Program-made: the position numbers and the translations under genes
Shown here: positions 1-64,000 of the stretch, piece after piece
Layout of the letters: the number at the start of each line of letters is the position of its first letter
Position numbering within the stretch: position 1 is the first letter of the stretch
Assembly (NCBI GenBank): GCA_964019425.1
Contig: OZ025835.1
Span: 62,001 to 126,000 of the forward strand
Length of the DNA stretch: 64,000 bases
From: Flectonema sp. DT1601
Taxonomy: Eukaryota; Euglenozoa; Diplonemea; Diplonemida; Diplonemidae
Reading direction: 5' to 3'
The notes under the pieces: model-generated
What the model was told of the DNA's origin: nothing
Database searches by the model: none
What the model saw: the letters and a program-made list of their open reading frames with translations, nothing else

Positions 1-509
1 AATATCAGTCCATCAGTCCTCTTAGCTTCGCTGCTTGTGCCAAAACTTACGTATTAATTTTGTCATGCAGTTTCTAAATTCATCGGATGGGGATGGGTCT
101 GCTTGCCCAGGATATGGAGTTCGACAGCCACGGAGAACAATGCATCTAATTACAGAGGTCTGATAAACCTGCCCCCTGTGTGTGTACTGCATAACACAGT
201 AATACAGTCAATTTCCCCTAAAAATTGCAGAATTTTTGAACTGGTGACAAGTAAAGTTGTATCCCAGACCCGGAATTGAGTTTTCTAATATACAGAGTGG
301 GCCAAAAAAGTGCTCAGACCAAGATTTAGAGGCCGGCAGTTACCCGTGGTACAAAATGGTACCCTACTTTTGGCATCCTCTCATATATTTTTTTATTTTT
401 TCTTGCTTGTTGCATTTTCTTTTTTTCATAATTCTCGAAGAAATCGAATCGTTTTGGGGTCTAAATCGGGATTGGGAACGACAACGAACTATGAGAAATA
501 ATGAGCAGC
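1..509. other. Left-edge region, no supported gene
   Basis: No complete gene is visible. On the minus strand, roughly 50-150 could be an exon of a gene running off the left edge: an open stretch ends at a GTAAGT-type donor near 50 and is preceded by a TTAG acceptor near 151. It is only about 35 codons and has no recognisable domain, so I do not call it a gene. On the plus strand near 290 there is a motif resembling a mariner-type transposon end (see findings). A T-rich stretch follows at about 385-430. Confidence 0.4.
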
Positions 510-959
510 TTATTTCCCCTTCATCTGAATCATAACATTTTTGAACTCTTCGAAGCTGATTTCGCCATCGCGGTCTTCATCAGCCTCAGCAATCATCTCC
601 TGAAGAACATCGTCACCCGGGTTCTCTCCAAGAAGCTTAGCAACTTCTTTCAGGTTCGCAAATGAGATCTTTCCAGTCTTGTCCATGTCAAAAAGCTGAA
701 AGGCTTTGAAGATCTCTTCGGGACTGTCTTTTTGTGCCATCTTCGCTTTCATCATCTTCTCAAACTCTGGGTACTCGATGAGACCGTTGGCATCAGTGTC
801 AATGGATCGGATCATCTTCTCAATCTCCTCTCTTGGCTGATCACCAAATCCGAGACCCTTCATTGCCAGTGCCATCTCCTCGGCATCAATTGCTCCAGAA
901 CCATCAGCGTCGAAGAGGTTGAATGCCTCCTTGATCTGCTCGTCAGTTAGGGCTGCCAT
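510..959 (-). CDS. CETN: Centrin (caltractin), EF-hand protein
   Basis: A 149-residue four-EF-hand protein of the centrin family, a calcium-binding component of basal bodies and centrioles and also of nucleotide-excision-repair and mRNA-export complexes. The loops are visible in order: [36 protein letters not shown] and [12 protein letters not shown]. The third loop ends in Asn instead of Glu, as is usual in centrins, so site 3 probably binds calcium weakly. The segment [19 protein letters not shown] is diagnostic of centrin rather than calmodulin. I chose the Met at 959 because it starts the family's usual LTDEQ helix. The open frame extends to 1004, but a pyrimidine-rich TTTTTTCAG acceptor lies about 24 nt upstream of this ATG, so the extra residues are probably intron. 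The typical basic N-terminal tail is nearly absent. Confidence 0.93.
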
Positions 960-1956
960 TTCTTTGGTGAGGTTCTTTAAGTGCTGAAAAAATAAAATGA
1001 TCACCTCACATTACATCACATCATGGATTGAAGGACTCGTTAGTGGGAGAACTCGTAGAAAGGCTGAAAACAAATAACAAATAACTGCATTCAATCCAAT
1101 GGCGTCTAGTTTTTATTTAGATGTGATCACAGGTCCAGTCCACAAACAAATATGCAACGCAGCCAGCAAAGATGCAAATCGCTAACAACTACCAGAAAAC
1201 GTAACAATTTTATGAATTTAGCAAACAAGCAAGAAGAAGGAATTTCAAGCACCTCCCACTTCCTTATTTTAGGGACATAAACTGAGCTGGAATAAAAATG
1301 GTTACCAAGAAAGAAAACCACGTTAAGCCTACCCAGATACTATCTGCGGAAAGGTTTTATCAATTTTGAATTTGCAACAAGTGACATCCGCTCTTAAAAG
1401 AAACAACTTGAATGATTTCCATCGGGCAGATAAAACAGTCATCAAATTAAGCCACGTTGATATTAATTTAAAGGAAAACAAAAGGATCTGAATGCACTGG
1501 ATAGTACACAACAAAACATAACTTACAAAACAAAGGAATCACATTGTAATTAAAACACCTCAACTACTTTGTTTCTGAAGCAATCAATCTATTCTTTAAG
1601 AGAATACGATGCTTCAAAAGAAGCATCGTATTGTAGCAGAATTTGAGAGTCGAAGGAAAATGAAAAATGAGACTTAGACGAACCAATAAACTATAATCGA
1701 AATAAAGACGTCAAAAAAAAAGAGAAACAAAAAAAAGGGAAGGTGAGGACGCCATCTCCCTTAGTAAAGAACTGGGTGATGTTGTCAAGTGTTGTTATCG
1801 CGAAATAATTTATTGTAACGAGACCTACTCCTACAGAACGAATACTTTAACAGATAATCGTACCCTGTTTTCACTATAACGTAATGTAGGTGTTCATCGG
1901 TTTTAAAAAACCTGCGAAACGATCACCAAAAGTGTAGTACGAATCACCGTATCACA
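960..1956. other. Intergenic region with a perfect hairpin
   Basis: No gene of recognisable character; open frames here are short and AT-rich. A perfect 13-bp inverted repeat with an AAAA loop lies at 1603-1632. On the minus strand two TTTTCAG-like acceptors lie upstream of the centrin start, about 24 and 110 nt away, so the interval next to the gene may be 5' UTR with an intron. The rest is unexplained. Confidence 0.6.
1603..1632. repeat. Perfect inverted repeat (hairpin)
   Basis: The arms AATACGATGCTTC (1603-1615) and GAAGCATCGTATT (1620-1632) are exact reverse complements around an AAAA loop. It lies between two minus-strand genes, about 325 nt 3' of the basic hypothetical gene's stop. 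It could be an RNA 3'-end or processing element, a palindromic protein-binding site, or a chance structure in AT-rich DNA. Its function is unknown. Confidence 0.8.
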
Positions 1957-2448
1957 TCAGCGCTTCATTACAAGTTTAGGTGAAGTAGCAGCAACCAGTC
2001 TCTGTGCAGGAGGAGCTGACTGTGTCTTGGTTGTCCCATGTGATGCACCAGAAGGCCTGTCTTTGCGAAGGCAGAGTATCGATGGTTTTATATTTGTTAA
2101 TGTAGAAGACAGGTTTCTAATTGGAGACTGATGTCTGGCTCTGGAAACCCTTCTCCTCATTGCGCAAGGTGGAGTCTTCCTCCTTCCTCTTTTGCATTGA
2201 GATGGGAAGAATGTACCAGACGACTTCCCCTTTTTTATTGATGGGGCTCTCTTCTTTGTCTGATGTCTCTCTTTACGAGGGCGACTTGGACACCTTTCTC
2301 TCAACTCATCAAAACCATCGCCAGACTGGCATCTGACAGATTCACTTGACTGAAGACTTCTAAATGATTGTGCTGTCGGTAAATTGATATCCGCTGAGCA
2401 GGTTAACATCCACCTCGACACATCAATTGACTGTTGAGTGTTTGACAT
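1957..2448 (-). CDS. Hypothetical basic, Ser/Arg/Pro-rich protein
   Basis: 163 residues, strongly basic, rich in Ser, Arg, Lys and Pro, without a recognisable fold. A run of short basic patches (RPRKERHQTKKRAPSIKK and CKRGRRK) suggests nucleic-acid or acidic-partner binding and nuclear localisation, but this is inference. I accept it as a gene because it is the longest open frame in its interval, follows the common orientation, and has a CTCACAG acceptor 15 nt upstream of the ATG, as its neighbours do. It could instead be the last exon of a longer gene. No membrane segment or signal peptide is seen. Confidence 0.5.
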   Translation of the reverse strand: MSNTQQSIDVSRWMLTCSADINLPTAQSFRSLQSSESVRCQSGDGFDELRERCPSRPRKERHQTKKRAPSIKKGKSSGTFFPSQCKRGRRKTPPCAMRRRVSRARHQSPIRNLSSTLTNIKPSILCLRKDRPSGASHGTTKTQSAPPAQRLVAATSPKLVMKR

Positions 2449-2758
2449 ACGATCTAGTCTTCCTGTGAGAAAATAAAGTACTTAAATAATTAATTCGAAG
2501 ACTACTTCCAATCTCAATCATGTGAAGTATCTAAATAGAATGCATGTGTGTGTTGCTGTTGAGCTTTTTATTATATTTTGGAATTTCACAAAAAACCACT
2601 GAAACACAGTAATCGACCACCATGAGGCAGAACGCAAAGTATCAAAAGATCTGATAGCTGAGGATAGTTTATTGGAAGCTACTCAAATGAGAATACCAAA
2701 ACAGCATCAGCCTAAGGACACCAGAGAATATGATTAACTGGTATCGACTGGTACTCTA
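2449..2758. other. Intergenic, nothing recognised
   Basis: About 310 bp between the PLD-type gene and the basic hypothetical gene. AT-rich; no open frame or repeat of note beyond the acceptor-like CTCACAG at 2463-2469. Confidence 0.6.
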
Positions 2759-4039
2759 CTACATATGTTTAAGGGTGTCGTAATCACCTTCCAAACATCT
2801 CTTCATGAAGTAATAGAAACCAGTAGCTAAAGGTGAGACCACGTGACCGTATTGTGATCGTTTAGAAAACATTCCTTTTGTGAGTTCCTGTGAATTAGAA
2901 GTGTCCGTGAGGAACTGTTTCTCTAATTCCGAAGTGATTTTCGTACTTTGAAATGCCACATTGGATTCAAGAATTCGATCTGACAAGAGGTCCATGTTGT
3001 AACTTCCGATACTGCAATACTCACCGTCTACTGACCACATTTTAGCATGCATTACTTCCTTCTCACTGGGGTTGTATTCAAAAAAACGACACCCGGCTTC
3101 AAGTGCATCAGGGAACCACCGTCTTTGAATGTGTTTCATGATTGGCGGGTCAGTCGAATTCGGTCCGCCTACGAGAATTCGAACGTCGACACCTCTGCGT
3201 GCGGCATCTTCAATTGCATTCTGAATATGTGATGGGGGAGAGTAGTATGGCGTCGTTATCCAGATTCTCTTCTTTGCATTCCTGCAGGTCTCAACAACTG
3301 ATAGTTGAATACTGTAGTCTCTAGACCACGGGTTACAAGATATTATTTGAGTGTCATTCTCAACTCTACCCTTATAAGACAACTCGTTACGAAAACTTGT
3401 CATCCATTGAGACCAGGATGGTTTGTCTGGTCTTGTTTTCTTAGTTTCTTCACAAAAAGGTGTCGTGAGAACGTCTTCATATGTTGTTCGTAAATCAGAG
3501 ATGCATGGACCAGTTAGTTTTACCATGCAATCTTTAAATGTCTTTCCAGCTGTTAAATAAAAACCTGAACACGATCTGCCAGCATACTCATTTCCTATAT
3601 TCAGTCCTCCGATGTAACCAATCTTGTTGTCGATTATAATTATCTTTCTGTGATTGCGAAGTACTGGAGATTCTCTGAAATCAAAACCACTCTTCACATA
3701 ATTTAATAAACAACTCCAAAAGGGGCGAAAGCACACAACATCACCCCCGGCTTCTGTCAGAGGTGCAGTCAGTTTACTTCTTCCTGTGATATTACCTGCG
3801 TCATCATATACGAGCTGAACGTTAACTCCTCTCTTTGCTGCTTCAGAAAGACGGTGTAGTGTTTCTTTACCAACGTCGTCATCTTTTAATATATAAGACA
3901 TCAGTAACACTTCTTCTTGACTTGAGTCAATAGCTTCCCAAATGTCATCCATCACTTCAGCTGGATTATGAAATACGACAACCTGATTGCCACTACTCTG
4001 CTTACCCAACTTTCTCAATCTCGAAAAAGTTGTTAACAT
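2759..4039 (-). CDS. Bacterial-type cardiolipin synthase / PLD superfamily
   Basis: 426-residue phospholipase-D superfamily enzyme with two HKD active sites: H130-x-K132-x4-D137 within HRKIIIIDNKIGYIGGLN, and H331-x-K333-x4-D338 within HAKMWSVDGEYCSIGSYNMD. Motif spacing and the GYIGGLNIG context fit bacterial-type cardiolipin synthases, which condense two phosphatidylglycerols; several protist lineages use this type in mitochondria. The N-terminal membrane helices of bacterial enzymes are absent. The short N-terminus (MLTTFSRLRKLGK) is basic and could be amphipathic, compatible with mitochondrial import. A CTACTCAG acceptor-like site lies 14 nt upstream of the ATG. Another PLD-family phosphodiesterase or transphosphatidylase activity is possible; family membership is much surer than substrate. 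Confidence 0.88.
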   Translation of the reverse strand: MLTTFSRLRKLGKQSSGNQVVVFHNPAEVMDDIWEAIDSSQEEVLLMSYILKDDDVGKETLHRLSEAAKRGVNVQLVYDDAGNITGRSKLTAPLTEAGGDVVCFRPFWSCLLNYVKSGFDFRESPVLRNHRKIIIIDNKIGYIGGLNIGNEYAGRSCSGFYLTAGKTFKDCMVKLTGPCISDLRTTYEDVLTTPFCEETKKTRPDKPSWSQWMTSFRNELSYKGRVENDTQIISCNPWSRDYSIQLSVVETCRNAKKRIWITTPYYSPPSHIQNAIEDAARRGVDVRILVGGPNSTDPPIMKHIQRRWFPDALEAGCRFFEYNPSEKEVMHAKMWSVDGEYCSIGSYNMDLLSDRILESNVAFQSTKITSELEKQFLTDTSNSQELTKGMFSKRSQYGHVVSPLATGFYYFMKRCLEGDYDTLKHM

Positions 4040-4837
4040 GTTGGAATGTAAACTGAGTAGCAGTTAAATATTAACTTCCTGAATGTCTAACAATGTGCTG
4101 GTCACATATTCGATATGACTCTGTAAGTGTAACAAAACCTTATTAAGTCTTTGCTGCTAAAGAACAAACAAACATTTCGATAAAACGAGGGGGTACAGAT
4201 AGAGACCTACGCTGACAAGCTTGAATGCTGTCTTAAGTACTACGCAATCAGACTTCTATTCGTTGTATGCGATCTGAGCGTTTTTCAAAACCCATCGAAC
4301 AAAATAATTATCAAAACTAAATAATTGTCATACGTCGCAAGTTGTTCTCGCAGAAGACGCCAACAAATAAAACAAAATCCATATTACTGATGAACACATT
4401 AAAAAGCTACGATTCGGAAATAGACGACGAAGTATTGAGATGGAAAGGCTAAATTAAAAAAAAAAAAAAAAAAAAAAAACCACCCAGCTCTTCTTTGACA
4501 CAACTGTTTTCGGAATAGGTAAGCGTTATTATTTATTGAAAATTACTATTCCGACTCGCCGTTGGTTGAAATATAAAAGTGCTACATCTCCATAGCAAAC
4601 ACAACACGCAGCTATCGGTGCCGATAGTTTCCGCATTCTGTCTTCTCACATACGTTGAACGTAATTGAGAAAGAAAAGAGTGGAAAAGAGGCTTTTCAAA
4701 AAGAAATGGCTAGATGGAAAAAACAATCCAACAGAGTAGCAGTTGAAGAGGAAAAGTTATTATTTAAGAAGCCCTCAAAGTATAAAAGTTAATTCAATAG
4801 AGTTAATTAAGAATGTTGTGAGAAATTCGCTCAAAAC
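4040..4837. other. Intergenic, A-tract, no gene
   Basis: About 800 bp without a credible open frame. A long A tract lies at about 4455-4479. A short palindrome, CTATCGGTGCCGATAG, sits at 4612-4627. Otherwise AT-rich unique sequence. Confidence 0.6.
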
Positions 4838-7800
4838 TTATTCCGAATCCGGACCAGGAGGAGGAGACTGACTAGAAGTACTCGCTCTCTTTGCTGGATC
4901 ATAAATATCGGGAGGCTTTGGTCGAGTGGTGCTCGAAGTACCCAACTCAGCGAGGACTTCAGCGACGGCTTTTGATTTCCGACGAGTACGAGTTACCGAG
5001 GCATCTGATAAAAGAGGTTCTCCCTCGCTGGCTACCCCGCTTGTGTCAAAAGCAGTAAAACTAGGACGGGAATCTCTCTGAGGTCCACCACTTGAAGAAT
5101 CAACTCCCGGAGAGAATACTTCAGTTACCATATCTCCGTAGTATTGTTTAAAGTCTGTTGCTTCTTGTTGGACTTCAGCAGTGTGTTGTTGTCTTTCAGC
5201 CATGGCAGATGCGATGCTGAGCCCTGCTTTTACTTTTGTCGTTCTCTGTAATTCAACTAAACCAGCTTTCAAAGGAACGAGTAACTGCTCTGTTGTTTTC
5301 CGATGCATGTCATCAGCTTGTTGGAGAGCTCGTAGGAGTTCCTGTTGCTTGTCAGGAACAGACTGGAGCATATTTAACTGAGAAACAACTTGAATTAAAG
5401 TATCTGCTTGATTAACTAAATTCTGTTGTAAGTCTTGCTGTAGTCTATTTAGACTTCCCTGAAGTGAAATACTACTCTCTTCGACAGATTGCATTCCTGA
5501 CTTCACTGCTCCGATATGAGTTTGAATTTGTTGTAATTTTGTAATTTCAGTTTTGATCTCCGTGATATTTGGAGCTAACTCGTTATCCATGTGCTCAAAA
5601 CCAGCCTGCACTTGTTCTTCAAGATTGGGAATTCCATTTAATATCGCAGGTTCGAGTCCGAGTAATCTCATGACCATGGCTTCGATTTCGAGGAGGCGGA
5701 GATGCATGTGTTGACCTAAACGCTCTCCCATTTTAATCATTTGTTGCTTTCCGTTGAATTGCATACGCGCTCGACGGAGGAGTTCTGCTGCTTGCTCATC
5801 AGTTAGGAATGGAGCCAAGTCGAGAAGGTCCTCCTGAGTTATGTATAAGGCAGCCTTTTCTTTTTTTGCAAATCGCAAGAGTCGAATAATTTGAACTGAT
5901 TGAGTATTTGTAATCCCAGTTGGGTCTTCCTGATCAGAATCATCTGATTGTTGGTCATCATCTGCTACGACTACTGGAGGAGGGTCATGATGGGAATCGG
6001 AAACACCTGATCTGATCTCATCTGTTACATTTCGTAACTCTTCCTCAGATTCAACAATGTCACCAATATCATCGACTGCTAATTCATCTTCGTTATTCCT
6101 TTTTGGAATTCTTTGTACTTCTTTGTATTTCTTTTTATTCTTTTTTCGCTTTTTGAAAAGCATAGACTTCACCTTCTTAATAGAGTCCCGGATATCACCA
6201 ACGAGAGAGTCGAGAGACCAGTCGGGGTCTTCGAGAGACTCTTGAACGATAGCGAACGATCCAGTGATAATAGCGAGTACGAGATTCAGTAAAATTAACC
6301 AAATTATTATAAGAAATGTTATCACAAACAAAGCTGAAAGACTCGGGTATGCGTGAACCATGAACCTGTAATCATCCCAGGCCTCTCCGTAGACAAACCG
6401 AAGAAGGGTACCAAACGAACGTCCAAAATCGCGAAAGGTACCAACTGTGGGTCCGAATAAAAGGTGACCCATGAAAGCATAGGCCATTAAAATGATAACA
6501 GATATTACAAACATTGCCATCAGTTCTCCTGCTGCTTGTTTTACTGTTTCACTGACTACGTTTAATCTTTCATTGTACTGCAGGTACTGAAATAATCTCA
6601 ACCATGACAGCAGTACATTCCACGCTTGAAATATTATGTTGTTGTTGTAATTATGAGCGAAGTTTGACAGTAATCCAAACATGTGTGTTTCCAGATCCTC
6701 TCCTGACTTCAATGTTTTGACGACGTAGTCATTACTTCTCAATGAAGTGTCGAGTAGTAGAAATCTGTAATAATAATTTACAACAAAGAGAGCAACATTC
6801 ACAATGTTGATGACTTCCCAAATTGAGATGCTGCGAGTCCAGTCTGCTTCTAGTTCAGCGTTTGATCGAACTGTTACAATTAAATTATACAACTCTATCA
6901 TGACTACTAATAATATAATAATATCAAGTGATAGAATAGCGTAGTCCCTTCCATGCTCTAATGATGATGCTGTCATACTAAATGGTGTGAAGAACGATTG
7001 AGGTCGAAACTCACCTCCAGCAGTGACCTCTGCAAATATCTGACATTGAGTAAAGAACTTCTCATCGTCGTTAAAAGTATAAAAATCAAACCCAACAATT
7101 CTCGTCTCTGAGTCAATCCACTTGTTATTTCTCAGCTGGTTTAAATGTTGTTTTATTACACTCTTGTTGGTATGCAGGTTAAGCCTTTCGGTAAATATTC
7201 GATCATGATCACTAAAATATCTAAAGACTTCAGCTTGAATGTTAGTACTCATTTTAACGATAGGCATCACACCTCCAAGTTTCTTTTCGTAATTAGACAG
7301 ATACTCTCCATTAGGTCCAAAGGCTTCCCTTGACAAGCTGCTTATTTGACCACCAAAAGCTGGTCTGCATTCGTTAGATGTGTAAATATCATTCGCAGCA
7401 TTCGGTGACAGTAAGACAGAGTGAGAATCAGGAGTACAGTTAACACGTTGTAAACGTTGCTGGTAGAAAACGATATATGAAAGAGGTTTGTTGTGCTCTC
7501 GCATAAGGTTTTGAGCTTCTCCTGAAGGAGTGAGCCAGAGACGATCAACGAAACCATCAATCCAATCCCAAAAGTAAGCCACGGTGTCGATATTCTCCCA
7601 ATTAGCTGCTGTTGATATTTCAATACCAGGTGGAGGTATAGTTCCCAGAGACAAGTCTTTTACAGCGGAATACACAAAGTACGGTCTCGAAGCGTTGTTC
7701 TCAACTTTTGAAAGCGCCAACATCACACACAAAACACCCACAAGGAAAGTGTGTACCACCAGTTCTCCACGTTGCCGACTTGAGCGTACAGTTTTAATTA

Positions 7801-8140
7801 AATATGATGTCATACTTGTGGATAGAAGTTCCCCTTTCTTATACTGTCGAGTGTCTGGGATATCACTTTGTCCAGAAGTTCTTCTTATCGCGTGTAATGT
7901 TGTTGATACTCTTCTCCCAGAAGGAGTTGGTAAGTTAGTTCCCGGAAGACTTGATCTTTGTCCCTGAACCCTATTCACCCCAAAACTTATTCCTCTCTTT
8001 GGACTGTGTGAGTCTTGTCGATGTGGAAATCTGAAAGAACTCGCTGGACTCGAAGTCACAGTTGTTGGCCCGAATCCAACAATCGGAGTCGGGACGCTTC
8101 CCTGACTCGGCTCTTTAGTAACATCATCTCTTTGTGACAT
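4838..8140 (-). CDS. PKD2: Polycystin-2-type cation channel (TRPP family)
   Basis: 1100-residue membrane protein with polycystin architecture. After a disordered cytosolic N-terminus, S1 lies at about residues 126-146, followed by a large lumenal TOP domain (about 150-400) containing the family signature WIDSETRIVGFDFYTF. S2 is near 400-424, S3 440-462, S4 500-520, S5 535-562, a pore loop around FGTLLRFVYGEAW (575-590), and S6 600-630 ending in the conserved LLNLVLAIITGSF. The C-terminal 470 residues hold a Lys-rich segment (about 655-680), an acidic linker and long heptad-like helices at about 760-1010, longer than in animal PKD2. Family members are ciliary or ER calcium-permeable channels, which fits the centrin and TMEM17 genes nearby. 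Start chosen at the first ATG, 9 nt after an AACCAG acceptor-like site. No EF hand is obvious. Confidence 0.9.
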   Translation of the reverse strand: MSQRDDVTKEPSQGSVPTPIVGFGPTTVTSSPASSFRFPHRQDSHSPKRGISFGVNRVQGQRSSLPGTNLPTPSGRRVSTTLHAIRRTSGQSDIPDTRQYKKGELLSTSMTSYLIKTVRSSRQRGELVVHTFLVGVLCVMLALSKVENNASRPYFVYSAVKDLSLGTIPPPGIEISTAANWENIDTVAYFWDWIDGFVDRLWLTPSGEAQNLMREHNKPLSYIVFYQQRLQRVNCTPDSHSVLLSPNAANDIYTSNECRPAFGGQISSLSREAFGPNGEYLSNYEKKLGGVMPIVKMSTNIQAEVFRYFSDHDRIFTERLNLHTNKSVIKQHLNQLRNNKWIDSETRIVGFDFYTFNDDEKFFTQCQIFAEVTAGGEFRPQSFFTPFSMTASSLEHGRDYAILSLDIIILLVVMIELYNLIVTVRSNAELEADWTRSISIWEVINIVNVALFVVNYYYRFLLLDTSLRSNDYVVKTLKSGEDLETHMFGLLSNFAHNYNNNIIFQAWNVLLSWLRLFQYLQYNERLNVVSETVKQAAGELMAMFVISVIILMAYAFMGHLLFGPTVGTFRDFGRSFGTLLRFVYGEAWDDYRFMVHAYPSLSALFVITFLIIIWLILLNLVLAIITGSFAIVQESLEDPDWSLDSLVGDIRDSIKKVKSMLFKKRKKNKKKYKEVQRIPKRNNEDELAVDDIGDIVESEEELRNVTDEIRSGVSDSHHDPPPVVVADDDQQSDDSDQEDPTGITNTQSVQIIRLLRFAKKEKAALYITQEDLLDLAPFLTDEQAAELLRRARMQFNGKQQMIKMGERLGQHMHLRLLEIEAMVMRLLGLEPAILNGIPNLEEQVQAGFEHMDNELAPNITEIKTEITKLQQIQTHIGAVKSGMQSVEESSISLQGSLNRLQQDLQQNLVNQADTLIQVVSQLNMLQSVPDKQQELLRALQQADDMHRKTTEQLLVPLKAGLVELQRTTKVKAGLSIASAMAERQQHTAEVQQEATDFKQYYGDMVTEVFSPGVDSSSGGPQRDSRPSFTAFDTSGVASEGEPLLSDASVTRTRRKSKAVAEVLAELGTSSTTRPKPPDIYDPAKRASTSSQSPPPGPDSE

Positions 8141-8415
8141 GTAGACATCTGGTTAATATAAATAGAATACTTAAATACTTAAGCAACTCATACTAACAAT
8201 CAAACACCTCACACCAGCTCACAACCCATTGCGGCATGTTGTTCTATTCTTGCAAGTAAATATAAAGTATCTGCGCTCAATGATTTATAAATAACCTGCC
8301 CCCTCATATCGTTAGGTAAGGTTATCGACTAGGGCGGTAAATGATTATTTTGATTGGTGAATACAGCTGAGAAAGTAACAGAGGTGCGTTAAGATAAAAT
8401 ATTACATTCTCACAG

Positions 8416-11400
8416 TCAGGTAGGAACTTGCGCGAGTAACTCTTCAGGCAGATCGAGCTTACGGGCTCCCATTTCACGAATAGTCGCAGCAGCACCAGAA
8501 GACAATAAATATTCCCATGTATCGGTGTTGGCTGCCAAACTTCCGATAGCAGCCGCTGCTCTCCATAAGGCGTCACTTGAAGGAGGAGATTGATGTAATA
8601 ATTTAACAAGAGGAGGAAGAATATCATATTTCAGTAACACACTTCTACTGTCAACTCGAGTTGCAAGATTTCTGATGGTTCCAGCAGCATGAGAAGCAGT
8701 CCTATTTGGAGGCCAGAGTAAACTAATTATTTGTTTAACTGCTCCATCATTCTCTAACACGAACCTGCGATGGGTCTGAACAGCACAAACCAAATTCCTA
8801 ATTGTCGCCAGAGATTCCTCAACAACTTTTTCATCAGAACACGACAGTTGAGAAATCAGTTCCTCGAGTATTGTATTGTCTTTTTCAACTTTACGATGTG
8901 CCAAATACTTTGTAGCCTTTCTAATCCCTTTCCTTACTCTCCCGTAATCTTCTTCATCACCAGTAGTAGTTTCTATTACCTTGTCATGCATCTGTTGCAC
9001 TGGTTCTGCCTTCCTTACTAACGGTGTGGCCCCAGCACTAACTAATGCTTTCGAACACTTAAAGTTCCCGTTACTAACTCCCCACTGGACAGGTGACATT
9101 AGAGAACCGTCTTTTTGATCTAAATAATTCGAAAAGGTTATCGGACTAAAAGTACTTGCAGCTAACTCAACTAACATTCGAATACAAGTAATACTGCCAC
9201 CACGAGAGGCGATGTGAAGGATCGTGCATCCATCAGCATCTGTCTCAAGTAATAGTGAACTAAGTGATTGAGGAGGTTGACTTCCTTCGTCTTGGTCTTC
9301 AGTACTATACCACCCGCTGTTAAGGATCTGTCGCAATGATTCCGCATCTCCTTTCCCAGCTGCGAGGTGTCCCAGGAGGGAAAATGACCGCAATTGTTCC
9401 AAACTGTAGAAACCTGATCCAATTATTTCAGAAAAGAGCTTCGGTCGACGGTAAGCAATGCAACAATGAAGCAATCCCCACTCTACTCTCTCTCCTGAAT
9501 GGGACGATACTTTTTGTTGTAGTAGTAGTCGTACGGAGTCTGCAGCATCAGAGTCTTTCCCGATGAGTGATTTCGTAACCACAAAGCTGATCGCATCTTC
9601 CAACTTGTCACACCTTGGAGCTGCGGGGATTATGTTGTGAAGAACTTTGTGATCATCCAGAGGCGTTACTTGTTGTGATATTAAATACTCTTCATAGTCA
9701 CATAAGACAGGTCTCGATATTAATTCACAAGGTGCGAACGGTCCCATCAGATCCTTCAGATTGCAGATCTGTTCGTCGCGATTCTCTTTGTCGATTAGCA
9801 TTCCTGCTATGCTTTTGAAGGCTCTCTCTTCACCTCCTTCACCAGCTGGTTTGTTGTCGGAGTTATACTTTCCCTGTGTTGTGTGATCTTCGATATATCT
9901 AACTGCTCGCAGTGCTGTTATCGAATCCCCACCAAGTGAGAAGAAATTGTCCTCAACTGTGATAACTCGTTCAGATATACTTAGAGCTGAAATCCAAGCA
10001 TTGCTAATAATTATTTGTAATCCAGTAGTAGGTAACTCTCCCACCACTGCTGAACCCCATTTAGAAGTGTGCAGGTCGGCTATTTGTGAATCTGAGATCT
10101 TTGATTGTGTTCCGAGTAGTTCTCCGAAAGAAGACGTCGCAACAAATGAAAACTGTACAGGGATAGCCTGCTGAATTAGAACAGTTGAGCATTGATATGA
10201 AATGAGATGAGATATGTGAGCCTGGGCATCAGGACTGAACTGATATTGAAAACATAAACAACAACAGAGAGTTTGAGACTCTTTAAGTAAAAAGCAGCGA
10301 ATATCCGTAAGTCCCAAGTGTTGTGCAATACCAGCTGAGATCTGATTTTCCGTAACCAACATGTCAACCAATACTCCGCGTAACTTTATTTTCGAATCTC
10401 GTCTACTCCCAGATATCATTACCAAGCCGTCTGATATAATCCCATAGTCACCAGTCAGAATCGGAGATGTGTACTTTCCGGTTATTTTTATTTCACCAGT
10501 TTCTGTAACTGTTACGTTGTAACTTCCCATCCCATTCCCTATTGGTATGTACCCGTTAAGGTAGTCTGAATTTTCAGACAGTTTGTTTCTAATGTCGTTG
10601 ATGACAACAGAGGATTGATATCCAACAGCTTCAGTCAGACCGAAAGTATTCCTAATTATTATTTTTGAATTACTCCATTCACTTGAATTAGATAACAACT
10701 CCCTCGGGAATTGTTCCCCTCCGAGACTGACACACTTCAGGTTCGGGTAACTCTCTGGACCAACACCCTCTGCTAATGATGAAATGAATATCTTCCAGTG
10801 AGTTGGAGTGCAGCAAATATGAGAAATCCGCATTTTACGAACTACTTCAGGAAGCTTTGAGGATGTTATTTCCGCTCTGGGGGGTACCACCAAACAGCTG
10901 CCAGCAAGTATTGCTGCGATTATATCCACGTGGCAAGGATCGAAAGTAAAATGTGATGCGAGTAAGATAACACTTTCGGGACTCAGGCATTCTTCAGATA
11001 CTTTACAGCTCGCGGATTCACAAATTTGAGCGTCTGTGACGGGAAGTACTTTTGGAAAACCAGTTGTGCCTGAAGTGGTTGCATAGTAGGATGGCCTTAC
11101 TTCTCTTCTGCTTTCATATTTATCACAATCACCGTGTGACAGTGTAATCTCTTGAGCTGTTGTAGCTATCTCTAATGTGCCTATGATGTGTGTGACGTTG
11201 CATTCTTTAATTAAGTAGCGAATCCTCTCTGCTGGCCACCTCCTGTCGAGTGTGACAAAAGGAACATTTAAGAAATAGCAACACAACATTGAGACCACCA
11301 ACTCAATCCCTTCCTCAACAATAATACCAACACAGTGTATCTCTGATATTGATAGTCGTCCCTCAGCTGCATCACTCGAAATGAAAGCTACTCCGCAAAC

Positions 11401-11508
11401 CTTCTCCAGTAGCTCGGAATACGAAACATGACTCTCTAATTCTCGTAAGGCAGTACGAGTTGGATATTTCACAGCAGCGGAGTGCAGTAGAGCTGCTACA
11501 TTGTTCAT
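8416..11508 (-). CDS. NRPS-like adenylation-carrier protein with ankyrin and armadillo repeats
   Basis: 1030 residues in one exon. Residues 1-470 form an acyl/aminoacyl adenylation domain: A3 loop YATTSGTTGFPK (142-153), A5 NTFGLTEA (287-294), A7 TGDYG (352-356) and A8-like GSRRDSKIKLRGV. Residues about 495-545 are a carrier domain with phosphopantetheine site FFSLGGDSITALR (Ser529). The region about 690-830 contains ankyrin-like repeats (DGCTILHIASRGGSITCIRML, PVQWGVSNGNFKCSKALV). Residues about 880-1020 form armadillo-like helices (SLATIRNLV, AAGTIRNLA, AAAAIGSLA). The A+T core resembles animal AASDH/ACSF4, whose C-terminus is a beta-propeller instead. The A10 lysine expected in a TS-x-GK context is not evident (TSSFGELLG). 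No condensation, reductase or thioesterase domain is present, so product release is unexplained. Substrate unknown. Confidence 0.85.
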   Translation of the reverse strand: MNNVAALLHSAAVKYPTRTALRELESHVSYSELLEKVCGVAFISSDAAEGRLSISEIHCVGIIVEEGIELVVSMLCCYFLNVPFVTLDRRWPAERIRYLIKECNVTHIIGTLEIATTAQEITLSHGDCDKYESRREVRPSYYATTSGTTGFPKVLPVTDAQICESASCKVSEECLSPESVILLASHFTFDPCHVDIIAAILAGSCLVVPPRAEITSSKLPEVVRKMRISHICCTPTHWKIFISSLAEGVGPESYPNLKCVSLGGEQFPRELLSNSSEWSNSKIIIRNTFGLTEAVGYQSSVVINDIRNKLSENSDYLNGYIPIGNGMGSYNVTVTETGEIKITGKYTSPILTGDYGIISDGLVMISGSRRDSKIKLRGVLVDMLVTENQISAGIAQHLGLTDIRCFLLKESQTLCCCLCFQYQFSPDAQAHISHLISYQCSTVLIQQAIPVQFSFVATSSFGELLGTQSKISDSQIADLHTSKWGSAVVGELPTTGLQIIISNAWISALSISERVITVEDNFFSLGGDSITALRAVRYIEDHTTQGKYNSDNKPAGEGGEERAFKSIAGMLIDKENRDEQICNLKDLMGPFAPCELISRPVLCDYEEYLISQQVTPLDDHKVLHNIIPAAPRCDKLEDAISFVVTKSLIGKDSDAADSVRLLLQQKVSSHSGERVEWGLLHCCIAYRRPKLFSEIIGSGFYSLEQLRSFSLLGHLAAGKGDAESLRQILNSGWYSTEDQDEGSQPPQSLSSLLLETDADGCTILHIASRGGSITCIRMLVELAASTFSPITFSNYLDQKDGSLMSPVQWGVSNGNFKCSKALVSAGATPLVRKAEPVQQMHDKVIETTTGDEEDYGRVRKGIRKATKYLAHRKVEKDNTILEELISQLSCSDEKVVEESLATIRNLVCAVQTHRRFVLENDGAVKQIISLLWPPNRTASHAAGTIRNLATRVDSRSVLLKYDILPPLVKLLHQSPPSSDALWRAAAAIGSLAANTDTWEYLLSSGAAATIREMGARKLDLPEELLAQVPT

Positions 11509-11930
11509 TGAGACTGCTTAACGACAATTAGTTTTAATTTAGAACACTCATTCCGCAACAAAAGAGAAGGTGTTCAAATGATACCAACAAAGCTATCTAA
11601 ACCAGTCGGCACATATTTAAAGTAAAGAATCCAACGGTACTGCAGTTTACAAAAAGATATAATTCACCAACACCTTCATCAGCTGTGGGGTCACAGGATC
11701 TGGACTACTCCAGACCATATCACACTACATACCTGATAACAGATATGTAGTAACATGGTATAATAAAAGAGAGAGAGATATAAAATAATATTTGACAATC
11801 TGCCTCACTTGTGAGTGCTAAAAGTCATTACCGTTGCTACAACAACATCAATTGTTTAGATAAATAGAAAGCCATCAGCTTTATTATTCTCCGAGTAACA
11901 AGAAGCCTTCACTATATGTCAGCAGATTGT
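11509..11930. other. Intergenic, nothing recognised
   Basis: About 420 bp between the NRPS-like start and the 3' end of the first AsnRS copy. It contains short purine stretches such as GAGAGAGAGATATA near 11770 but no gene. Homology to the second AsnRS copy starts only at about 11936, so this interval is outside the duplicated tract. Confidence 0.6.
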
Positions 11931-13929
11931 TTATGGAGTACATCTGTCCTGAACACGTGGGAACAGACACATCTCCCTAACGTGGTCGCAGTTGTTCTCA
12001 TCCGTGTTGTTGCAGAGCCACACGAGGAATCTCTCAAGACCCAAACCAAATCCACCGTGAGGAGTAGATCCGTACCTGTTGTTAGTTGTGAATTAGTTGT
12101 TGTTTTGTTGTAACAAACTCTTACTAAAATCAGAGAAGCAGTTACATCACTACAATACTTTATAAAGAATAATGTGGTTCATACTTTCTCTGGTCAGTGA
12201 ACCAGTAGTAAGGCTCAGGGTCAAGTCCCTCTCTCTTGTAACCAGACATCAATTCATCGAGGTCGTCCATTCTGTTTGTGTGGTATGGTTAGATAAAACA
12301 GTATATAATACATTAAGTGTTGATAGTGTAGTACTTGACAACACACCCTCCCCAGCTGTTCACAAAATGGAAACCAGCAGAAACAAGGAATTAAGTTACA
12401 TAAAAAAACAACAACACAAACCTCATCGACCCTCCGATAATTTCACCAATTCCAGGCATCAACAAGTCAACAGACTCAGTGAGGTCAGGGTTTCCTTCAA
12501 CTCTCTTCATGTAGAACGACTTCATTGAAGTTGGGAAGTTGATCATGAAAGTTGGCTCACCAATCTTAGCGATCATCTCACGTTCTGGACGGTCAGGAAT
12601 GTCATCCTCAGGTCCGAAGTGTTCCTTGGTGTCAACGTCCTGTTTTGGGATTTATTATAAACAGCACTAAAACACTCAAAACACCACAAACCAATTTCAA
12701 CAAAATATTAAATAACAAACCTTGTAAATGTTGTGCTGACGGCAGAACTTCACAGCGTCGGCGTGAGTGAGTCTGTTGAACGGTTTCTTTGGGATGTAAC
12801 ACTTCCTCCAGTGCTCACCTGAGTAGCCATCGCAAGGTTTTGGGTTCAGCCTGCGGATCTCTTCTCCACAGCTGTCCATCAAACGAGTCAAGACTCCGAT
12901 GACCAAGTCCTCAAGTCTGTCGAGAAGATCCTCAAACGTGATGAATGGATACTCTGCTTCAATGTGAGTGAATTCAGACAAATGTCTCTTCGTGTGAGTC
13001 TGCTCAGCTCTGTATGATGGAAGGATGCAGTAGCAATCACCTATCATTGGGATAGCAGTCTCCAAGTACAGTTGAGATGACTGAGTCAGGTATGCCTTCT
13101 GACCGTAGAAGTCGATGTTGAAGAGTGAACCACCACCTTCACACTGGGTCTGCACCATCGTTGGTGGCTGCACTTCCATACAACTCACATCGAAGAAGTG
13201 ATCTCTGAAGGCCTTCAGGGCATGGGAACGAACCTTCATCAGGGCAGCAGTCTTAGTACCTCTCAGCACCATGTGTCTCTGGTTGAGGAGAACGTTTGGG
13301 TTTGAGTCAGCGTTGATGACATTCTCAACTTCTGGGGTGCTGAGACCAGTGATTGCCCACTCTGAGACAGTTACTTCAAATGGAAGAACGTGTTTACTCT
13401 TCGCGGCGTTGACGTTGTGTACAGATGTCCCTCTGAACACGAGCGAAGTCTCTCTGGCAATCTTTGGAAGAGTCTTATCCCTAACAACACACTGAACGTA
13501 TGAAGAACCATCTCTGAGGATGATGAAGTGAAGTTTGCCCTGCGATCTGACGTTGTGGGCCCAACCTCTTACAATGATTTCCTCACCTTCGTGCTTTGGG
13601 ACGTCCGAGAGGTACACAGCGCGGTATCCCATACCGTCCTTAATGAGCTGCTTCTGGGCGTCGGTTTGTCCGGCCAGGGTAAATGCAACCTTCTCGTTTT
13701 TCACTGCAGCTGGAGGCTTCATCTTGGGCTTCTTCTCCTTTTTCTTTTTCTTCGTATTTGTTCCGATGAGGGGATTTATTTCATTACTCAAATCTTTCTT
13801 AACAACTCCACCGTCAGTCCACTTTAGAATCAGTCCTCGTAGATTACCAAGAAGTGTACTTCCATATCTCTTGTTTGATAAATGTAATGATTTAGTTGAT
13901 GCACTTCTGAGAGCGTATCTCGAAATCAT
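11931..13929 (-). CDS. Asparaginyl-tRNA synthetase, probable mitochondrial paralogue
   Basis: Four exons, 13929-12721, 12639-12422, 12271-12185 and 12075-11931, joined by GT-AG introns of 81, 150 and 109 bp with consistent phase, give 552 residues. Class II motifs are present: an OB-fold anticodon domain ([20 protein letters not shown]), motif 2 around [21 protein letters not shown], and motif 3 [14 protein letters not shown] in the last exon. The N-terminus ([20 protein letters not shown]) is Arg/Ser-rich and lacks acidic residues, as in mitochondrial presequences. It is followed by a remnant of the RII domain found whole in the neighbouring copy ([16 protein letters not shown]). The catalytic body is nearly identical to the copy at 14484-16827, introns included. 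I infer a duplicated cytosolic-type enzyme retargeted to mitochondria; targeting is untested. Confidence 0.88.
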
Positions 13930-14483
13930 AAGCCCCTCTGTTTAGGAGTGAAATAAATAAATCAAACTATTAATATCACCACCGAAGTAGTGTACTCACT
14001 CTGATGGTTTTTTACTCATGTGAACCTGAAAAGGAAGTAAAAACAATTATATTTTCAATGCAATGGCACCTCCACCACCACCACCACCACCACCACCAAT
14101 GCAACAAATGCCGCAACACAAAAAGGCAACCCAAAGCGGCTGATCAAATTAGAAGAAAAAAAGGCCAGAAAGGTCACTTCGTATGTTTTTATAACCCGAC
14201 TGGTAAATTGAATGCTCGCTGCAAACATTTCTCTTGTGCGCTGAGCCAAAGATAGAGGAAGGAAAAACAAAGTAAAATAGTTTCAGATAAAATAAAATAA
14301 AACCAAAAGTTCGAGAGCTGCTCAGAACAAATATTTCTTCCTATTTTAGAAGAGTTTTATTCGAAGCTCTTACAGTAAATAAAATAAAATTAAAAAAGAT
14401 AAAAAACTTCCTTCTAGAAAAAAAAGAATAGAAAAATAAATAAGTTCGTTGTTTTACTGTTAGATTACTTGTCACTTCCACAC
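13930..14483. other. Intergenic between the AsnRS copies, with trinucleotide repeat
   Basis: About 550 bp of unique DNA separates the tandem synthetase genes. A (CCA)n microsatellite occupies 14070-14098. No minus-strand gene is seen. A 26-codon plus-strand frame through the repeat encodes a polyproline peptide and was rejected as a gene. Confidence 0.65.
14070..14098. repeat. (CCA)n trinucleotide repeat
   Basis: About nine tandem CCA units in the spacer between the two AsnRS genes. A simple microsatellite, possibly length-variable. Confidence 0.9.
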
Positions 14484-16827
14484 CTACGGAGTACATCTGT
14501 CCTGAACACGTGGGAACAGACACATCTCCCTAACGTGGTCGCAGTTGTTCTCATCCGTGTTGTTGCAGAGCCACACGAGGAATCTCTCAAGACCCAAACC
14601 AAATCCACCGTGAGGAGTAGATCCATACCTGTTGTTAGTTGTGAATTAGTTGTTGTTTTGTTGTAACAAACTCTTACTAAAATCAGAGAAGCAGTTACAT
14701 CACTACAATACTTTATAAAGAATAATGTGGTTCATACTTTCTCTGGTCAGTGAACCAGTAGTAAGGCTCAGGGTCAAGTCCCTCTCTCTTGTAACCAGAC
14801 ATCAATTCATCGAGGTCGTCCATTCTGTTTGTGTGGTATGGTTAGATAAAACAGTATATAATACATTAAGTGTTGATAGTGTAGTACTTGACAACACACC
14901 CTCTCCAGCTGTTCACAAAATTGAAACCAGCAGAAACAAGGAATTAAGTTACATAAAAAAACAACAACACAAACCTCATCGACCCTCCGATAATTTCACC
15001 AATTCCAGGCATCAACAAGTCAACAGACTCAGTGAGGTCAGGGTTTCCTTCAACTCTCTTCATGTAGAACGACTTCATTGAAGTTGGGAAGTTGATCATG
15101 AAAGTTGGCTCACCAATCTTAGCGATCATCTCACGTTCTGGACGGTCAGGAATGTCATCCTCAGGTCCGAAGTGTTCCTTGGTGTCAACGTCCTGTTTTG
15201 GGATTTATTACAAACAGCACTAAAACACTCAAAACACCACAAACCAATTTCAACAAAATATTAAATAACAAACCTTGTAAATGTTGTGCTGACGGCAGAA
15301 CTTCACAGCGTCGGCGTGAGTGAGTCTGTTGAACGGCTTCTTTGGGATGTAACACTTCCTCCAGTGCTCACCTGAGTAGCCATCGCAAGGTTTTGGGTTC
15401 AGCCTGCGGATCTCTTCTCCACAGCTGTCCATCAAACGAGTCAAGACTCCGATGACCAAGTCCTCAAGTCTGTCGAGAAGATCCTCAAACGTGATGAATG
15501 GATACTCTGCTTCAATGTGAGTGAATTCAGACAAATGTCTCTTCGTGTGAGTCTGCTCAGCTCTGTATGATGGAAGGATGCAGTAGCAATCACCTATCAT
15601 TGGAATAGCAGTCTCCAAGTACAGTTGAGATGACTGAGTCAGGTATGCCTTCTGACCGTAGAAGTCGATGTTGAAGAGTGAACCACCACCTTCGCACTGA
15701 GTCTGCACCATCGTTGGTGGCTGCACTTCCATGCAGCTCACATCGAAGAAGTGATCTCTGAAGGCCTTCAGGGCATGGGAACGAACCTTCATCAGGGCAG
15801 CAGTCTTAGTACCTCTCAGCACCATGTGTCTCTGGTTGAGGAGAACATTTGGGTTTGAGTCAGCGTTGATGACATTCTCAACTTCTGGGGTACTGAGACC
15901 AGTGATTGCCCACTCTGAGACAGTTACTTCAAATGGAAGAACGTGTTTACTCTTCGCGGCGTTGACGTTGAAGATTGGCTTTCCTTTAAACACAAATGAG
16001 GTTTCTCTGGCAATCTCAGGAAGAGTCTTATCCCTAACAACACACTGAACGTATGAAGAACCATCTCTGAGGATGATGAAGTGAAGTTTGCCCTGCGATC
16101 TGACGTTGTGGGCCCAACCTCTTACAATGATTTCCTCACCTTCGTGCTTTGGGACGTCCGAGAGGTACACAGCGCGGTATCCCATACCGTCCTTAATGAG
16201 CTGCTTCTGGGCGTCGGTTTGTCCGGCCAGGGTAAATGCAACCTTTTCCTTCTTCACTGCGGCTGGAGCTTCTTTCTTTGACTTCTCAGCAGCCTTTTTT
16301 GGGGTTGCACCGATCTTTGTAAGGAAAGCATCCATTTGAGTGTCTAGTTCGGTTTTGACGGCTGCGCCGTTAGCCCACTTTAGATCTGGAAGTCTGCGGA
16401 GACCACCGAGGAACTGACCTCTGTTAAAAGAATAACCATCTGCGGTGATCTTTTCTTTTGATTCCTCAATCTTTGTTGAGATGAATCCAGCAATGTCAGC
16501 CGCGGAAATCTTAATGTCCGCACCACATTCCTTGTTAAAGTCTGCCTCTACGAAGTCACCTCCCTTGTTCAAGTATTTTACGGCGGCTTCGACCTGGCTG
16601 CCTTCGATAAGCCTTTCATCAATGATGTATTTACCAAGCATATCTCTACGGGATTCTGCCTGCATAGTTTTGTGCAGTAAGAGACCGATGTTCTTATCAC
16701 ACTTCTGAACATTTAAGGCGTCGAGGAATTCAATAAACTGAGCAGCCAGATCCTTACTCTTCAAGATGTTATCGATGTTCTTCTTTTCGAACCCAATTGC
16801 TGCGAAACGCGTCTCCATCTCACTCAT
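14484..16827 (-). CDS. NARS1: Asparaginyl-tRNA synthetase with GlnRS-type N-terminal domain
   Basis: Four exons, 16827-15274, 15192-14975, 14824-14738 and 14628-14484, encode 667 residues. Start at 16827 ([13 protein letters not shown]); the frame stays open upstream to 17070, but that part is not conserved-looking. Residues 1-190 match the two-part N-terminal domain (RI, RII) of eukaryotic glutaminyl-tRNA synthetases, an all-helical tRNA-binding appendage related to GatB/YqeY. The RII signature is [20 protein letters not shown] Lys/Ala/Glu linker follows, then the OB-fold anticodon domain and the class II core (motif 2 [15 protein letters not shown]; motif 3 GLGLER in exon 4). It charges tRNA-Asn in the cytosol. 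Its tandem partner at 11931-13929 lacks the appendage. Finding a GlnRS appendage on AsnRS is unusual to my knowledge. Confidence 0.92.
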
Positions 16828-17122
16828 AGTAATTATATAATGTCTGATTGGAAAGTAAATTAATTGGCTTACTTCATATAACGACAAAACATTCCACAAA
16901 TACAAACAATCAATAGAAGTGACGCTAACAAGGTGCGAGACAAAAGAAAGAATATTACAAACTAAATAGTTTTGCGTCACGGCAAAATTTGACCGCATCG
17001 ATAAGTTCTCTAAGCACTCGCATACTCGTAGAACGCTAACTGAGCGTCGAGAATGATTTCGTTTCTTCAATTTATTTATTAGAATCCACTAGCTACCGCA
17101 TTTTAGTGTTGCTAGTGGTTGA

Positions 17123-18238
17123 CTACCAGACAACTTCTTCAGTCTCAACTTCTTCAGTCTTTGGTCCGAGGAGGGCGTCAATCTGTTTGTTCATTTCATT
17201 TCTGACTGTTGCCGTGTCAGGGACCTTCAGAGCTTTACCACGTCGGATGCCTCCCAGAAACGCCCCTCTATTGAAGTCATGACGCTGAGTAAGAATCTTA
17301 CTTTCCGCGTTCTTAATTGCTTTCGCAACAGCAGCTGCGATCTCTGCCTGGGAGACGTCGCACTCGTTGCCAGATTCTTTTTTAACCAAATCCTTGTCAC
17401 CCTTTGCCAATGTCTTCAGGCATTTCATATCTTCTTCAGTCTCCGGTCCGAGGAGGGCGTCAATCTGTTTGTTCATTTCAGTTCTGACTGTTGCCGTGTC
17501 AGGGACCTGAAGTACTCGACCACGTCGGATACCTCCCAGAAACGCTCCTCTATTAAAGGAATGACGCTCGGCAATTATCTTGTCTTCCGCATTTCTGATT
17601 GCCTTCGAAACGGCTGCTGCAATCTGGTCTGCAGTAACCTCACTGAACTCATTATTGACGTCACTTTTCGCCATAGTCTTCAGGTATTTCATATCTTCTT
17701 CAGTCTCCGGTCCGAGGAGGGCGTCAATCTGTTTATTCATTTCATTTCTGACTGTTGCCGTGTCAGGGACTTGAAGTACTCGACCACGTCGGATACCTCC
17801 CAGAAACGCTCCTCTATTAAAGGCATAACGCTGAGCCAGAATTGTATTTTCGGCATTTCTGATTGCCTTCGAAACGGCTGCTGCAATCTGGTCTTCAGTA
17901 ACCTCACTACCTTCACTGAACTCATTATTGACGTCACTTTTCGCCATAGTCTTCAGGTATTTCATATCTTCTTCAGTCTCCGGTCCGAGGAGGGCGTCAA
18001 TCTGTTTGTTCATTTCAGTTCTGACTGTTGCCGTGTCAGGGACCTTCAGAACTTTACCACGTCGGATGCCTCCCAGAAACGCCCCTCTATTGAAGGCACG
18101 ACGCTGAGTAAGAATCTTACTTTCCGCGTTCTTAATTGCTTTCGCAACAGCGGCTGCGATCTCTGCCTGGGAGACCTCAGCCCCCTCGTTTTCATAACTC
18201 GCGGGGTGTTTGTCGTAGTGCTGCTCTTGTTTAATCAT
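17123..18238 (-). CDS. Tetra-RII protein: four tandem GlnRS N-terminal RII domains
   Basis: 371 residues made almost entirely of four RII-type repeats, at residues about 22-112, 113-200, 201-294 and 295-371. Each contains FNRGAFLGGIRRG, VPDTATVR and NKQIDALLGP. They align with the RII half of the GlnRS N-terminal domain and with the appendage of the adjacent AsnRS ([12 protein letters not shown]). There is no catalytic domain, signal peptide or membrane segment. Repeats 1 and 4 share VSQAEIAAAVAKAIKNAESK, while 2 and 3 share the AAAVSKAIRNAE type, an A-B-B-A pattern. RII domains increase tRNA affinity in GlnRS, so a free tetramer suggests a trans-acting tRNA-binding cofactor in the manner of yeast Arc1p. 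That role is inference. I know no described protein with this architecture. Confidence 0.87.
   Translation of the reverse strand: MIKQEQHYDKHPASYENEGAEVSQAEIAAAVAKAIKNAESKILTQRRAFNRGAFLGGIRRGKVLKVPDTATVRTEMNKQIDALLGPETEEDMKYLKTMAKSDVNNEFSEGSEVTEDQIAAAVSKAIRNAENTILAQRYAFNRGAFLGGIRRGRVLQVPDTATVRNEMNKQIDALLGPETEEDMKYLKTMAKSDVNNEFSEVTADQIAAAVSKAIRNAEDKIIAERHSFNRGAFLGGIRRGRVLQVPDTATVRTEMNKQIDALLGPETEEDMKCLKTLAKGDKDLVKKESGNECDVSQAEIAAAVAKAIKNAESKILTQRHDFNRGAFLGGIRRGKALKVPDTATVRNEMNKQIDALLGPKTEEVETEEVVW
17126..18175 (-). repeat. Four tandem about 270-bp coding repeats (RII modules)
   Basis: Units at about 17903-18175, 17639-17902, 17357-17638 and 17126-17356. They are nearly identical over stretches such as the region encoding PETEEDMKYLKTMAKSD, showing recent amplification or ongoing conversion. 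Confidence 0.9.
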
Positions 18239-18672
18239 TTCTTATAGAGTTGTGGTCTTTGATAAATAACATTAAAGAGTTATAAAAACAACTACTATTG
18301 ACTAACCCTTGCTTAGACGAGGATGATCTTATCCAAGATTGGGTAAGGAAATATTCACTTCTGTAATAAAAGAATGAGTGGTACAGTTCCAAAGATAAAG
18401 GGGAAAAGAAAATAAATTTAGAAAAGTTCTAAAGTACTACAACTTTGATACGAGATACGAGTTTGAAAAATAAGACAAAACGTTTATTACGATCGTCTTT
18501 TAGTCACTCTACTAGAATAGATAAACACGTTGTGTAATAAAACAAAAGTTACGATTTATTAAAACAACAACAACAACAAAACAAAACTAACAAACATACA
18601 AACAATATTATTGAAAAGATCCAATCAATGAAGCACAAGAACTTGTCATTCGCTGCGATATTCAAGAGATTA
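18239..18672. other. Intergenic, nothing recognised
   Basis: About 430 bp of AT-rich sequence with an AAC/CAA-rich stretch near 18560-18585. No gene. Confidence 0.6.
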
Positions 18673-19560
18673 CTATATCTTCTCTGGCAGGTCTTGTAAA
18701 CCCTTATGCGCAGGCATTTGACTGTAGCCGACTGGACCAAAACTATCGAGTGCCAGCACCTCAGCGCTGTAAACTTCAAATGAAGTTGGGGAGGCTCCTT
18801 TTCCCTTTACCGCGTAGTAACACAGACCGCAGCATCCAAACAAAATAAGTGCAGTGAGGAATCCAATTGAAGCGAATACTAATTTATCACTAGTAGAGGA
18901 ATCATCTGATATGACAACAACAACAGACGGTGATGGTGTTGAATTAGCTACTGGAGTGTCACTTGGTATCAGAGTCAGAGTAGATGTTTGTGGACTGTTG
19001 CTCGGTGGGACAGCAGTTGGAACTGCAGTTGGTCGGACTGGAGAATTCGTCAAAGGGATAGGCACTGCAGTCGGACTTCTTGTTGTTCCGGGTGGTTGGG
19101 CTGTTGGTATCGCTGTTGGAGAAGCTGTCGTTCCGGGTGGTCGTGCTGTTGGCTGTGCTGTTGGGGCTGCTGTTGTTCCTGGTGGCCGCGCTGTTGGTTG
19201 AGCTGTTGGCTGTGCTGTTGGAGAAGCTGTTGTTCCTGGTGGCCGTGCTGTTGGTTGAGCTGTTGGCTGTGCTGTTGGAGAAGCTGTTGTTCCGGGTGGC
19301 CGTGCAGTAGGCTGTGCTGTTGGGGCTGCTGTTGTTCCTGGTGGCCGTGCTGTTGGTTGAGCTGTTGGCTGTGCGGTTGGCATTGCTGTCGGAGTTGCTG
19401 TCACTCCAGGAGGCAGAGCTGTCGGAGCTGCAGTCGGCTGCGCAGTTGGCACTGTCGTCGGCACCGCTGTCGGCACAGCTGTCGGAACGGCAGTTGGTAC
19501 CGCCGTCGGCGGAGCTCCACCGACGGACATCAATACAACGACCAGCAGGAGTCCATTCAT
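18673..19560 (-). CDS. Mucin-like Pro/Thr-rich type I membrane protein
   Basis: 295 residues. The N-terminus (MNGLLLVVVLMSVGGAP) is a signal peptide. It is followed by about 170 residues of PTAxPT repeats with interspersed PPGTTA units, likely heavily O-glycosylated and extended. One membrane helix lies at about residues 226-248 (VFASIGFLTALILFGCCGLCYY), then a tail of about 45 residues with Tyr-containing motifs (EVYSAEV, VGYSQMP). The architecture suggests a cell-surface stalk or glycocalyx protein; similar PT repeats occur in many protists by convergence, so homology cannot be argued. A TCTTTTCAG acceptor-like site lies 18 nt upstream of the ATG. The repeat produces long meaningless open frames on the opposite strand. 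Confidence 0.8.
   Translation of the reverse strand: MNGLLLVVVLMSVGGAPPTAVPTAVPTAVPTAVPTTVPTAQPTAAPTALPPGVTATPTAMPTAQPTAQPTARPPGTTAAPTAQPTARPPGTTASPTAQPTAQPTARPPGTTASPTAQPTAQPTARPPGTTAAPTAQPTARPPGTTASPTAIPTAQPPGTTRSPTAVPIPLTNSPVRPTAVPTAVPPSNSPQTSTLTLIPSDTPVANSTPSPSVVVVISDDSSTSDKLVFASIGFLTALILFGCCGLCYYAVKGKGASPTSFEVYSAEVLALDSFGPVGYSQMPAHKGLQDLPEKI
18990..19515 (-). repeat. PTA/PPGTTA coding tandem repeats
   Basis: Degenerate repeats encoding PTAxPT and a larger unit of the type AQPTARPPGTTA. The GGTGGCCGTGCTGTTGGTTG-like blocks recur on the plus strand between about 19170 and 19370, indicating unequal-exchange expansion. Confidence 0.85.
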
Positions 19561-20045
19561 ATTTATCCCTCCCTTCCCTGAAAAGATAAAATAGTATTTT
19601 ACAATGGATCGTAGTTGAAGAAAAGTTTCACCTATTTTCTACTTCGCTTCCCAAAGATTCTCGAAATCCTATTCTCAAGACATCCCTGAGGAATTAGCGC
19701 AGCTACCGCACTGCACTGCTCGACATGAATCATTCACTTGAAGAGCGTACGGGCTTTTTGTATACTTTTTCTTCAATTCTTGTTTCCTAAAAACAGTTAA
19801 TTTTATTGTTCTGATTAGATGAGTTCCATCACATGCGATCTGTTAAAGGAAAAGTTTACAACCAAACAACACATCGCTTAGTCTATTGCTGTAGACCACA
19901 AAGCTACGCTATTCTAGAGGCAATAACCTCACTATAAATATTATCAACATGTTAGTAAGTTGTCGACAAATGGCTGCTAAAATTAGGCAATGTGAACTAA
20001 TCACATTCTCGCCAGAACAGGTACCAAAACGCCAAACGGAGGACA
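19561..20045. other. Intergenic, nothing recognised
   Basis: About 485 bp without a credible gene or repeat. It lies between the RRM-protein stop and the mucin-like gene start. Confidence 0.6.
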
Positions 20046-20708
20046 TTAAAATGCTTCGTCAATAAAACTACCTGCTAAGTTACTCACTCGAATCTTTTTT
20101 TCTCTCTTCTGCCGTTTGATTCGCTGCTTCGTTGAAATAGTTTCCTCCGGAATGTCTGCCTCCTTTTCAGCTGATTGCTCATTCTTTTGTTCTTCCGGTG
20201 GCGGTGATTCTGTTGGTGGAATGACTTCCTTTTGCTCAGCAGCTTGTTCAGTCTTCTCATTAGTCACTGTTGTCACATCATTCTTTTCAAGGTTATTGTT
20301 ATTATCAGCTGGTAGGTCACTTGGTTGGTTTGACTGTTTTAATTTTTCTCAAAATAACTATTTATAAGATGATTACCAACAAGTACATACCTTCTGAGGA
20401 CGAGATCTTCTCTTTTTCATCCCAACTCTTGAGGAATCGCTGTTTGCTTGTTTCTCAGTGAAAGACACTTTTATTGGATGCTGTTGTCCTTCTGGTGTGG
20501 TACCATTTAGAGCAACTGCCTTTTCAGCTGAAATATTTGAATTGTAAGTAACTAGTGCGAGTTCTTTCTTACTGATATAAGTAAGCCTCTCAACTCCTCC
20601 CCAGGAACTGAAGTGTTTCTCGACGTCTTCACGAACCCAATTTGACGGAATATTCTCAACGACGACTGCAGTCTTAACAATTGATTCGAGTGCTGGTGGT
20701 GGGTCCAT
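20046..20708 (-). CDS. Single-RRM RNA-binding protein
   Basis: Two exons, 20708-20391 and 20333-20046, joined by a 57-bp intron (GTATGT...AAACAG, phase 0), give 201 residues. Residues about 12-85 form an RNA-recognition motif with an RNP2-like strand (TAVVVENIP) and an RNP1-like strand (KELALVTYN). The rest is a disordered acidic/Pro-rich stretch and a very basic C-terminus (KQRIKRQKREKKIRVSNLAG), which may bind RNA or act as a nuclear signal. The RNP1 aromatic positions are poorly conserved, so RNA or protein binding are both possible. The exact family is not recognised. The ATG is 47 nt after a CTTTCTTCAG acceptor-like site. Confidence 0.72.
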
Positions 20709-21575
20709 TGTTGTGTACGATTACTGGGGTTTGACCCACCAGTTGAGTTCGGACCTGAAGAAAGAAAACAGTTAAGTGAGATGCTTCCATCTCTTTGATT
20801 TTAATAAATTTATTTCCTCGGTTAGAATTTGATTGGAAAATAGAAGACTTAAATTAATTTTAACACAAAGTCAACTACATAAAAAGGAACAAAACTAACT
20901 CACCAACACGAAATGGGTCCAAGAAGTTGTGATTTACTTAAGCTGTTTATCTAGAATATCGTCTTATACATTACAAAGACGAGAAACCCACAGCACCAGA
21001 CAATGTAAATAATATTAAAAACACATTCACAGCTACTAAAGAAAGGAATAAGTGGAAGATGACCCCACAACAGATAGCTCTGAAGAGAAAAGGTAATCTT
21101 TTTTTTTTGCAATAAAAATAATAAGAAAAACAAAGATAGACTTGTTGGTCTTCACCAAAAACAGAGAAAACTGTTGCCAACATAAATAGAATTCAGAAAT
21201 AAATAAAATGTGCGGACTAAAATTAAAATATCAGAGCACACTCTACTTCTGAAACGTCACAAAAACCTAAAAACAGAAACAGAAGAGGACAATGGCAGTT
21301 TGCACTCATTTAATTTGATTATCGACATTTAATAGACAGATATCTCACATCACTTCACAGAATCGTTCGTTTTGGTGACATTGGCTGTCTGGTGAAGAAA
21401 AGGGAGAGAAAATGCGACATCTCACCAAAAGAGATTTGTTTGTAAATATAATAGTAGTTTAAAAAAATAGGAAAGGGAAATTTAAAAAAAAAAAAAAAAC
21501 CCCCTATTAAGTGAGGTATAAAAAGTAAACCTTCACCACCAGGGGTCTCAGACGAGTAGAGTAGTGTCCTCCTTC
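20709..21575. other. Intergenic, homopolymer tracts
   Basis: About 870 bp, AT-rich, with a T tract near 21100 and an A tract near 21483-21499. Short open frames here look random. No gene recognised. Confidence 0.6.
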
Positions 21576-24500
21576 CTAATTGTTAATTGAGTAATTGATA
21601 TTATTATCTACGAGAAGTCTTCGAAACCTTTCAGACTCTTTTGACGTCTCGTCAACCTGTTTTTGTAATAATGTGGTCTCTTCTTCGTAACGGGTTGCGT
21701 TAACTTTTTTATCCCACTCAGCTTTTTCGGATTGAAATTTCAAAGCGTCGATTTTTTCCTTCAGAGAAGGAATGCGAGAGACTTCCTTTTCAAGCTGCTT
21801 AATAGAACGAGTTTGAGATTTAAGTCCTTCAACTTGAGCAGTAGAGATATTAAGAGATTCAGTCAAGTCACTCAGTCGTTCCTTAAGACGAATCTTCTCA
21901 GCGTTCGATTCTTTTAGTTCGAATAACTCGCCTTCAGTTTGCTTTTGAATGGCCCTAAGATCTTCAATAGCGGAGAGAGCATTGAGTACCCTGTTGTCTG
22001 GTTCAGCAGATCTGAGATGTTCTATAGTCATAGAAAGTTCTTTATTTAAATCTGTTATTTGTTTGTGTTCTTCCTGTAGTTTGATGTACTTTGCGGTTGT
22101 TGTTTCTATCTCTGAAGACTTAGTAGTGAACTTATTTAATAAATCTTTATATTGATCGCAATGTTTATTATTTTGTTCTTTTTGTTCAGAGAGTTCTTTC
22201 AGTGCTTTGGTTGCTTTTTCTGAGAACTCAAAACTTTTTATTTCATAACGAGAGAGTTCAATTGATCGATGTTTGTACCTACCCAGTTGTTCAACAAGAG
22301 ACCTGTTTTCCTTTTCAAGAGTAACTACTTTACTTTTTAAAGTATTATTTGATGACACTAATTCTGTCGGGACAGTCAGCGCATGATCAAGTTGAGTTTT
22401 CAACAAACTAAGTTTCTCTCCAGCTTGAATTTTACCAGACAAAGTATCGCCGAGTTGATTTGACAACGCGTGAAACTTTGCTGACATCACACAGAGCTCT
22501 CCACGTAGTCGAGGAGCTTCTTCTGATTTGGCGTATCTCATGTCATTCTCAAGAGTGGCAATCATACTTTTTTGATTACAGATTGTGTCATTTAAACACT
22601 TCACGTGTTTCTCTAATCCAATGATCCGGTCGAGCATGGAATCATTTTCAGAACCAGTTGCTGTGAGTTCAATTATGAGTTTCTGGTTTTCCTCAATCAA
22701 TCCCTGTTGATTATATTCTGAAATCTGTTTCATTGCGGACTCATACTTTGATATTAATTCTTGATTGTCTTTACCAGAAGTTGTTTCTTGTAATTGTTGG
22801 AAATCTGTTTTTAGGATCTCGAAATCATCCGACAGCTGTTTTTGTGATGATTGGAGTTCATCTTTTTCAGAGATCGTGTTGTGTAGTTGAGATGATATTT
22901 GTTGATTGCTTTCTTTAAGAATCTTATTATCGGCATCGCTCTCGTGTAGTTTATTTATAATATTTTGTAACTTCAAACTGCTGTCATTCCCGTCGGTACT
23001 AATGTCTTCTAAAGATGTCAACTTCTCCACAACCGCATCGTACTTAGAAGTCAAGTCGACGTGTGCTCGATTCGCTGCATGCAAAGCTCCACTCGTCTCG
23101 TCAAACTGATATTTCAACTCTGAATAGTCAGACTTAAGTTTTTGCATGACCTCCTGACTCTCGTCATCCGCCATGTTCGATTCCGCCTTACGTAATTTCT
23201 TTACCAACTCGTCATGTTGGTCTTCCATCACAGTTAGTTTTTTCATTGTTAAATTAAGAGCAACTTGTGCTTCTTGTAGATCGTTGTCGGACGGTTTGTC
23301 TGCTCCCTTTCGTAGGAATTGTTCCAAAGCGTTCTCCACTTCAGATAGTTTGTGTTGTGACTTTTGTAACTCGACCGTTAACTTCTCAGAGTGTTCATCT
23401 CGATTCAAGTTTGATAACTTTTGAATTAGATTATCATTTTCTATTTGTAGTTGTGACAGTTGAGCATTACTTTGTTCTTGTGATGTTTGTGATTGCTTTA
23501 AGTCAGAGACTGTGATGTTGAACTTCTCAGTGAGTGAAGTTTGTTCTTTTGTTGTCTTCTCACGTAGTTTATTGAATTGGTTGTTGATGGAAGTGTAGTC
23601 GAACTGAAGTAATTCAATTTGCTTGAGAGCCTTGTCGTATCTGACGGGAAGTGTTTCTTCACTTTCTCTACTTGAGAAGGTTTCGATGTCTTCTGTTTGA
23701 ATAAAAACAGAATTAGAGTTCCCATTCGATGGTGTTGTTGTTCTGATAGATGACTTCCCACGCTGCTCACCATGTTGAGGTCTTCTTCGAGTCCTCGAAC
23801 TATTTTGATAAGAAACAGGTTTTGAAGGATACGTTGGGTTAACTTGTTGTACAACACTAGGAAGGCTATCTCTGTCAGGATTTATTTTTATTTTCAACTG
23901 TTCAATATCATCTTCCAGTTCCTGGTTTCTCATTTGTAATTTCAAAACCTGATCAGCATCTTCATTATTAGAACCTCTCACCTGCTTCTCAAGATTTAAT
24001 TTAACGATGTGAAGTTCTGCAGTGACTTCCCTACAGCGGATATCCTTCGACTTTAGTTCAGTTCTAACCATGTTTATATCATCGAGAAGTAGCCTATTTG
24101 ATTCTCGAAGGTTCTTTAGTATTAAATTATCAGCTGTGCTATCAGTACTGTGTTGTTGAAGAATCTCAAGCTGTGAGGTCAACGATTCATTTTGTGATTG
24201 TAATCTAAGCATTGCTTCATTACGTTGCCCAACATCACTAATAGTTGTATTGGTATTTGATGGTGAGGATGGTTGCTTGTTTAGCATTTTTATTTGTGCT
24301 TTTAAAGATTGATTCTCACATTGAAGATGTAACATTCCATCAGATCCACTTCCACTTGAATGTGAATTCCGAACAGAATGAATAATATCAATTATAGTAT
24401 TAAAGTAACCATCGCTGACGTCTTTTGTGTTGTAAGAATCTATTTGTGTTCTTAAAGCTTCCATCTGTGATGATAATTGTTGATGTCTTACTTCTAATGA

Positions 24501-25268
24501 AGTAGCTGAAGGGATTTCTGACAATGATAAAACACTCTCTTGAATATCACTCACTAGTTTTTGATTTTTAAAAACTAAATTTCCGATTTCATTTGATGGA
24601 CTGCTGTCGGATTCATTGTCTTCAGAGAGCTCGAAGTCATCATCTGATGGATTTAATATTTCAGGGGGTCCATCGCTACGCTGTTTGTGAAAATCCTTCG
24701 CAGGAATCATTTCACTCTTTTCGTTTCCATTTATAAAACTACTCACAGCAGTTTGAACCTGCTGCAGTAATTGATCAGAAGGAACATTGTGAGTATTAAA
24801 TACTTGATGAGTTTGATCTGCTGGAGCCTTTTCTTCCAAAGATGATCCGAGTACTTGATAACAGTTTTGAAGTATTATTTCCAACGCAGAGTGTTCTGTT
24901 TGCAGTTGTCGTAGTACAGACGTTTGAATGTTGTCGAATGTGAGTAAACTTTTTATTTGAAGGATGTGCGCGTTTGCTAAATTTCCGATTGATTGGAGCT
25001 CACCAATTGACATCTCTGTTGGGGATCTCATCCTCTGCATCGTATCATCGAATATATTTATTAAAGTTTTTACCATCGATTGTCTGTCTCCTCCACTCTT
25101 TGCAGGACATGTACTAGGTCTTGGCTTACCTCTTACAATACTACCATAAGTATTGCTTCCTACACTACCAAGACTATTTATCCTCCGTCTTCGTAATGGT
25201 GCATATGTATTCGCCAAGTTACTCTGCGACTGAGAGGGAGGTGTCGGGGCAGTCACCCGCCGTTTCAT
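21576..25268 (-). CDS. Large coiled-coil protein
   Basis: 1230 residues in one exon. The first about 60 residues are basic and Ser/Pro/Arg-rich (PLRRRRINSLGSVGSNTYGS). From about residue 240 to the end the sequence is dominated by Gln/Glu/Lys/Leu/Ser heptads, interrupted by a disordered basic segment near 470-520 (RTRRRPQHGEQRGKSS). No motor, GRIP, kinase or membrane domain is seen. Architecture is compatible with golgin, centrosomal or flagellar scaffold proteins, but composition alone cannot decide, and I do not recognise the family. The ATG is 17 nt after an ATTTAACAG acceptor-like site, and the frame is uninterrupted for 3.7 kb, so it is surely coding. Confidence 0.8.
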   Translation of the reverse strand: MKRRVTAPTPPSQSQSNLANTYAPLRRRRINSLGSVGSNTYGSIVRGKPRPSTCPAKSGGDRQSMVKTLINIFDDTMQRMRSPTEMSIGELQSIGNLANAHILQIKSLLTFDNIQTSVLRQLQTEHSALEIILQNCYQVLGSSLEEKAPADQTHQVFNTHNVPSDQLLQQVQTAVSSFINGNEKSEMIPAKDFHKQRSDGPPEILNPSDDDFELSEDNESDSSPSNEIGNLVFKNQKLVSDIQESVLSLSEIPSATSLEVRHQQLSSQMEALRTQIDSYNTKDVSDGYFNTIIDIIHSVRNSHSSGSGSDGMLHLQCENQSLKAQIKMLNKQPSSPSNTNTTISDVGQRNEAMLRLQSQNESLTSQLEILQQHSTDSTADNLILKNLRESNRLLLDDINMVRTELKSKDIRCREVTAELHIVKLNLEKQVRGSNNEDADQVLKLQMRNQELEDDIEQLKIKINPDRDSLPSVVQQVNPTYPSKPVSYQNSSRTRRRPQHGEQRGKSSIRTTTPSNGNSNSVFIQTEDIETFSSRESEETLPVRYDKALKQIELLQFDYTSINNQFNKLREKTTKEQTSLTEKFNITVSDLKQSQTSQEQSNAQLSQLQIENDNLIQKLSNLNRDEHSEKLTVELQKSQHKLSEVENALEQFLRKGADKPSDNDLQEAQVALNLTMKKLTVMEDQHDELVKKLRKAESNMADDESQEVMQKLKSDYSELKYQFDETSGALHAANRAHVDLTSKYDAVVEKLTSLEDISTDGNDSSLKLQNIINKLHESDADNKILKESNQQISSQLHNTISEKDELQSSQKQLSDDFEILKTDFQQLQETTSGKDNQELISKYESAMKQISEYNQQGLIEENQKLIIELTATGSENDSMLDRIIGLEKHVKCLNDTICNQKSMIATLENDMRYAKSEEAPRLRGELCVMSAKFHALSNQLGDTLSGKIQAGEKLSLLKTQLDHALTVPTELVSSNNTLKSKVVTLEKENRSLVEQLGRYKHRSIELSRYEIKSFEFSEKATKALKELSEQKEQNNKHCDQYKDLLNKFTTKSSEIETTTAKYIKLQEEHKQITDLNKELSMTIEHLRSAEPDNRVLNALSAIEDLRAIQKQTEGELFELKESNAEKIRLKERLSDLTESLNISTAQVEGLKSQTRSIKQLEKEVSRIPSLKEKIDALKFQSEKAEWDKKVNATRYEEETTLLQKQVDETSKESERFRRLLVDNNINYSINN

Positions 25269-25528
25269 ATTGCACGACGGATTGCTGTTAAATTAATTAT
25301 AATCACAGATACAATCACTTGTCACTTCCTTGTTGTGGGAATTGTAACCTTCCAAAGGAATATGTGGCCACACACCACACCATTATAAAACTAAAAATAA
25401 TCGCATCGTTCTGTAGTGTCACATAGTACATCCCCAATGTAAGATAGGAAGTATGCAGATAAAATAAGGGTAAACAATGAAACATTCGCGTCACATAAGT
25501 GCGCGACCTTTATATCACAAATGACCGA

Positions 25529-26159
25529 TCAGACTCCAATCAAATGCTGCACAGATGCAGCTCGTTTGACAGTCGAGGTAGGGCTGCTACTTCGACGTGT
25601 AGCCAACTTGCCATCTGCACTCACTTCTTAAAAAGGTTCACAGTCTTCAAAGAGTGGTTCCCTATGACCATCCTTAAGGAGAGTGATGTTACTTACCTTG
25701 TAGAACTTCGAAATGTGCATCAGCCAGACCTTCACTCTGAGCAGAAGGAAGAGGATTAGAACACGCAGACACAGCTGCTTTATTAGGAATAGCATTTGAA
25801 GGGTCTCGGTAGTTATCAAATGATACTTTCTTCCAACAGGTTTGAACAGACTCTGAATCCGCTCTAGTCCGCACATGCTGCGATAGAATTGATGCGTCCT
25901 GCTCACTAATTTCAAACTTCCTGTCCGTCCTCCCTCTCCACAACACTCTTTCAAAACATTCCAATCGAGTTTGAGCTTCTTCTTGAGAATTACTTTGAGT
26001 TGTTTCCTTACAAAGGTTACATAATACAGCATCACTATTTATACCATGTGATCTCATCTTTTTCCAACAGGCTAGCTTCTCAGATACAGCTGATCCCATG
26101 CAGATACCGTCACGGTACTCAATCTCTACTCCCATCAATGCTGTGAGGCATCGTTCCAT
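25529..26159 (-). CDS. Hypothetical protein, two exons
   Basis: Exon 1 (26159-25697) ends at a CAAG|GTAAGT donor. An 82-bp intron ending GTGCAG joins in phase to exon 2 (25614-25529), giving about 182 residues. Without splicing the frame would stop two codons after the donor. The N-terminal part contains spaced Cys residues (CKETTQ, CWKKMRSHG, CFERVLW) and charged helices; the exon-2 tail is basic and Ser-rich (KLATRRSSSPTSTVKRAAS). I do not recognise a family. The strong donor and acceptor and the typical intron size support the model. Confidence 0.55.
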
Positions 26160-26370
26160 TGTTTGTGTTGCTTTGTGGGATATGAATTAATTAGAATCTA
26201 CTTCTTCAACAAAACTAAAATATTAATAATCTCAACAAAACGAAACAGGCAACAGATTTCTGGTATCAGTTTTACGATCGCTCTCAGAATCGTTTCTTTT
26301 AAATAAAGAAACCACTTAGTAGCAATAGGCAAGTAAACTTTTCTTAACCGAGTGGTGATCGAAAGCTTCA

Positions 26371-29348
26371 CTAACTTCTGAAGTACATAAACAAACCTGA
26401 CACCACAAACAAAAAAGGACCCCCTAAATACGGTGAAATAGGAGCATTGTTGTAAATAAAGGAACTCAGCTGACTAACAACTGCTGGTGGAGACGCTGGA
26501 GTATCCCTTGGTGATGTAGGAACAGAATGGTCATTAAATGGTTCTATTGTTATTTCTGTATGAAGAAGACACTCTGGAGTAGAAGATGTCTTGTCTGGCC
26601 AGAGATGACCTGGTGTTCTACCATCGTGTGACTGTAATGAAGAATCAGCTCCGTGTTGATAAAGAAGTTCACAGATGATTTTATTTCCTAAAGAAGCCGA
26701 TAAATGAAATGGAGACCAACCTGCTCCATCTGCAGCATTGACTGGAGCGTGTCCCTCCAACAGTAATATAACTGCAGCCACTCGCTGCATTTCAACTGCG
26801 TGATGAAGAGCTGTCTTACCTTCTTTATCACAATACCTTACATTAGCAATGTTTGGATCACTCAGTAGAGCTCTTAAAGATGAGAGACAACTTCCTTTGA
26901 CGGCCATCTGTTTTATTTTTATTTTGAAGATCACTAAGAAATCGAATGAATTAATTACCACAAAGCATACCATTATAGGAACATCATTCACAGAGACAGT
27001 TGAAGGTGGAGGTACTCTCTGATCACCTTTTTGAATAGCTTCAATCACCGCCATCACTGATAAGAAGTCATCCGATTGAATAGCAACATGAAGAGGGCTG
27101 CTGAATAAGTTCTGATTATGAAATCGAGTGAGGATGGTATCAATCAACTGAGGGACTTCTACCTGTTGAACTACTTCACTTGTCATCTCTTTATTGTTAA
27201 CAGGCGGAGGAGGTGTCATAATTGGGTGATTGACGTACTCGAATTCATTTTCACACCAATCAGTTGATTGTTTACTCTGTTCACTTTGATCATCCCAATC
27301 AGGTACAACAATAGGAATTGATTGCTGATCACTATCATCATCAATATCACCCATCGTATAGTAGGGAATCTGATTGACTGTTGTTGGAACATCACATTTT
27401 TGTGTTTGTTCGAGTTGGAGAACTTCCCAGTAGTTGGCTTCCTCAGATAATGAAATGTGGCCTCTATTCTCTACTTCGTGTTCTTGTAAACTATAAACTG
27501 CTTCAGCGAAAATTGTATTCCTCTGCTGTAGTTCAGATGTTATCTCTTCGCGTTGTTTGTAGAAAGTATTCGTAATTAGCTCCCACCTCGTTGATTCTTC
27601 TTCTGATTCAAAGTTACGTTCTGCCTTCTCCATTCCTGTGTTGAGTTGTTAGTCGAGACAAAGTGTTGCTTTCTATAATGAGATAATAAAAACAAGAATG
27701 AATTCATACCCGTAAGTTCTGTTATTCGAAGGGTCAGGTCCTGAGTCAGAAGTTGGTTGCGTTCGTTTATTGAAATCAGTTCTGAGCGTTTTAAAGAAGT
27801 TAAATCCGTCAGAGTTGTTTCGTATTCGTGAAGGATACTTTTGATGTAGAAATAATAAAAATCCAACAGAACAAGACAAATATCCTCCTCCTCTATTAGG
27901 GTAGAACGGAATTGCTTTTCACGAACACCGAGAGTGCGGATGAGATCTGCTTCTCGATTGATTCTCATCAGCTCTTCACGTTTTGAGTGACCGAATTGTC
28001 TTTTCATTTCGATATCCATTTCGAGTGCTTTCGATTCTTCAGATTTGATTAACTCCTCTCGAAATACTGTTTCTGATAATTGGATCTTGTTTATCTCACC
28101 CGACACGTTCTTTGACACAATCTCATACCAGATTCCCGACCAGGACGACTGCTCTTCTTCTGAAATAATAATTCTTTGTTCAGACTGTGAGGTGTTGTAG
28201 TAGTGAAGTTCATAAGAGTTTGTTATAAATATTCTTTGAGATGTTTCTAACTCTTCAGTGTCTTTAACTATTGATAAATACTGTTCAAGAAGTACTCGTC
28301 GTATTACTGCTTCTGATTCAAGTCGGTCTCGGTGTCGTTTTGAAGCTCCAGCTTCTGATTGTTTATAAACTAAAATAATTTCATTAATATTTTGGTGTTC
28401 ACTAGTCTCGATGTTTGTTCTGTTAGTTGTCTCCGGATTTTGAACTTCTTCCACCAACTGCTGGGAGTCTCTGAGAGCCCTGTCGCTTTCAGCCTGAGTA
28501 GCATCTGCTTCTCTGGCTCCAAATTCTTCTCGTAGTGCAGTCCTGCTGTTGTAGAAATCATTTTTTATTGTTTCTCTGAGTTGTTCTTCACTGCTGTCAA
28601 GGTTTTTAATTTCTTCAAAACTTTTCCTTGTTAGTGAATGTAACCAATCTCGATAATCTCCGTAATACTTCACCGACTCCATCTTGAACACCGAGGTGTT
28701 TATTGAAGTTCGAATAACATCATCCAAATCAAAGAATTTCTTAATTTCAATATTTTGAAACACAACATTCTCTGATGAGATTAGTTGTCTCCTCGCAGAA
28801 GCTTCAGAAAATATGAACGCAGACTTATCATCTTCAAGTTGTAGTTTGAACGATAAGATGGAATTTAAATCTTCTCTGCTATCGATCTCAATAATATCCC
28901 TGTCGTCTGTTTCTACTTTGATGAGATTTATAAAAGCATCAGCTGCTGAGTTAGATGCCGAAGTTATATCAGACATCGACTGCTTCAGAGTGTAGTAAAG
29001 CTTCGCTAAATCTTTGTGTCGATCTTCTTCTATTTTATATCTCTCTCTAAGGTATTCCATAAAATCAGATTTCAGATCAGTAGGAATGTATAATTCACCC
29101 CAAAGGTCTTCCAACCAGGATATCTTCCAACTGGTTTGTGTTAATCGTCTCATCACAATTGAGAACATTTCGATTGCTTGTATTTCAGTCTCTTGTCTAG
29201 AAGTCAATTCCTGTTCTTCCAGTAGTTTAAAACTCTCATTTGGTTCAGAGAGAGTATCATCAGTAGTGCTCTTACCTGGTACTGCACTTTCTAAAGCGTT
29301 CACCAACCCGCTGATACCATTATTCTGAAGTGAGGAGATCCATGACAT
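26371..29348 (-). CDS. F-BAR-like coiled-coil protein with C-terminal ankyrin repeats
   Basis: Three exons, 29348-27710, 27635-26971 and 26907-26371, with introns of 74 bp (phase 1) and 63 bp (phase 0), give about 946 residues. The N-terminal region resembles an FCH/F-BAR start (YIPTDLKSDFMEYLRERY followed by IEEDRHKDLAKLYYTLKQ) and continues as long charged helices. The C-terminal third has ankyrin repeats, with EGKTALHHAVEMQRVAAVIL and AGWSPFHLSASLGNKIICEL easily seen. A short hydrophobic stretch (GGPFLFVVSGLFMYF) ends the frame, but a GTTTGT donor-like site inside it means the true terminus may lie in an unseen exon. Likely a membrane-curvature or scaffold protein; the F-BAR call is tentative, the ankyrin call firm. 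The second intron is in frame without a stop. Confidence 0.72.
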
Positions 29349-29535
29349 CTTTTCTCCTTAGAGAATGACATAACCTGGTACCTGTTTAAGAAGTGAAATT
29401 AATTAATAATTCTGGCAATAAAATAAACACCGCAAAAAAAAAAGAATAACACGACCAGCTTATTCTAAAACTACAGCTACATTATCAAACAAGTAATCCT
29501 TCGTATTAACTACATGAAGGAAGTATAGAGTCGGG

Positions 29536-31256
29536 TCACACAACACTTTTAACACTCCCAGTCGGGTGTTCAAAGTGCTGCTGGTGAACAGGGTCAGCGA
29601 TATCAGGACAAACAGAAACATGATTAGGACAGACTTCTCTATTTTGAATAACATGCCAGAAGTTAATACAATGATTTGAATCTAACTTTAGAAGACATTT
29701 ATCTTTTTGAGGACACTCGTGCATAAATATATCACAATGAGGATGAGAATCAGCTGCAGGACATTGACTAAATTTGGGACACATATTCCGAAAGGCTGAG
29801 ACTTCGTGAAGATCAACCTTCCTACTTAAAGGATGTGATTGAAGATCTGATAAATGTTTCATTTCTTTCGTTAGATTGTCGTCTTTTGGAGGTGTTTCTA
29901 TCATCTTAACTGATTTCACTCTTGTTGAAATCGACATATCTGTGACTGGTATAGTTGGTTGAGTGTCTGTACCAATCTGTAGGTCTGATGCGACTTCCTT
30001 GTCAGCAAGCTGTTCAGCATGTAATCTTTTCTTCCTTCGTTTGCATAATCTCCAAGTGATGTACGCTCCGATTAACAACAATAATACGACGCTGATTACA
30101 ATAACAAATATCAACCAATCTGGGATTGACGATCCTCCTCCACAATCTAAGCTTTCGGTCATAAAACTTCCCAAGTCAGATAGCCAGTAGGCTGCATCAG
30201 TCTTTCGGAGATGTTTCTTTAAACAGCAAAGGTATGAAAGCCATTTAATATCTGTGGGATTGTTGTTCGGTTTGTTGAATTTAAAGAGAAGTTGTCACAA
30301 AAAAAATAAACAAACAAACCTTTCTCATCGATAAGATTCTTTTGAGATTCGTAACCAAAATAATCTCTGGCTTCTGAATGGCAACTGGAAGGTATTATCA
30401 GCTGACAGGTACCTTCATTGTTATTATTACCACAACTACACACAAGAAGTTTATTATTTACTGATTGCCTACAGGGAACATCCGATCCACAGGGTAAGTT
30501 TAGTGACGGAGGGGGAGTGCAGATATTGTCGAGTGTGATTAGTCCAAAATTACAAAATTTTGACGAGTTCGCTGCCAGTCCAGCAGCAGTGGAATAATAT
30601 TTCCGACAGGTTCCTTCACAACCAGATCCAGAAGAGCATTCAAAATGAAAATTACACTTCGCTCCATCCGCTCTCAGTGGCTGACAGCTGTTTGGCTGAC
30701 GATCAGTTGAACAGAAGTGAGAACTAGCGCAGTGTCTTTGAGCTGGATTACAATACTCACCTGTAAAACCTGAAGTACCTATCAAACAATAAACATCTGT
30801 TTTATCTCTTGTTGTTATTGGACAAGTAGATCCATTAAAGCAAGGAGTCGTTATATTCGTGTCTGCGTGGAAACAAATCTCACCCACCAAAGCCCTTTGA
30901 GAACACACTCTGGTAGCATAATTACAATAAAGATTTCCTTCACAATTACCATCACTACTGCATTGGCTACCTTCTGAAAGTGAACTGGAGGATTGACACT
31001 TCTGACCGAAGCAGATGTTACTCCGGCAGTCGGAAGACAGTGAGCAGCTGTCGCCATCATTCTGTATTACAGAACAGATATTATTAATACATCCGTATTG
31101 CGTAATAGTTTTAGGGACTAAATTATTCTTACAATCACTTGAAGTAGTGCATTGCTCTCCTGCATTTTGTTTTCCGTAGTACTGAACATAAGCATCTCTC
31201 GGACACTGACCCTGAGATATTGTATAAGCGGTTATTAGTAACGTTACTACCTGCAT
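29536..31256 (-). CDS. Cys-rich type I receptor with three PBZ-like cytoplasmic zinc fingers
   Basis: Two exons, 31256-30320 and 30251-29536, with a 68-bp intron (GTTTGT...CCACAG), give 550 residues. The start at 31256 gives a clean signal peptide (MQVVTLLITAYTISQGQC); an upstream in-frame ATG lies beyond a CTCTACAG acceptor. The ectodomain (about 20-330) is Cys-rich with EGF-like or dickkopf-like short disulfide modules (CSLSSDCRSNICFGQKC; CSSDGNCEGNLYC) and N-glycosylation sequons. One membrane helix lies at about 358-379, flanked by RLCKRRKKR. The tail ends in three fingers: C470-x5-C-x7-H-x5-H, C492-x5-C-x7-H-x5-H and C520-x6-C-x7-H-x5-H. This spacing is close to the poly-ADP-ribose-binding PBZ finger (C-x5-C-x6-H-x5-H). 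Ligand and signalling output are unknown. Confidence 0.78.
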
Positions 31257-31655
31257 TCGTACTACATGGTTCCTGTAGAGTAAAAGGGAATTATAAAATA
31301 GACACAATGACTCCTTTTCAATTCTCAAACAACTGCAATCATTGATAAGTTGGCATCTGTTAAAGTGATATAAGAAAGGTTTCAGTGAGGGTTGTTCTGG
31401 TAGTCACTTTTCACAAATTGTTACATTCTATGTGTTGTGTTGCTCAAATATGATTTCTGAGCTAACTGACGGAACACTAACCAAAACTGACGAATTGTCA
31501 CTAAAATAGTACTCAATAGAGAGAGAGGGTATCACATACAACATACAATTTACTTTTCTTACTCTCCCAATACTTTTCCCCACTCGAGTGAAGGGATGTG
31601 AGTAGAATAAAAGACAGGGAGCATTCCTGTAGCCTAACACTTACAGAAGTTGATA
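31257..31655. other. Intergenic / 5' region, nothing recognised
   Basis: About 400 bp between the receptor start and the LRR-protein stop. A CTCTACAG acceptor lies at 31273-31280, immediately upstream of the receptor ATG. No other gene. Confidence 0.6.
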
Positions 31656-33422
31656 TCAAACAGCAAGTAGTTTTCTAGTAAATACGGTACTTTTGCTGGT
31701 AAATGAAATCCCTCTCACTGCCTGGTGTGGTGCTGAGTGAGTTCGTATCCTCCGCCTATTCGATGCATCACTTGCTCTTCGAATAGGAGCAGCATAACTA
31801 CTTTGAGATCTCGTCAAAGATTTGTAAGAGAACTGAGCAGCTGGTTTCAGGTCAGAAGTCAGAATAAGTGACTCCGAGTGGTAAACATTTTGGTGATAAT
31901 TCCATCCCGAGTCTCGAGGGGTGGCGAGGTGGAATCGGACGATTAGAGATACTGGTTTCTTAGCGACAACACCGCCCCAAATAGTTTCTGACGTCGGCAA
32001 CTGTAACTGCGGTCCTCCTTTTCCTCTCGTAAGCACTCTATGATGTGATTGTGGCATTAACATGTAAACAGAACCCAGACCTGTTTTCCCAAGTTGAATT
32101 TTACAAGCAAATGCATCATCAGCTCTTTTATTTTGAAGAACTATTTCAAATTCCCGACCTGCAACCACCGACACGAGGGTTTTCCCTCCCGAGGTGCGGT
32201 GACCCAGTGTTTCTCCTTGTTGCTTTATTCGAACTGAAAGACCTAGTTCGCTATCAAGTTGTTTTGATTTCGGTGGAGTAATCCAATTAATATCATTACC
32301 TGAATATATATTCGATGAACTCCTCCTCTCTGAGATATGACTGCGAGTGTTCGTTCTCTTGGGGGGTATTTGTTCAGAAGATTTACTGCGTCTTTGACTT
32401 GGCTGAAGTGGTACAGGTTTTTGATAGAAGTTAGCAGAGAGAGCTCGTGCTGGTTTAATCTCTTCCTTAACTGCTACCTGTTTCCGACCTTCTAGAAAGT
32501 TCATTCTCGAAATCGATCCACCTGTTGTCGGTCCAGTCAAAGAGAGAGTACTACCAGTTCCAGTGATTGATCTGTTTTCACTATTACTTTGTGGTGATGA
32601 TGCGTAGGTCAACTCCTGCGGTGTTTTAAAAAAGTCTTCAGAACCAACTTCACGAACACGTTGTAAAGTACTAAATTGAGAATTATCAATCGTCGTATTC
32701 TCACTACGGATATGAAGTTGTCGTTGATTTGATGATTTACTATTTGGTGAGATGTTTAAAATGTTTAAATTTGTTCGACGATTACGAATAGGACTTGGTA
32801 ATCGAGCCCTTGGAGTAGCAACAATACAAGGAGAGCGAAATTGAGAAGTCGGAGAACTATTCCTAGCAGTTGGACTTAAAATAGTAACTTCATCATCAGG
32901 ATGACTTGGTGCTGATATTCTCGTGTCTAACGCCACGACTGGACAACATGATTGCGGACGCATATCAACACAAATTGTATTGTCTGGATGAAGTCCTCTT
33001 TTATAATTGTCTCGTAGATTACTTGTTACAGTCTTCAGAAGGGAGATATCGATTTCAGATATGAAATTATTTGACAAATCCAATCGTGTTAACCTTTCAT
33101 GAGCTTTGACAACACAACATAAAAAAGTGTTCCATTCTCTCGCAGTCTTTACTGATGTTGAGATGTTATTATTACTAAGATTTAATGAAATTGGTGATCT
33201 CGCACACGCCACTGCTGAGACGATTTGAATGGCTGCCATGATATCTAATTCACAGTTGAATAATTGCAATGCTGCTACTCCAGTTTGACGTATCGCTGAA
33301 ACCACTGCAGATAAATCCTCATTTACTATGGGTACCTGACTAATGAACACACTACTGTTATCATGCTTCTTACCACACAGCACCTTTACTAGAGCTTCAG
33401 TTGAACTACAGGCTACCGACAT
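31656..33422 (-). CDS. Leucine-rich-repeat protein with disordered middle and C-terminal beta domain
   Basis: About 588 residues from the Met at 33422. The frame opens at 33479, but the extra residues cross a TTTTCAG acceptor. Residues about 40-150 contain RNase-inhibitor-type leucine-rich repeats (VAALQLFNCELDIMAAIQIV; PISLNLSNNNIS; LTRLDLSNNFISEIDI). The middle about 250 residues are Ser/Thr/Pro/Arg-rich and disordered. Near residues 395-530 there is a compact segment of alternating hydrophobics (GREFEIVLQNKRADDAFACK, then SVYMLMP) that looks like a small beta-sandwich. The C-terminus is basic. Family not recognised beyond the LRR; a cytosolic or cytoskeletal adaptor is plausible. Confidence 0.7.
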   Translation of the reverse strand: MSVACSSTEALVKVLCGKKHDNSSVFISQVPIVNEDLSAVVSAIRQTGVAALQLFNCELDIMAAIQIVSAVACARSPISLNLSNNNISTSVKTAREWNTFLCCVVKAHERLTRLDLSNNFISEIDISLLKTVTSNLRDNYKRGLHPDNTICVDMRPQSCCPVVALDTRISAPSHPDDEVTILSPTARNSSPTSQFRSPCIVATPRARLPSPIRNRRTNLNILNISPNSKSSNQRQLHIRSENTTIDNSQFSTLQRVREVGSEDFFKTPQELTYASSPQSNSENRSITGTGSTLSLTGPTTGGSISRMNFLEGRKQVAVKEEIKPARALSANFYQKPVPLQPSQRRSKSSEQIPPKRTNTRSHISERRSSSNIYSGNDINWITPPKSKQLDSELGLSVRIKQQGETLGHRTSGGKTLVSVVAGREFEIVLQNKRADDAFACKIQLGKTGLGSVYMLMPQSHHRVLTRGKGGPQLQLPTSETIWGGVVAKKPVSLIVRFHLATPRDSGWNYHQNVYHSESLILTSDLKPAAQFSYKSLTRSQSSYAAPIRRASDASNRRRIRTHSAPHQAVRGISFTSKSTVFTRKLLAV

Positions 33423-33757
33423 GCCATGTGGTGTTTGGTACTGAAAATTATAATAAATAACAAAAAAAAAAAAAACCAAAAATTTAAAAAGAAAAAAAAT
33501 ATATAAAAATAATAAATAATTTAAATAATGTCAAAATACATTCTATTTTTTTTTTTTTAAAGCAAGCTACTAACTAGTAACACGCTGGTGGGTGAGATTT
33601 AAAATGTACGAAAAACCTTATAAATTGATGGCAAGGATGACTAAATAGAATTTGCCAGTTAAACAGTCACTGTGTGTAGGATAGTGAGGGTTTGCTTTAA
33701 AGATGATGAATGACTGACTTGTTTATAAACAGCTCAGTGAGAATTAATTCCAGTTAC
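33423..33757. other. Intergenic, A/T tracts
   Basis: About 335 bp with an A tract at about 33462-33475 and a T tract at about 33546-33559. No gene. Confidence 0.6.
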
Positions 33758-34927
33758 CTATCGAGTGACGAGGTGTGGACTCCTCATTTGCAACACGGCA
33801 TCCATGTCCATAAATCTCTTGCTTGGTCCGAAATGATCGTTTGATGATTTCATTTTACTGAGTCCTTGAAACCAAGAAACGAAACCATCGTAAATTGTTG
33901 GCCAGGCATCTGATTCTCGATAGTTACTGCAATCAGAGTATATCTCACATGAGAAAGGAATAAAGTTTCTCCACTGATCAAAATTAAGATACCGGATTTC
34001 CGAAACAGTCAAATACTGCGCAAAGTACGCAGTGAAATAAGACGATGATCCCATCAGTAGAAATAATAATTTCAAAACTATCTGAAGTGGAGCAGCTTTT
34101 TGATTAACTCCATTAAAGAATCTGAAAGCATGACAAGCGTATTGAATATGTTCATTTCTATCTTTAAGAAACTCTCTGTGGTAGTAATAGGATCGATTCT
34201 TCGCTTCACCAATCGTACTAGTTCGTAGTAGTTTAAAGGCACTACAGAACTCTGACAGTGAAATAGCAAACAACAGTTCTGTACTTATTAAGTAAAAGAA
34301 TGCAGTGATACCCGGAACTGGTGTGTTAGGCCATCCAAAATCATTCATTAAGGAACTTAAACCAGAACCTGAAATATAATTGAGATCTTGTAAATGAATT
34401 GGAAGGCTATCAACATCAGGACACAGACGATGATATTTATAAAACAACTCCACAACTAACTCTTCATTATAATTATCCTCATCGAATTCTAAGTAAGTAT
34501 TCGATTCGAGCTCATCCTCACCTGGTTTTGTTCTTTTTATTGAATTAACACTTTCTTCAGTAAAGGTTCTCTTCGATTTCAACTGATGACACAAAGCTGA
34601 AATAGGACTGAGTCTCTCTTGTGTTGTGTCTCCTTCCATTAGATTCCAATCACGCTTCTTCCTACGATGAACATTCCTTGCTATTTCACAACTGTGAATT
34701 GAGCTCTCAGGAGTGTAGTATGGTAACTTATTACTGGCTTGATTCAAAGCCTCTATTAGATCCGAAGTAAAGCAATACAAAGGATTCTTAACTCTGTGAG
34801 TGTTCGGTTCAGAATCCTTCGCAAACAGATGGCTACATCCCAAACTAGGAGCTCTTGGTCTTGATGTTTCAAAAGGGGATGATACTGGAGTATTAATCCA
34901 ACAATGCGATTCTTCAGTGCAATCCAT
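33758..34927 (-). CDS. DCN1: DCN1-like cullin neddylation factor (PONY domain)
   Basis: 389 residues. The C-terminal half (about 153-355) is a potentiating-neddylation domain: FYKYHRLCPDVDSL at the EF-like start, ALQ-type helices in the middle, and the diagnostic end SCEIYSDCSNYRESDAW followed by PTIYDGFVSWF. DCN1 proteins act as scaffold E3s that hold Ubc12~Nedd8 near a cullin C-terminus. The final D-x-S-N-Y-x-E-x-x-A-W-P motif is almost canonical. The N-terminal about 150 residues are disordered and basic (HRRKKRDWN), without the UBA domain of fungal and animal forms. The ATG is 26 nt after a CTCACACAG acceptor-like site. The long N-terminus and insertions make it a divergent member. Confidence 0.82.
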   Translation of the reverse strand: MDCTEESHCWINTPVSSPFETSRPRAPSLGCSHLFAKDSEPNTHRVKNPLYCFTSDLIEALNQASNKLPYYTPESSIHSCEIARNVHRRKKRDWNLMEGDTTQERLSPISALCHQLKSKRTFTEESVNSIKRTKPGEDELESNTYLEFDEDNYNEELVVELFYKYHRLCPDVDSLPIHLQDLNYISGSGLSSLMNDFGWPNTPVPGITAFFYLISTELLFAISLSEFCSAFKLLRTSTIGEAKNRSYYYHREFLKDRNEHIQYACHAFRFFNGVNQKAAPLQIVLKLLFLLMGSSSYFTAYFAQYLTVSEIRYLNFDQWRNFIPFSCEIYSDCSNYRESDAWPTIYDGFVSWFQGLSKMKSSNDHFGPSKRFMDMDAVLQMRSPHLVTR

Positions 34928-35677
34928 ATTTAACTTTATTGCGTTACGTACTCTGTGTGAGTGAAGTTACAAAACAAATTCAGGGTCTGTTCTCTACTCT
35001 CATGTGTTACCTTTTATTGAATGAATGACTAATTAACCCTCGTACTACTAATTTAAATAATACTTATCTAATATCACAGATACAATAACAACAGGAATAC
35101 TATTGTCGAGGCTTCATAAGGAAAACAGCCATAAAAAGAAAAAAAAGGAGTCTAAACACCGAAAATTAAGTAAAAGTACAAACAGCTAACAAGAGAGCAC
35201 ATTAATGAGCTCAATCTCTTTATCGGGAACATGTCACATGAAAATAATTGTGGCGATAATTACTGTTGAATGTCCGCACCTCTTAAAGGTATTTTACTGT
35301 TACAAGACATCTATGAGAAAGGAGGAATAGTCAAGGAAGCCCTCCTCTATCATTTGAGTACAATAAAGTTAAAAGTAACAAATCCAAGTATGGAATGCTA
35401 TTTTACTCAAAAATACAACACGTTCAGGACATCTCTTCTTTTGTCTGCAGTTCCTGAGACACGTAAGCACTCGCGCGAGGCAGAAAGACAACACGAAAAA
35501 CAGCAAAAAGCAAAAAATTGTTCTGCAGGTATCTTGTTCAACGCTACCCATACTTTAGTAAGGGCTTGTTGTGAAGTTCTTATTGAGGTGCTGTTTCTTA
35601 AGAAATATCAGACGGTCATTACAGCACTCCCGTCGATGATGTGTTCGTCAACAAGATGATATTCTTTGTAGTCATCA
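34928..35677. other. Intergenic, nothing convincing
   Basis: About 750 bp. A plus-strand frame of 129 codons (35270-35659) exists but shows no domain and opposes the direction of all other genes. I regard it as chance. No repeats or RNA genes recognised. Confidence 0.5.
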
Positions 35678-36562
35678 CTAGCTGTCGGTTGGTCGATCCC
35701 ACCTCCGCTCGTTGGTTACATTATTGACAAAGAATATATCACCTCTGGTGTTCTTCGTTCGGGACCAGTTACCTGGAAGAGGATCGCTATTGAGAAGTGG
35801 TTCTGGTCCGTATTTTGTGATCAAAATTGTGAACAATTCTTCTTCACGACCTTCATACTGTTGAACAGTATTGCGAACACATGGAAGTTTTGAAACATTG
35901 TATTTCAAGTAGAAGTTTACAAGACGTTCCTGAAAGTTATCAATCACAACTTTATCAGGTGTTTCTATTGTGAGATCTCTGTGTGCTGCTTGTTCTTGTT
36001 TGAGACCAGCAGCGAGGTTGCGAGCGTCTTCCATTCGACGTTTGTGTACTTCTTCCTGTTGATAGATATCGTCATGGATCTTCTTTATGTCACTTTCTAA
36101 CTTATTATCGAGGACTAGTCGTAAAGAGTCGACACATTTTTCATGCATTTCTAGAAGTTCTCTGAGCCTTCCCATCTCATGTGCGTGTTTTCCCATAACG
36201 TGTTTAATGGCTGCTGCTGTTCCATCGATTCGTTTATCAGAAATTTCTTTAATTGAGTGTTGTAGTACACCTTTCAGGGTTGAGTACTCACATGTTGGAA
36301 CTCTAAGGTCGGCTGGGTGGACTTTACACTTTGGATTTGGTGGTGAGATCATTTCACCAGACATAACAATTACAGATCCAGGTCTCGATCCTACTCCGAT
36401 ATTCAAAGCAGCTGAATGAACACCTTGAGAAGGCGGCAATATAAATGACTTCCTCGGAGAGTCGATCATTAAATCATCTCTCATTGGTGTTCCAGATCCC
36501 AACCTCTCTGTCGGTGGAGGTGGCGGAGCATAATTACTAGCACCACTGTAGAAATTATTCAT
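35678..36562 (-). CDS. Coiled-coil protein with C-terminal WW domain
   Basis: 294 residues. A Pro-rich N-terminus (NYAPPPPPTERLG) precedes helical coiled-coil segments at about residues 90-205. A conserved-looking module follows (FYLKYNVSKLPCVRNTV, EELFTILITKYGPEP) of a type I associate with protist proteins of unknown function. The last about 32 residues form a WW domain: LPGNWSRTKNTRGDIFFVNN followed by RRWDRP, with both Trp residues and the Pro present. WW domains bind proline-rich ligands, and the protein's own PPPPP run could be a partner. The Met at 36562 is preceded by an A-rich leader and a CAG acceptor-like site 26 nt upstream. Confidence 0.75.
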   Translation of the reverse strand: MNNFYSGASNYAPPPPPTERLGSGTPMRDDLMIDSPRKSFILPPSQGVHSAALNIGVGSRPGSVIVMSGEMISPPNPKCKVHPADLRVPTCEYSTLKGVLQHSIKEISDKRIDGTAAAIKHVMGKHAHEMGRLRELLEMHEKCVDSLRLVLDNKLESDIKKIHDDIYQQEEVHKRRMEDARNLAAGLKQEQAAHRDLTIETPDKVVIDNFQERLVNFYLKYNVSKLPCVRNTVQQYEGREEELFTILITKYGPEPLLNSDPLPGNWSRTKNTRGDIFFVNNVTNERRWDRPTDS

Positions 36563-36941
36563 TTTTTTTTATTATTACGTTAATTAGCTGATGGAGGAGT
36601 TAATGTGATTTCTTGTTTTATTAAAACAATCAAATCAATATATTTCAGTTAATTTATCTTATTTCAGCCATCGAAGTCCAAGGCTAGGGATAGAAGACTT
36701 AACAAAAGAGGCCTGGGGAGAGTAACTAACGAACGAGAGAAAAATAATGTTCGTGAAGGCTATAAATAATAACATTCTTTGTAATTCATGTAAAGGTTCG
36801 GTATAAAAATATTAAAAAAGGAAGTGCTTTTATTACTTGTTGAGTGTCACTAAACTATAAGTTCAAGTCTACGACAAGAAAGCGAGAGACAGTTATGCCA
36901 CACCGGTTTCCGTTTTGAACATAAATCACTGTCCAGGTTAC
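36563..36941. other. Intergenic, nothing recognised
   Basis: About 380 bp, AT-rich. No gene, repeat or hairpin of note. Confidence 0.6.
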
Positions 36942-37142
36942 TCACAAAATCGCACATTTTGAACAAATTGCTTGCTTGTTAGGTGGTTGCTGTAGTTGTT
37001 GTACCGCAGGAGGTGCAGGGGCATCTGTTTGTTTTTCCTCTTCAATCTCGTTAACCACAGGACAGTCGCTGCTTGCCTCACTGTCACTACCTTCGCCGTG
37101 CAGCTTAAACTGCTTCTTACCAGAAGTCATGTACAGCATCAT
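36942..37142 (-). CDS. Small acidic protein with possible CaaX prenylation motif
   Basis: 66 residues starting MMLYMTSGKKQFKLHGEG, then an acidic Ser/Glu stretch, a Pro/Gln stretch and the end CSKCAIL. The last four residues, C-A-I-L, fit a CaaX box, with Leu favouring geranylgeranylation. The N-terminal 18 residues match the adjacent gene at 37233-37409 (MMLHMGSGKHGFRMYREG), marking the two as tandem paralogues. The start codon follows a TATCAG acceptor-like site by only 5 nt. Function unknown; a small membrane-tethered peptide is possible. Confidence 0.55.
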   Translation of the reverse strand: MMLYMTSGKKQFKLHGEGSDSEASSDCPVVNEIEEEKQTDAPAPPAVQQLQQPPNKQAICSKCAIL

Positions 37143-37232
37143 TTTTCTGATAATGTTGGCCTACTGATGAATGGCTTTTGTTGAGGGTTTCTCTTGTGTT
37201 TTTCTTTTTTTTTCAGGGATAAAAAATGTTAT

Positions 37233-37409
37233 TCAGTTCGATTCCGCCTTTTCTTCATTTTCCGCTTTTTCGGTGCTTTCGGCAGCGGGAGTGGTACTGT
37301 CAGTTTGCTTCTCGACTTTTGTAAGCGTGTTGACGTCCACTTTATTTGTTTTTCCCTCGCGGTACATGCGAAATCCATGTTTGCCTGATCCCATGTGGAG
37401 CATCATCAT
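37233..37409 (-). CDS. Small acidic protein, paralogue of the downstream neighbour
   Basis: 58 residues. MMMLHMGSGKHGFRMYREGK is followed by a Lys/Thr/Glu/Ala-rich disordered tail ending in AESN. Its N-terminus is clearly related to the gene at 36942-37142, whose start is only 90 bp beyond this stop. Here the C-terminus lacks a CaaX box. The ATG triplet follows a TTTTTTTCAG acceptor-like site by 5 nt. The two shared starts in the same frame, the matching leader geometry and the shared motif (ML-x-M-x-SGK-x-x-F-x-x-x-x-EG) support real genes despite the length. Confidence 0.5.
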   Translation of the reverse strand: MMMLHMGSGKHGFRMYREGKTNKVDVNTLTKVEKQTDSTTPAAESTEKAENEEKAESN

Positions 37410-37606
37410 GAAGCTGAAAAAAAGAATGGAAGAAACAATTCAATGAAACAGAGACCAACACTACCCAGGTATAAATAGTAAGAACCTGAAGCCATAAGTT
37501 TTAGCACTGGGCTTTTGCAATAAAACAAACAGAGTAAAACAGACAGAATTTAAAAAATCTATTTCCACAACACTTGAGTGGTGTGTCTTTATAAAAAAAA
37601 TGGATC

Positions 37607-38516
37607 TCACAGACCAACAGTATCAGTTCCCAACGACAAGTAAAAGCGAACAGTATGATACTTAATTTGTCTCTGTGCTTCTAAGAAGGCTGCGAACAAC
37701 TCCGGTATTATAAAAAGCAAATGAACAATAGAAAGAGCTCTATCATGAGATTGACGAGGAAGACCCTTGTCAACCATATAAAATACAATTACTAAAGCTA
37801 AATTCATTACTGAAAATACAAAGAATCCGATTAAGTGTTGAACAGATGACGTTCTGTTTCCAATATATCCACAAAGGAGTCTTGCGAGTTCAAAGAGAGT
37901 CCAGAGACCCATAACAACACCGTACCATACTTGATGCTTCCACGCGACATCATATTTATTAGATTTCCATATGTACGCCACCCATGCTATCCCCGTGAAG
38001 CATATTGAGTACCACATGTTATAATATAAAAGCATCTGTAACCACATACTCTTTCCGTATACTTTCTGACGTTCGCTCTCATCTGCCTTACCACCGTCCC
38101 GAGTAGTACCCCATGTCTTAGTTCCAATTGTTCTCGATAATACTCCTGTTCCCCCTTTCATTGTAGCCCTAAGGCGACCAATCTGCTGTCCCTGATGCAT
38201 TGTTGGTGGGGAACTTGGTGGAGAACCTTAGAGAAAATAATAATAATTTGTACCATATCATCATAGTAGTAGTAGTTTGCAGAAGACTCAAACAAGCATT
38301 TCTCAGGTGACATGTTGTGTTATCTGTTTTTTAAGAATCTAAGAACACCAGTCTTACACAAATATCAAATCACAATCGAGAGAGACCCGGGTGAGAGGCA
38401 TCAGTTGATAAGGAGAGTCCCGCTAGCGCAACCACTTTAGGCCGCAAGAAGGACGGTGGGGAGGTGGAGAGTGCGGGCTCGGGAGTTGCGTTCCGATATT
38501 TTTCTTCATATTCCAT
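37607..38516 (-). CDS. TMEM17: TMEM17-type ciliary transition-zone membrane protein
   Basis: The main exon (38226-37607) encodes four membrane helices in the Transmemb_17 pattern: WLQMLLYYNMWYSICF, then LFELARLLCGYIGNRTSSVQ, GFFVFSVMNLALVIVFYMV and HLLFIIPELFAAFLEAQRQ. The xxRLLCGYxGN segment between helices 2 and 3 is typical of TMEM17/TMEM216. These proteins are part of the MKS complex at the ciliary gate. The frame stays open upstream of its first Met (38200) to a TCTCTAAG acceptor at 38227. A candidate first exon, 38516-38387, starts MEYEEKYRN and ends in phase at a weak GT donor (GTCTCT), giving a continuous Pro/Ser-rich N-terminus. The family call is fairly firm; the first exon is tentative. 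Confidence 0.75.
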
Positions 38517-41500
38517 ATTACTGTTTTCATTATTGGCATTGTTTGTTATTGTTGTGGCTGTAAGCCGACAAGCCTTCTCCTTTATGTAATTATTCTGTTT
38601 ACTCTTTACGATGGTAATCACAGTTCTTGCTGTTATATCTGCGATCTAAATAAAGAGTTCAGAAAATTCGAAAAAAAAAAAGAAAAATACAAAACGGTTG
38701 CTACAGACAGAGCATAAGGTACCTTCTAGGTCAGAGTTTTTATGTTTTTAACTTTATTTTCCATTGCTGGAATTATCTACCTGCCAGTGTCGGAACACGA
38801 GGGGTATAAAAATAAAGAATAAATGTGGTTTCAAGTTGTAAGTCTTCCCTGAGGCACAATGAACGTAACTCGACTGTTGTTAAGAAGAATCGACTTAGAT
38901 TTCTTCTTTCACGCAGGACGCATTATTTGAAAATTTTGATCTCTCCGTTTTTTTTTTTTTTTTTTTTTTTTTTTTGAAAAAAAGAAATTCCTCTCAGCGG
39001 GAAGGATTTCGTACTACTTGTAGAAAATGTTGTTGATTACGAAAAGGAAAAAAATAAAATATGAAATGAAGTTTGAAAAAATGACAATTGGGAACCAGAC
39101 CAAAAGACGACACTAGCACTGGTAACCAAAGATGCGAGTATAAAGTTATGGCTGTAGAAAAAAAAGAAACGGGGAAAACGGAACAAAAGAACTACACGAG
39201 TTAGCTGTCATGGAAGACATCATCGCTAACTAAAATGGTCGTGTAGCTCGAGGTCAAGAACCTAAAGTCCTGTAGTGCAACTAATCAATTGTGTGGCTGC
39301 TGTATAGAGTCCGTAAATTGTAGTTCTTTTGTTTAAGGTTGGTTGAATGGTAAAAACATGTGACTTGCTGAGATCACTAAAGGAATTGTAAAAACAAAAA
39401 TTGGGAAAAAGAGAGTGACTTGACAGCATTAGCCAACCACAGATGAATCTCATAAGGCCACCAGTCGGGTCTGTGAGACTCATGGAGCAGAATAAGAAAT
39501 AGACAACAGAGGTCAATACCTCTACAAGTATTTCAGGAGAACGAAAGGGCATAGGAACAAGAGGAGATAGTTGTAATTTATTCATCTTCTTGTCGCACTA
39601 CGGCTTGTAAAGTGATAAGGAAAATACAACGATAAAAAAAATAAGAGAAGAAGAGAAAAAAGAAAGGAACACATGGGGATTGCGACATCTGTTAGAGTGA
39701 GGCTTTACTGATGCAACCTGGTTTACCTTAATGAGTAACAGGCAATGGATCATTTATGCACGTCCTCTGTAGACCGAATACAGGTTCGGAAATACAGTTG
39801 CCATCGGGGGGAATAAAAAAAAACAGGAGACAAAAACAGTGTTGCTATACTAATCAATCATAATAATTTATCAGGTAGAAGTCCGTACTAAAACAGAGAT
39901 AACAAACGTAACTGTTCCAGAGAATTGACCAAGGACTCAGCAAAGGGACGTAACCCGCTTGGCGGGGGACAACTCAAATTTACGTATTGTGTGGAAAAAG
40001 ATAACTCGCAATCTGCGCTGGATGGGGGAGGAGAAAACAACTTTCTACATAAAAATAACTCGCAGGATTTTGGTTGCTGTACCACATTGGGAAGGTGGTC
40101 TGCATGATTTCTTGTTAGTAATGGTTACATCAGGTTGTGCTATATATCCAGGCAAGGCAGCATACATTAAACCGCGCGAACAAAGTAATCGCGGTTTGAC
40201 TCTGGGAGGTAACTATGAGTAAATTAGGAATTAGGGATGGTGTGTATATTTATGTATCTTTTTCTTTTTTCCCCGCATCAAGAATCAATAAAGTAAAACA
40301 GAGAATCCATTTTTAAAAGCAGAATAAAAATCGTAACATTTGCACTACCCAAAAAACAAGATCATCCTTTTTGCCACGAAACGACATTGCCAAAGCTTCG
40401 CATCGTCAACATGTCAAGCGATTTAAGAGTTTTAAAAAAACATAAAAAGTAACCGTGTTGTTAAACACGTTTTTAAAACTATCAAATATAGATTGGCTCT
40501 CACTTGGAAATTGATCAACGAGTTGTACATTGACAGCTATTCCTAGAACGCTTCAATCATTAAAATAAAATTAAAAAAAATACTGAAACGGATAGCCAGT
40601 GCTGTTAAACACGATAGAACTCTTCATGAGCAACCGCTAGGCATGTCATGGAATCAAAGGAAGGATAATACAAACATGATCCTATTATTCCACATACAGA
40701 TGGAATTATTTATTAATGATCTTGAAAGGCAGAGAAAAAATACTTTTTATCTACACAAAGAAGTCTGGATAGTAGTTCTCTAATAAATCCTCACACGGAA
40801 TACAATAATTGTGAGACTTTCATTGGTAAGAAACTTGTTCGCATTCCGTCGGACACTCGTTCATACAAGCAGCAAAAAGTCATCGGGGTTTTTGGGAGTA
40901 GCTTTCTTAGGAAAGCACTGTTCACAGCGTTGAAATGCTTAAAAGGAAAAGATTAATTTTTATCAATCATTTCCCTCAAACAGTTTACTCCATTGTGGGA
41001 GTCACGTTCTTGATTCACTAATAGAACGCCTAAGACTTTTACGGCGGGTGCACAGATGAGGTTCCAACAGATGACAGGTACCAGAGGCACATTGACCTCG
41101 CAGTTTGGGTACTAAATAATGGACAAAGTTAAGAACTTTAATCCCATCATGGGGTGATCACTTGATATTATGATTAAATATAAGGGGGGGGAACATAAAA
41201 AAGAGGTTAAAACAATTTTTAAAAAAAAAAAAAAAAAAAAAGATTTTTTCCCGATGACCGTGTCAAAAAGCTGAAGACACTCTTCAACATATGCTTTGTT
41301 GCATGCGATTAGATTTTCTAGCTCATCTGACAACGAGAGTATAAAACATGAAAATAAAAACTGCGAACTGAACCATGTAATCAACTAACAAGCTCAGTAC
41401 GCCGCAAGTTCTGGTTAACATACTCGTTTTTAAATCAAACAGTCTATGTTCCCTAAAACAACCAACAAGGGAGTTAATGTATTTTAGATACAAAAAACTG

Positions 41501-44500
41501 ATTGTATTGCACCAAACAACATTGGTGAAAAAATAGGTATGAAATTTGTAAGCAACAATTTTAGGTTGTTTTTAGGTTTTTTTTTCGAAAATGCTAACAC
41601 AGTTGAAAAAGAGAGTCTTTAGAATACAAGAGACAAAAAAAATAATAAAAGCAACAAAAAATATATAAATAAAATAACAAAAATACGAAACATAAAAAGA
41701 AATTCCATTTTGGGAATCGGAATTCACCAAGAAAGAATGAGTGAGTTAGGAAGAAGACATTTCATCTTCATTTTTCGAAGTTGCGTGTGCACATGCGTGT
41801 GTATGCCAGTGCCGTACACAGTGCCAAATACGCGTCTAAGAAGAAAATGGTGCAAGAACGCTTCATAGTCTGGAACTCAACTCCTCTAAAAGATCGAGAT
41901 CTCATAAAACTAAATTAAATCACCTTATCTTTTTTTATTGCAATAGTTCAAAACCCCCGAATAAAGGAGTAAAACTTCTCACAGCAAAGTTAGTTCACAC
42001 AACCAAGCAAGCTTACAACAGGGAAAGAGTGATCAAATAATTTATCGTTGCATTTTCTTTTTCTCCCTCCGTTTCATTTGCTTATTCTTATGCAAAACAT
42101 TTACGCTGAATATAGTCTTGTTGAACTGACAGTTGACTAAAAGAGTATCTACTTTGCTACTGTGTCGGAGAGGAGAGAAAACACAGTGTAAAAATATACG
42201 TTTGAAGTTTGAAGTTGTTGTTGATTATTTTCCTCACTGTTTTTACTTTTGGTTTCATAAAAAAAACAGAATTGTGAACGGTTCTCTAACACGTTTCATT
42301 TGGGTTTCAAATGTTCACAAAACCTTTTTTTTTTCTTTTTTTTTTTCTTGTTTCTCATCAGGTGCTTTAATTGGTTGGATTTTTAATTTCCTTCAAATAT
42401 AGAATCAATAAAAGGAAAATAACATGAAGAAAAAAAAAAGGAAAAAAAAGAAACCTGAAAAAAAAATAATAAATATTCGCAATACATTTAAGAATACAAA
42501 ATGAGGAACGAATACAAGTCACCTGTTGTTTAAAACTGTATTGGGCTATGCTTAATTTCGTTCATTTCTTTCAACAAATAATCAATAAAATGCATAACAA
42601 TAGCGGCACAAAGCAAAAACAAGATTCTACGAAGAAAATAATAATAATAAAAAAAATAAAATAAAAGAGATTTGTGTTTAAATTAGGCGCGAAGGCGGTG
42701 GAAACTCACGCGATAATTCGGATATTCTTGTACAACTAACGAATTTTCGCATTGAAACAAAAAAAAAAAAAACTAACTTATCAAACACGCACGAGAAGAT
42801 ATTTCCACCTGTTGACTTTTACTGCGGCTGACGGACAAGCAAAAAATACTTTTTTGTCCGAGTAAATAGCCTCCACAACATGCATAAGTGTAATAAATAT
42901 TTCAAAGAATAGAAGCATACGTAAACAGTTTGTCGTTCTCTAAGAACCACTGACTACTATTGGTAATTATTATTCGAAAATGAAAAATCGATAAGAGAGA
43001 TACAACTGGAAAGACAGAATTGGGTTTGAAAAGTTGGTAGACCGGAAGAGAAAGCTGTAAAGTTATCCTTTACAACTAACAGCTAACAGAGAATCCCACA
43101 CAGAGATGCTGAAGGCAGTTAATCAAAACCGGATCATCAAACAGGTGGGTTAGAATAAGTTACTCAAAGAAACCAACTAAAGAATTCAACCTAAAGCTTG
43201 CAATCTCAAAGCATAGACTTGTCTGCCTTACTTAAGGCCTTGAGCGCTGATTATGTTGGCATTCAACCAATCATCAAGCAGGCAACGGTAGGCGAATAGG
43301 AAAGAAATAGGACGATTATAAGACTACCAAAAAAAAATAATAGGACCAAATCAACATCACAAAGGAAGAGAGCGGGGGAAAAATCGTTTTGATTTAGCAA
43401 ACTTAATTAAATACAACTGTATTTACATCACGACAACATTAAAAAAAAAAACGATAATTCAACTATCTGTCAAAAGATACAGTGATTCTCAACTTAGCCT
43501 TTTGAAGTGACTATCAGGCCTCAAGAGTAATCCACATATCTCTTGTAGTGTAGAAGCGAGTCAGTCAACTTGAGACTGAATCACTAAGAAGGAAAAAAAG
43601 AAAGAGGAAGATAAATAAAACTGTAATATGATTAGAGATTTATTTATGCGACTTGCAACAAATTAAAATGACTAACTTGGACCAGGTTGCAAACAGAACA
43701 AGAAGTTGTGTATATTTGTGGTAATCAAACAATTAATACTCATTGAGCTGAGATATAGTCATCAAACAGGATATCTTGTTTGTTTGTAGAAAAAGTCGAA
43801 ATATAAACCAGATTCATCAATAAATGACTTAGAATTACATACTAAACAGAGACGATTGAAAACTTTCTCCAAAAGGGAAAAACACACTCGCATTGCGGGT
43901 TTTTAAGAAAAAATCTCGGAAGTAGAGGTAAGGGATGCCGCGCAAGTCTTATTCCCCTGTCCAAGATTTATGTTTTTTTTTTTTTCCTCCCCCCTAACTA
44001 AACAGTACTGTCTGAAAGATGCTAAGATTCAGCTTCCGACTCCAATTTTGTGATTCAGCTCATTGACATTGCCCAAAAGCAGAGCAATTATCTCGCAACG
44101 GTATTTATAAACAAAAATAGGAAAGAGATCGACCTGTCAGGATCACTGAAGCATAGTTACTAACATGCTGAACAGATTATTTATCACACATAACGTAATA
44201 ATCTCATCCACTACAAAGATAGTCTCGCACTATGATTTTTTCAGTTTAAAATTTTGTATTCGTAATAAAAGTTGCGTACGAATACATTCAACAAAATTAA
44301 CTTTCGAGTCATAGTTGTTAATCAAAACTAAATGAAAAAGGTGATTCCATGTTATAATTGGAATAAACGACTTCATCCTTTTAGTAGTGGCAATACAATA
44401 CAATAATAACATAAAATAAAAATTAAACCGTTTTATTATTTTTTTACTTTCTTCGGATACGGACGCACGTAGCTGCCAACAGCCATCAAGCTTGTTGACC

Positions 44501-44621
44501 ACATCGATACTAGGCAGCAGGTGCGTGAATCACCTACTACCGTGGATAGAAAAGAATTGTGTGGAATGTGGTAAAGGATAATGAAGGAAGAGATAAAGAC
44601 TGACAAAAAAAAAAAAAAAAA

Positions 44622-44653
44622 AAGAGAAGAGAAGAGAAGAGAAGAGAAGAAGA
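44622..44653. repeat. AGAGA/GAAGA pentamer microsatellite
   Basis: About six AAGAG-type units directly after an A tract. A simple repeat without coding context. Confidence 0.85.
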
Positions 44654-46046
44654 AACCATCGCTAAGTACCTCACCAACATAATTGGTGAGACTGTAACCT
44701 GGCAGTAGCTGATGTCCAAAAGGATAACATAGTAAAGAGAAGAAAAGGTTTTTAAGTGTGCGAAGGAGACCACCAATTTTTACAAATCCCCCCCCCAAAA
44801 AAAAAAGGAGGTCAAAAATTGAAGTAAGATCATAAAACGAAATACCCATCAGAACAACACGTTAAAACAAGTAGAGAAAAAAAAAAAAAAAAAAAAAAAA
44901 AAAGAATAACTGTGTGAAATAAAATCAATCAGTGAGGGTAAAGAAAGATCCCTATCCTCATTTTTAAAAAGTTAGCAATTTTTCCTCAGAGTTAGGTGCA
45001 ATACAACGTGACAACATGTGATAAAAAAAAAAAAAAAAAAAAACAGATTCCCTAAACCTGTTCATGCATACAAATTCACGTTCACAGCTACTTGTTTCTT
45101 GAGGAATACAAAAGACTTCTTGTGCCGTTGTGATGTAACAAGGCACATAATCTCCTTTTATAAAGTTGGCCAAAAAAAATTGTAGAAAAAAGACAGGGGA
45201 AAAACCGACAAGTAATAGAAAAGCAAAAAAAAAAAAAAAAAGAAAAAACGGTTAATTTTTTTCTTAGGTTTATTACTTCAACACCAAAAAAAAAAAAAAA
45301 AAAATAATACATCATTAGAGGTAACATTATTTTTGGTTGTTGTGAGCTAGAGTTTACCCTCCGTTGTTTGGGGGGAAAAGAAAAATAGACTTAAAAAGAA
45401 AAAAAAGTGCGCCGTTTTTATTAATTTGAAATAACAATAATGAAGACGACCAACTAGAATTTTTTCTTTTTTAAATGTGCTTGAGAGGTCAATTGATTAG
45501 AATAATACTGCTGTGGGATACCTTGCGTACACTATGCTGCACGCTCGCAGGTCTATCCCAGACTTACTTCGTAGCGTTGCTGTAGTCAGCTGCAAGTCCG
45601 AAACAAAAAACGATAATTCAACATAGAAAAGGGAAATTTAAAAAACCGTATTCGGTGGCCAGTGAGGGGTAAGACCACAGCTGGCAGTCATCTACTAAAT
45701 TTCCCCACAAAATTACAAAAAAAAAAAAAAAAAAAAAAAGACTTTAACTTAAACTATACAGAAAATAGTAAAAAACACTTGTTGATGTTTTGTTTGTGCA
45801 CGAAACCGTGAACCGACTTAAACTGATAAAGATAAAGGAGGTTTACGTGTGCTGCCCAACATTGATTTTCGCTTACAATAGTTGTTAAAATGCAAGAAGA
45901 AAAAAAAAAAGAATAGGCCAACTCCACTTTTTATTTGTTTTACTCAACGTTTTTGTTTTGTTTGTGCGCAACCTGGAACAAAATCCTAATAAAGGAATAG
46001 GTTACGCTGCCACAATTCTCTTTCTACCGAACAATGGGGGTTTGTA

Positions 46047-46080
<34 letters not shown>

Positions 46081-46842
46081 GCACGAAAACTAAGCCAACA
46101 ACATCAAAGAATAGAACATGGATTGCAATACTAAATGGAATCAAAATCCAAGAAGTAATGGGTGGTTACATTCTTTAAATGAATTGCCTAGTTAGTTTAA
46201 AAATAAAAAGTACTTTTGAATTTGTGTTTTTTTTTTTTGTAGAAAGTTTTATGTTTACTTAAAAAATATTTGTATTTTTTTTTTTTTTTGTTTTTTTTTT
46301 TTGTCTCCTCCCTTTTCGATCTACCATCGCTGAAGCGACGGGACAACGGATGAATATAAATTGAAAAAAATAAACAGAAAAACCCGTTTTGGAGAGAAAT
46401 CCAGCAACCCAAAAATAGGGAACGGGGTAACATAATAAAAAAACATTACCCGAACACATATTTAACGTCTTAATATTTTGCAACAGGGACAACAATGACA
46501 CAACTAAATTTTGTACCTTTACCTTCACCATTAAAATTTTTGTTTTGTTTTTACTTTCTTTTTTCATCTCCCCCCCGCCTTCAACCATTCTGTTTAGACA
46601 ACAAAAAATAAATTAGAAAAGGGCTAAGCATATCAGTTAGGTACGTAACGTAGATGGATAAAAGAAAACTTTCTATTCCCCCAGAACAACTCCTTTTTTA
46701 AATAAAGAAAAACTATTGTAAATAATAACCCTTTTTATTTTTTTTCGCAGGAGCGAACTGGTCAAAAAAAATAAAAAAATAATCGCACAAAACCGTAATA
46801 TTGACTACGGAGGCTGTTTTAAAAAAAGAGGGGAGGGCACTT

Positions 46843-46877
46843 CTTGTTCCGCCACTAAGATATAGTGGCGGTACAAG
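46843..46877. repeat. GC-rich 15-bp inverted repeat (hairpin)
   Basis: The arms CTTGTTCCGCCACTA (46843-46857) and TAGTGGCGGTACAAG (46863-46877) pair at 14 of 15 positions around an AGATA loop. Its GC-rich core stands out in the surrounding AT-rich spacer, so it is unlikely to be compositional noise. It is a candidate structured RNA, processing signal or protein-binding palindrome. Confidence 0.75.
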
Positions 46878-47636
46878 TACGAAAGGAAGGATGTTATTTT
46901 TATTTCTTTGTCTTGTTGGGGCCTCTTTTGATATGGGGGAGTTCAAAAAAAGCGAGACAAAAAAAATATCGGAGAAGCAGTAGGGGGGTTGTTACGAACC
47001 TAACGACACAACTTGTACATAATGGTATGGATATATAAAAAGAACAAAACCAAATAAAATAGTTTTTTTTTTTTTTTTTTTTTCGGTTCTCCCTCTAACT
47101 TATCTTTCACTTTCCGCTTCATCAATCATGAGGTATGACGCAGCAGGGAGAGCAACAGTGAATAAATAAGTAAATAAATAAAAAATAATAAAATATTGGG
47201 AAGAAAAAAGGAAACTTTCACTGGGAACACTGCTCAGGGAAAGCAGCATGTTATATATACCAGGAGGGTGCTTAAAATAACATACAAAACGGAAGAGGGA
47301 AGAGAACGATTTTTTTTTTCTTATTTTTTTCTTTTCTTCTTCTCCTAAGTTTCTAGTATTGTAAATCGTATTCGTGTTTAGCACCTCACCTATGAAGGTT
47401 CATAATTGTTTTTTTTTTTTTTTTTTTTTTTCCTCACTTAGAGGATAGGAAAGAAGCGTTGAAAAAGACAAAATAAAAGGAAACGAATAAATATGAAAAA
47501 AATCAGAAGTAAAAAATAGGTAAAAATAGATGTAAATAACCCGAAGTAACAACAAAGTGGAGAAAGTTTTTTTCTTTTCTTGTAGCTACATGTCAATTGC
47601 TCCAAAATAATAATAAAGATATTTTTTATTTTTTTT

Positions 47637-47658
47637 GTTTGTTTGTTTGTTTGTTTTC
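47637..47658. repeat. (TTTG)n microsatellite
   Basis: Five to six tandem TTTG units in gene-free DNA. Confidence 0.85.
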
Positions 47659-47992
47659 AAAAGTGTTCGTAATATTTTCTACACAGTTGGTGTTGTTGTT
47701 GCCGTTGTTTTTTGTTTTTTGACTCTCTTTATTTCACTCATAACCAATTAATGGACACGCGGCAATCTTTTTTTTTTGTTATTGTTTTCCTTATAACGTT
47801 CATTTAATTACGCCGAACTGGATATATGTCTACCATTACGACTCGCCTTCTCTCAAGCAATCAACAGATATTGTTTCTTAAGACCTGAATATGGGAGGTT
47901 TTATTTCTTTCTTTCTTTCCTTTCTTTTCTTTTTTTTTTTATATTCCACATGCTAGAGAATTCTCCCAAACGATGTGGTAATAATAAGCTCA

Positions 47993-50900
47993 CTAATGAA
48001 ATTCAATCTTAGGAACGTTGTAACGCTTTTCTTGAATTGCCTGAAGGAAGCTGTCGTAAAGCTTTCCGTTGGCTACGACTGATGGTATTCCCTGAACGAA
48101 GTTTTCTGCTTCTTTCCATTCATCCGAAAAGATTGCTTTTGCAGTGTGGTTCCATGCTGCGTATGGGTCAGTAAGTTCACCTTCAGCCAACTGGTACATC
48201 CATTCAACATCTCTGGCATCACGTGGTTTCAATAATCTAGTAACTCTGATACCCTTCGTAGAGTGACGTTTAGAGTATGATATCGAAGCAATGTGTTGAA
48301 CAATAAATTCAGCCTTTGCTTCTTCAGAGATATGAAAATCAACTAAGTTAGAAAACCCAGTGTGCTTAGCAAACCTCTCTAAAGCAAAACACCAACTGAC
48401 AACAGGTGTGATGAATGAGAATCTCTTCATCCCGTCTGTTCCCATGTTACCAACCTTTGCATCACCTGAAGCAGCAGACTGTGAAATAGCAATACCCGGG
48501 TATGAAATCTCCAATTCTTTTAACTTCTCTTCCATCGCTAACACTGCCCGACATGCTGAGACTCTGTGTGTTGCGACTGGCTTCACTGCATTAAAGGAGC
48601 AGAGCATTCTATCTCCACAGAATGTATCAGGGATACCTTTATACATTTGATAGACGTGAAGTGCCATATTCATACACTGACCATGAGCTTCAATAATTCC
48701 TTGTTCGCTGTGTTTTTCGAACATGGCATGGAAGTTGATAATATTCATAGCGCAGAATGAAACTTTTTTCTTACTGAGATGAAGAACCATTCCAGCCTTC
48801 TTACCTTGAGCACTACGGCAGTTGGCTGCAACGATGTCATGAGTCCCTGACATTGACGCTTTCCAAGATCCAGAGTGGTTAGTTGTAGTAGCAGTTGATC
48901 CTCTTGATGAGCCTCTAGTAGATCTCGGTGCTGATGATCCACCAATACGAGTCCCACGTCCTCCAACAGTACTTCCTGAAGCAACACCAGCAATACCTGT
49001 GAAGTCTGTCTTATCAGAATCTGAACTACTTTCATTTATAGCCAATAGTGTTTGTGGCATGTAAGACTTGTACTCCTTTAAGTTTCCAACCATTAATGCC
49101 ATAGCTTTATGAAGAGCATTCATTTCTTTTATGAATGATCTAGAACTTGGTATTTCATCAACTCTCATCACCGCAGCTTCTGTCAACTGAAAAGCAAACA
49201 ACGAGAACGGTCTGGTCAGAAGTTCGTTAAAAACTAAGAAAACCAACACAGAGAACAGTGCGATCGTCACGAGGATGAAAACAGTTTCAGCAGCCTTTTG
49301 ATCAAGTTTTGTTTGAGTGTTCTTCTCTTGGATCTGTAGATTGAGACGAGTCGCTTCGTTGTTTGCATTCACTTCTCTCAAAATATCTTCTTCCGGAATT
49401 AAGATAACGAACACATAATTCATGTCTCGGTAACTGATTGGCTTCTCAATGTAATTCCAAATTCTTGAATCGACTTCCCTGTTGAAACCACCAGTGTTGT
49501 AATGATCAACAGCTTCTTGGTTAGTAAAAGAACGATTAAATATTCTAATCTCATCAAGCATACCATGATAGTATTCACCTACTCTGTATGGTTCTTCAAA
49601 CTTACCATAAGCTGCAGTACGAGAGATAGCATGATCAGAGTGTAATGTTCCATTTACGTATACTCTACAAGTGAAGTTAGCTCTGTTAACAGTTGCTATT
49701 AAATGAGTCCATTCATTGACAGGAGGACCTCCTATTATTGGATCTGTGGTACAACCAAAAGTTGATATCCCAAGATAGAAGATTCCATTAGCATACCATC
49801 TAACAGCTGCGTCACCAAGGTATGTATCAGAGAACAGTCTTGGAGAGTCAGAGTTGATTAAATTACTATCATTAACAGCTGTTGAAGGATTGACCCACAT
49901 TGAAAACGTCACAGAGTTGTACAGCAGTGGTTCCCTTAATACAGTCGCAAGGTATCCGTTTGGAGCTGGGTCTTGGTACACAATGACTTCAGAACCATCA
50001 CTAAATGTATGCGTGTCGTTGTATAGTCTGAAGTTTGACACCCAAGGGTCGTTAGGATTACTGACACGGGTTCTCTGTACTCGAGGAGCATCAGTTGTTA
50101 AATTAATATAAAGATAGAATGTACTATTCCTATCAAGGTATAAAGCTTTATTATTTGGTCTTCCAGGCATTGGAGCGTCTACAATGCAAGCTAAACTAGT
50201 CGAGCAAACACCATCACGAACCTCACCACGGTATCCAGCAACTGATGCGTCGTGGATCATGCTACTTCCTTGAATGTTCTTTTCGTGAGTTTCAAAAGAG
50301 AAGTGAGTTTGTAACCATCCCGACCCTACCTGATAGAAGTCTCTTTGATTAAAACGACCAGTTGTGAGAGTTCCATCTGAATTACTTTCAGTTGAAAACA
50401 GACTTCCATTATACAACTCTTGAACATATCCACCATAAGCATTCATCTCAATACTGAAAGTATTATTTAGACTGTAAGACTCTCTAGCGTCTGTGTAAGA
50501 CACTGACAGATATTGATCAACTGGTCTGGAGGTTCCCTCCGAACTGGAAACTAAAATTCCGGTTTTCCTGTCAAACATCATGGAAGTAATATTCTGAGTA
50601 CCTGGGTAACTACTTACAATACTCTGAAGATCCTGAGAGAGATCGTTGATCGACCTCATTGATTCAACACAACCAACATAGAGTCCTCTAACAACAATTG
50701 GAGTTAAAACAGAAATAGGATGATATTGAGTATCAAGTCGTGGGTAACTGTAAGAACTCATCAGCCAAGCAAAACTTTTATCTGGCAAGTCTCTGCTGAG
50801 GTCGAATGGATTTTGATCCACCTCACCAACAGAAGATTCCATTGGCCACTCAGATCTAACATGAGTACTGTGATAGCGAAGAGTTTTTGTTGAATCTGAG

Positions 50901-53071
50901 TAAGATTGAAAGTTAGTACCGTACAAGTATCCATTGTTGGTTTCTGTTATTGGTCGGTCTCCAGAGTAAGTACCATCGTCTGTGATGTAGTTCTCAGCCA
51001 TAAAGAATCCCTCAGCTTCTATTTTAACATGAATCTTCCAAAATGATTGTCTTCCCACAGATAATAATGACTGTTGGACAGGTTGAAAGCTTGCCCACGT
51101 ACCGTCATACAGAACAAACAAGTCACTTACTTGTCTTGCGACAAGTTCTCCATCACGAAACCATTCCTTTGCTCCTGCTTCTGCAGACTCAACAATAGCA
51201 TTCTGCCACTTCACTGAAAGACTTTCGACGTTTTCAACAGCATTCTTATACGTTGTGTCAACAGCTGTTCTTCCATCATTTCTTGCTGTCTCTGTACTGT
51301 CTTGACCAGCAGTGTACGCAAGAGTGAATGCCGTACCTGAAATAATAAACAACAATGTCAGTGATAATCCCATCGATGCAACTGAAAGAGGAACACTAAG
51401 ACCAGTGTCAACCTCTTCAGTTGGGTCATCAGGAAGCTCAACACTATTAGTACGTTGATGAATGAACTTTATAATAATTGAAAGTAGTAACATTCCAATA
51501 AGACAAGAACAGATCACAACTCCGAAGTTCCATTCAAAAGATGATGACCCACTAACTGCAGCAATGTTTGAGATTGTAGAGTTCTCAGGGGCTGGTGTCT
51601 CTAACGGAGTCTGCTCTGGCAACTTTGGATCAGTCAGGGTGACGGTAGGAACTCTGTAGCCTAATATTTCAGATCTCTCAAAGCTACTTGTTGCAGTATT
51701 GATTCTTCTCGTACTATTAAATGAAACTCCATTCTCAGTTACCCACTCCAAGAAACTCGTCACATCCTGTGCGTGTAGCGAATGAACCGGAATGGTAATT
51801 AACTCACTGTCTCCTTGCATCAAGTTAGTGTATCCAGCAGCGTTGTTAACGTGGATGAAAGCTTTTACACCTGTTTTATTTTATTTAGTATTTTCTTGTT
51901 TTCAGAGATGCAGTAACACCACGATTGTCCAACTACTCAAACACAAAGACATACCTGCTGCTTGAGCGTGGCGTAGAGTCTGAAATAGAGTGCACGTAGT
52001 TGGTTCAGGTTGGAAAACAATTTTACCTACAAGATCTCCATTTTGCCACTCAGCACGACTGCATCCACCTGTTGGCCAGCCAGTAATAAAAACCATTTCA
52101 TCGGTTGGAAATGGAAGACCCCCGGAGAATACCGCCGAGTTCATGTTAATTAAATTCCTTCTGGCAAGTGGGTGGAGATCGTTGTGCCAGACGCAGGCTG
52201 TTTTATTTCCATCGTAGTTAATCTGAATAGAGCACTTACTACACATTCGATCTTCTTCAGCAACTCCAGTATAGTCACAGAAATCATCATAGAATGGTTG
52301 CTTACAGAGGTCGAATTCAATATTTGGATCAACAGGTGGTTTGTCACAAATTAATTGTAATTTTCCCTTCATTACAACACCAGCTTCTAGTCCTTCAATA
52401 ATTGCATCACCAGTCTGAGCACTGATCGATACCGCAGGCATCTGTTCAAATCCAGAAGCTCTACCTCCCATACTTACAAACTGATTAGCTCTTAAATTAG
52501 ACCACTGATTGTTAACCATAACCGAAACACCACCTCCAGCAGCCGCAGCACTTTGAAACTTGTCGTAGAAATAACATCCTCCTCTCTTTATCATAATAAT
52601 CTTGTTTGTGTAATTCTTATCAGTGTAATCAGAATTGGAACAACCTGTGTGGTCTGATGTCACAGGACTAGCAGCTACGATGTCGAGAACTTTTCCATTG
52701 AGAGGATGGTACAAATCGATGTGACCATTTGGAGCAAAAGGTTGGAAAGCATTGTCTATAGCACACACAGTCATACGATACTCTGGTGGATCTGTAATTT
52801 CAAGTTGAAGTGGGCAATCAGCTACACACTGGTGAGCTTTAATCCAATTCTGTCTACTGCAAGTAGCGTTCAAGTACTGAGGGTTGTCTAAGTAGAAATT
52901 ATACAGCGATGGCTTGTAGTACCGACCTGTACCACGGTTCCAAACATCACCAAACTCAGAAGACACATGTGTGTACATACACTTCTCAATGGTACTACAT
53001 TGAGGATAACCTCCTAACGCCAACTCAACAAACATCAGCACAGATAGTGCCATCATCATTTTTACTGCCAT
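47993..53071 (-). CDS. PA-domain / LamG receptor with degenerate class III cyclase domain
   Basis: Two exons, 53071-51955 and 51870-47993, with an 84-bp intron (GTATGT...AAACAG) in consistent phase, give 1664 residues. In order: a signal peptide (about 1-20, ending ELALG); a protease-associated domain (about 110-245, IIMIKRGGCYFYDKFQSAA); a second PA domain spanning the intron (about 340-410); membrane helices at about 487-508 and 535-558; a long extracellular region, partly Cache-like, with a LamG-like jelly-roll at about 1023-1168 (FSMWVNPST, NEWTHLIATVNR, GMLDEIRIFNRS); a helix at about 1234-1254; a HAMP-like linker; and a class III nucleotidyl-cyclase domain (about 1406-1578). In the cyclase domain the second metal Asp is kept (CGD, about 1459). 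The first is Asn (NIINF, about 1415), and the transition-state Asn and Arg positions read Ser and Ala. Probably a sensory receptor with altered or no cyclase activity. Confidence 0.82.
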
Positions 53072-56000
53072 GGCCTGGAGTTTTGTTAGTGCGAAGTTTG
53101 GGAGTTTTTTTTTTCTTCTTCTTTTTTTTTTTTTTTTTTTTTGTTAGGTTGGTTCTAAGGGGGTAAAATAATACGTTACATTACCAACATTATTCAAAAA
53201 AGGGAGGACTACACTATTTTCAGATCCCGTCCATTTTACTGTAGAGGCCTATTTAAGAGAAAATATACATAATTTGAAAATCGCTAAACAGACCACTACG
53301 AGTACAAAAGAACGAAAATGGTAACAAAGGCACGGGATATGAGGAAAAAGAAATGGGCTAAAACCAGACTATGAACGACATACAAAGGTGTCAGTTAACG
53401 TATGTCATAAGAACACTATTCATTTATTGGGAGTGAATAAATAGCATCTGTTGGTTAGTCAATTGGTTCTTCTTTTTTCGTACCAATTCGTTGAATCAAA
53501 AAATAAAAGGTCGAAAGGATCCAAACCGACAAAAGAAACGAGTGTGTCAGTCGAGTGTGTCAATCAGAGTGAGTGATAATTAAATAGCAAGATTGGGCTG
53601 TCAATGTGTATATCGTGTTTCGTGTCAGCAGTTTTATTCTTTTTTTCGTGCCTTTTCCGTTTTTCTTGCATGAAACCAAGCTGACAAGAAACAAAAAAAA
53701 AAAAAACAGGATCGATTTTAGTATCCCTGTTTTCTTAATTTTTTTTTTTTTTTTTCCCTTCTTCTCTCGTGCTTTTTTTTATTCTTCGTCCCTTCTTTAT
53801 TTTTTATTTTTTTTATTATTTTACTTATTTTTTTTTTTTCCCTTTACCACAGCTTGCTACCAGGTGAATCCTACTGCTATGAACTCCGACAGGTGGGCCT
53901 TATGAAAGCCACCGCCCCTCTTGTGATTCACTTAATCACCAAAACGACCGAGAGTACGTCTTCCTTCCTTTGCGTTTGTTCAAAATTTACCAGAAAGAAA
54001 AGTGGGAACTTAAAAAGAAGAGGAAAAAAAAAAGGGAAACGAGGGGGGTAACTTGATACTGTAATCATATAAGCAATTGACACTGGCTAAGATCGACAGT
54101 TGGTATCGAAAGCTGTTACAGCTCTTTAATTTATAATACGTATTTTTTGCAAACAAATTAATTCAAATGGATAATAAAAAGAAAAAAATTTAAATATATT
54201 TAAAAAAAAAAAAAATTACTTTCGCATCTGTTTTGATGTGATTGCATGCCCTTTAAATAAAACCGTGTGTCCAGCTTTTGATTCAGAGGCACCACATGCA
54301 GTGCAAACAACAGGGATACTTCTCTTGAGGTGAGAGGGGAGGGTGAGTAACCGAAATAAAGAAACCATTCATTTTGAGAAACATACAAATATTAATCAAA
54401 CCCGATAAATGGAGAGGAATAAGCACCTCCTTTACAATGTACAAACCAACTGTAACTATTAAAATAACCTTAGGAACAGAAAATGAAGAAGAAGAAGCTT
54501 AGCAATACACATGCTTGTTTTTATACCAACTTTTTTGTTGCAAAACTTGCCTCAAACAATTATGCGCGTACATATATTATTTATTGGGGAAATTCAATAC
54601 GCTCAGCTGGTGAGAAAATACATCGAAAAACGTGTCAAGCTCGTGGTAGCAGACTGTTGCATCTGCCACAAAAGAACACACAAAAAAAAAAAAGAAATTG
54701 GGGGGGGAAATCACAAAGAAGGGAATTAATGAATATAAAAGGTTCATGTGTTTAGTATATAGCGATTCCGATATAAACGTCGCAATAGTTTAGATGCAGT
54801 GACCTCATAGACACAATTCACATCGTATTGTACAGTTAAAGGGAAGAATACAACTATTTATGTATTCAGGTAGTAGTAGCCTAACCTGGTACAATGAGAA
54901 GACCTAGCAGTCAATTCACAGTATTCTCTCTGTTAATGTCTGTTATCTGTCACAGAATGTTTTATCTGAAAAAATAAAAGGGATGTAAAAATTTTGACAA
55001 TGTTAAAAACAGTAACAACTTTTAGGTATTAAAAAAAAAAAAAAAAAAAAAAAATTAATATCAAGTACTTGACTGAAAAAATATTTGTAGTTGTTAATCA
55101 AAGAAAAGGTACATTTTAGAAAAGAAAAAAAAATGTAATATTTTTTTTTTTTTTTTTTTTGTCTTATTGACCAGAAGACATTGTTATAAGAAAGGATAAC
55201 AATCATATTGAGCCAAAAACAGCTTTCCTATATAAAAGGGACAAAAAGTATTGATGAATGGAATAAGGTTTTTTTAACAACACAAATATTGTAACATCAT
55301 GCTTTGAGGGAGCCAATACAGATAGGGACCATCGAGCGAATGCTAGTCAACTACCGCTAGAAAACTACAGTCTTCGAACACAGCACAAGAAATTAATTAT
55401 CCTCCTCTGCACAGTACATGTTTAGAGTTAAGGATGATTACGTCTGGTGAACAATAGCAAAAACATCGATACAAAAAGTTTTTTTTTTGTTTTGTTTTTC
55501 CCCTAAAATTCCTCGACAATTAGCTGCTCTACCACTAGCTTGTGATTTATATTTTTATCACACTAAAAATGTTTTTTTTTTTTTTTCCCCTCTTTCTTGC
55601 ATTTGCCAACAATCCTTAACTCAACCTCAATAGTAAGCACCTTAACGTGTGACATGAGGGAAGACGATTTAATTAGCATATGAGAATGAGAATACAATCA
55701 AAAACGTTAAATATCATTTTATCATGGCAGTGACTACAAGGCAACAAGAGAATCATTGATAAGGTTCCTACTATAAAATATTTAAAGCCCGTGCGCAACG
55801 TTGATTGGGAGGGCAGAATCATGCCTAAAAACCTGAAAAGAGATTTCCCCTAACCGAACTGTACTATTTATTTGTCAAACTCTTTTTAATCATTTTTTTA
55901 CTAAACTAAATAAGAAAACTGAACCGAAATAAATCGCATACTCGGAAGGGCACACGTTCAAAAGCAAAGTGAACGGCACTGAGCAGCTCTCGCAGAACGG

Positions 56001-56121
56001 TACTCTAAGGAGGGAAGAGTCATTGTATTTCTGTCACAGAAATTCAGTAGTCAAGGGGAAAGAACAGATCAGCGTCTAGATAAACTGCCAACTACAATAA
56101 CAACTTCAGACTTGCTATTTA
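53072..56121. other. 3-kb gene-free region
   Basis: No credible gene on either strand. T and A homopolymers occur near 53118-53142, 53740-53756, 55030-55054 and 55140-55160, and T-rich stretches fill 53740-53840. It resembles the 38.5-48.0 kb spacer in texture. No tRNA, rRNA or hairpin recognised. Confidence 0.65.
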
Positions 56122-57520
56122 TCATCCGTTAGGACGCGGTGATAAAGCTGGTGCAGTTGTTGGTCCTTTTAAGAGACCTTCAATAGGAGTTCTGCACATC
56201 GGACATTTATTTGTTTGACTTCTTAGATTGGATGCACAACCCTCACATAGACATCTGTGTCTACAAGGCATCACGAGTGTATCTTTTGCTTCGGTAAGGC
56301 AAATCACACATGCATCGTCTTCTTCAATTGGCTTTCGTTCTTCAGTCGCATCTTCGGTTGTTGGAGCTTCGTCAACAGATGCACCAAATATGTCCTCTAC
56401 TTCAAACACTTCGTTATCGATTTGTAACTTTTGTGTTACTACAGTTGATGTACCCTTCTCAAGGTCCACTGATAGATATGATAAAAACTTCTGTTTCTGA
56501 CCAGCAGGTGGATCAGAAGAAGGTGAGCTCTCTGAAGACTCAGGTGGCGGAGTGTCGTACTCTAATTGAATAACTAATGGCCACTGTTTTTTTTTTGTTA
56601 TTTTTTTTTTTTTTGTCAATTTGAGATAAAAAATAAACCCCTCGATGTTTTCCATATTTAAAAAAAAGAAAATACAAACCCTAGTTGGATCTTCCTTATT
56701 TAAACATTCATCTATTCTGTATTGAGCAAAATCAATCTCTGTGTCTGGTGCGAACTGTTTTATTAGTTTTTTTTAATATAAATACGAGAATCTGAAAGTT
56801 TAGTTGAAGGAAGAAAGTAGCACTCCTGCTCCAGATGCAAGTTCAAATGTCACTCAACAAATAAAGTAGCAGACTTAACGCAACAGACCTCAGAGTCAGT
56901 CAAGACTAGATACAGTTCCGGTTGTTGATGCCTTGAAATATGAAAAATAAATAATATCATACCACTACGTCATTCCCAGCTTCGACTTTTATCTTTCGCA
57001 TGGGTAGTACCTGCGAAGAGCGATGAACAGATTTTAAAACAAGGTCTCCAGTCTTCAATCCTTCTTCCCGACAAGCAGCAAAGATGCTGACGGAGGTCTC
57101 AACAAGACAGTCGAGTTTGAAAGATATTAAAAATGATTTATCTTTTGTTTTTATTAATCGAAGAGAGTCTTTTTGAATGTTTGCGTAGTTTCGTAGATTA
57201 CGAGCTTCAGTAACTTCAGGAACATCTGAAACTTGTTGTTGTTGCTGTTTATTTTGTCTATCAGCAGCGTTAACCGCTGCCAACAGATGTTGATTAAAGA
57301 AATGAAGCATTCTCTGACCTTGCGGCCAAGGATGCATATATTGTGGTTGCTGACTACTAACATGTTGTATAACATGACGGCCACCCGTATCGTATGTTAC
57401 TAAATGTGTGTGTTGAATCGGTTGTTGGTATTGCTGTGGTTGGACGTAGTGCTGTTGCTGGGTTTGCTGTTGGCGGACTCTACTGCTTCTGTCTGCCTCC
57501 TTGTTGACGCACCCACCCAT
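56122..57520 (-). CDS. MGRN1: Mahogunin-type RING E3 ubiquitin ligase
   Basis: Three exons, 57520-56963, 56754-56680 (25 codons) and 56583-56122, all phase 0, give 364 residues. The N-terminus MGGCVN fits N-myristoylation, with a Cys for palmitoylation, as in plant LOG2 proteins. A Gln-rich stretch follows. The conserved substrate-side domain is split across exons: LRNYANIQKDSLRLIKTKD and FKLDCLVETSVSIFA, then TEIDFAQYRIDE, then WPLVIQLEYD, matching MGRN1/RNF157. The C-terminal C3HC4 RING reads CVICLTEAKDTLVMPCRHRC with LCEGCASNLR and CPMCRTPI. The short middle exon is supported by the way it restores the IDF...PLVIQ motif. These E3s act at endosomes and the plasma membrane on trafficking proteins. 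Confidence 0.88.
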
Positions 57521-58028
57521 CTTTGAGTTCCCGCTTCCTATCTTGGATAAATTATTTGTGTGTCTGATAGATAAATAATGTTTTATTTTTAAAAAAAAAA
57601 AAAAAAAAACAGAATAACATCACAAACTAAAACACTATTGATTTAAATTGGCAGCAACTTGCAGAAGCAACGTCGCTTTGAATGTTTGGCTATGTGGTAA
57701 GTCTTCTTCAGTCATTTTAGTGTGTTATTCCACTGCCAGCCAACTCGTTTAGTTAGTTTTTCACATCACCCTCTAATAAGAAAGAAGAAATCCTACATAA
57801 CTGCCTTACAATTCCTAAAAAAGAAAACAACTTTTCTTTCAATGAGAAGAATCATCAAGTTCATAAACTGAATATGAGATTTGCTGGTTCATATTTTCTT
57901 CATTTTTTTTTTTTTTTTTTGTGTTCTTCTTCCCCCTAATTAACTCTCCAGTCACCTTTCTGTATGCGGGATAGTTTTGTCACACATCATAAAATTAAAA
58001 AAAAAAAAACTGAATAAATTTCAGAAAC
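57521..58028. other. Intergenic, homopolymer tracts
   Basis: About 500 bp with an A tract near 57591-57609 and T tracts near 57905-57920. On the minus strand the first runs as poly-T ahead of a CTATCAG acceptor-like site 44 nt upstream of the RING-gene ATG. No gene. Confidence 0.6.
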
Positions 58029-59137
58029 TCAACCAATATTCGAACCCATGTTTCCATCTTGAGCGTGGTCGTCTTTCCAATTATCCCATTCACGTGCTTT
58101 AAGAGTTTTTCTGTCAGCTGTTTCTTCATCTTCAGAGTCGGTGTCTTCTTTTTTTTCTTCATCTGGTGGAAGCATTCTTTCCATCTGCTGTCTACAGTAC
58201 TCATCATCAGACATCGTTGGAGGGTTACGATCCATAAATACTTCCGACAGGATCTGTGGGTGTTGTTGTTTCGAATAATCACATATATTACAAGGGGAAA
58301 AAAAAAAAAAAACACTTTCTTTTAATAAAAAATAAAAACCTTCTCTCTGTCTAAAGGCAGCTGTGTAAGTACCACCGGTACCGGTGGAGGCGCCTCAATT
58401 ACAGTCATTTGAGATGCATCAGGAGCCCTTCCTACAGCATCAATCACTGCTTGTTGATAATGTTCAGATGCTTCTTCTTTTTCAGCAGCAGTGAGGGATG
58501 CTAACATGTCACATTCTCGACTTGACATGTGAAGTTGTTGTGCAGCTGATCTGAGTTTGTCATCGATATTTAAAAGCCAGTACTTCCTCTCAGTGCTGTC
58601 AAATTCTGTTTCTCTGTCTTCCATTTCCTTCTCAGTACCTCCTTCTTGTATAGTTCTTGAGATTGATTTCTTTTTTTCGGTTAGTTCTGCCATCAATGCT
58701 TGTCCTTCTTTTTGTTTTTTTAACCTTTCCACACGTGCAGCTCTATCAGTCGGGTTTAAAGGTGTTATAAGTTGCTCGTATTCCTTCTCTGATAAGATAG
58801 AGTAATCGTGACAGATTTTCATAAAAGCTTGAAAACATCTCATCGCATTGCGTAAGTTATGAACTCGATTCGTGTCGACAATTCTTTCTTGAAGATCACC
58901 CAAGTAATAAAGTGTTAAAAAGAATTTCAAATCCGACGTTGCCACATCTTCTAATTCCTCATTCCTGCTGAACACCTTTGCTGAATCGACTCCTCTCCAC
59001 AAGTCTTGAAATTTTGTTACACATGTCGCTACCATTTCTTGTTTCTTGCTATCATTACTATCGAGTGTACTATTCTCTAGCGATGTAAACTGTTTGAGTG
59101 ATTCTGTGTACAGATCACCCAATGTGAAAGCATCCAT
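58029..59137 (-). CDS. TAP42: TAP42/IGBP1 (alpha-4) PP2A regulatory protein
   Basis: Two exons, 59137-58340 and 58253-58029, with an 86-bp intron (GTTTTT...CCACAG, phase 0), give 340 residues. The N-terminal about 210 residues form the all-helical TAP42 repeat region (FLTLYYLGDLQERIVD; RVHNLRNAMRCFQAFMKICH). Exon 2 carries the conserved C-terminus: RNPPTMSDDEYCRQQMER, an acidic stretch, and KAREWDNWKDD. TAP42/alpha-4 binds PP2A-family catalytic subunits, protecting them from degradation and linking them to TOR signalling. The intron holds a T tract before its acceptor. Confidence 0.93.
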
Positions 59138-60685
59138 CGTGTGTTGGTGTTTTCCTTCGTAAAAACAATGATAATAATGAAACTTTTTAAAAAAAAAAAT
59201 TTAAAAAAAAAAAAAACGATTAAATTAATATTATAACTTTGGTTTTTTTTTTTTTTTTTTTTTTGTTGTTGTTGTTGTTGTTTTTTTGTTTTTTTGCTTT
59301 TTCGCAATTACATTTACGAAAAAATGTGATGACCTTTTTTTTTTTACTGACCTTCGAAACATCATTTATGTAGAAAATCAATAACTAAAGATATCTCTAA
59401 ACGCACCAAAAAAAAAAAAAAAAAAAATATTCAAAAAAGCTGCCTCTCGACAATGAAGTAGACGAGGCAAGTTGTACGCACCGAAATCAGACTTAAATAA
59501 CATTCAAAAAGTCTTTAGAAGCTTCTAAATGAAAAAAAAATAGGGAACAAAAAAAAAAAGGTTAATTCTTATTTATTTTTTTCCATTCTTTTACTAAAAG
59601 TATTTTAGTAAAAAAAATATTTTAAAAAAAACAAAAAAAACAAAGCATTCGAGATAAAGCCTAAAAACGTTGTTGATCACAGACAATAATATATTGGCGC
59701 ACAGGGAAATAGATAATATGAGATAATAAATAAGCGGCTCTATTTTTTTGAATAGTTCGTCGGTCCAAAAAAAAAAAAAAAAAAAAAAACCGAAATAATG
59801 AAATAATAAAACAGGAATAATCATCAGAAGTTAGAAATGATAAAGATGTGATTATTAATTGTCTCTTTCTATGGGGAAAAATAATTAATTCCTCCTCTAC
59901 AGTACGAAAACTGTAACCCATCCCCCTCCCCCCCGACTCGCAATATTCCTCTTATAAAACAAAAAACACATGATTTTCAAGTCTAGGGCCTCACCTACAA
60001 GCCGCACAACAGACACTCGGGAAAATATGGTTACAAAAACACAAAAACAATGAGAAAGCTGAATCTGTTTTCTTGCAAGGCACGCTGGTCAAGCACACAC
60101 ATGGGGTGAGAAAACACCTCCATGAAGAGATTAAAAAAAAAAAAGCACATATGTTAAGAAAAAATCGCAGCTCAGCGGGAACCTATTTTGTTAAATTGGC
60201 GATCTGTTCCACTACTGCATTCTTCCTATCGTAACGTTCGACAAAGGACAAGAATCGTACGTGAGGGACACTGCGATTAAATGAACTGACTGACGTAAAC
60301 AACATGCTTACACTTCTCACAACAAATATCACAAATGTACGCTGACAGTACTGCTGACACTTCAAGTGTCATTTCTTTTTTCTATTTCTATTCTTCACTC
60401 TCTTTTTATTTTTTTTAATTTTAATTTTCCCTTTCTCCTTTTTTTTTCTCTCCTTTTTTTTTTTTTTTTTTTTTTTTTTTGTTACCGCCGCGATTGATCG
60501 AGAAAAGGGGAAAACAAATTGAGAAACAGGCGATTATTATCAACAAACCAAACAGAAAGAAACAAAAATGACTATCACCAGAATCGAAACACGACGTAGG
60601 TCATACGGACACACGGAGGCAAGTGGAATAGTATCATATTATTAGAATTCATTATAATTATTAATAATTAAAAAATTGAACACAA
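59138..60685. other. Gene-free region rich in homopolymers
   Basis: About 1.5 kb with A/T runs near 59195-59215, 59243-59264, 59408-59427, 59767-59789 and a 24-nt or longer T run near 60457-60480. Short open frames are low-complexity. No gene, tRNA or hairpin recognised. Confidence 0.65.
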
Positions 60686-62800
60686 CTACAAGTCGTCATA
60701 CACGTCAGCAACAACAGACTTTGAGAGTTTTCTGCTCGACTGCGGAGATGGTGATGGTGTTGGGGATGCGGATGATGAAGTGCTTTCGATACTCGCAGTC
60801 GGATGATCAATAATCGCTGGACTGCTTTCTCTATCTTGAGAATCACTTGCTGATGTTGGTGAAGTAGATTTTGCAACCTCCTTAACAGCAGCTTGTTTAC
60901 TATAATCCAATGAAGCCCGACAATTGAGAATATCAGCAACGGCAGCAGAAGCTGTCGACCCTCGAGCAGACACCGTAGACGTTGGAGAAGGAGAAGGATT
61001 GTTACTACTAACAAGAGTAAAAGAATCAACAGATCGATCTCTCATCATTGAAGAAGTTCTAGTCTGAGGACTACTACTACTATTGACAGGAGTAGGAAGA
61101 AGTGCTGTAGTGTTTTTAACTGTTGCTGGTGGAGATAATGCCAGTGACAATTTTGGGATTTTGATCGGAGACTTCTCTTCCAAAGGAAGCGCCGAGTCTG
61201 GGATCGCGAATGGATCTTCAAAGTCGTTATCAAGTAGTTCAGATATGGCAGCCCATCCGTCAACTTCTCGTTCAAGTGCTGCGATGTTTTGTTCCAAAAA
61301 ACCAACACAAATATCACTCAAAGCGGACCTGGTGCTTTGCCTTATAGAACCAGTTTCATTTTCAACTTTTTCTGTTATTTCTGATGTCAGTTTATTAATC
61401 TCAGTACTGACCTCTTCAATTCCATCAACAGGTAAATGGAAGTAAGCATCTCCAGGGTGTTCTTCAATCGCTAATTCAACAGTTGAAACAAACTTATCAA
61501 TCGGAGATGATATTTTTTGACATAATGAAGAAGCGTAATGACAAGAGTTGTGTAATCCTTGATGTGTTTGAGCGACGAATAATAAATGTGATGCTGCTTC
61601 TCCTATTGAGTGAGAGAATATATTATTACCCATCCAATTAAAGTAAACACCAACTGATCTTACCATGTCATCAAATTGTTGTTCGAGAGGTTCTTGAGGA
61701 AATCTTGATATCGGCTGTGATGGGTAATCAATCTTTTGTGAAAGCCTTCCTGTTTCATTCATATTTGGGTAACCATTCTTAGAACAAACTGTTTTAATAG
61801 AAGCTCCAACAAAGTCACCCGGAAGTGGTATATTTCTAATTATTGAAACACGTGGTGTCGCAGTTAAGTTCATACTCCCTCTCCGAGGGGTCACTAATGG
61901 ACGATCACACGGCTGACGAGGTAGTAATGAGCTCGTTGACGGAATTATTGTTGTCTGTGCTCTGCTCTTCATTGCTGCCCTACTTTTAATTCTCTGTGCA
62001 AAAGCGCTGTCTCTTGGTGTAGTTAAGGTACTGGCTGGCGTGATGACAGATACTCTACTAGATCCTATCCACCATTTCATATCTGGGAGATTCTTTCCAA
62101 TTGATGTCCACGTTGATGATAATTTCTTCATCTGTTCCTCTACTGCTGCAAGTTGTTGGAAAAGACTTATTAAAGCTTTGTGTGACTCACACATCTGTTC
62201 TGTTTCGGCTTTCAAACCCTCGTGTCTCTCTCTTTCTAACAGCTGTTGATCTTGTAAAGTTCGGAGGAGTGCTGCGGACGCGTGATCTATTACTCCGGCT
62301 TGTATTGATTTCTTACCTTTAAATTTTGAAAACATTTTACCAAAGAGTCCACCACCTCTGGTAGAGTCAGCCAAGGATGATGGCATCTCAATACGGGGTT
62401 CTGGTTGAGCTCGTTGGGCAGGTATTTTTATAATATTTTTAATTTCTTCATCCGATGCCGAAACAGTTGATATTGGTTCCAATGCTTCTTTTGATATTGT
62501 TGGATGATTTAAGTAATAAGCTACCCAGCTGGCAACGAATCTGCAAATTACTTCATTTTTTAACGAAAAGTCCCAATCGTACACTCCAGTTCGAAGCTTG
62601 CCCTGTCGCGATAGTAACGGTGGATGACCAGATAATGGATACGAGACGGTCATTGAGTTCATTAACCAATATAATTGTGAGTCTGTTCTTTTAACGTCGT
62701 ATCTCTCGCCATCTATTTCTGTTATTATTCGAAATGTTTGTTCCTCAGTCAAGTCTCCATCTCCGTTTTCAATTCTCGTGACATGAACAGTTAGAGGCAT
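60686..62800 (-). CDS. PX-domain (sorting-nexin-like) protein
   Basis: 704 residues in one exon. The N-terminal about 110 residues fit a PX fold: a beta strand pattern, DGERYDVKRTDSQLYWLMNS, then HPPLLSRQGKLR with the PP turn, and FVASWVAYYLNHPTISKEAL as the final helices. PX domains bind phosphoinositides on endosomes. Residues about 180-545 are helical, interrupted by a disordered basic segment at about 250-340 (SRVSVITPASTLTTPRDS), and could form a BAR-like dimer as in sorting nexins. The last about 150 residues are Ser/Pro-rich and disordered. The basic aromatic residues expected for PI3P binding are only partly evident (R33, Y34), so lipid specificity is uncertain. Confidence 0.62.
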   Translation of the reverse strand: MPLTVHVTRIENGDGDLTEEQTFRIITEIDGERYDVKRTDSQLYWLMNSMTVSYPLSGHPPLLSRQGKLRTGVYDWDFSLKNEVICRFVASWVAYYLNHPTISKEALEPISTVSASDEEIKNIIKIPAQRAQPEPRIEMPSSLADSTRGGGLFGKMFSKFKGKKSIQAGVIDHASAALLRTLQDQQLLERERHEGLKAETEQMCESHKALISLFQQLAAVEEQMKKLSSTWTSIGKNLPDMKWWIGSSRVSVITPASTLTTPRDSAFAQRIKSRAAMKSRAQTTIIPSTSSLLPRQPCDRPLVTPRRGSMNLTATPRVSIIRNIPLPGDFVGASIKTVCSKNGYPNMNETGRLSQKIDYPSQPISRFPQEPLEQQFDDMVRSVGVYFNWMGNNIFSHSIGEAASHLLFVAQTHQGLHNSCHYASSLCQKISSPIDKFVSTVELAIEEHPGDAYFHLPVDGIEEVSTEINKLTSEITEKVENETGSIRQSTRSALSDICVGFLEQNIAALEREVDGWAAISELLDNDFEDPFAIPDSALPLEEKSPIKIPKLSLALSPPATVKNTTALLPTPVNSSSSPQTRTSSMMRDRSVDSFTLVSSNNPSPSPTSTVSARGSTASAAVADILNCRASLDYSKQAAVKEVAKSTSPTSASDSQDRESSPAIIDHPTASIESTSSSASPTPSPSPQSSRKLSKSVVADVYDDL

Positions 62801-63159
62801 GTCACGTTTCTATCTTTGATTGAGAGGGGGAAATGAAAATAATAATAATTTTTTTTTGACTTGATCTTATCTATGATGCCTGAAACCTTATCATTTTTTG
62901 AATCGACTTTAATAAAAAAAATGACTATGATTTTTTTTTCTCTTTTTTTTAAAAAAAAAACAAAAAAAAACAAAAAAAGATTGTTTTCCTTTTTGTAGAA
63001 GCGTGTCGTACCTTACGGCAGCTAACAAACTGCCAATTGAAACATAACAATAACGAAATCGCATTGTACCAATGCAATATATGAGAGAGGGCTATTTTGC
63101 TTTTATTAAGCAACCAAAAAAATAAAATAAATAAATAAAGAAAGAAAGGAGAAATAAAA
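62801..63159. other. Intergenic, T/A tracts
   Basis: About 360 bp with T runs near 62850 and 62931-62950 and an A-rich stretch at 62950-62980. No gene. Confidence 0.6.
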
Positions 63160-64000
63160 CTACGATAATCCTCTTTCAGCAAGCATTTGTATTAATTTTG
63201 CTGCGTTGGAATTTGTTGACCTCGTTAATTTCGACATTAAAAATGAAATATTTTCTTCCATTAAATTCAGATCTCCATCACTTATGTTATTTATTGCGCA
63301 GATTATTGGAGTTCCGTTTAGATTTTTTAATTTAAATAATTTTGGTCCGAGTTGTTCTAACACATCTCTAAAGTTTGATGCTATCTGCTGAAACTTGGTA
63401 TCATCATTGTGTCGTATGCTCAGCAGTTCAGGTGCTGGTAATTTAATTAAACTGTGATAGAGTTGATATTATGTTAGTAGTTGTGACAACTAAAACAGAT
63501 AAAGTTAAAAGTTATATTATTAACATACTTTTGAACAACCGAATCCTCAATTTTACAAACCACTCGCAACGTTCCATCATCAATTAGGACACTTAAAACG
63601 TATTCTCCCGTGTGATATGTGAATGATCCTACGATCTGTTTTTTTTTTTTTTTTTTTTTGTTTATTTTATTAAAATTATGATTCTTATTTTTTGATTTAG
63701 AACAGAAAAAACAATGACATTAATAAATAACACACCTCAACTAAAATTGCTCTGGTCACTAGGGTGTCAGGTATAGTTGCAGACGTTGACTTCGTCTGAA
63801 AAAGCTCTGCCAGTGAAAGTTGTTTGGTTGAGGTGACTCGATGACGTTTTGATTGTTCTCGTTGATTGGATTGTTGTGGATGTTGTGGTGATTCGATTTT
63901 AGTTTCAGGAGGCTTCACATTCATAAAATAAGGTTTTCCGACAACTTGAAGCATCTCATTCTTCCAAGACAGAGCATTCAATTCGATTAGTTCTAAACAT
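63160..64000 (-). CDS. RMI1: RMI1-like OB-fold protein, 5' part beyond window
   Basis: Three exons are visible: 64000 (edge)-63736, 63635-63529 and 63451-63160, with introns of 100 and 77 bp in consistent phase. The joined C-terminal part reads VTRAILVE / IVGSFTYHTGEYVLSVLIDD / KIEDSVVQN / LIKLPAPELLSIRHND, then FRDVLEQLGPKLFKLKNLN. This pattern, an OB strand set followed by a 'PE' helix and a length-matched final helix, resembles the C-terminal OB fold of RMI1, the BLM/TopoIIIa partner. Upstream is a disordered basic segment (REQSKRHRVTSTKQLSLAEL). The reading frame continues to the window edge, so the N-terminal RMI domain cannot be checked. Another OB-fold repair or replication protein is possible. 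Confidence 0.5.

Follow-up and report, generated by a model that had tools for sequence, protein, structure and literature searches.

A stand-alone protein of four GlnRS-type NTD repeats beside two AsnRS genes in the diplonemid Flectonema sp. DT1601

Introduction

What does a protein do that is built from repeats of a synthetase-appended domain but carries no synthetase? This question is raised by an ORF in a 64,000-nucleotide stretch of contig OZ025835.1 of Flectonema sp. DT1601 (assembly GCA_964019425.1, positions 62,001 to 126,000), referred to here as the window. The N-terminal domain (NTD) of GlnRS is described as contributing to tRNA binding in yeast and to the stability of the complex in people, and in trypanosomatids it is AsnRS that bears a GlnRS-like NTD while GlnRS has none (passages in PMC8319005); an R1 domain is tabulated for the AsnRS of L. 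major (table in PMC3532385). Synthetase-appended domains pass between enzymes, and intermediates are rare. The locus described here holds three states side by side, i.e., an AsnRS with an NTD, an AsnRS nearly without it, and a free, multiplied module. Should the free protein bind tRNA and assist AsnRS, this would be a natural test of the domain working in trans.

Results and Discussion

A 371-residue protein of four tandem modules

The ORF lies on the minus strand (Table 1) and runs from ATG to TAG as a single frame of 371 codons, and an in-frame TAA lies two codons ahead of its start; the plus-strand reading of these positions is another frame. Four tandem modules of ~90 residues make up the protein, the remainder being a start of ~20 residues, linkers of acidic character and a short tail. 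Each module has the anchor FNRGAFLGGIRRG, which is at residues 49, 140, 228 and 322 (spacing 91, 88 and 94), and Tandem Repeats Finder independently detected a 273-bp unit in 3.7 copies at 17149-18162 (score 1276). The single frame, the four anchors and the array bear out the first-pass annotation of this DNA, made from the sequence alone, in which the whole protein was four tandem modules. The Pfam rows include no catalytic domain, as had also been proposed. Overall, the protein is slightly acidic; the repeat cores are basic, with charges of +5.7, +1.7, +1.8 and +5.8 for repeats 1 to 4. The corresponding segment of the Diplonema papillatum AsnRS has a charge of +2.8, which repeats 2 and 3 do not exceed. 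The acceptor-like site upstream of the ATG is a possible spliced-leader addition site for this ORF.

Table 1. Features of the repeat gene and of the neighbouring AsnRS genes (positions in the window)
Feature	Positions	Strand	Remarks
Stand-alone protein, four NTD-subdomain-2 repeats	17123..18238	-	371 aa, pI 6.5
Repeat 1 core, residues 22-88	17975..18175	-	pI 10.6
Repeat 2 core, residues 113-179	17702..17902	-	pI 9.7; predicted fold resembles human GlnRS 114-182
Repeat 3 core, residues 201-267	17438..17638	-	pI 9.7
Repeat 4 core, residues 295-361	17156..17356	-	pI 10.4
Acceptor-like site, pyrimidine-rich, ending TTATTACAG	18361..18390	-	~120 nt 5' of the ORF's ATG, by eye
AsnRS copy 1, full GlnRS-type NTD, OB and class II core	14484..16827	-	introns, boundaries by eye; NTD subdomain 2 at 16321-16509
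AsnRS copy 2, NTD a degenerate remnant of subdomain 2	11932..13929	-	core 97.8% DNA identity to copy 1, introns included

The module is subdomain 2 of the GlnRS NTD

PF04558 (GlnRS R1) matches the protein with E=2.2e-26 and 93.2 bits (cut-off 28.6) in four stretches, the best at profile positions 89-153 of 162, and PF04557 (R2) matches it with E=1.9e-15 and 57.9 bits (cut-off 25.1), again in four stretches, the best at positions 1-49 of 94. Both scores thus exceed the curated cut-offs. Because each repeat comprises the end of Pfam R1 and the start of R2, it corresponds to subdomain 2 of the GlnRS NTD; the original assignment to the GlnRS NTD family therefore holds, whereas the label "RII" was loose. 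Subdomain 1 is missing from all four repeats, in which the PF04558 matches begin at profile position 89 at least, and the two-subdomain organization of the NTD is not present. Among PDB entries, the human GlnRS NTD is matched at E=2e-7 (residues 106-198) and yeast GlnRS at 1.4e-4 and 3.3e-4. The predicted fold of repeat 2 is the helical fold of subdomain 2 and agrees with the human structure; Foldseek alone gave no match at E<=0.001. The full-length AlphaFold model has low confidence over most of its length (mean 47.8), with values of pLDDT over 70 chiefly in repeat 2, the repeat covered by the alignment, and we therefore make no claim on the overall arrangement of the four repeats. Altogether, Pfam, PDB and the predicted fold assign the module to subdomain 2 of the eukaryotic GlnRS NTD, its putatively GatB-tail-like part.

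No unrelated helical family scored better. PF02637 (GatB/YqeY) is not among the 25 Pfam families listed for the protein, the last of which is at E=0.61, and the profile comparison with GatB/YqeY proposed earlier thus gave no match. DUF6979 clears the Pfam threshold (32.4 vs. 27), though none of its stretches is significant by itself, and WH2 has one stretch but is under its cut-off (21.2 vs. 23.1). No stretch is significant in 21 further Pfam rows or in the three NCBIfam rows, the best of which is FimV_core (36.1 vs. 43.45). Because these scores are far below that of PF04558 and the protein is four-fold repetitive, we read them as summed noise.

The module departs from its family at one site. 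The W-A pair before the last helix is VP (within VPDT) in all four repeats, with the following D retained, while 38 of 38 relatives have the W, 37 have WA, 28 WAD and 7 WADG. The conserved WA(D) motif is thus absent from all four repeats. Because an otherwise invariant W is replaced in each of them, an ancestral contact or packing interaction may be altered, and the loss of WA is the strongest sequence argument for some change in the module.

The repeats derive from an AsnRS NTD

Ranked by BLAST bits, the best match of each repeat is NTD2 of the AsnRS P0003 from EukProt (48-54% identity), followed by P0006 (43-52%); identity to NTD2 of the window's own AsnRS is 40-44%. In a tree of 42 rows and 73 columns, the four repeats form one clade (100/99.8), which joins P0003, the window AsnRS and P0013 at 84/96, the order inside this group being unsettled. 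The rows comprised the window AsnRS, one human GlnRS, the four repeats and 36 of 120 listed homologues, namely those matching a repeat in BLAST at E<0.01; P0004, which is the second AsnRS copy of the window, was dropped. AU tests reject neither a grouping of the repeats with P0003 plus the window AsnRS (p 0.434) nor one with just the window AsnRS (p 0.245). Among the repeats, DNA identity is 96.5% between 1 and 4, 92% between 2 and 3, and 80-82% between these two groups. A single clade within the diplonemid-type AsnRS group points to a single capture from AsnRS followed by doublings, and the repeats thus derive from one diplonemid-type AsnRS NTD and not directly from GlnRS. When the genome (89.5 Mb in 92 contigs) was searched with the repeat protein, it matched only itself and the AsnRS NTD (two matches, four candidates scored), i.e., the gene is single-copy.

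The distribution of the NTD agrees with this origin in AsnRS. Among the best 120 of 2377 matches to the window AsnRS, P0003 (74%) and Diplonema papillatum (53%) are followed further down by kinetoplastids; PF04558 is present on AsnRS of Diplonema, Trypanosoma, Leishmania, Perkinsela, Neobodo, Dictyostelium and Cavenderia, and is missing from some AsnRS of the same groups, e.g., Strigomonas, P0091 and P0012. In the Flectonema genome, PF00749 marks two enzymes, assigned by eye as GlnRS and GluRS. The GlnRS has no R1 or R2, and its upstream neighbour is another gene. A genome-wide profile search found PF04558 only at AsnRS and the repeat ORF, in a run that did not recover its 14 prokaryotic controls; the corresponding PF04557 search was blind even to the known locus, and its empty result was therefore not used. 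An NTD on AsnRS and absent from GlnRS, as published for trypanosomatids, holds here as well, and this part is accordingly not new. PF02637 was not found in this genome by a search that recovered the control in 12 of 14 cases; for D. papillatum, the relevant passage of PMC12699882 reports GatA but no retrieved GatB, and one AsnRS.

Three other tRNA-related proteins were observed in the genome (G000). The first ~50 residues of GlnRS (L012:607-2796, minus strand, contig C4) look GST_C/EF1B-type by eye or Arc1p_N-like (E=0.0069, below cut-off). The GluRS (L013:1192-3663, plus strand, C16) has a C-terminal EMAPII-type tRNA-binding domain (PF01588, 6.8e-32). An Arc1p/p43-like protein of 371 aa (L024:721-1836, plus strand, C17) carries an EMAPII domain at its C-terminus, and its N-terminal part looks GST-like by eye. 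PF01588 has two matches in the genome, on C16 and C17.

The repeat protein has been maintained

Between the repeat subgroups, dN/dS is 0.18, 0.24, 0.17 and 0.25, indicating that the protein has been maintained under constraint. Third positions account for 19-22 of the 36-40 differences across subgroups (P 0.0016-0.021 for four non-independent pairs). Within subgroups, dN/dS is 0.36 for repeats 2 and 3 and 0.82, on 7 changes, for repeats 1 and 4. The dS values are 0.52-0.67 between subgroups and saturated at 2.0-2.6 between the repeats and the window AsnRS NTD, one pair being not computable. The repeat protein is thus not brand new. For an antisense ORF at 17279-18247 (plus strand, 322 aa), the dN/dS of its frame between repeats is 0.87-1.75 and thus does not point to constraint; when all three antisense frames are taken together, the range is 0.22-3.50.

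These data bear on two alternatives. That the ORF is a pseudogene or is not expressed would fit the lack of an orthologue in our word-based protein search; however, four repeats open over 1.1 kb, the third-position bias and a dN/dS of about 0.2 speak against a pseudogene, and we consider this very improbable. An AsnRS fragment that was recently amplified by unequal exchange and is translated, but serves some new purpose unrelated to the old one or acts as a decoy towards AsnRS, is a less remote but still quite unlikely alternative: the protein is found in one genome only and tandem duplication is active here, as witnessed by the nearly identical AsnRS copies and the 273-bp array, but the dS between subgroups and the saturated dS to the AsnRS NTD, combined with the low dN/dS, speak for a protein that is constrained and not brand new.

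Two neighbouring AsnRS genes with divergent NTDs

The next gene on the same strand starts ~300 bp downstream of the repeat ORF and encodes an AsnRS with a whole NTD (PF04558, 1.5e-32); farther on lies a second AsnRS copy. The two copies are alike over 1.8 kb up to a sharp edge at 16286/13733, and 5' of this edge copy 2 retains only a degenerate NTD2. A mitochondrial presequence considered for copy 2 was dropped, because an upstream exon would place these residues in the degenerate NTD2 (by eye). In comparison to P0003, the window AsnRS is 89.8% identical in OB and core and 51.2% in the NTD; four other AsnRS pairs have smaller NTD/core gaps (77/76, 60/80, 56/69 and 54/66). With eight outgroups, the window lineage had 25-35 unique NTD changes and P0003 6-15, the window being higher in 8/8, while core changes were 4-13 in both; the contrast between NTD and core was Fisher-significant in 3/8. 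When split by subdomain, NTD1 changes with outgroup P0010 were even, 13 to 13. The unusually fast divergence of the copy 1 NTD and the near loss of that of copy 2 fit a partial hand-over to a trans-acting module. However, for this cis erosion beside a maintained trans copy, a relaxed need for the NTD would look identical.

Copy 1 has an open frame of 81 codons 5' of its conserved ATG (16828-17070, minus strand) with an in-frame ATG at 16998; the chance of such a stretch, estimated post hoc from base composition, is about 0.003. By analogy with the L. tarentolae AsnRS, for which PMC8319005 describes an alternatively trans-spliced N-terminal extension, it may be an alternative extension arising in the same way. 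The open stretch, together with an acceptor-like site inside it (by eye), could also mean that the repeat ORF belongs to a longer AsnRS isoform as its upstream exon, with an intron over the ~300-bp gap and five NTD modules in all. We give this reading only a slight chance, as the repeat ORF has its own ATG, stop and upstream acceptor-like site, P0003 begins at the position of the AsnRS ATG, the would-be donor (GTAGTC) is unlike the AsnRS intron donors by eye, and the open stretch fits the trans-spliced extension as well. Also by eye, copy 1 suggests a tiny internal exon of ~9 nt at 14900-14908 (minus strand) between two GT-AG introns.

That the repeat gene is directly upstream of an AsnRS with the same module had been noted as a sign of partnership. 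The adjacency is real; as a sign of partnership it is poor evidence, because 25 of the 27 ORFs >150 aa in the window share the minus strand (the other two, plus-strand ORFs, lie opposite repetitive genes), the genome has spliced-leader-like arrays, and local duplication accounts for the neighbourhood. A query that we take to be the spliced-leader 3' end had 691 genome matches at <=1 mismatch and none for the reversed pattern. Most of the matches listed lie in large tandem arrays on C16 (1432464-1446810, 623-bp units) and C20 (1248669-1318624, 610-bp units), the latter in both orientations. The adjacency reflects the origin of the repeat gene rather than a partnership.

A possible tRNA-contacting accessory protein

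Our best guess, by descent and charge, is that the repeat protein is a multivalent tRNA-contacting accessory protein, a tentative reading to which we give a little less than an even chance; its expression, tRNA binding and association with AsnRS as partner synthetase are what we infer. In this scheme, the lineage carries the N-terminal tRNA-binding domain on AsnRS, not GlnRS; NTD subdomain 2 of an AsnRS was copied upstream of AsnRS without subdomain 1 or the catalytic part, and then amplified to four units with acidic linkers between them. Each basic helical module would contact the D-loop side of tRNA like the GatB tail, and the modules would raise the local tRNA concentration in the vicinity of AsnRS, where the covalent NTD is eroding, or of another synthetase. 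PMC4027206 describes the YqeY and helical domains of GatB as modelled on the tRNA D-loop, and deletion of YqeY as abolishing measurable activity.

Several observations count against this accessory role: the change of WA to VP, the overall pI, the weak charge of repeats 2 and 3, the dN/dS of repeats 1 and 4, the limited number of outgroups with a significant NTD-vs-core contrast, and the Arc1p-like protein already present. In addition, according to PMC8319005, the T. brucei AsnRS was absent from the MARS complex as found, although it has the NTD. Moreover, our word-based protein search found no relative of the repeat protein in another species and, thus, no evolutionary proof of function. Its main rival is a protein-protein scaffold, in which the repeats would retain the part that the GlnRS NTD plays in assembly and serve as a tether for synthetases or other factors, with no binding of tRNA. 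The human GlnRS NTD is needed to stabilize other complex members (as described in PMC8319005), four copies with acidic linkers would be suitable, and the WA pair is gone; by contrast, the cores remain basic, those of repeats 1 and 4 strongly, and the genome already has the Arc1p/p43-like protein. We regard a scaffold as unlikely, yet as a serious competitor.

A further-reaching version of the tRNA-contacting role is that the module moved from GlnRS to AsnRS and then to a free tetravalent tRNA cofactor acting in trans, which took over the job while the covalent NTDs on both AsnRS decayed. We consider this possible but doubtful. If true, the protein would be a counterpart of Arc1p whose domain is unrelated and has no OB fold, and would represent a second way, independent of the first, of arriving at such a cofactor. 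The likeness to Arc1p, p43 and MCP2 is in the proposed logic only, that of a non-catalytic tRNA-binding protein serving synthetases (as outlined in PMC4394549); in contrast to these, the repeat protein has neither EMAPII (PF01588) nor a GST-like domain in its Pfam rows. It shares subdomain 2 with the GlnRS NTD (PF04558/PF04557; yeast 3TL4, human 4YE6), by sequence and predicted fold, but is without subdomain 1 or a synthetase, is four-fold and has VP for WA. NTD-bearing AsnRS of trypanosomatids, diplonemids and dictyostelids represent the source of the repeats, and at the same locus; the repeats, however, are free of any synthetase, lacking both the OB fold and the catalytic core.

Novelty and minor observations

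The statement that no protein like it has been described agrees with our searches. A protein search with the repeat protein (8000 candidates of 204-649 aa sharing 5-residue words scored) returned only itself; in IMG/VR and GTDB contigs, 9 and 20 stretches fit the peptide pattern and none was confirmed, in scans that reach close relatives only; and no stand-alone four-repeat architecture was found in the open-licence PMC literature. The same word-based search with the AsnRS NTD alone gave no match, though the full-length AsnRS query had listed many NTD-bearing AsnRS, so that its reach is limited for the repeat protein as well, and "not found" in these searches is not "absent". The module is thus old and its fusion to AsnRS published; the stand-alone tetra-repeat is an architecture new to our searches, so far in one genome.

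At gathering scores, Rfam had no match in the window. The gene directly upstream of the repeat gene, 18673-19560 (minus strand), encodes a PT-repeat protein (PF04886) with a C-terminal hydrophobic stretch by eye, possibly a surface protein. At 8416-11508 (minus strand), a 1030-aa protein combines an AMP-binding adenylation domain, a phosphopantetheine site, and ankyrin and armadillo repeats. Finally, 38200-47990, about 10 kb of mostly low GC with no ORF >150 aa, lies within the dense one-strand gene array.
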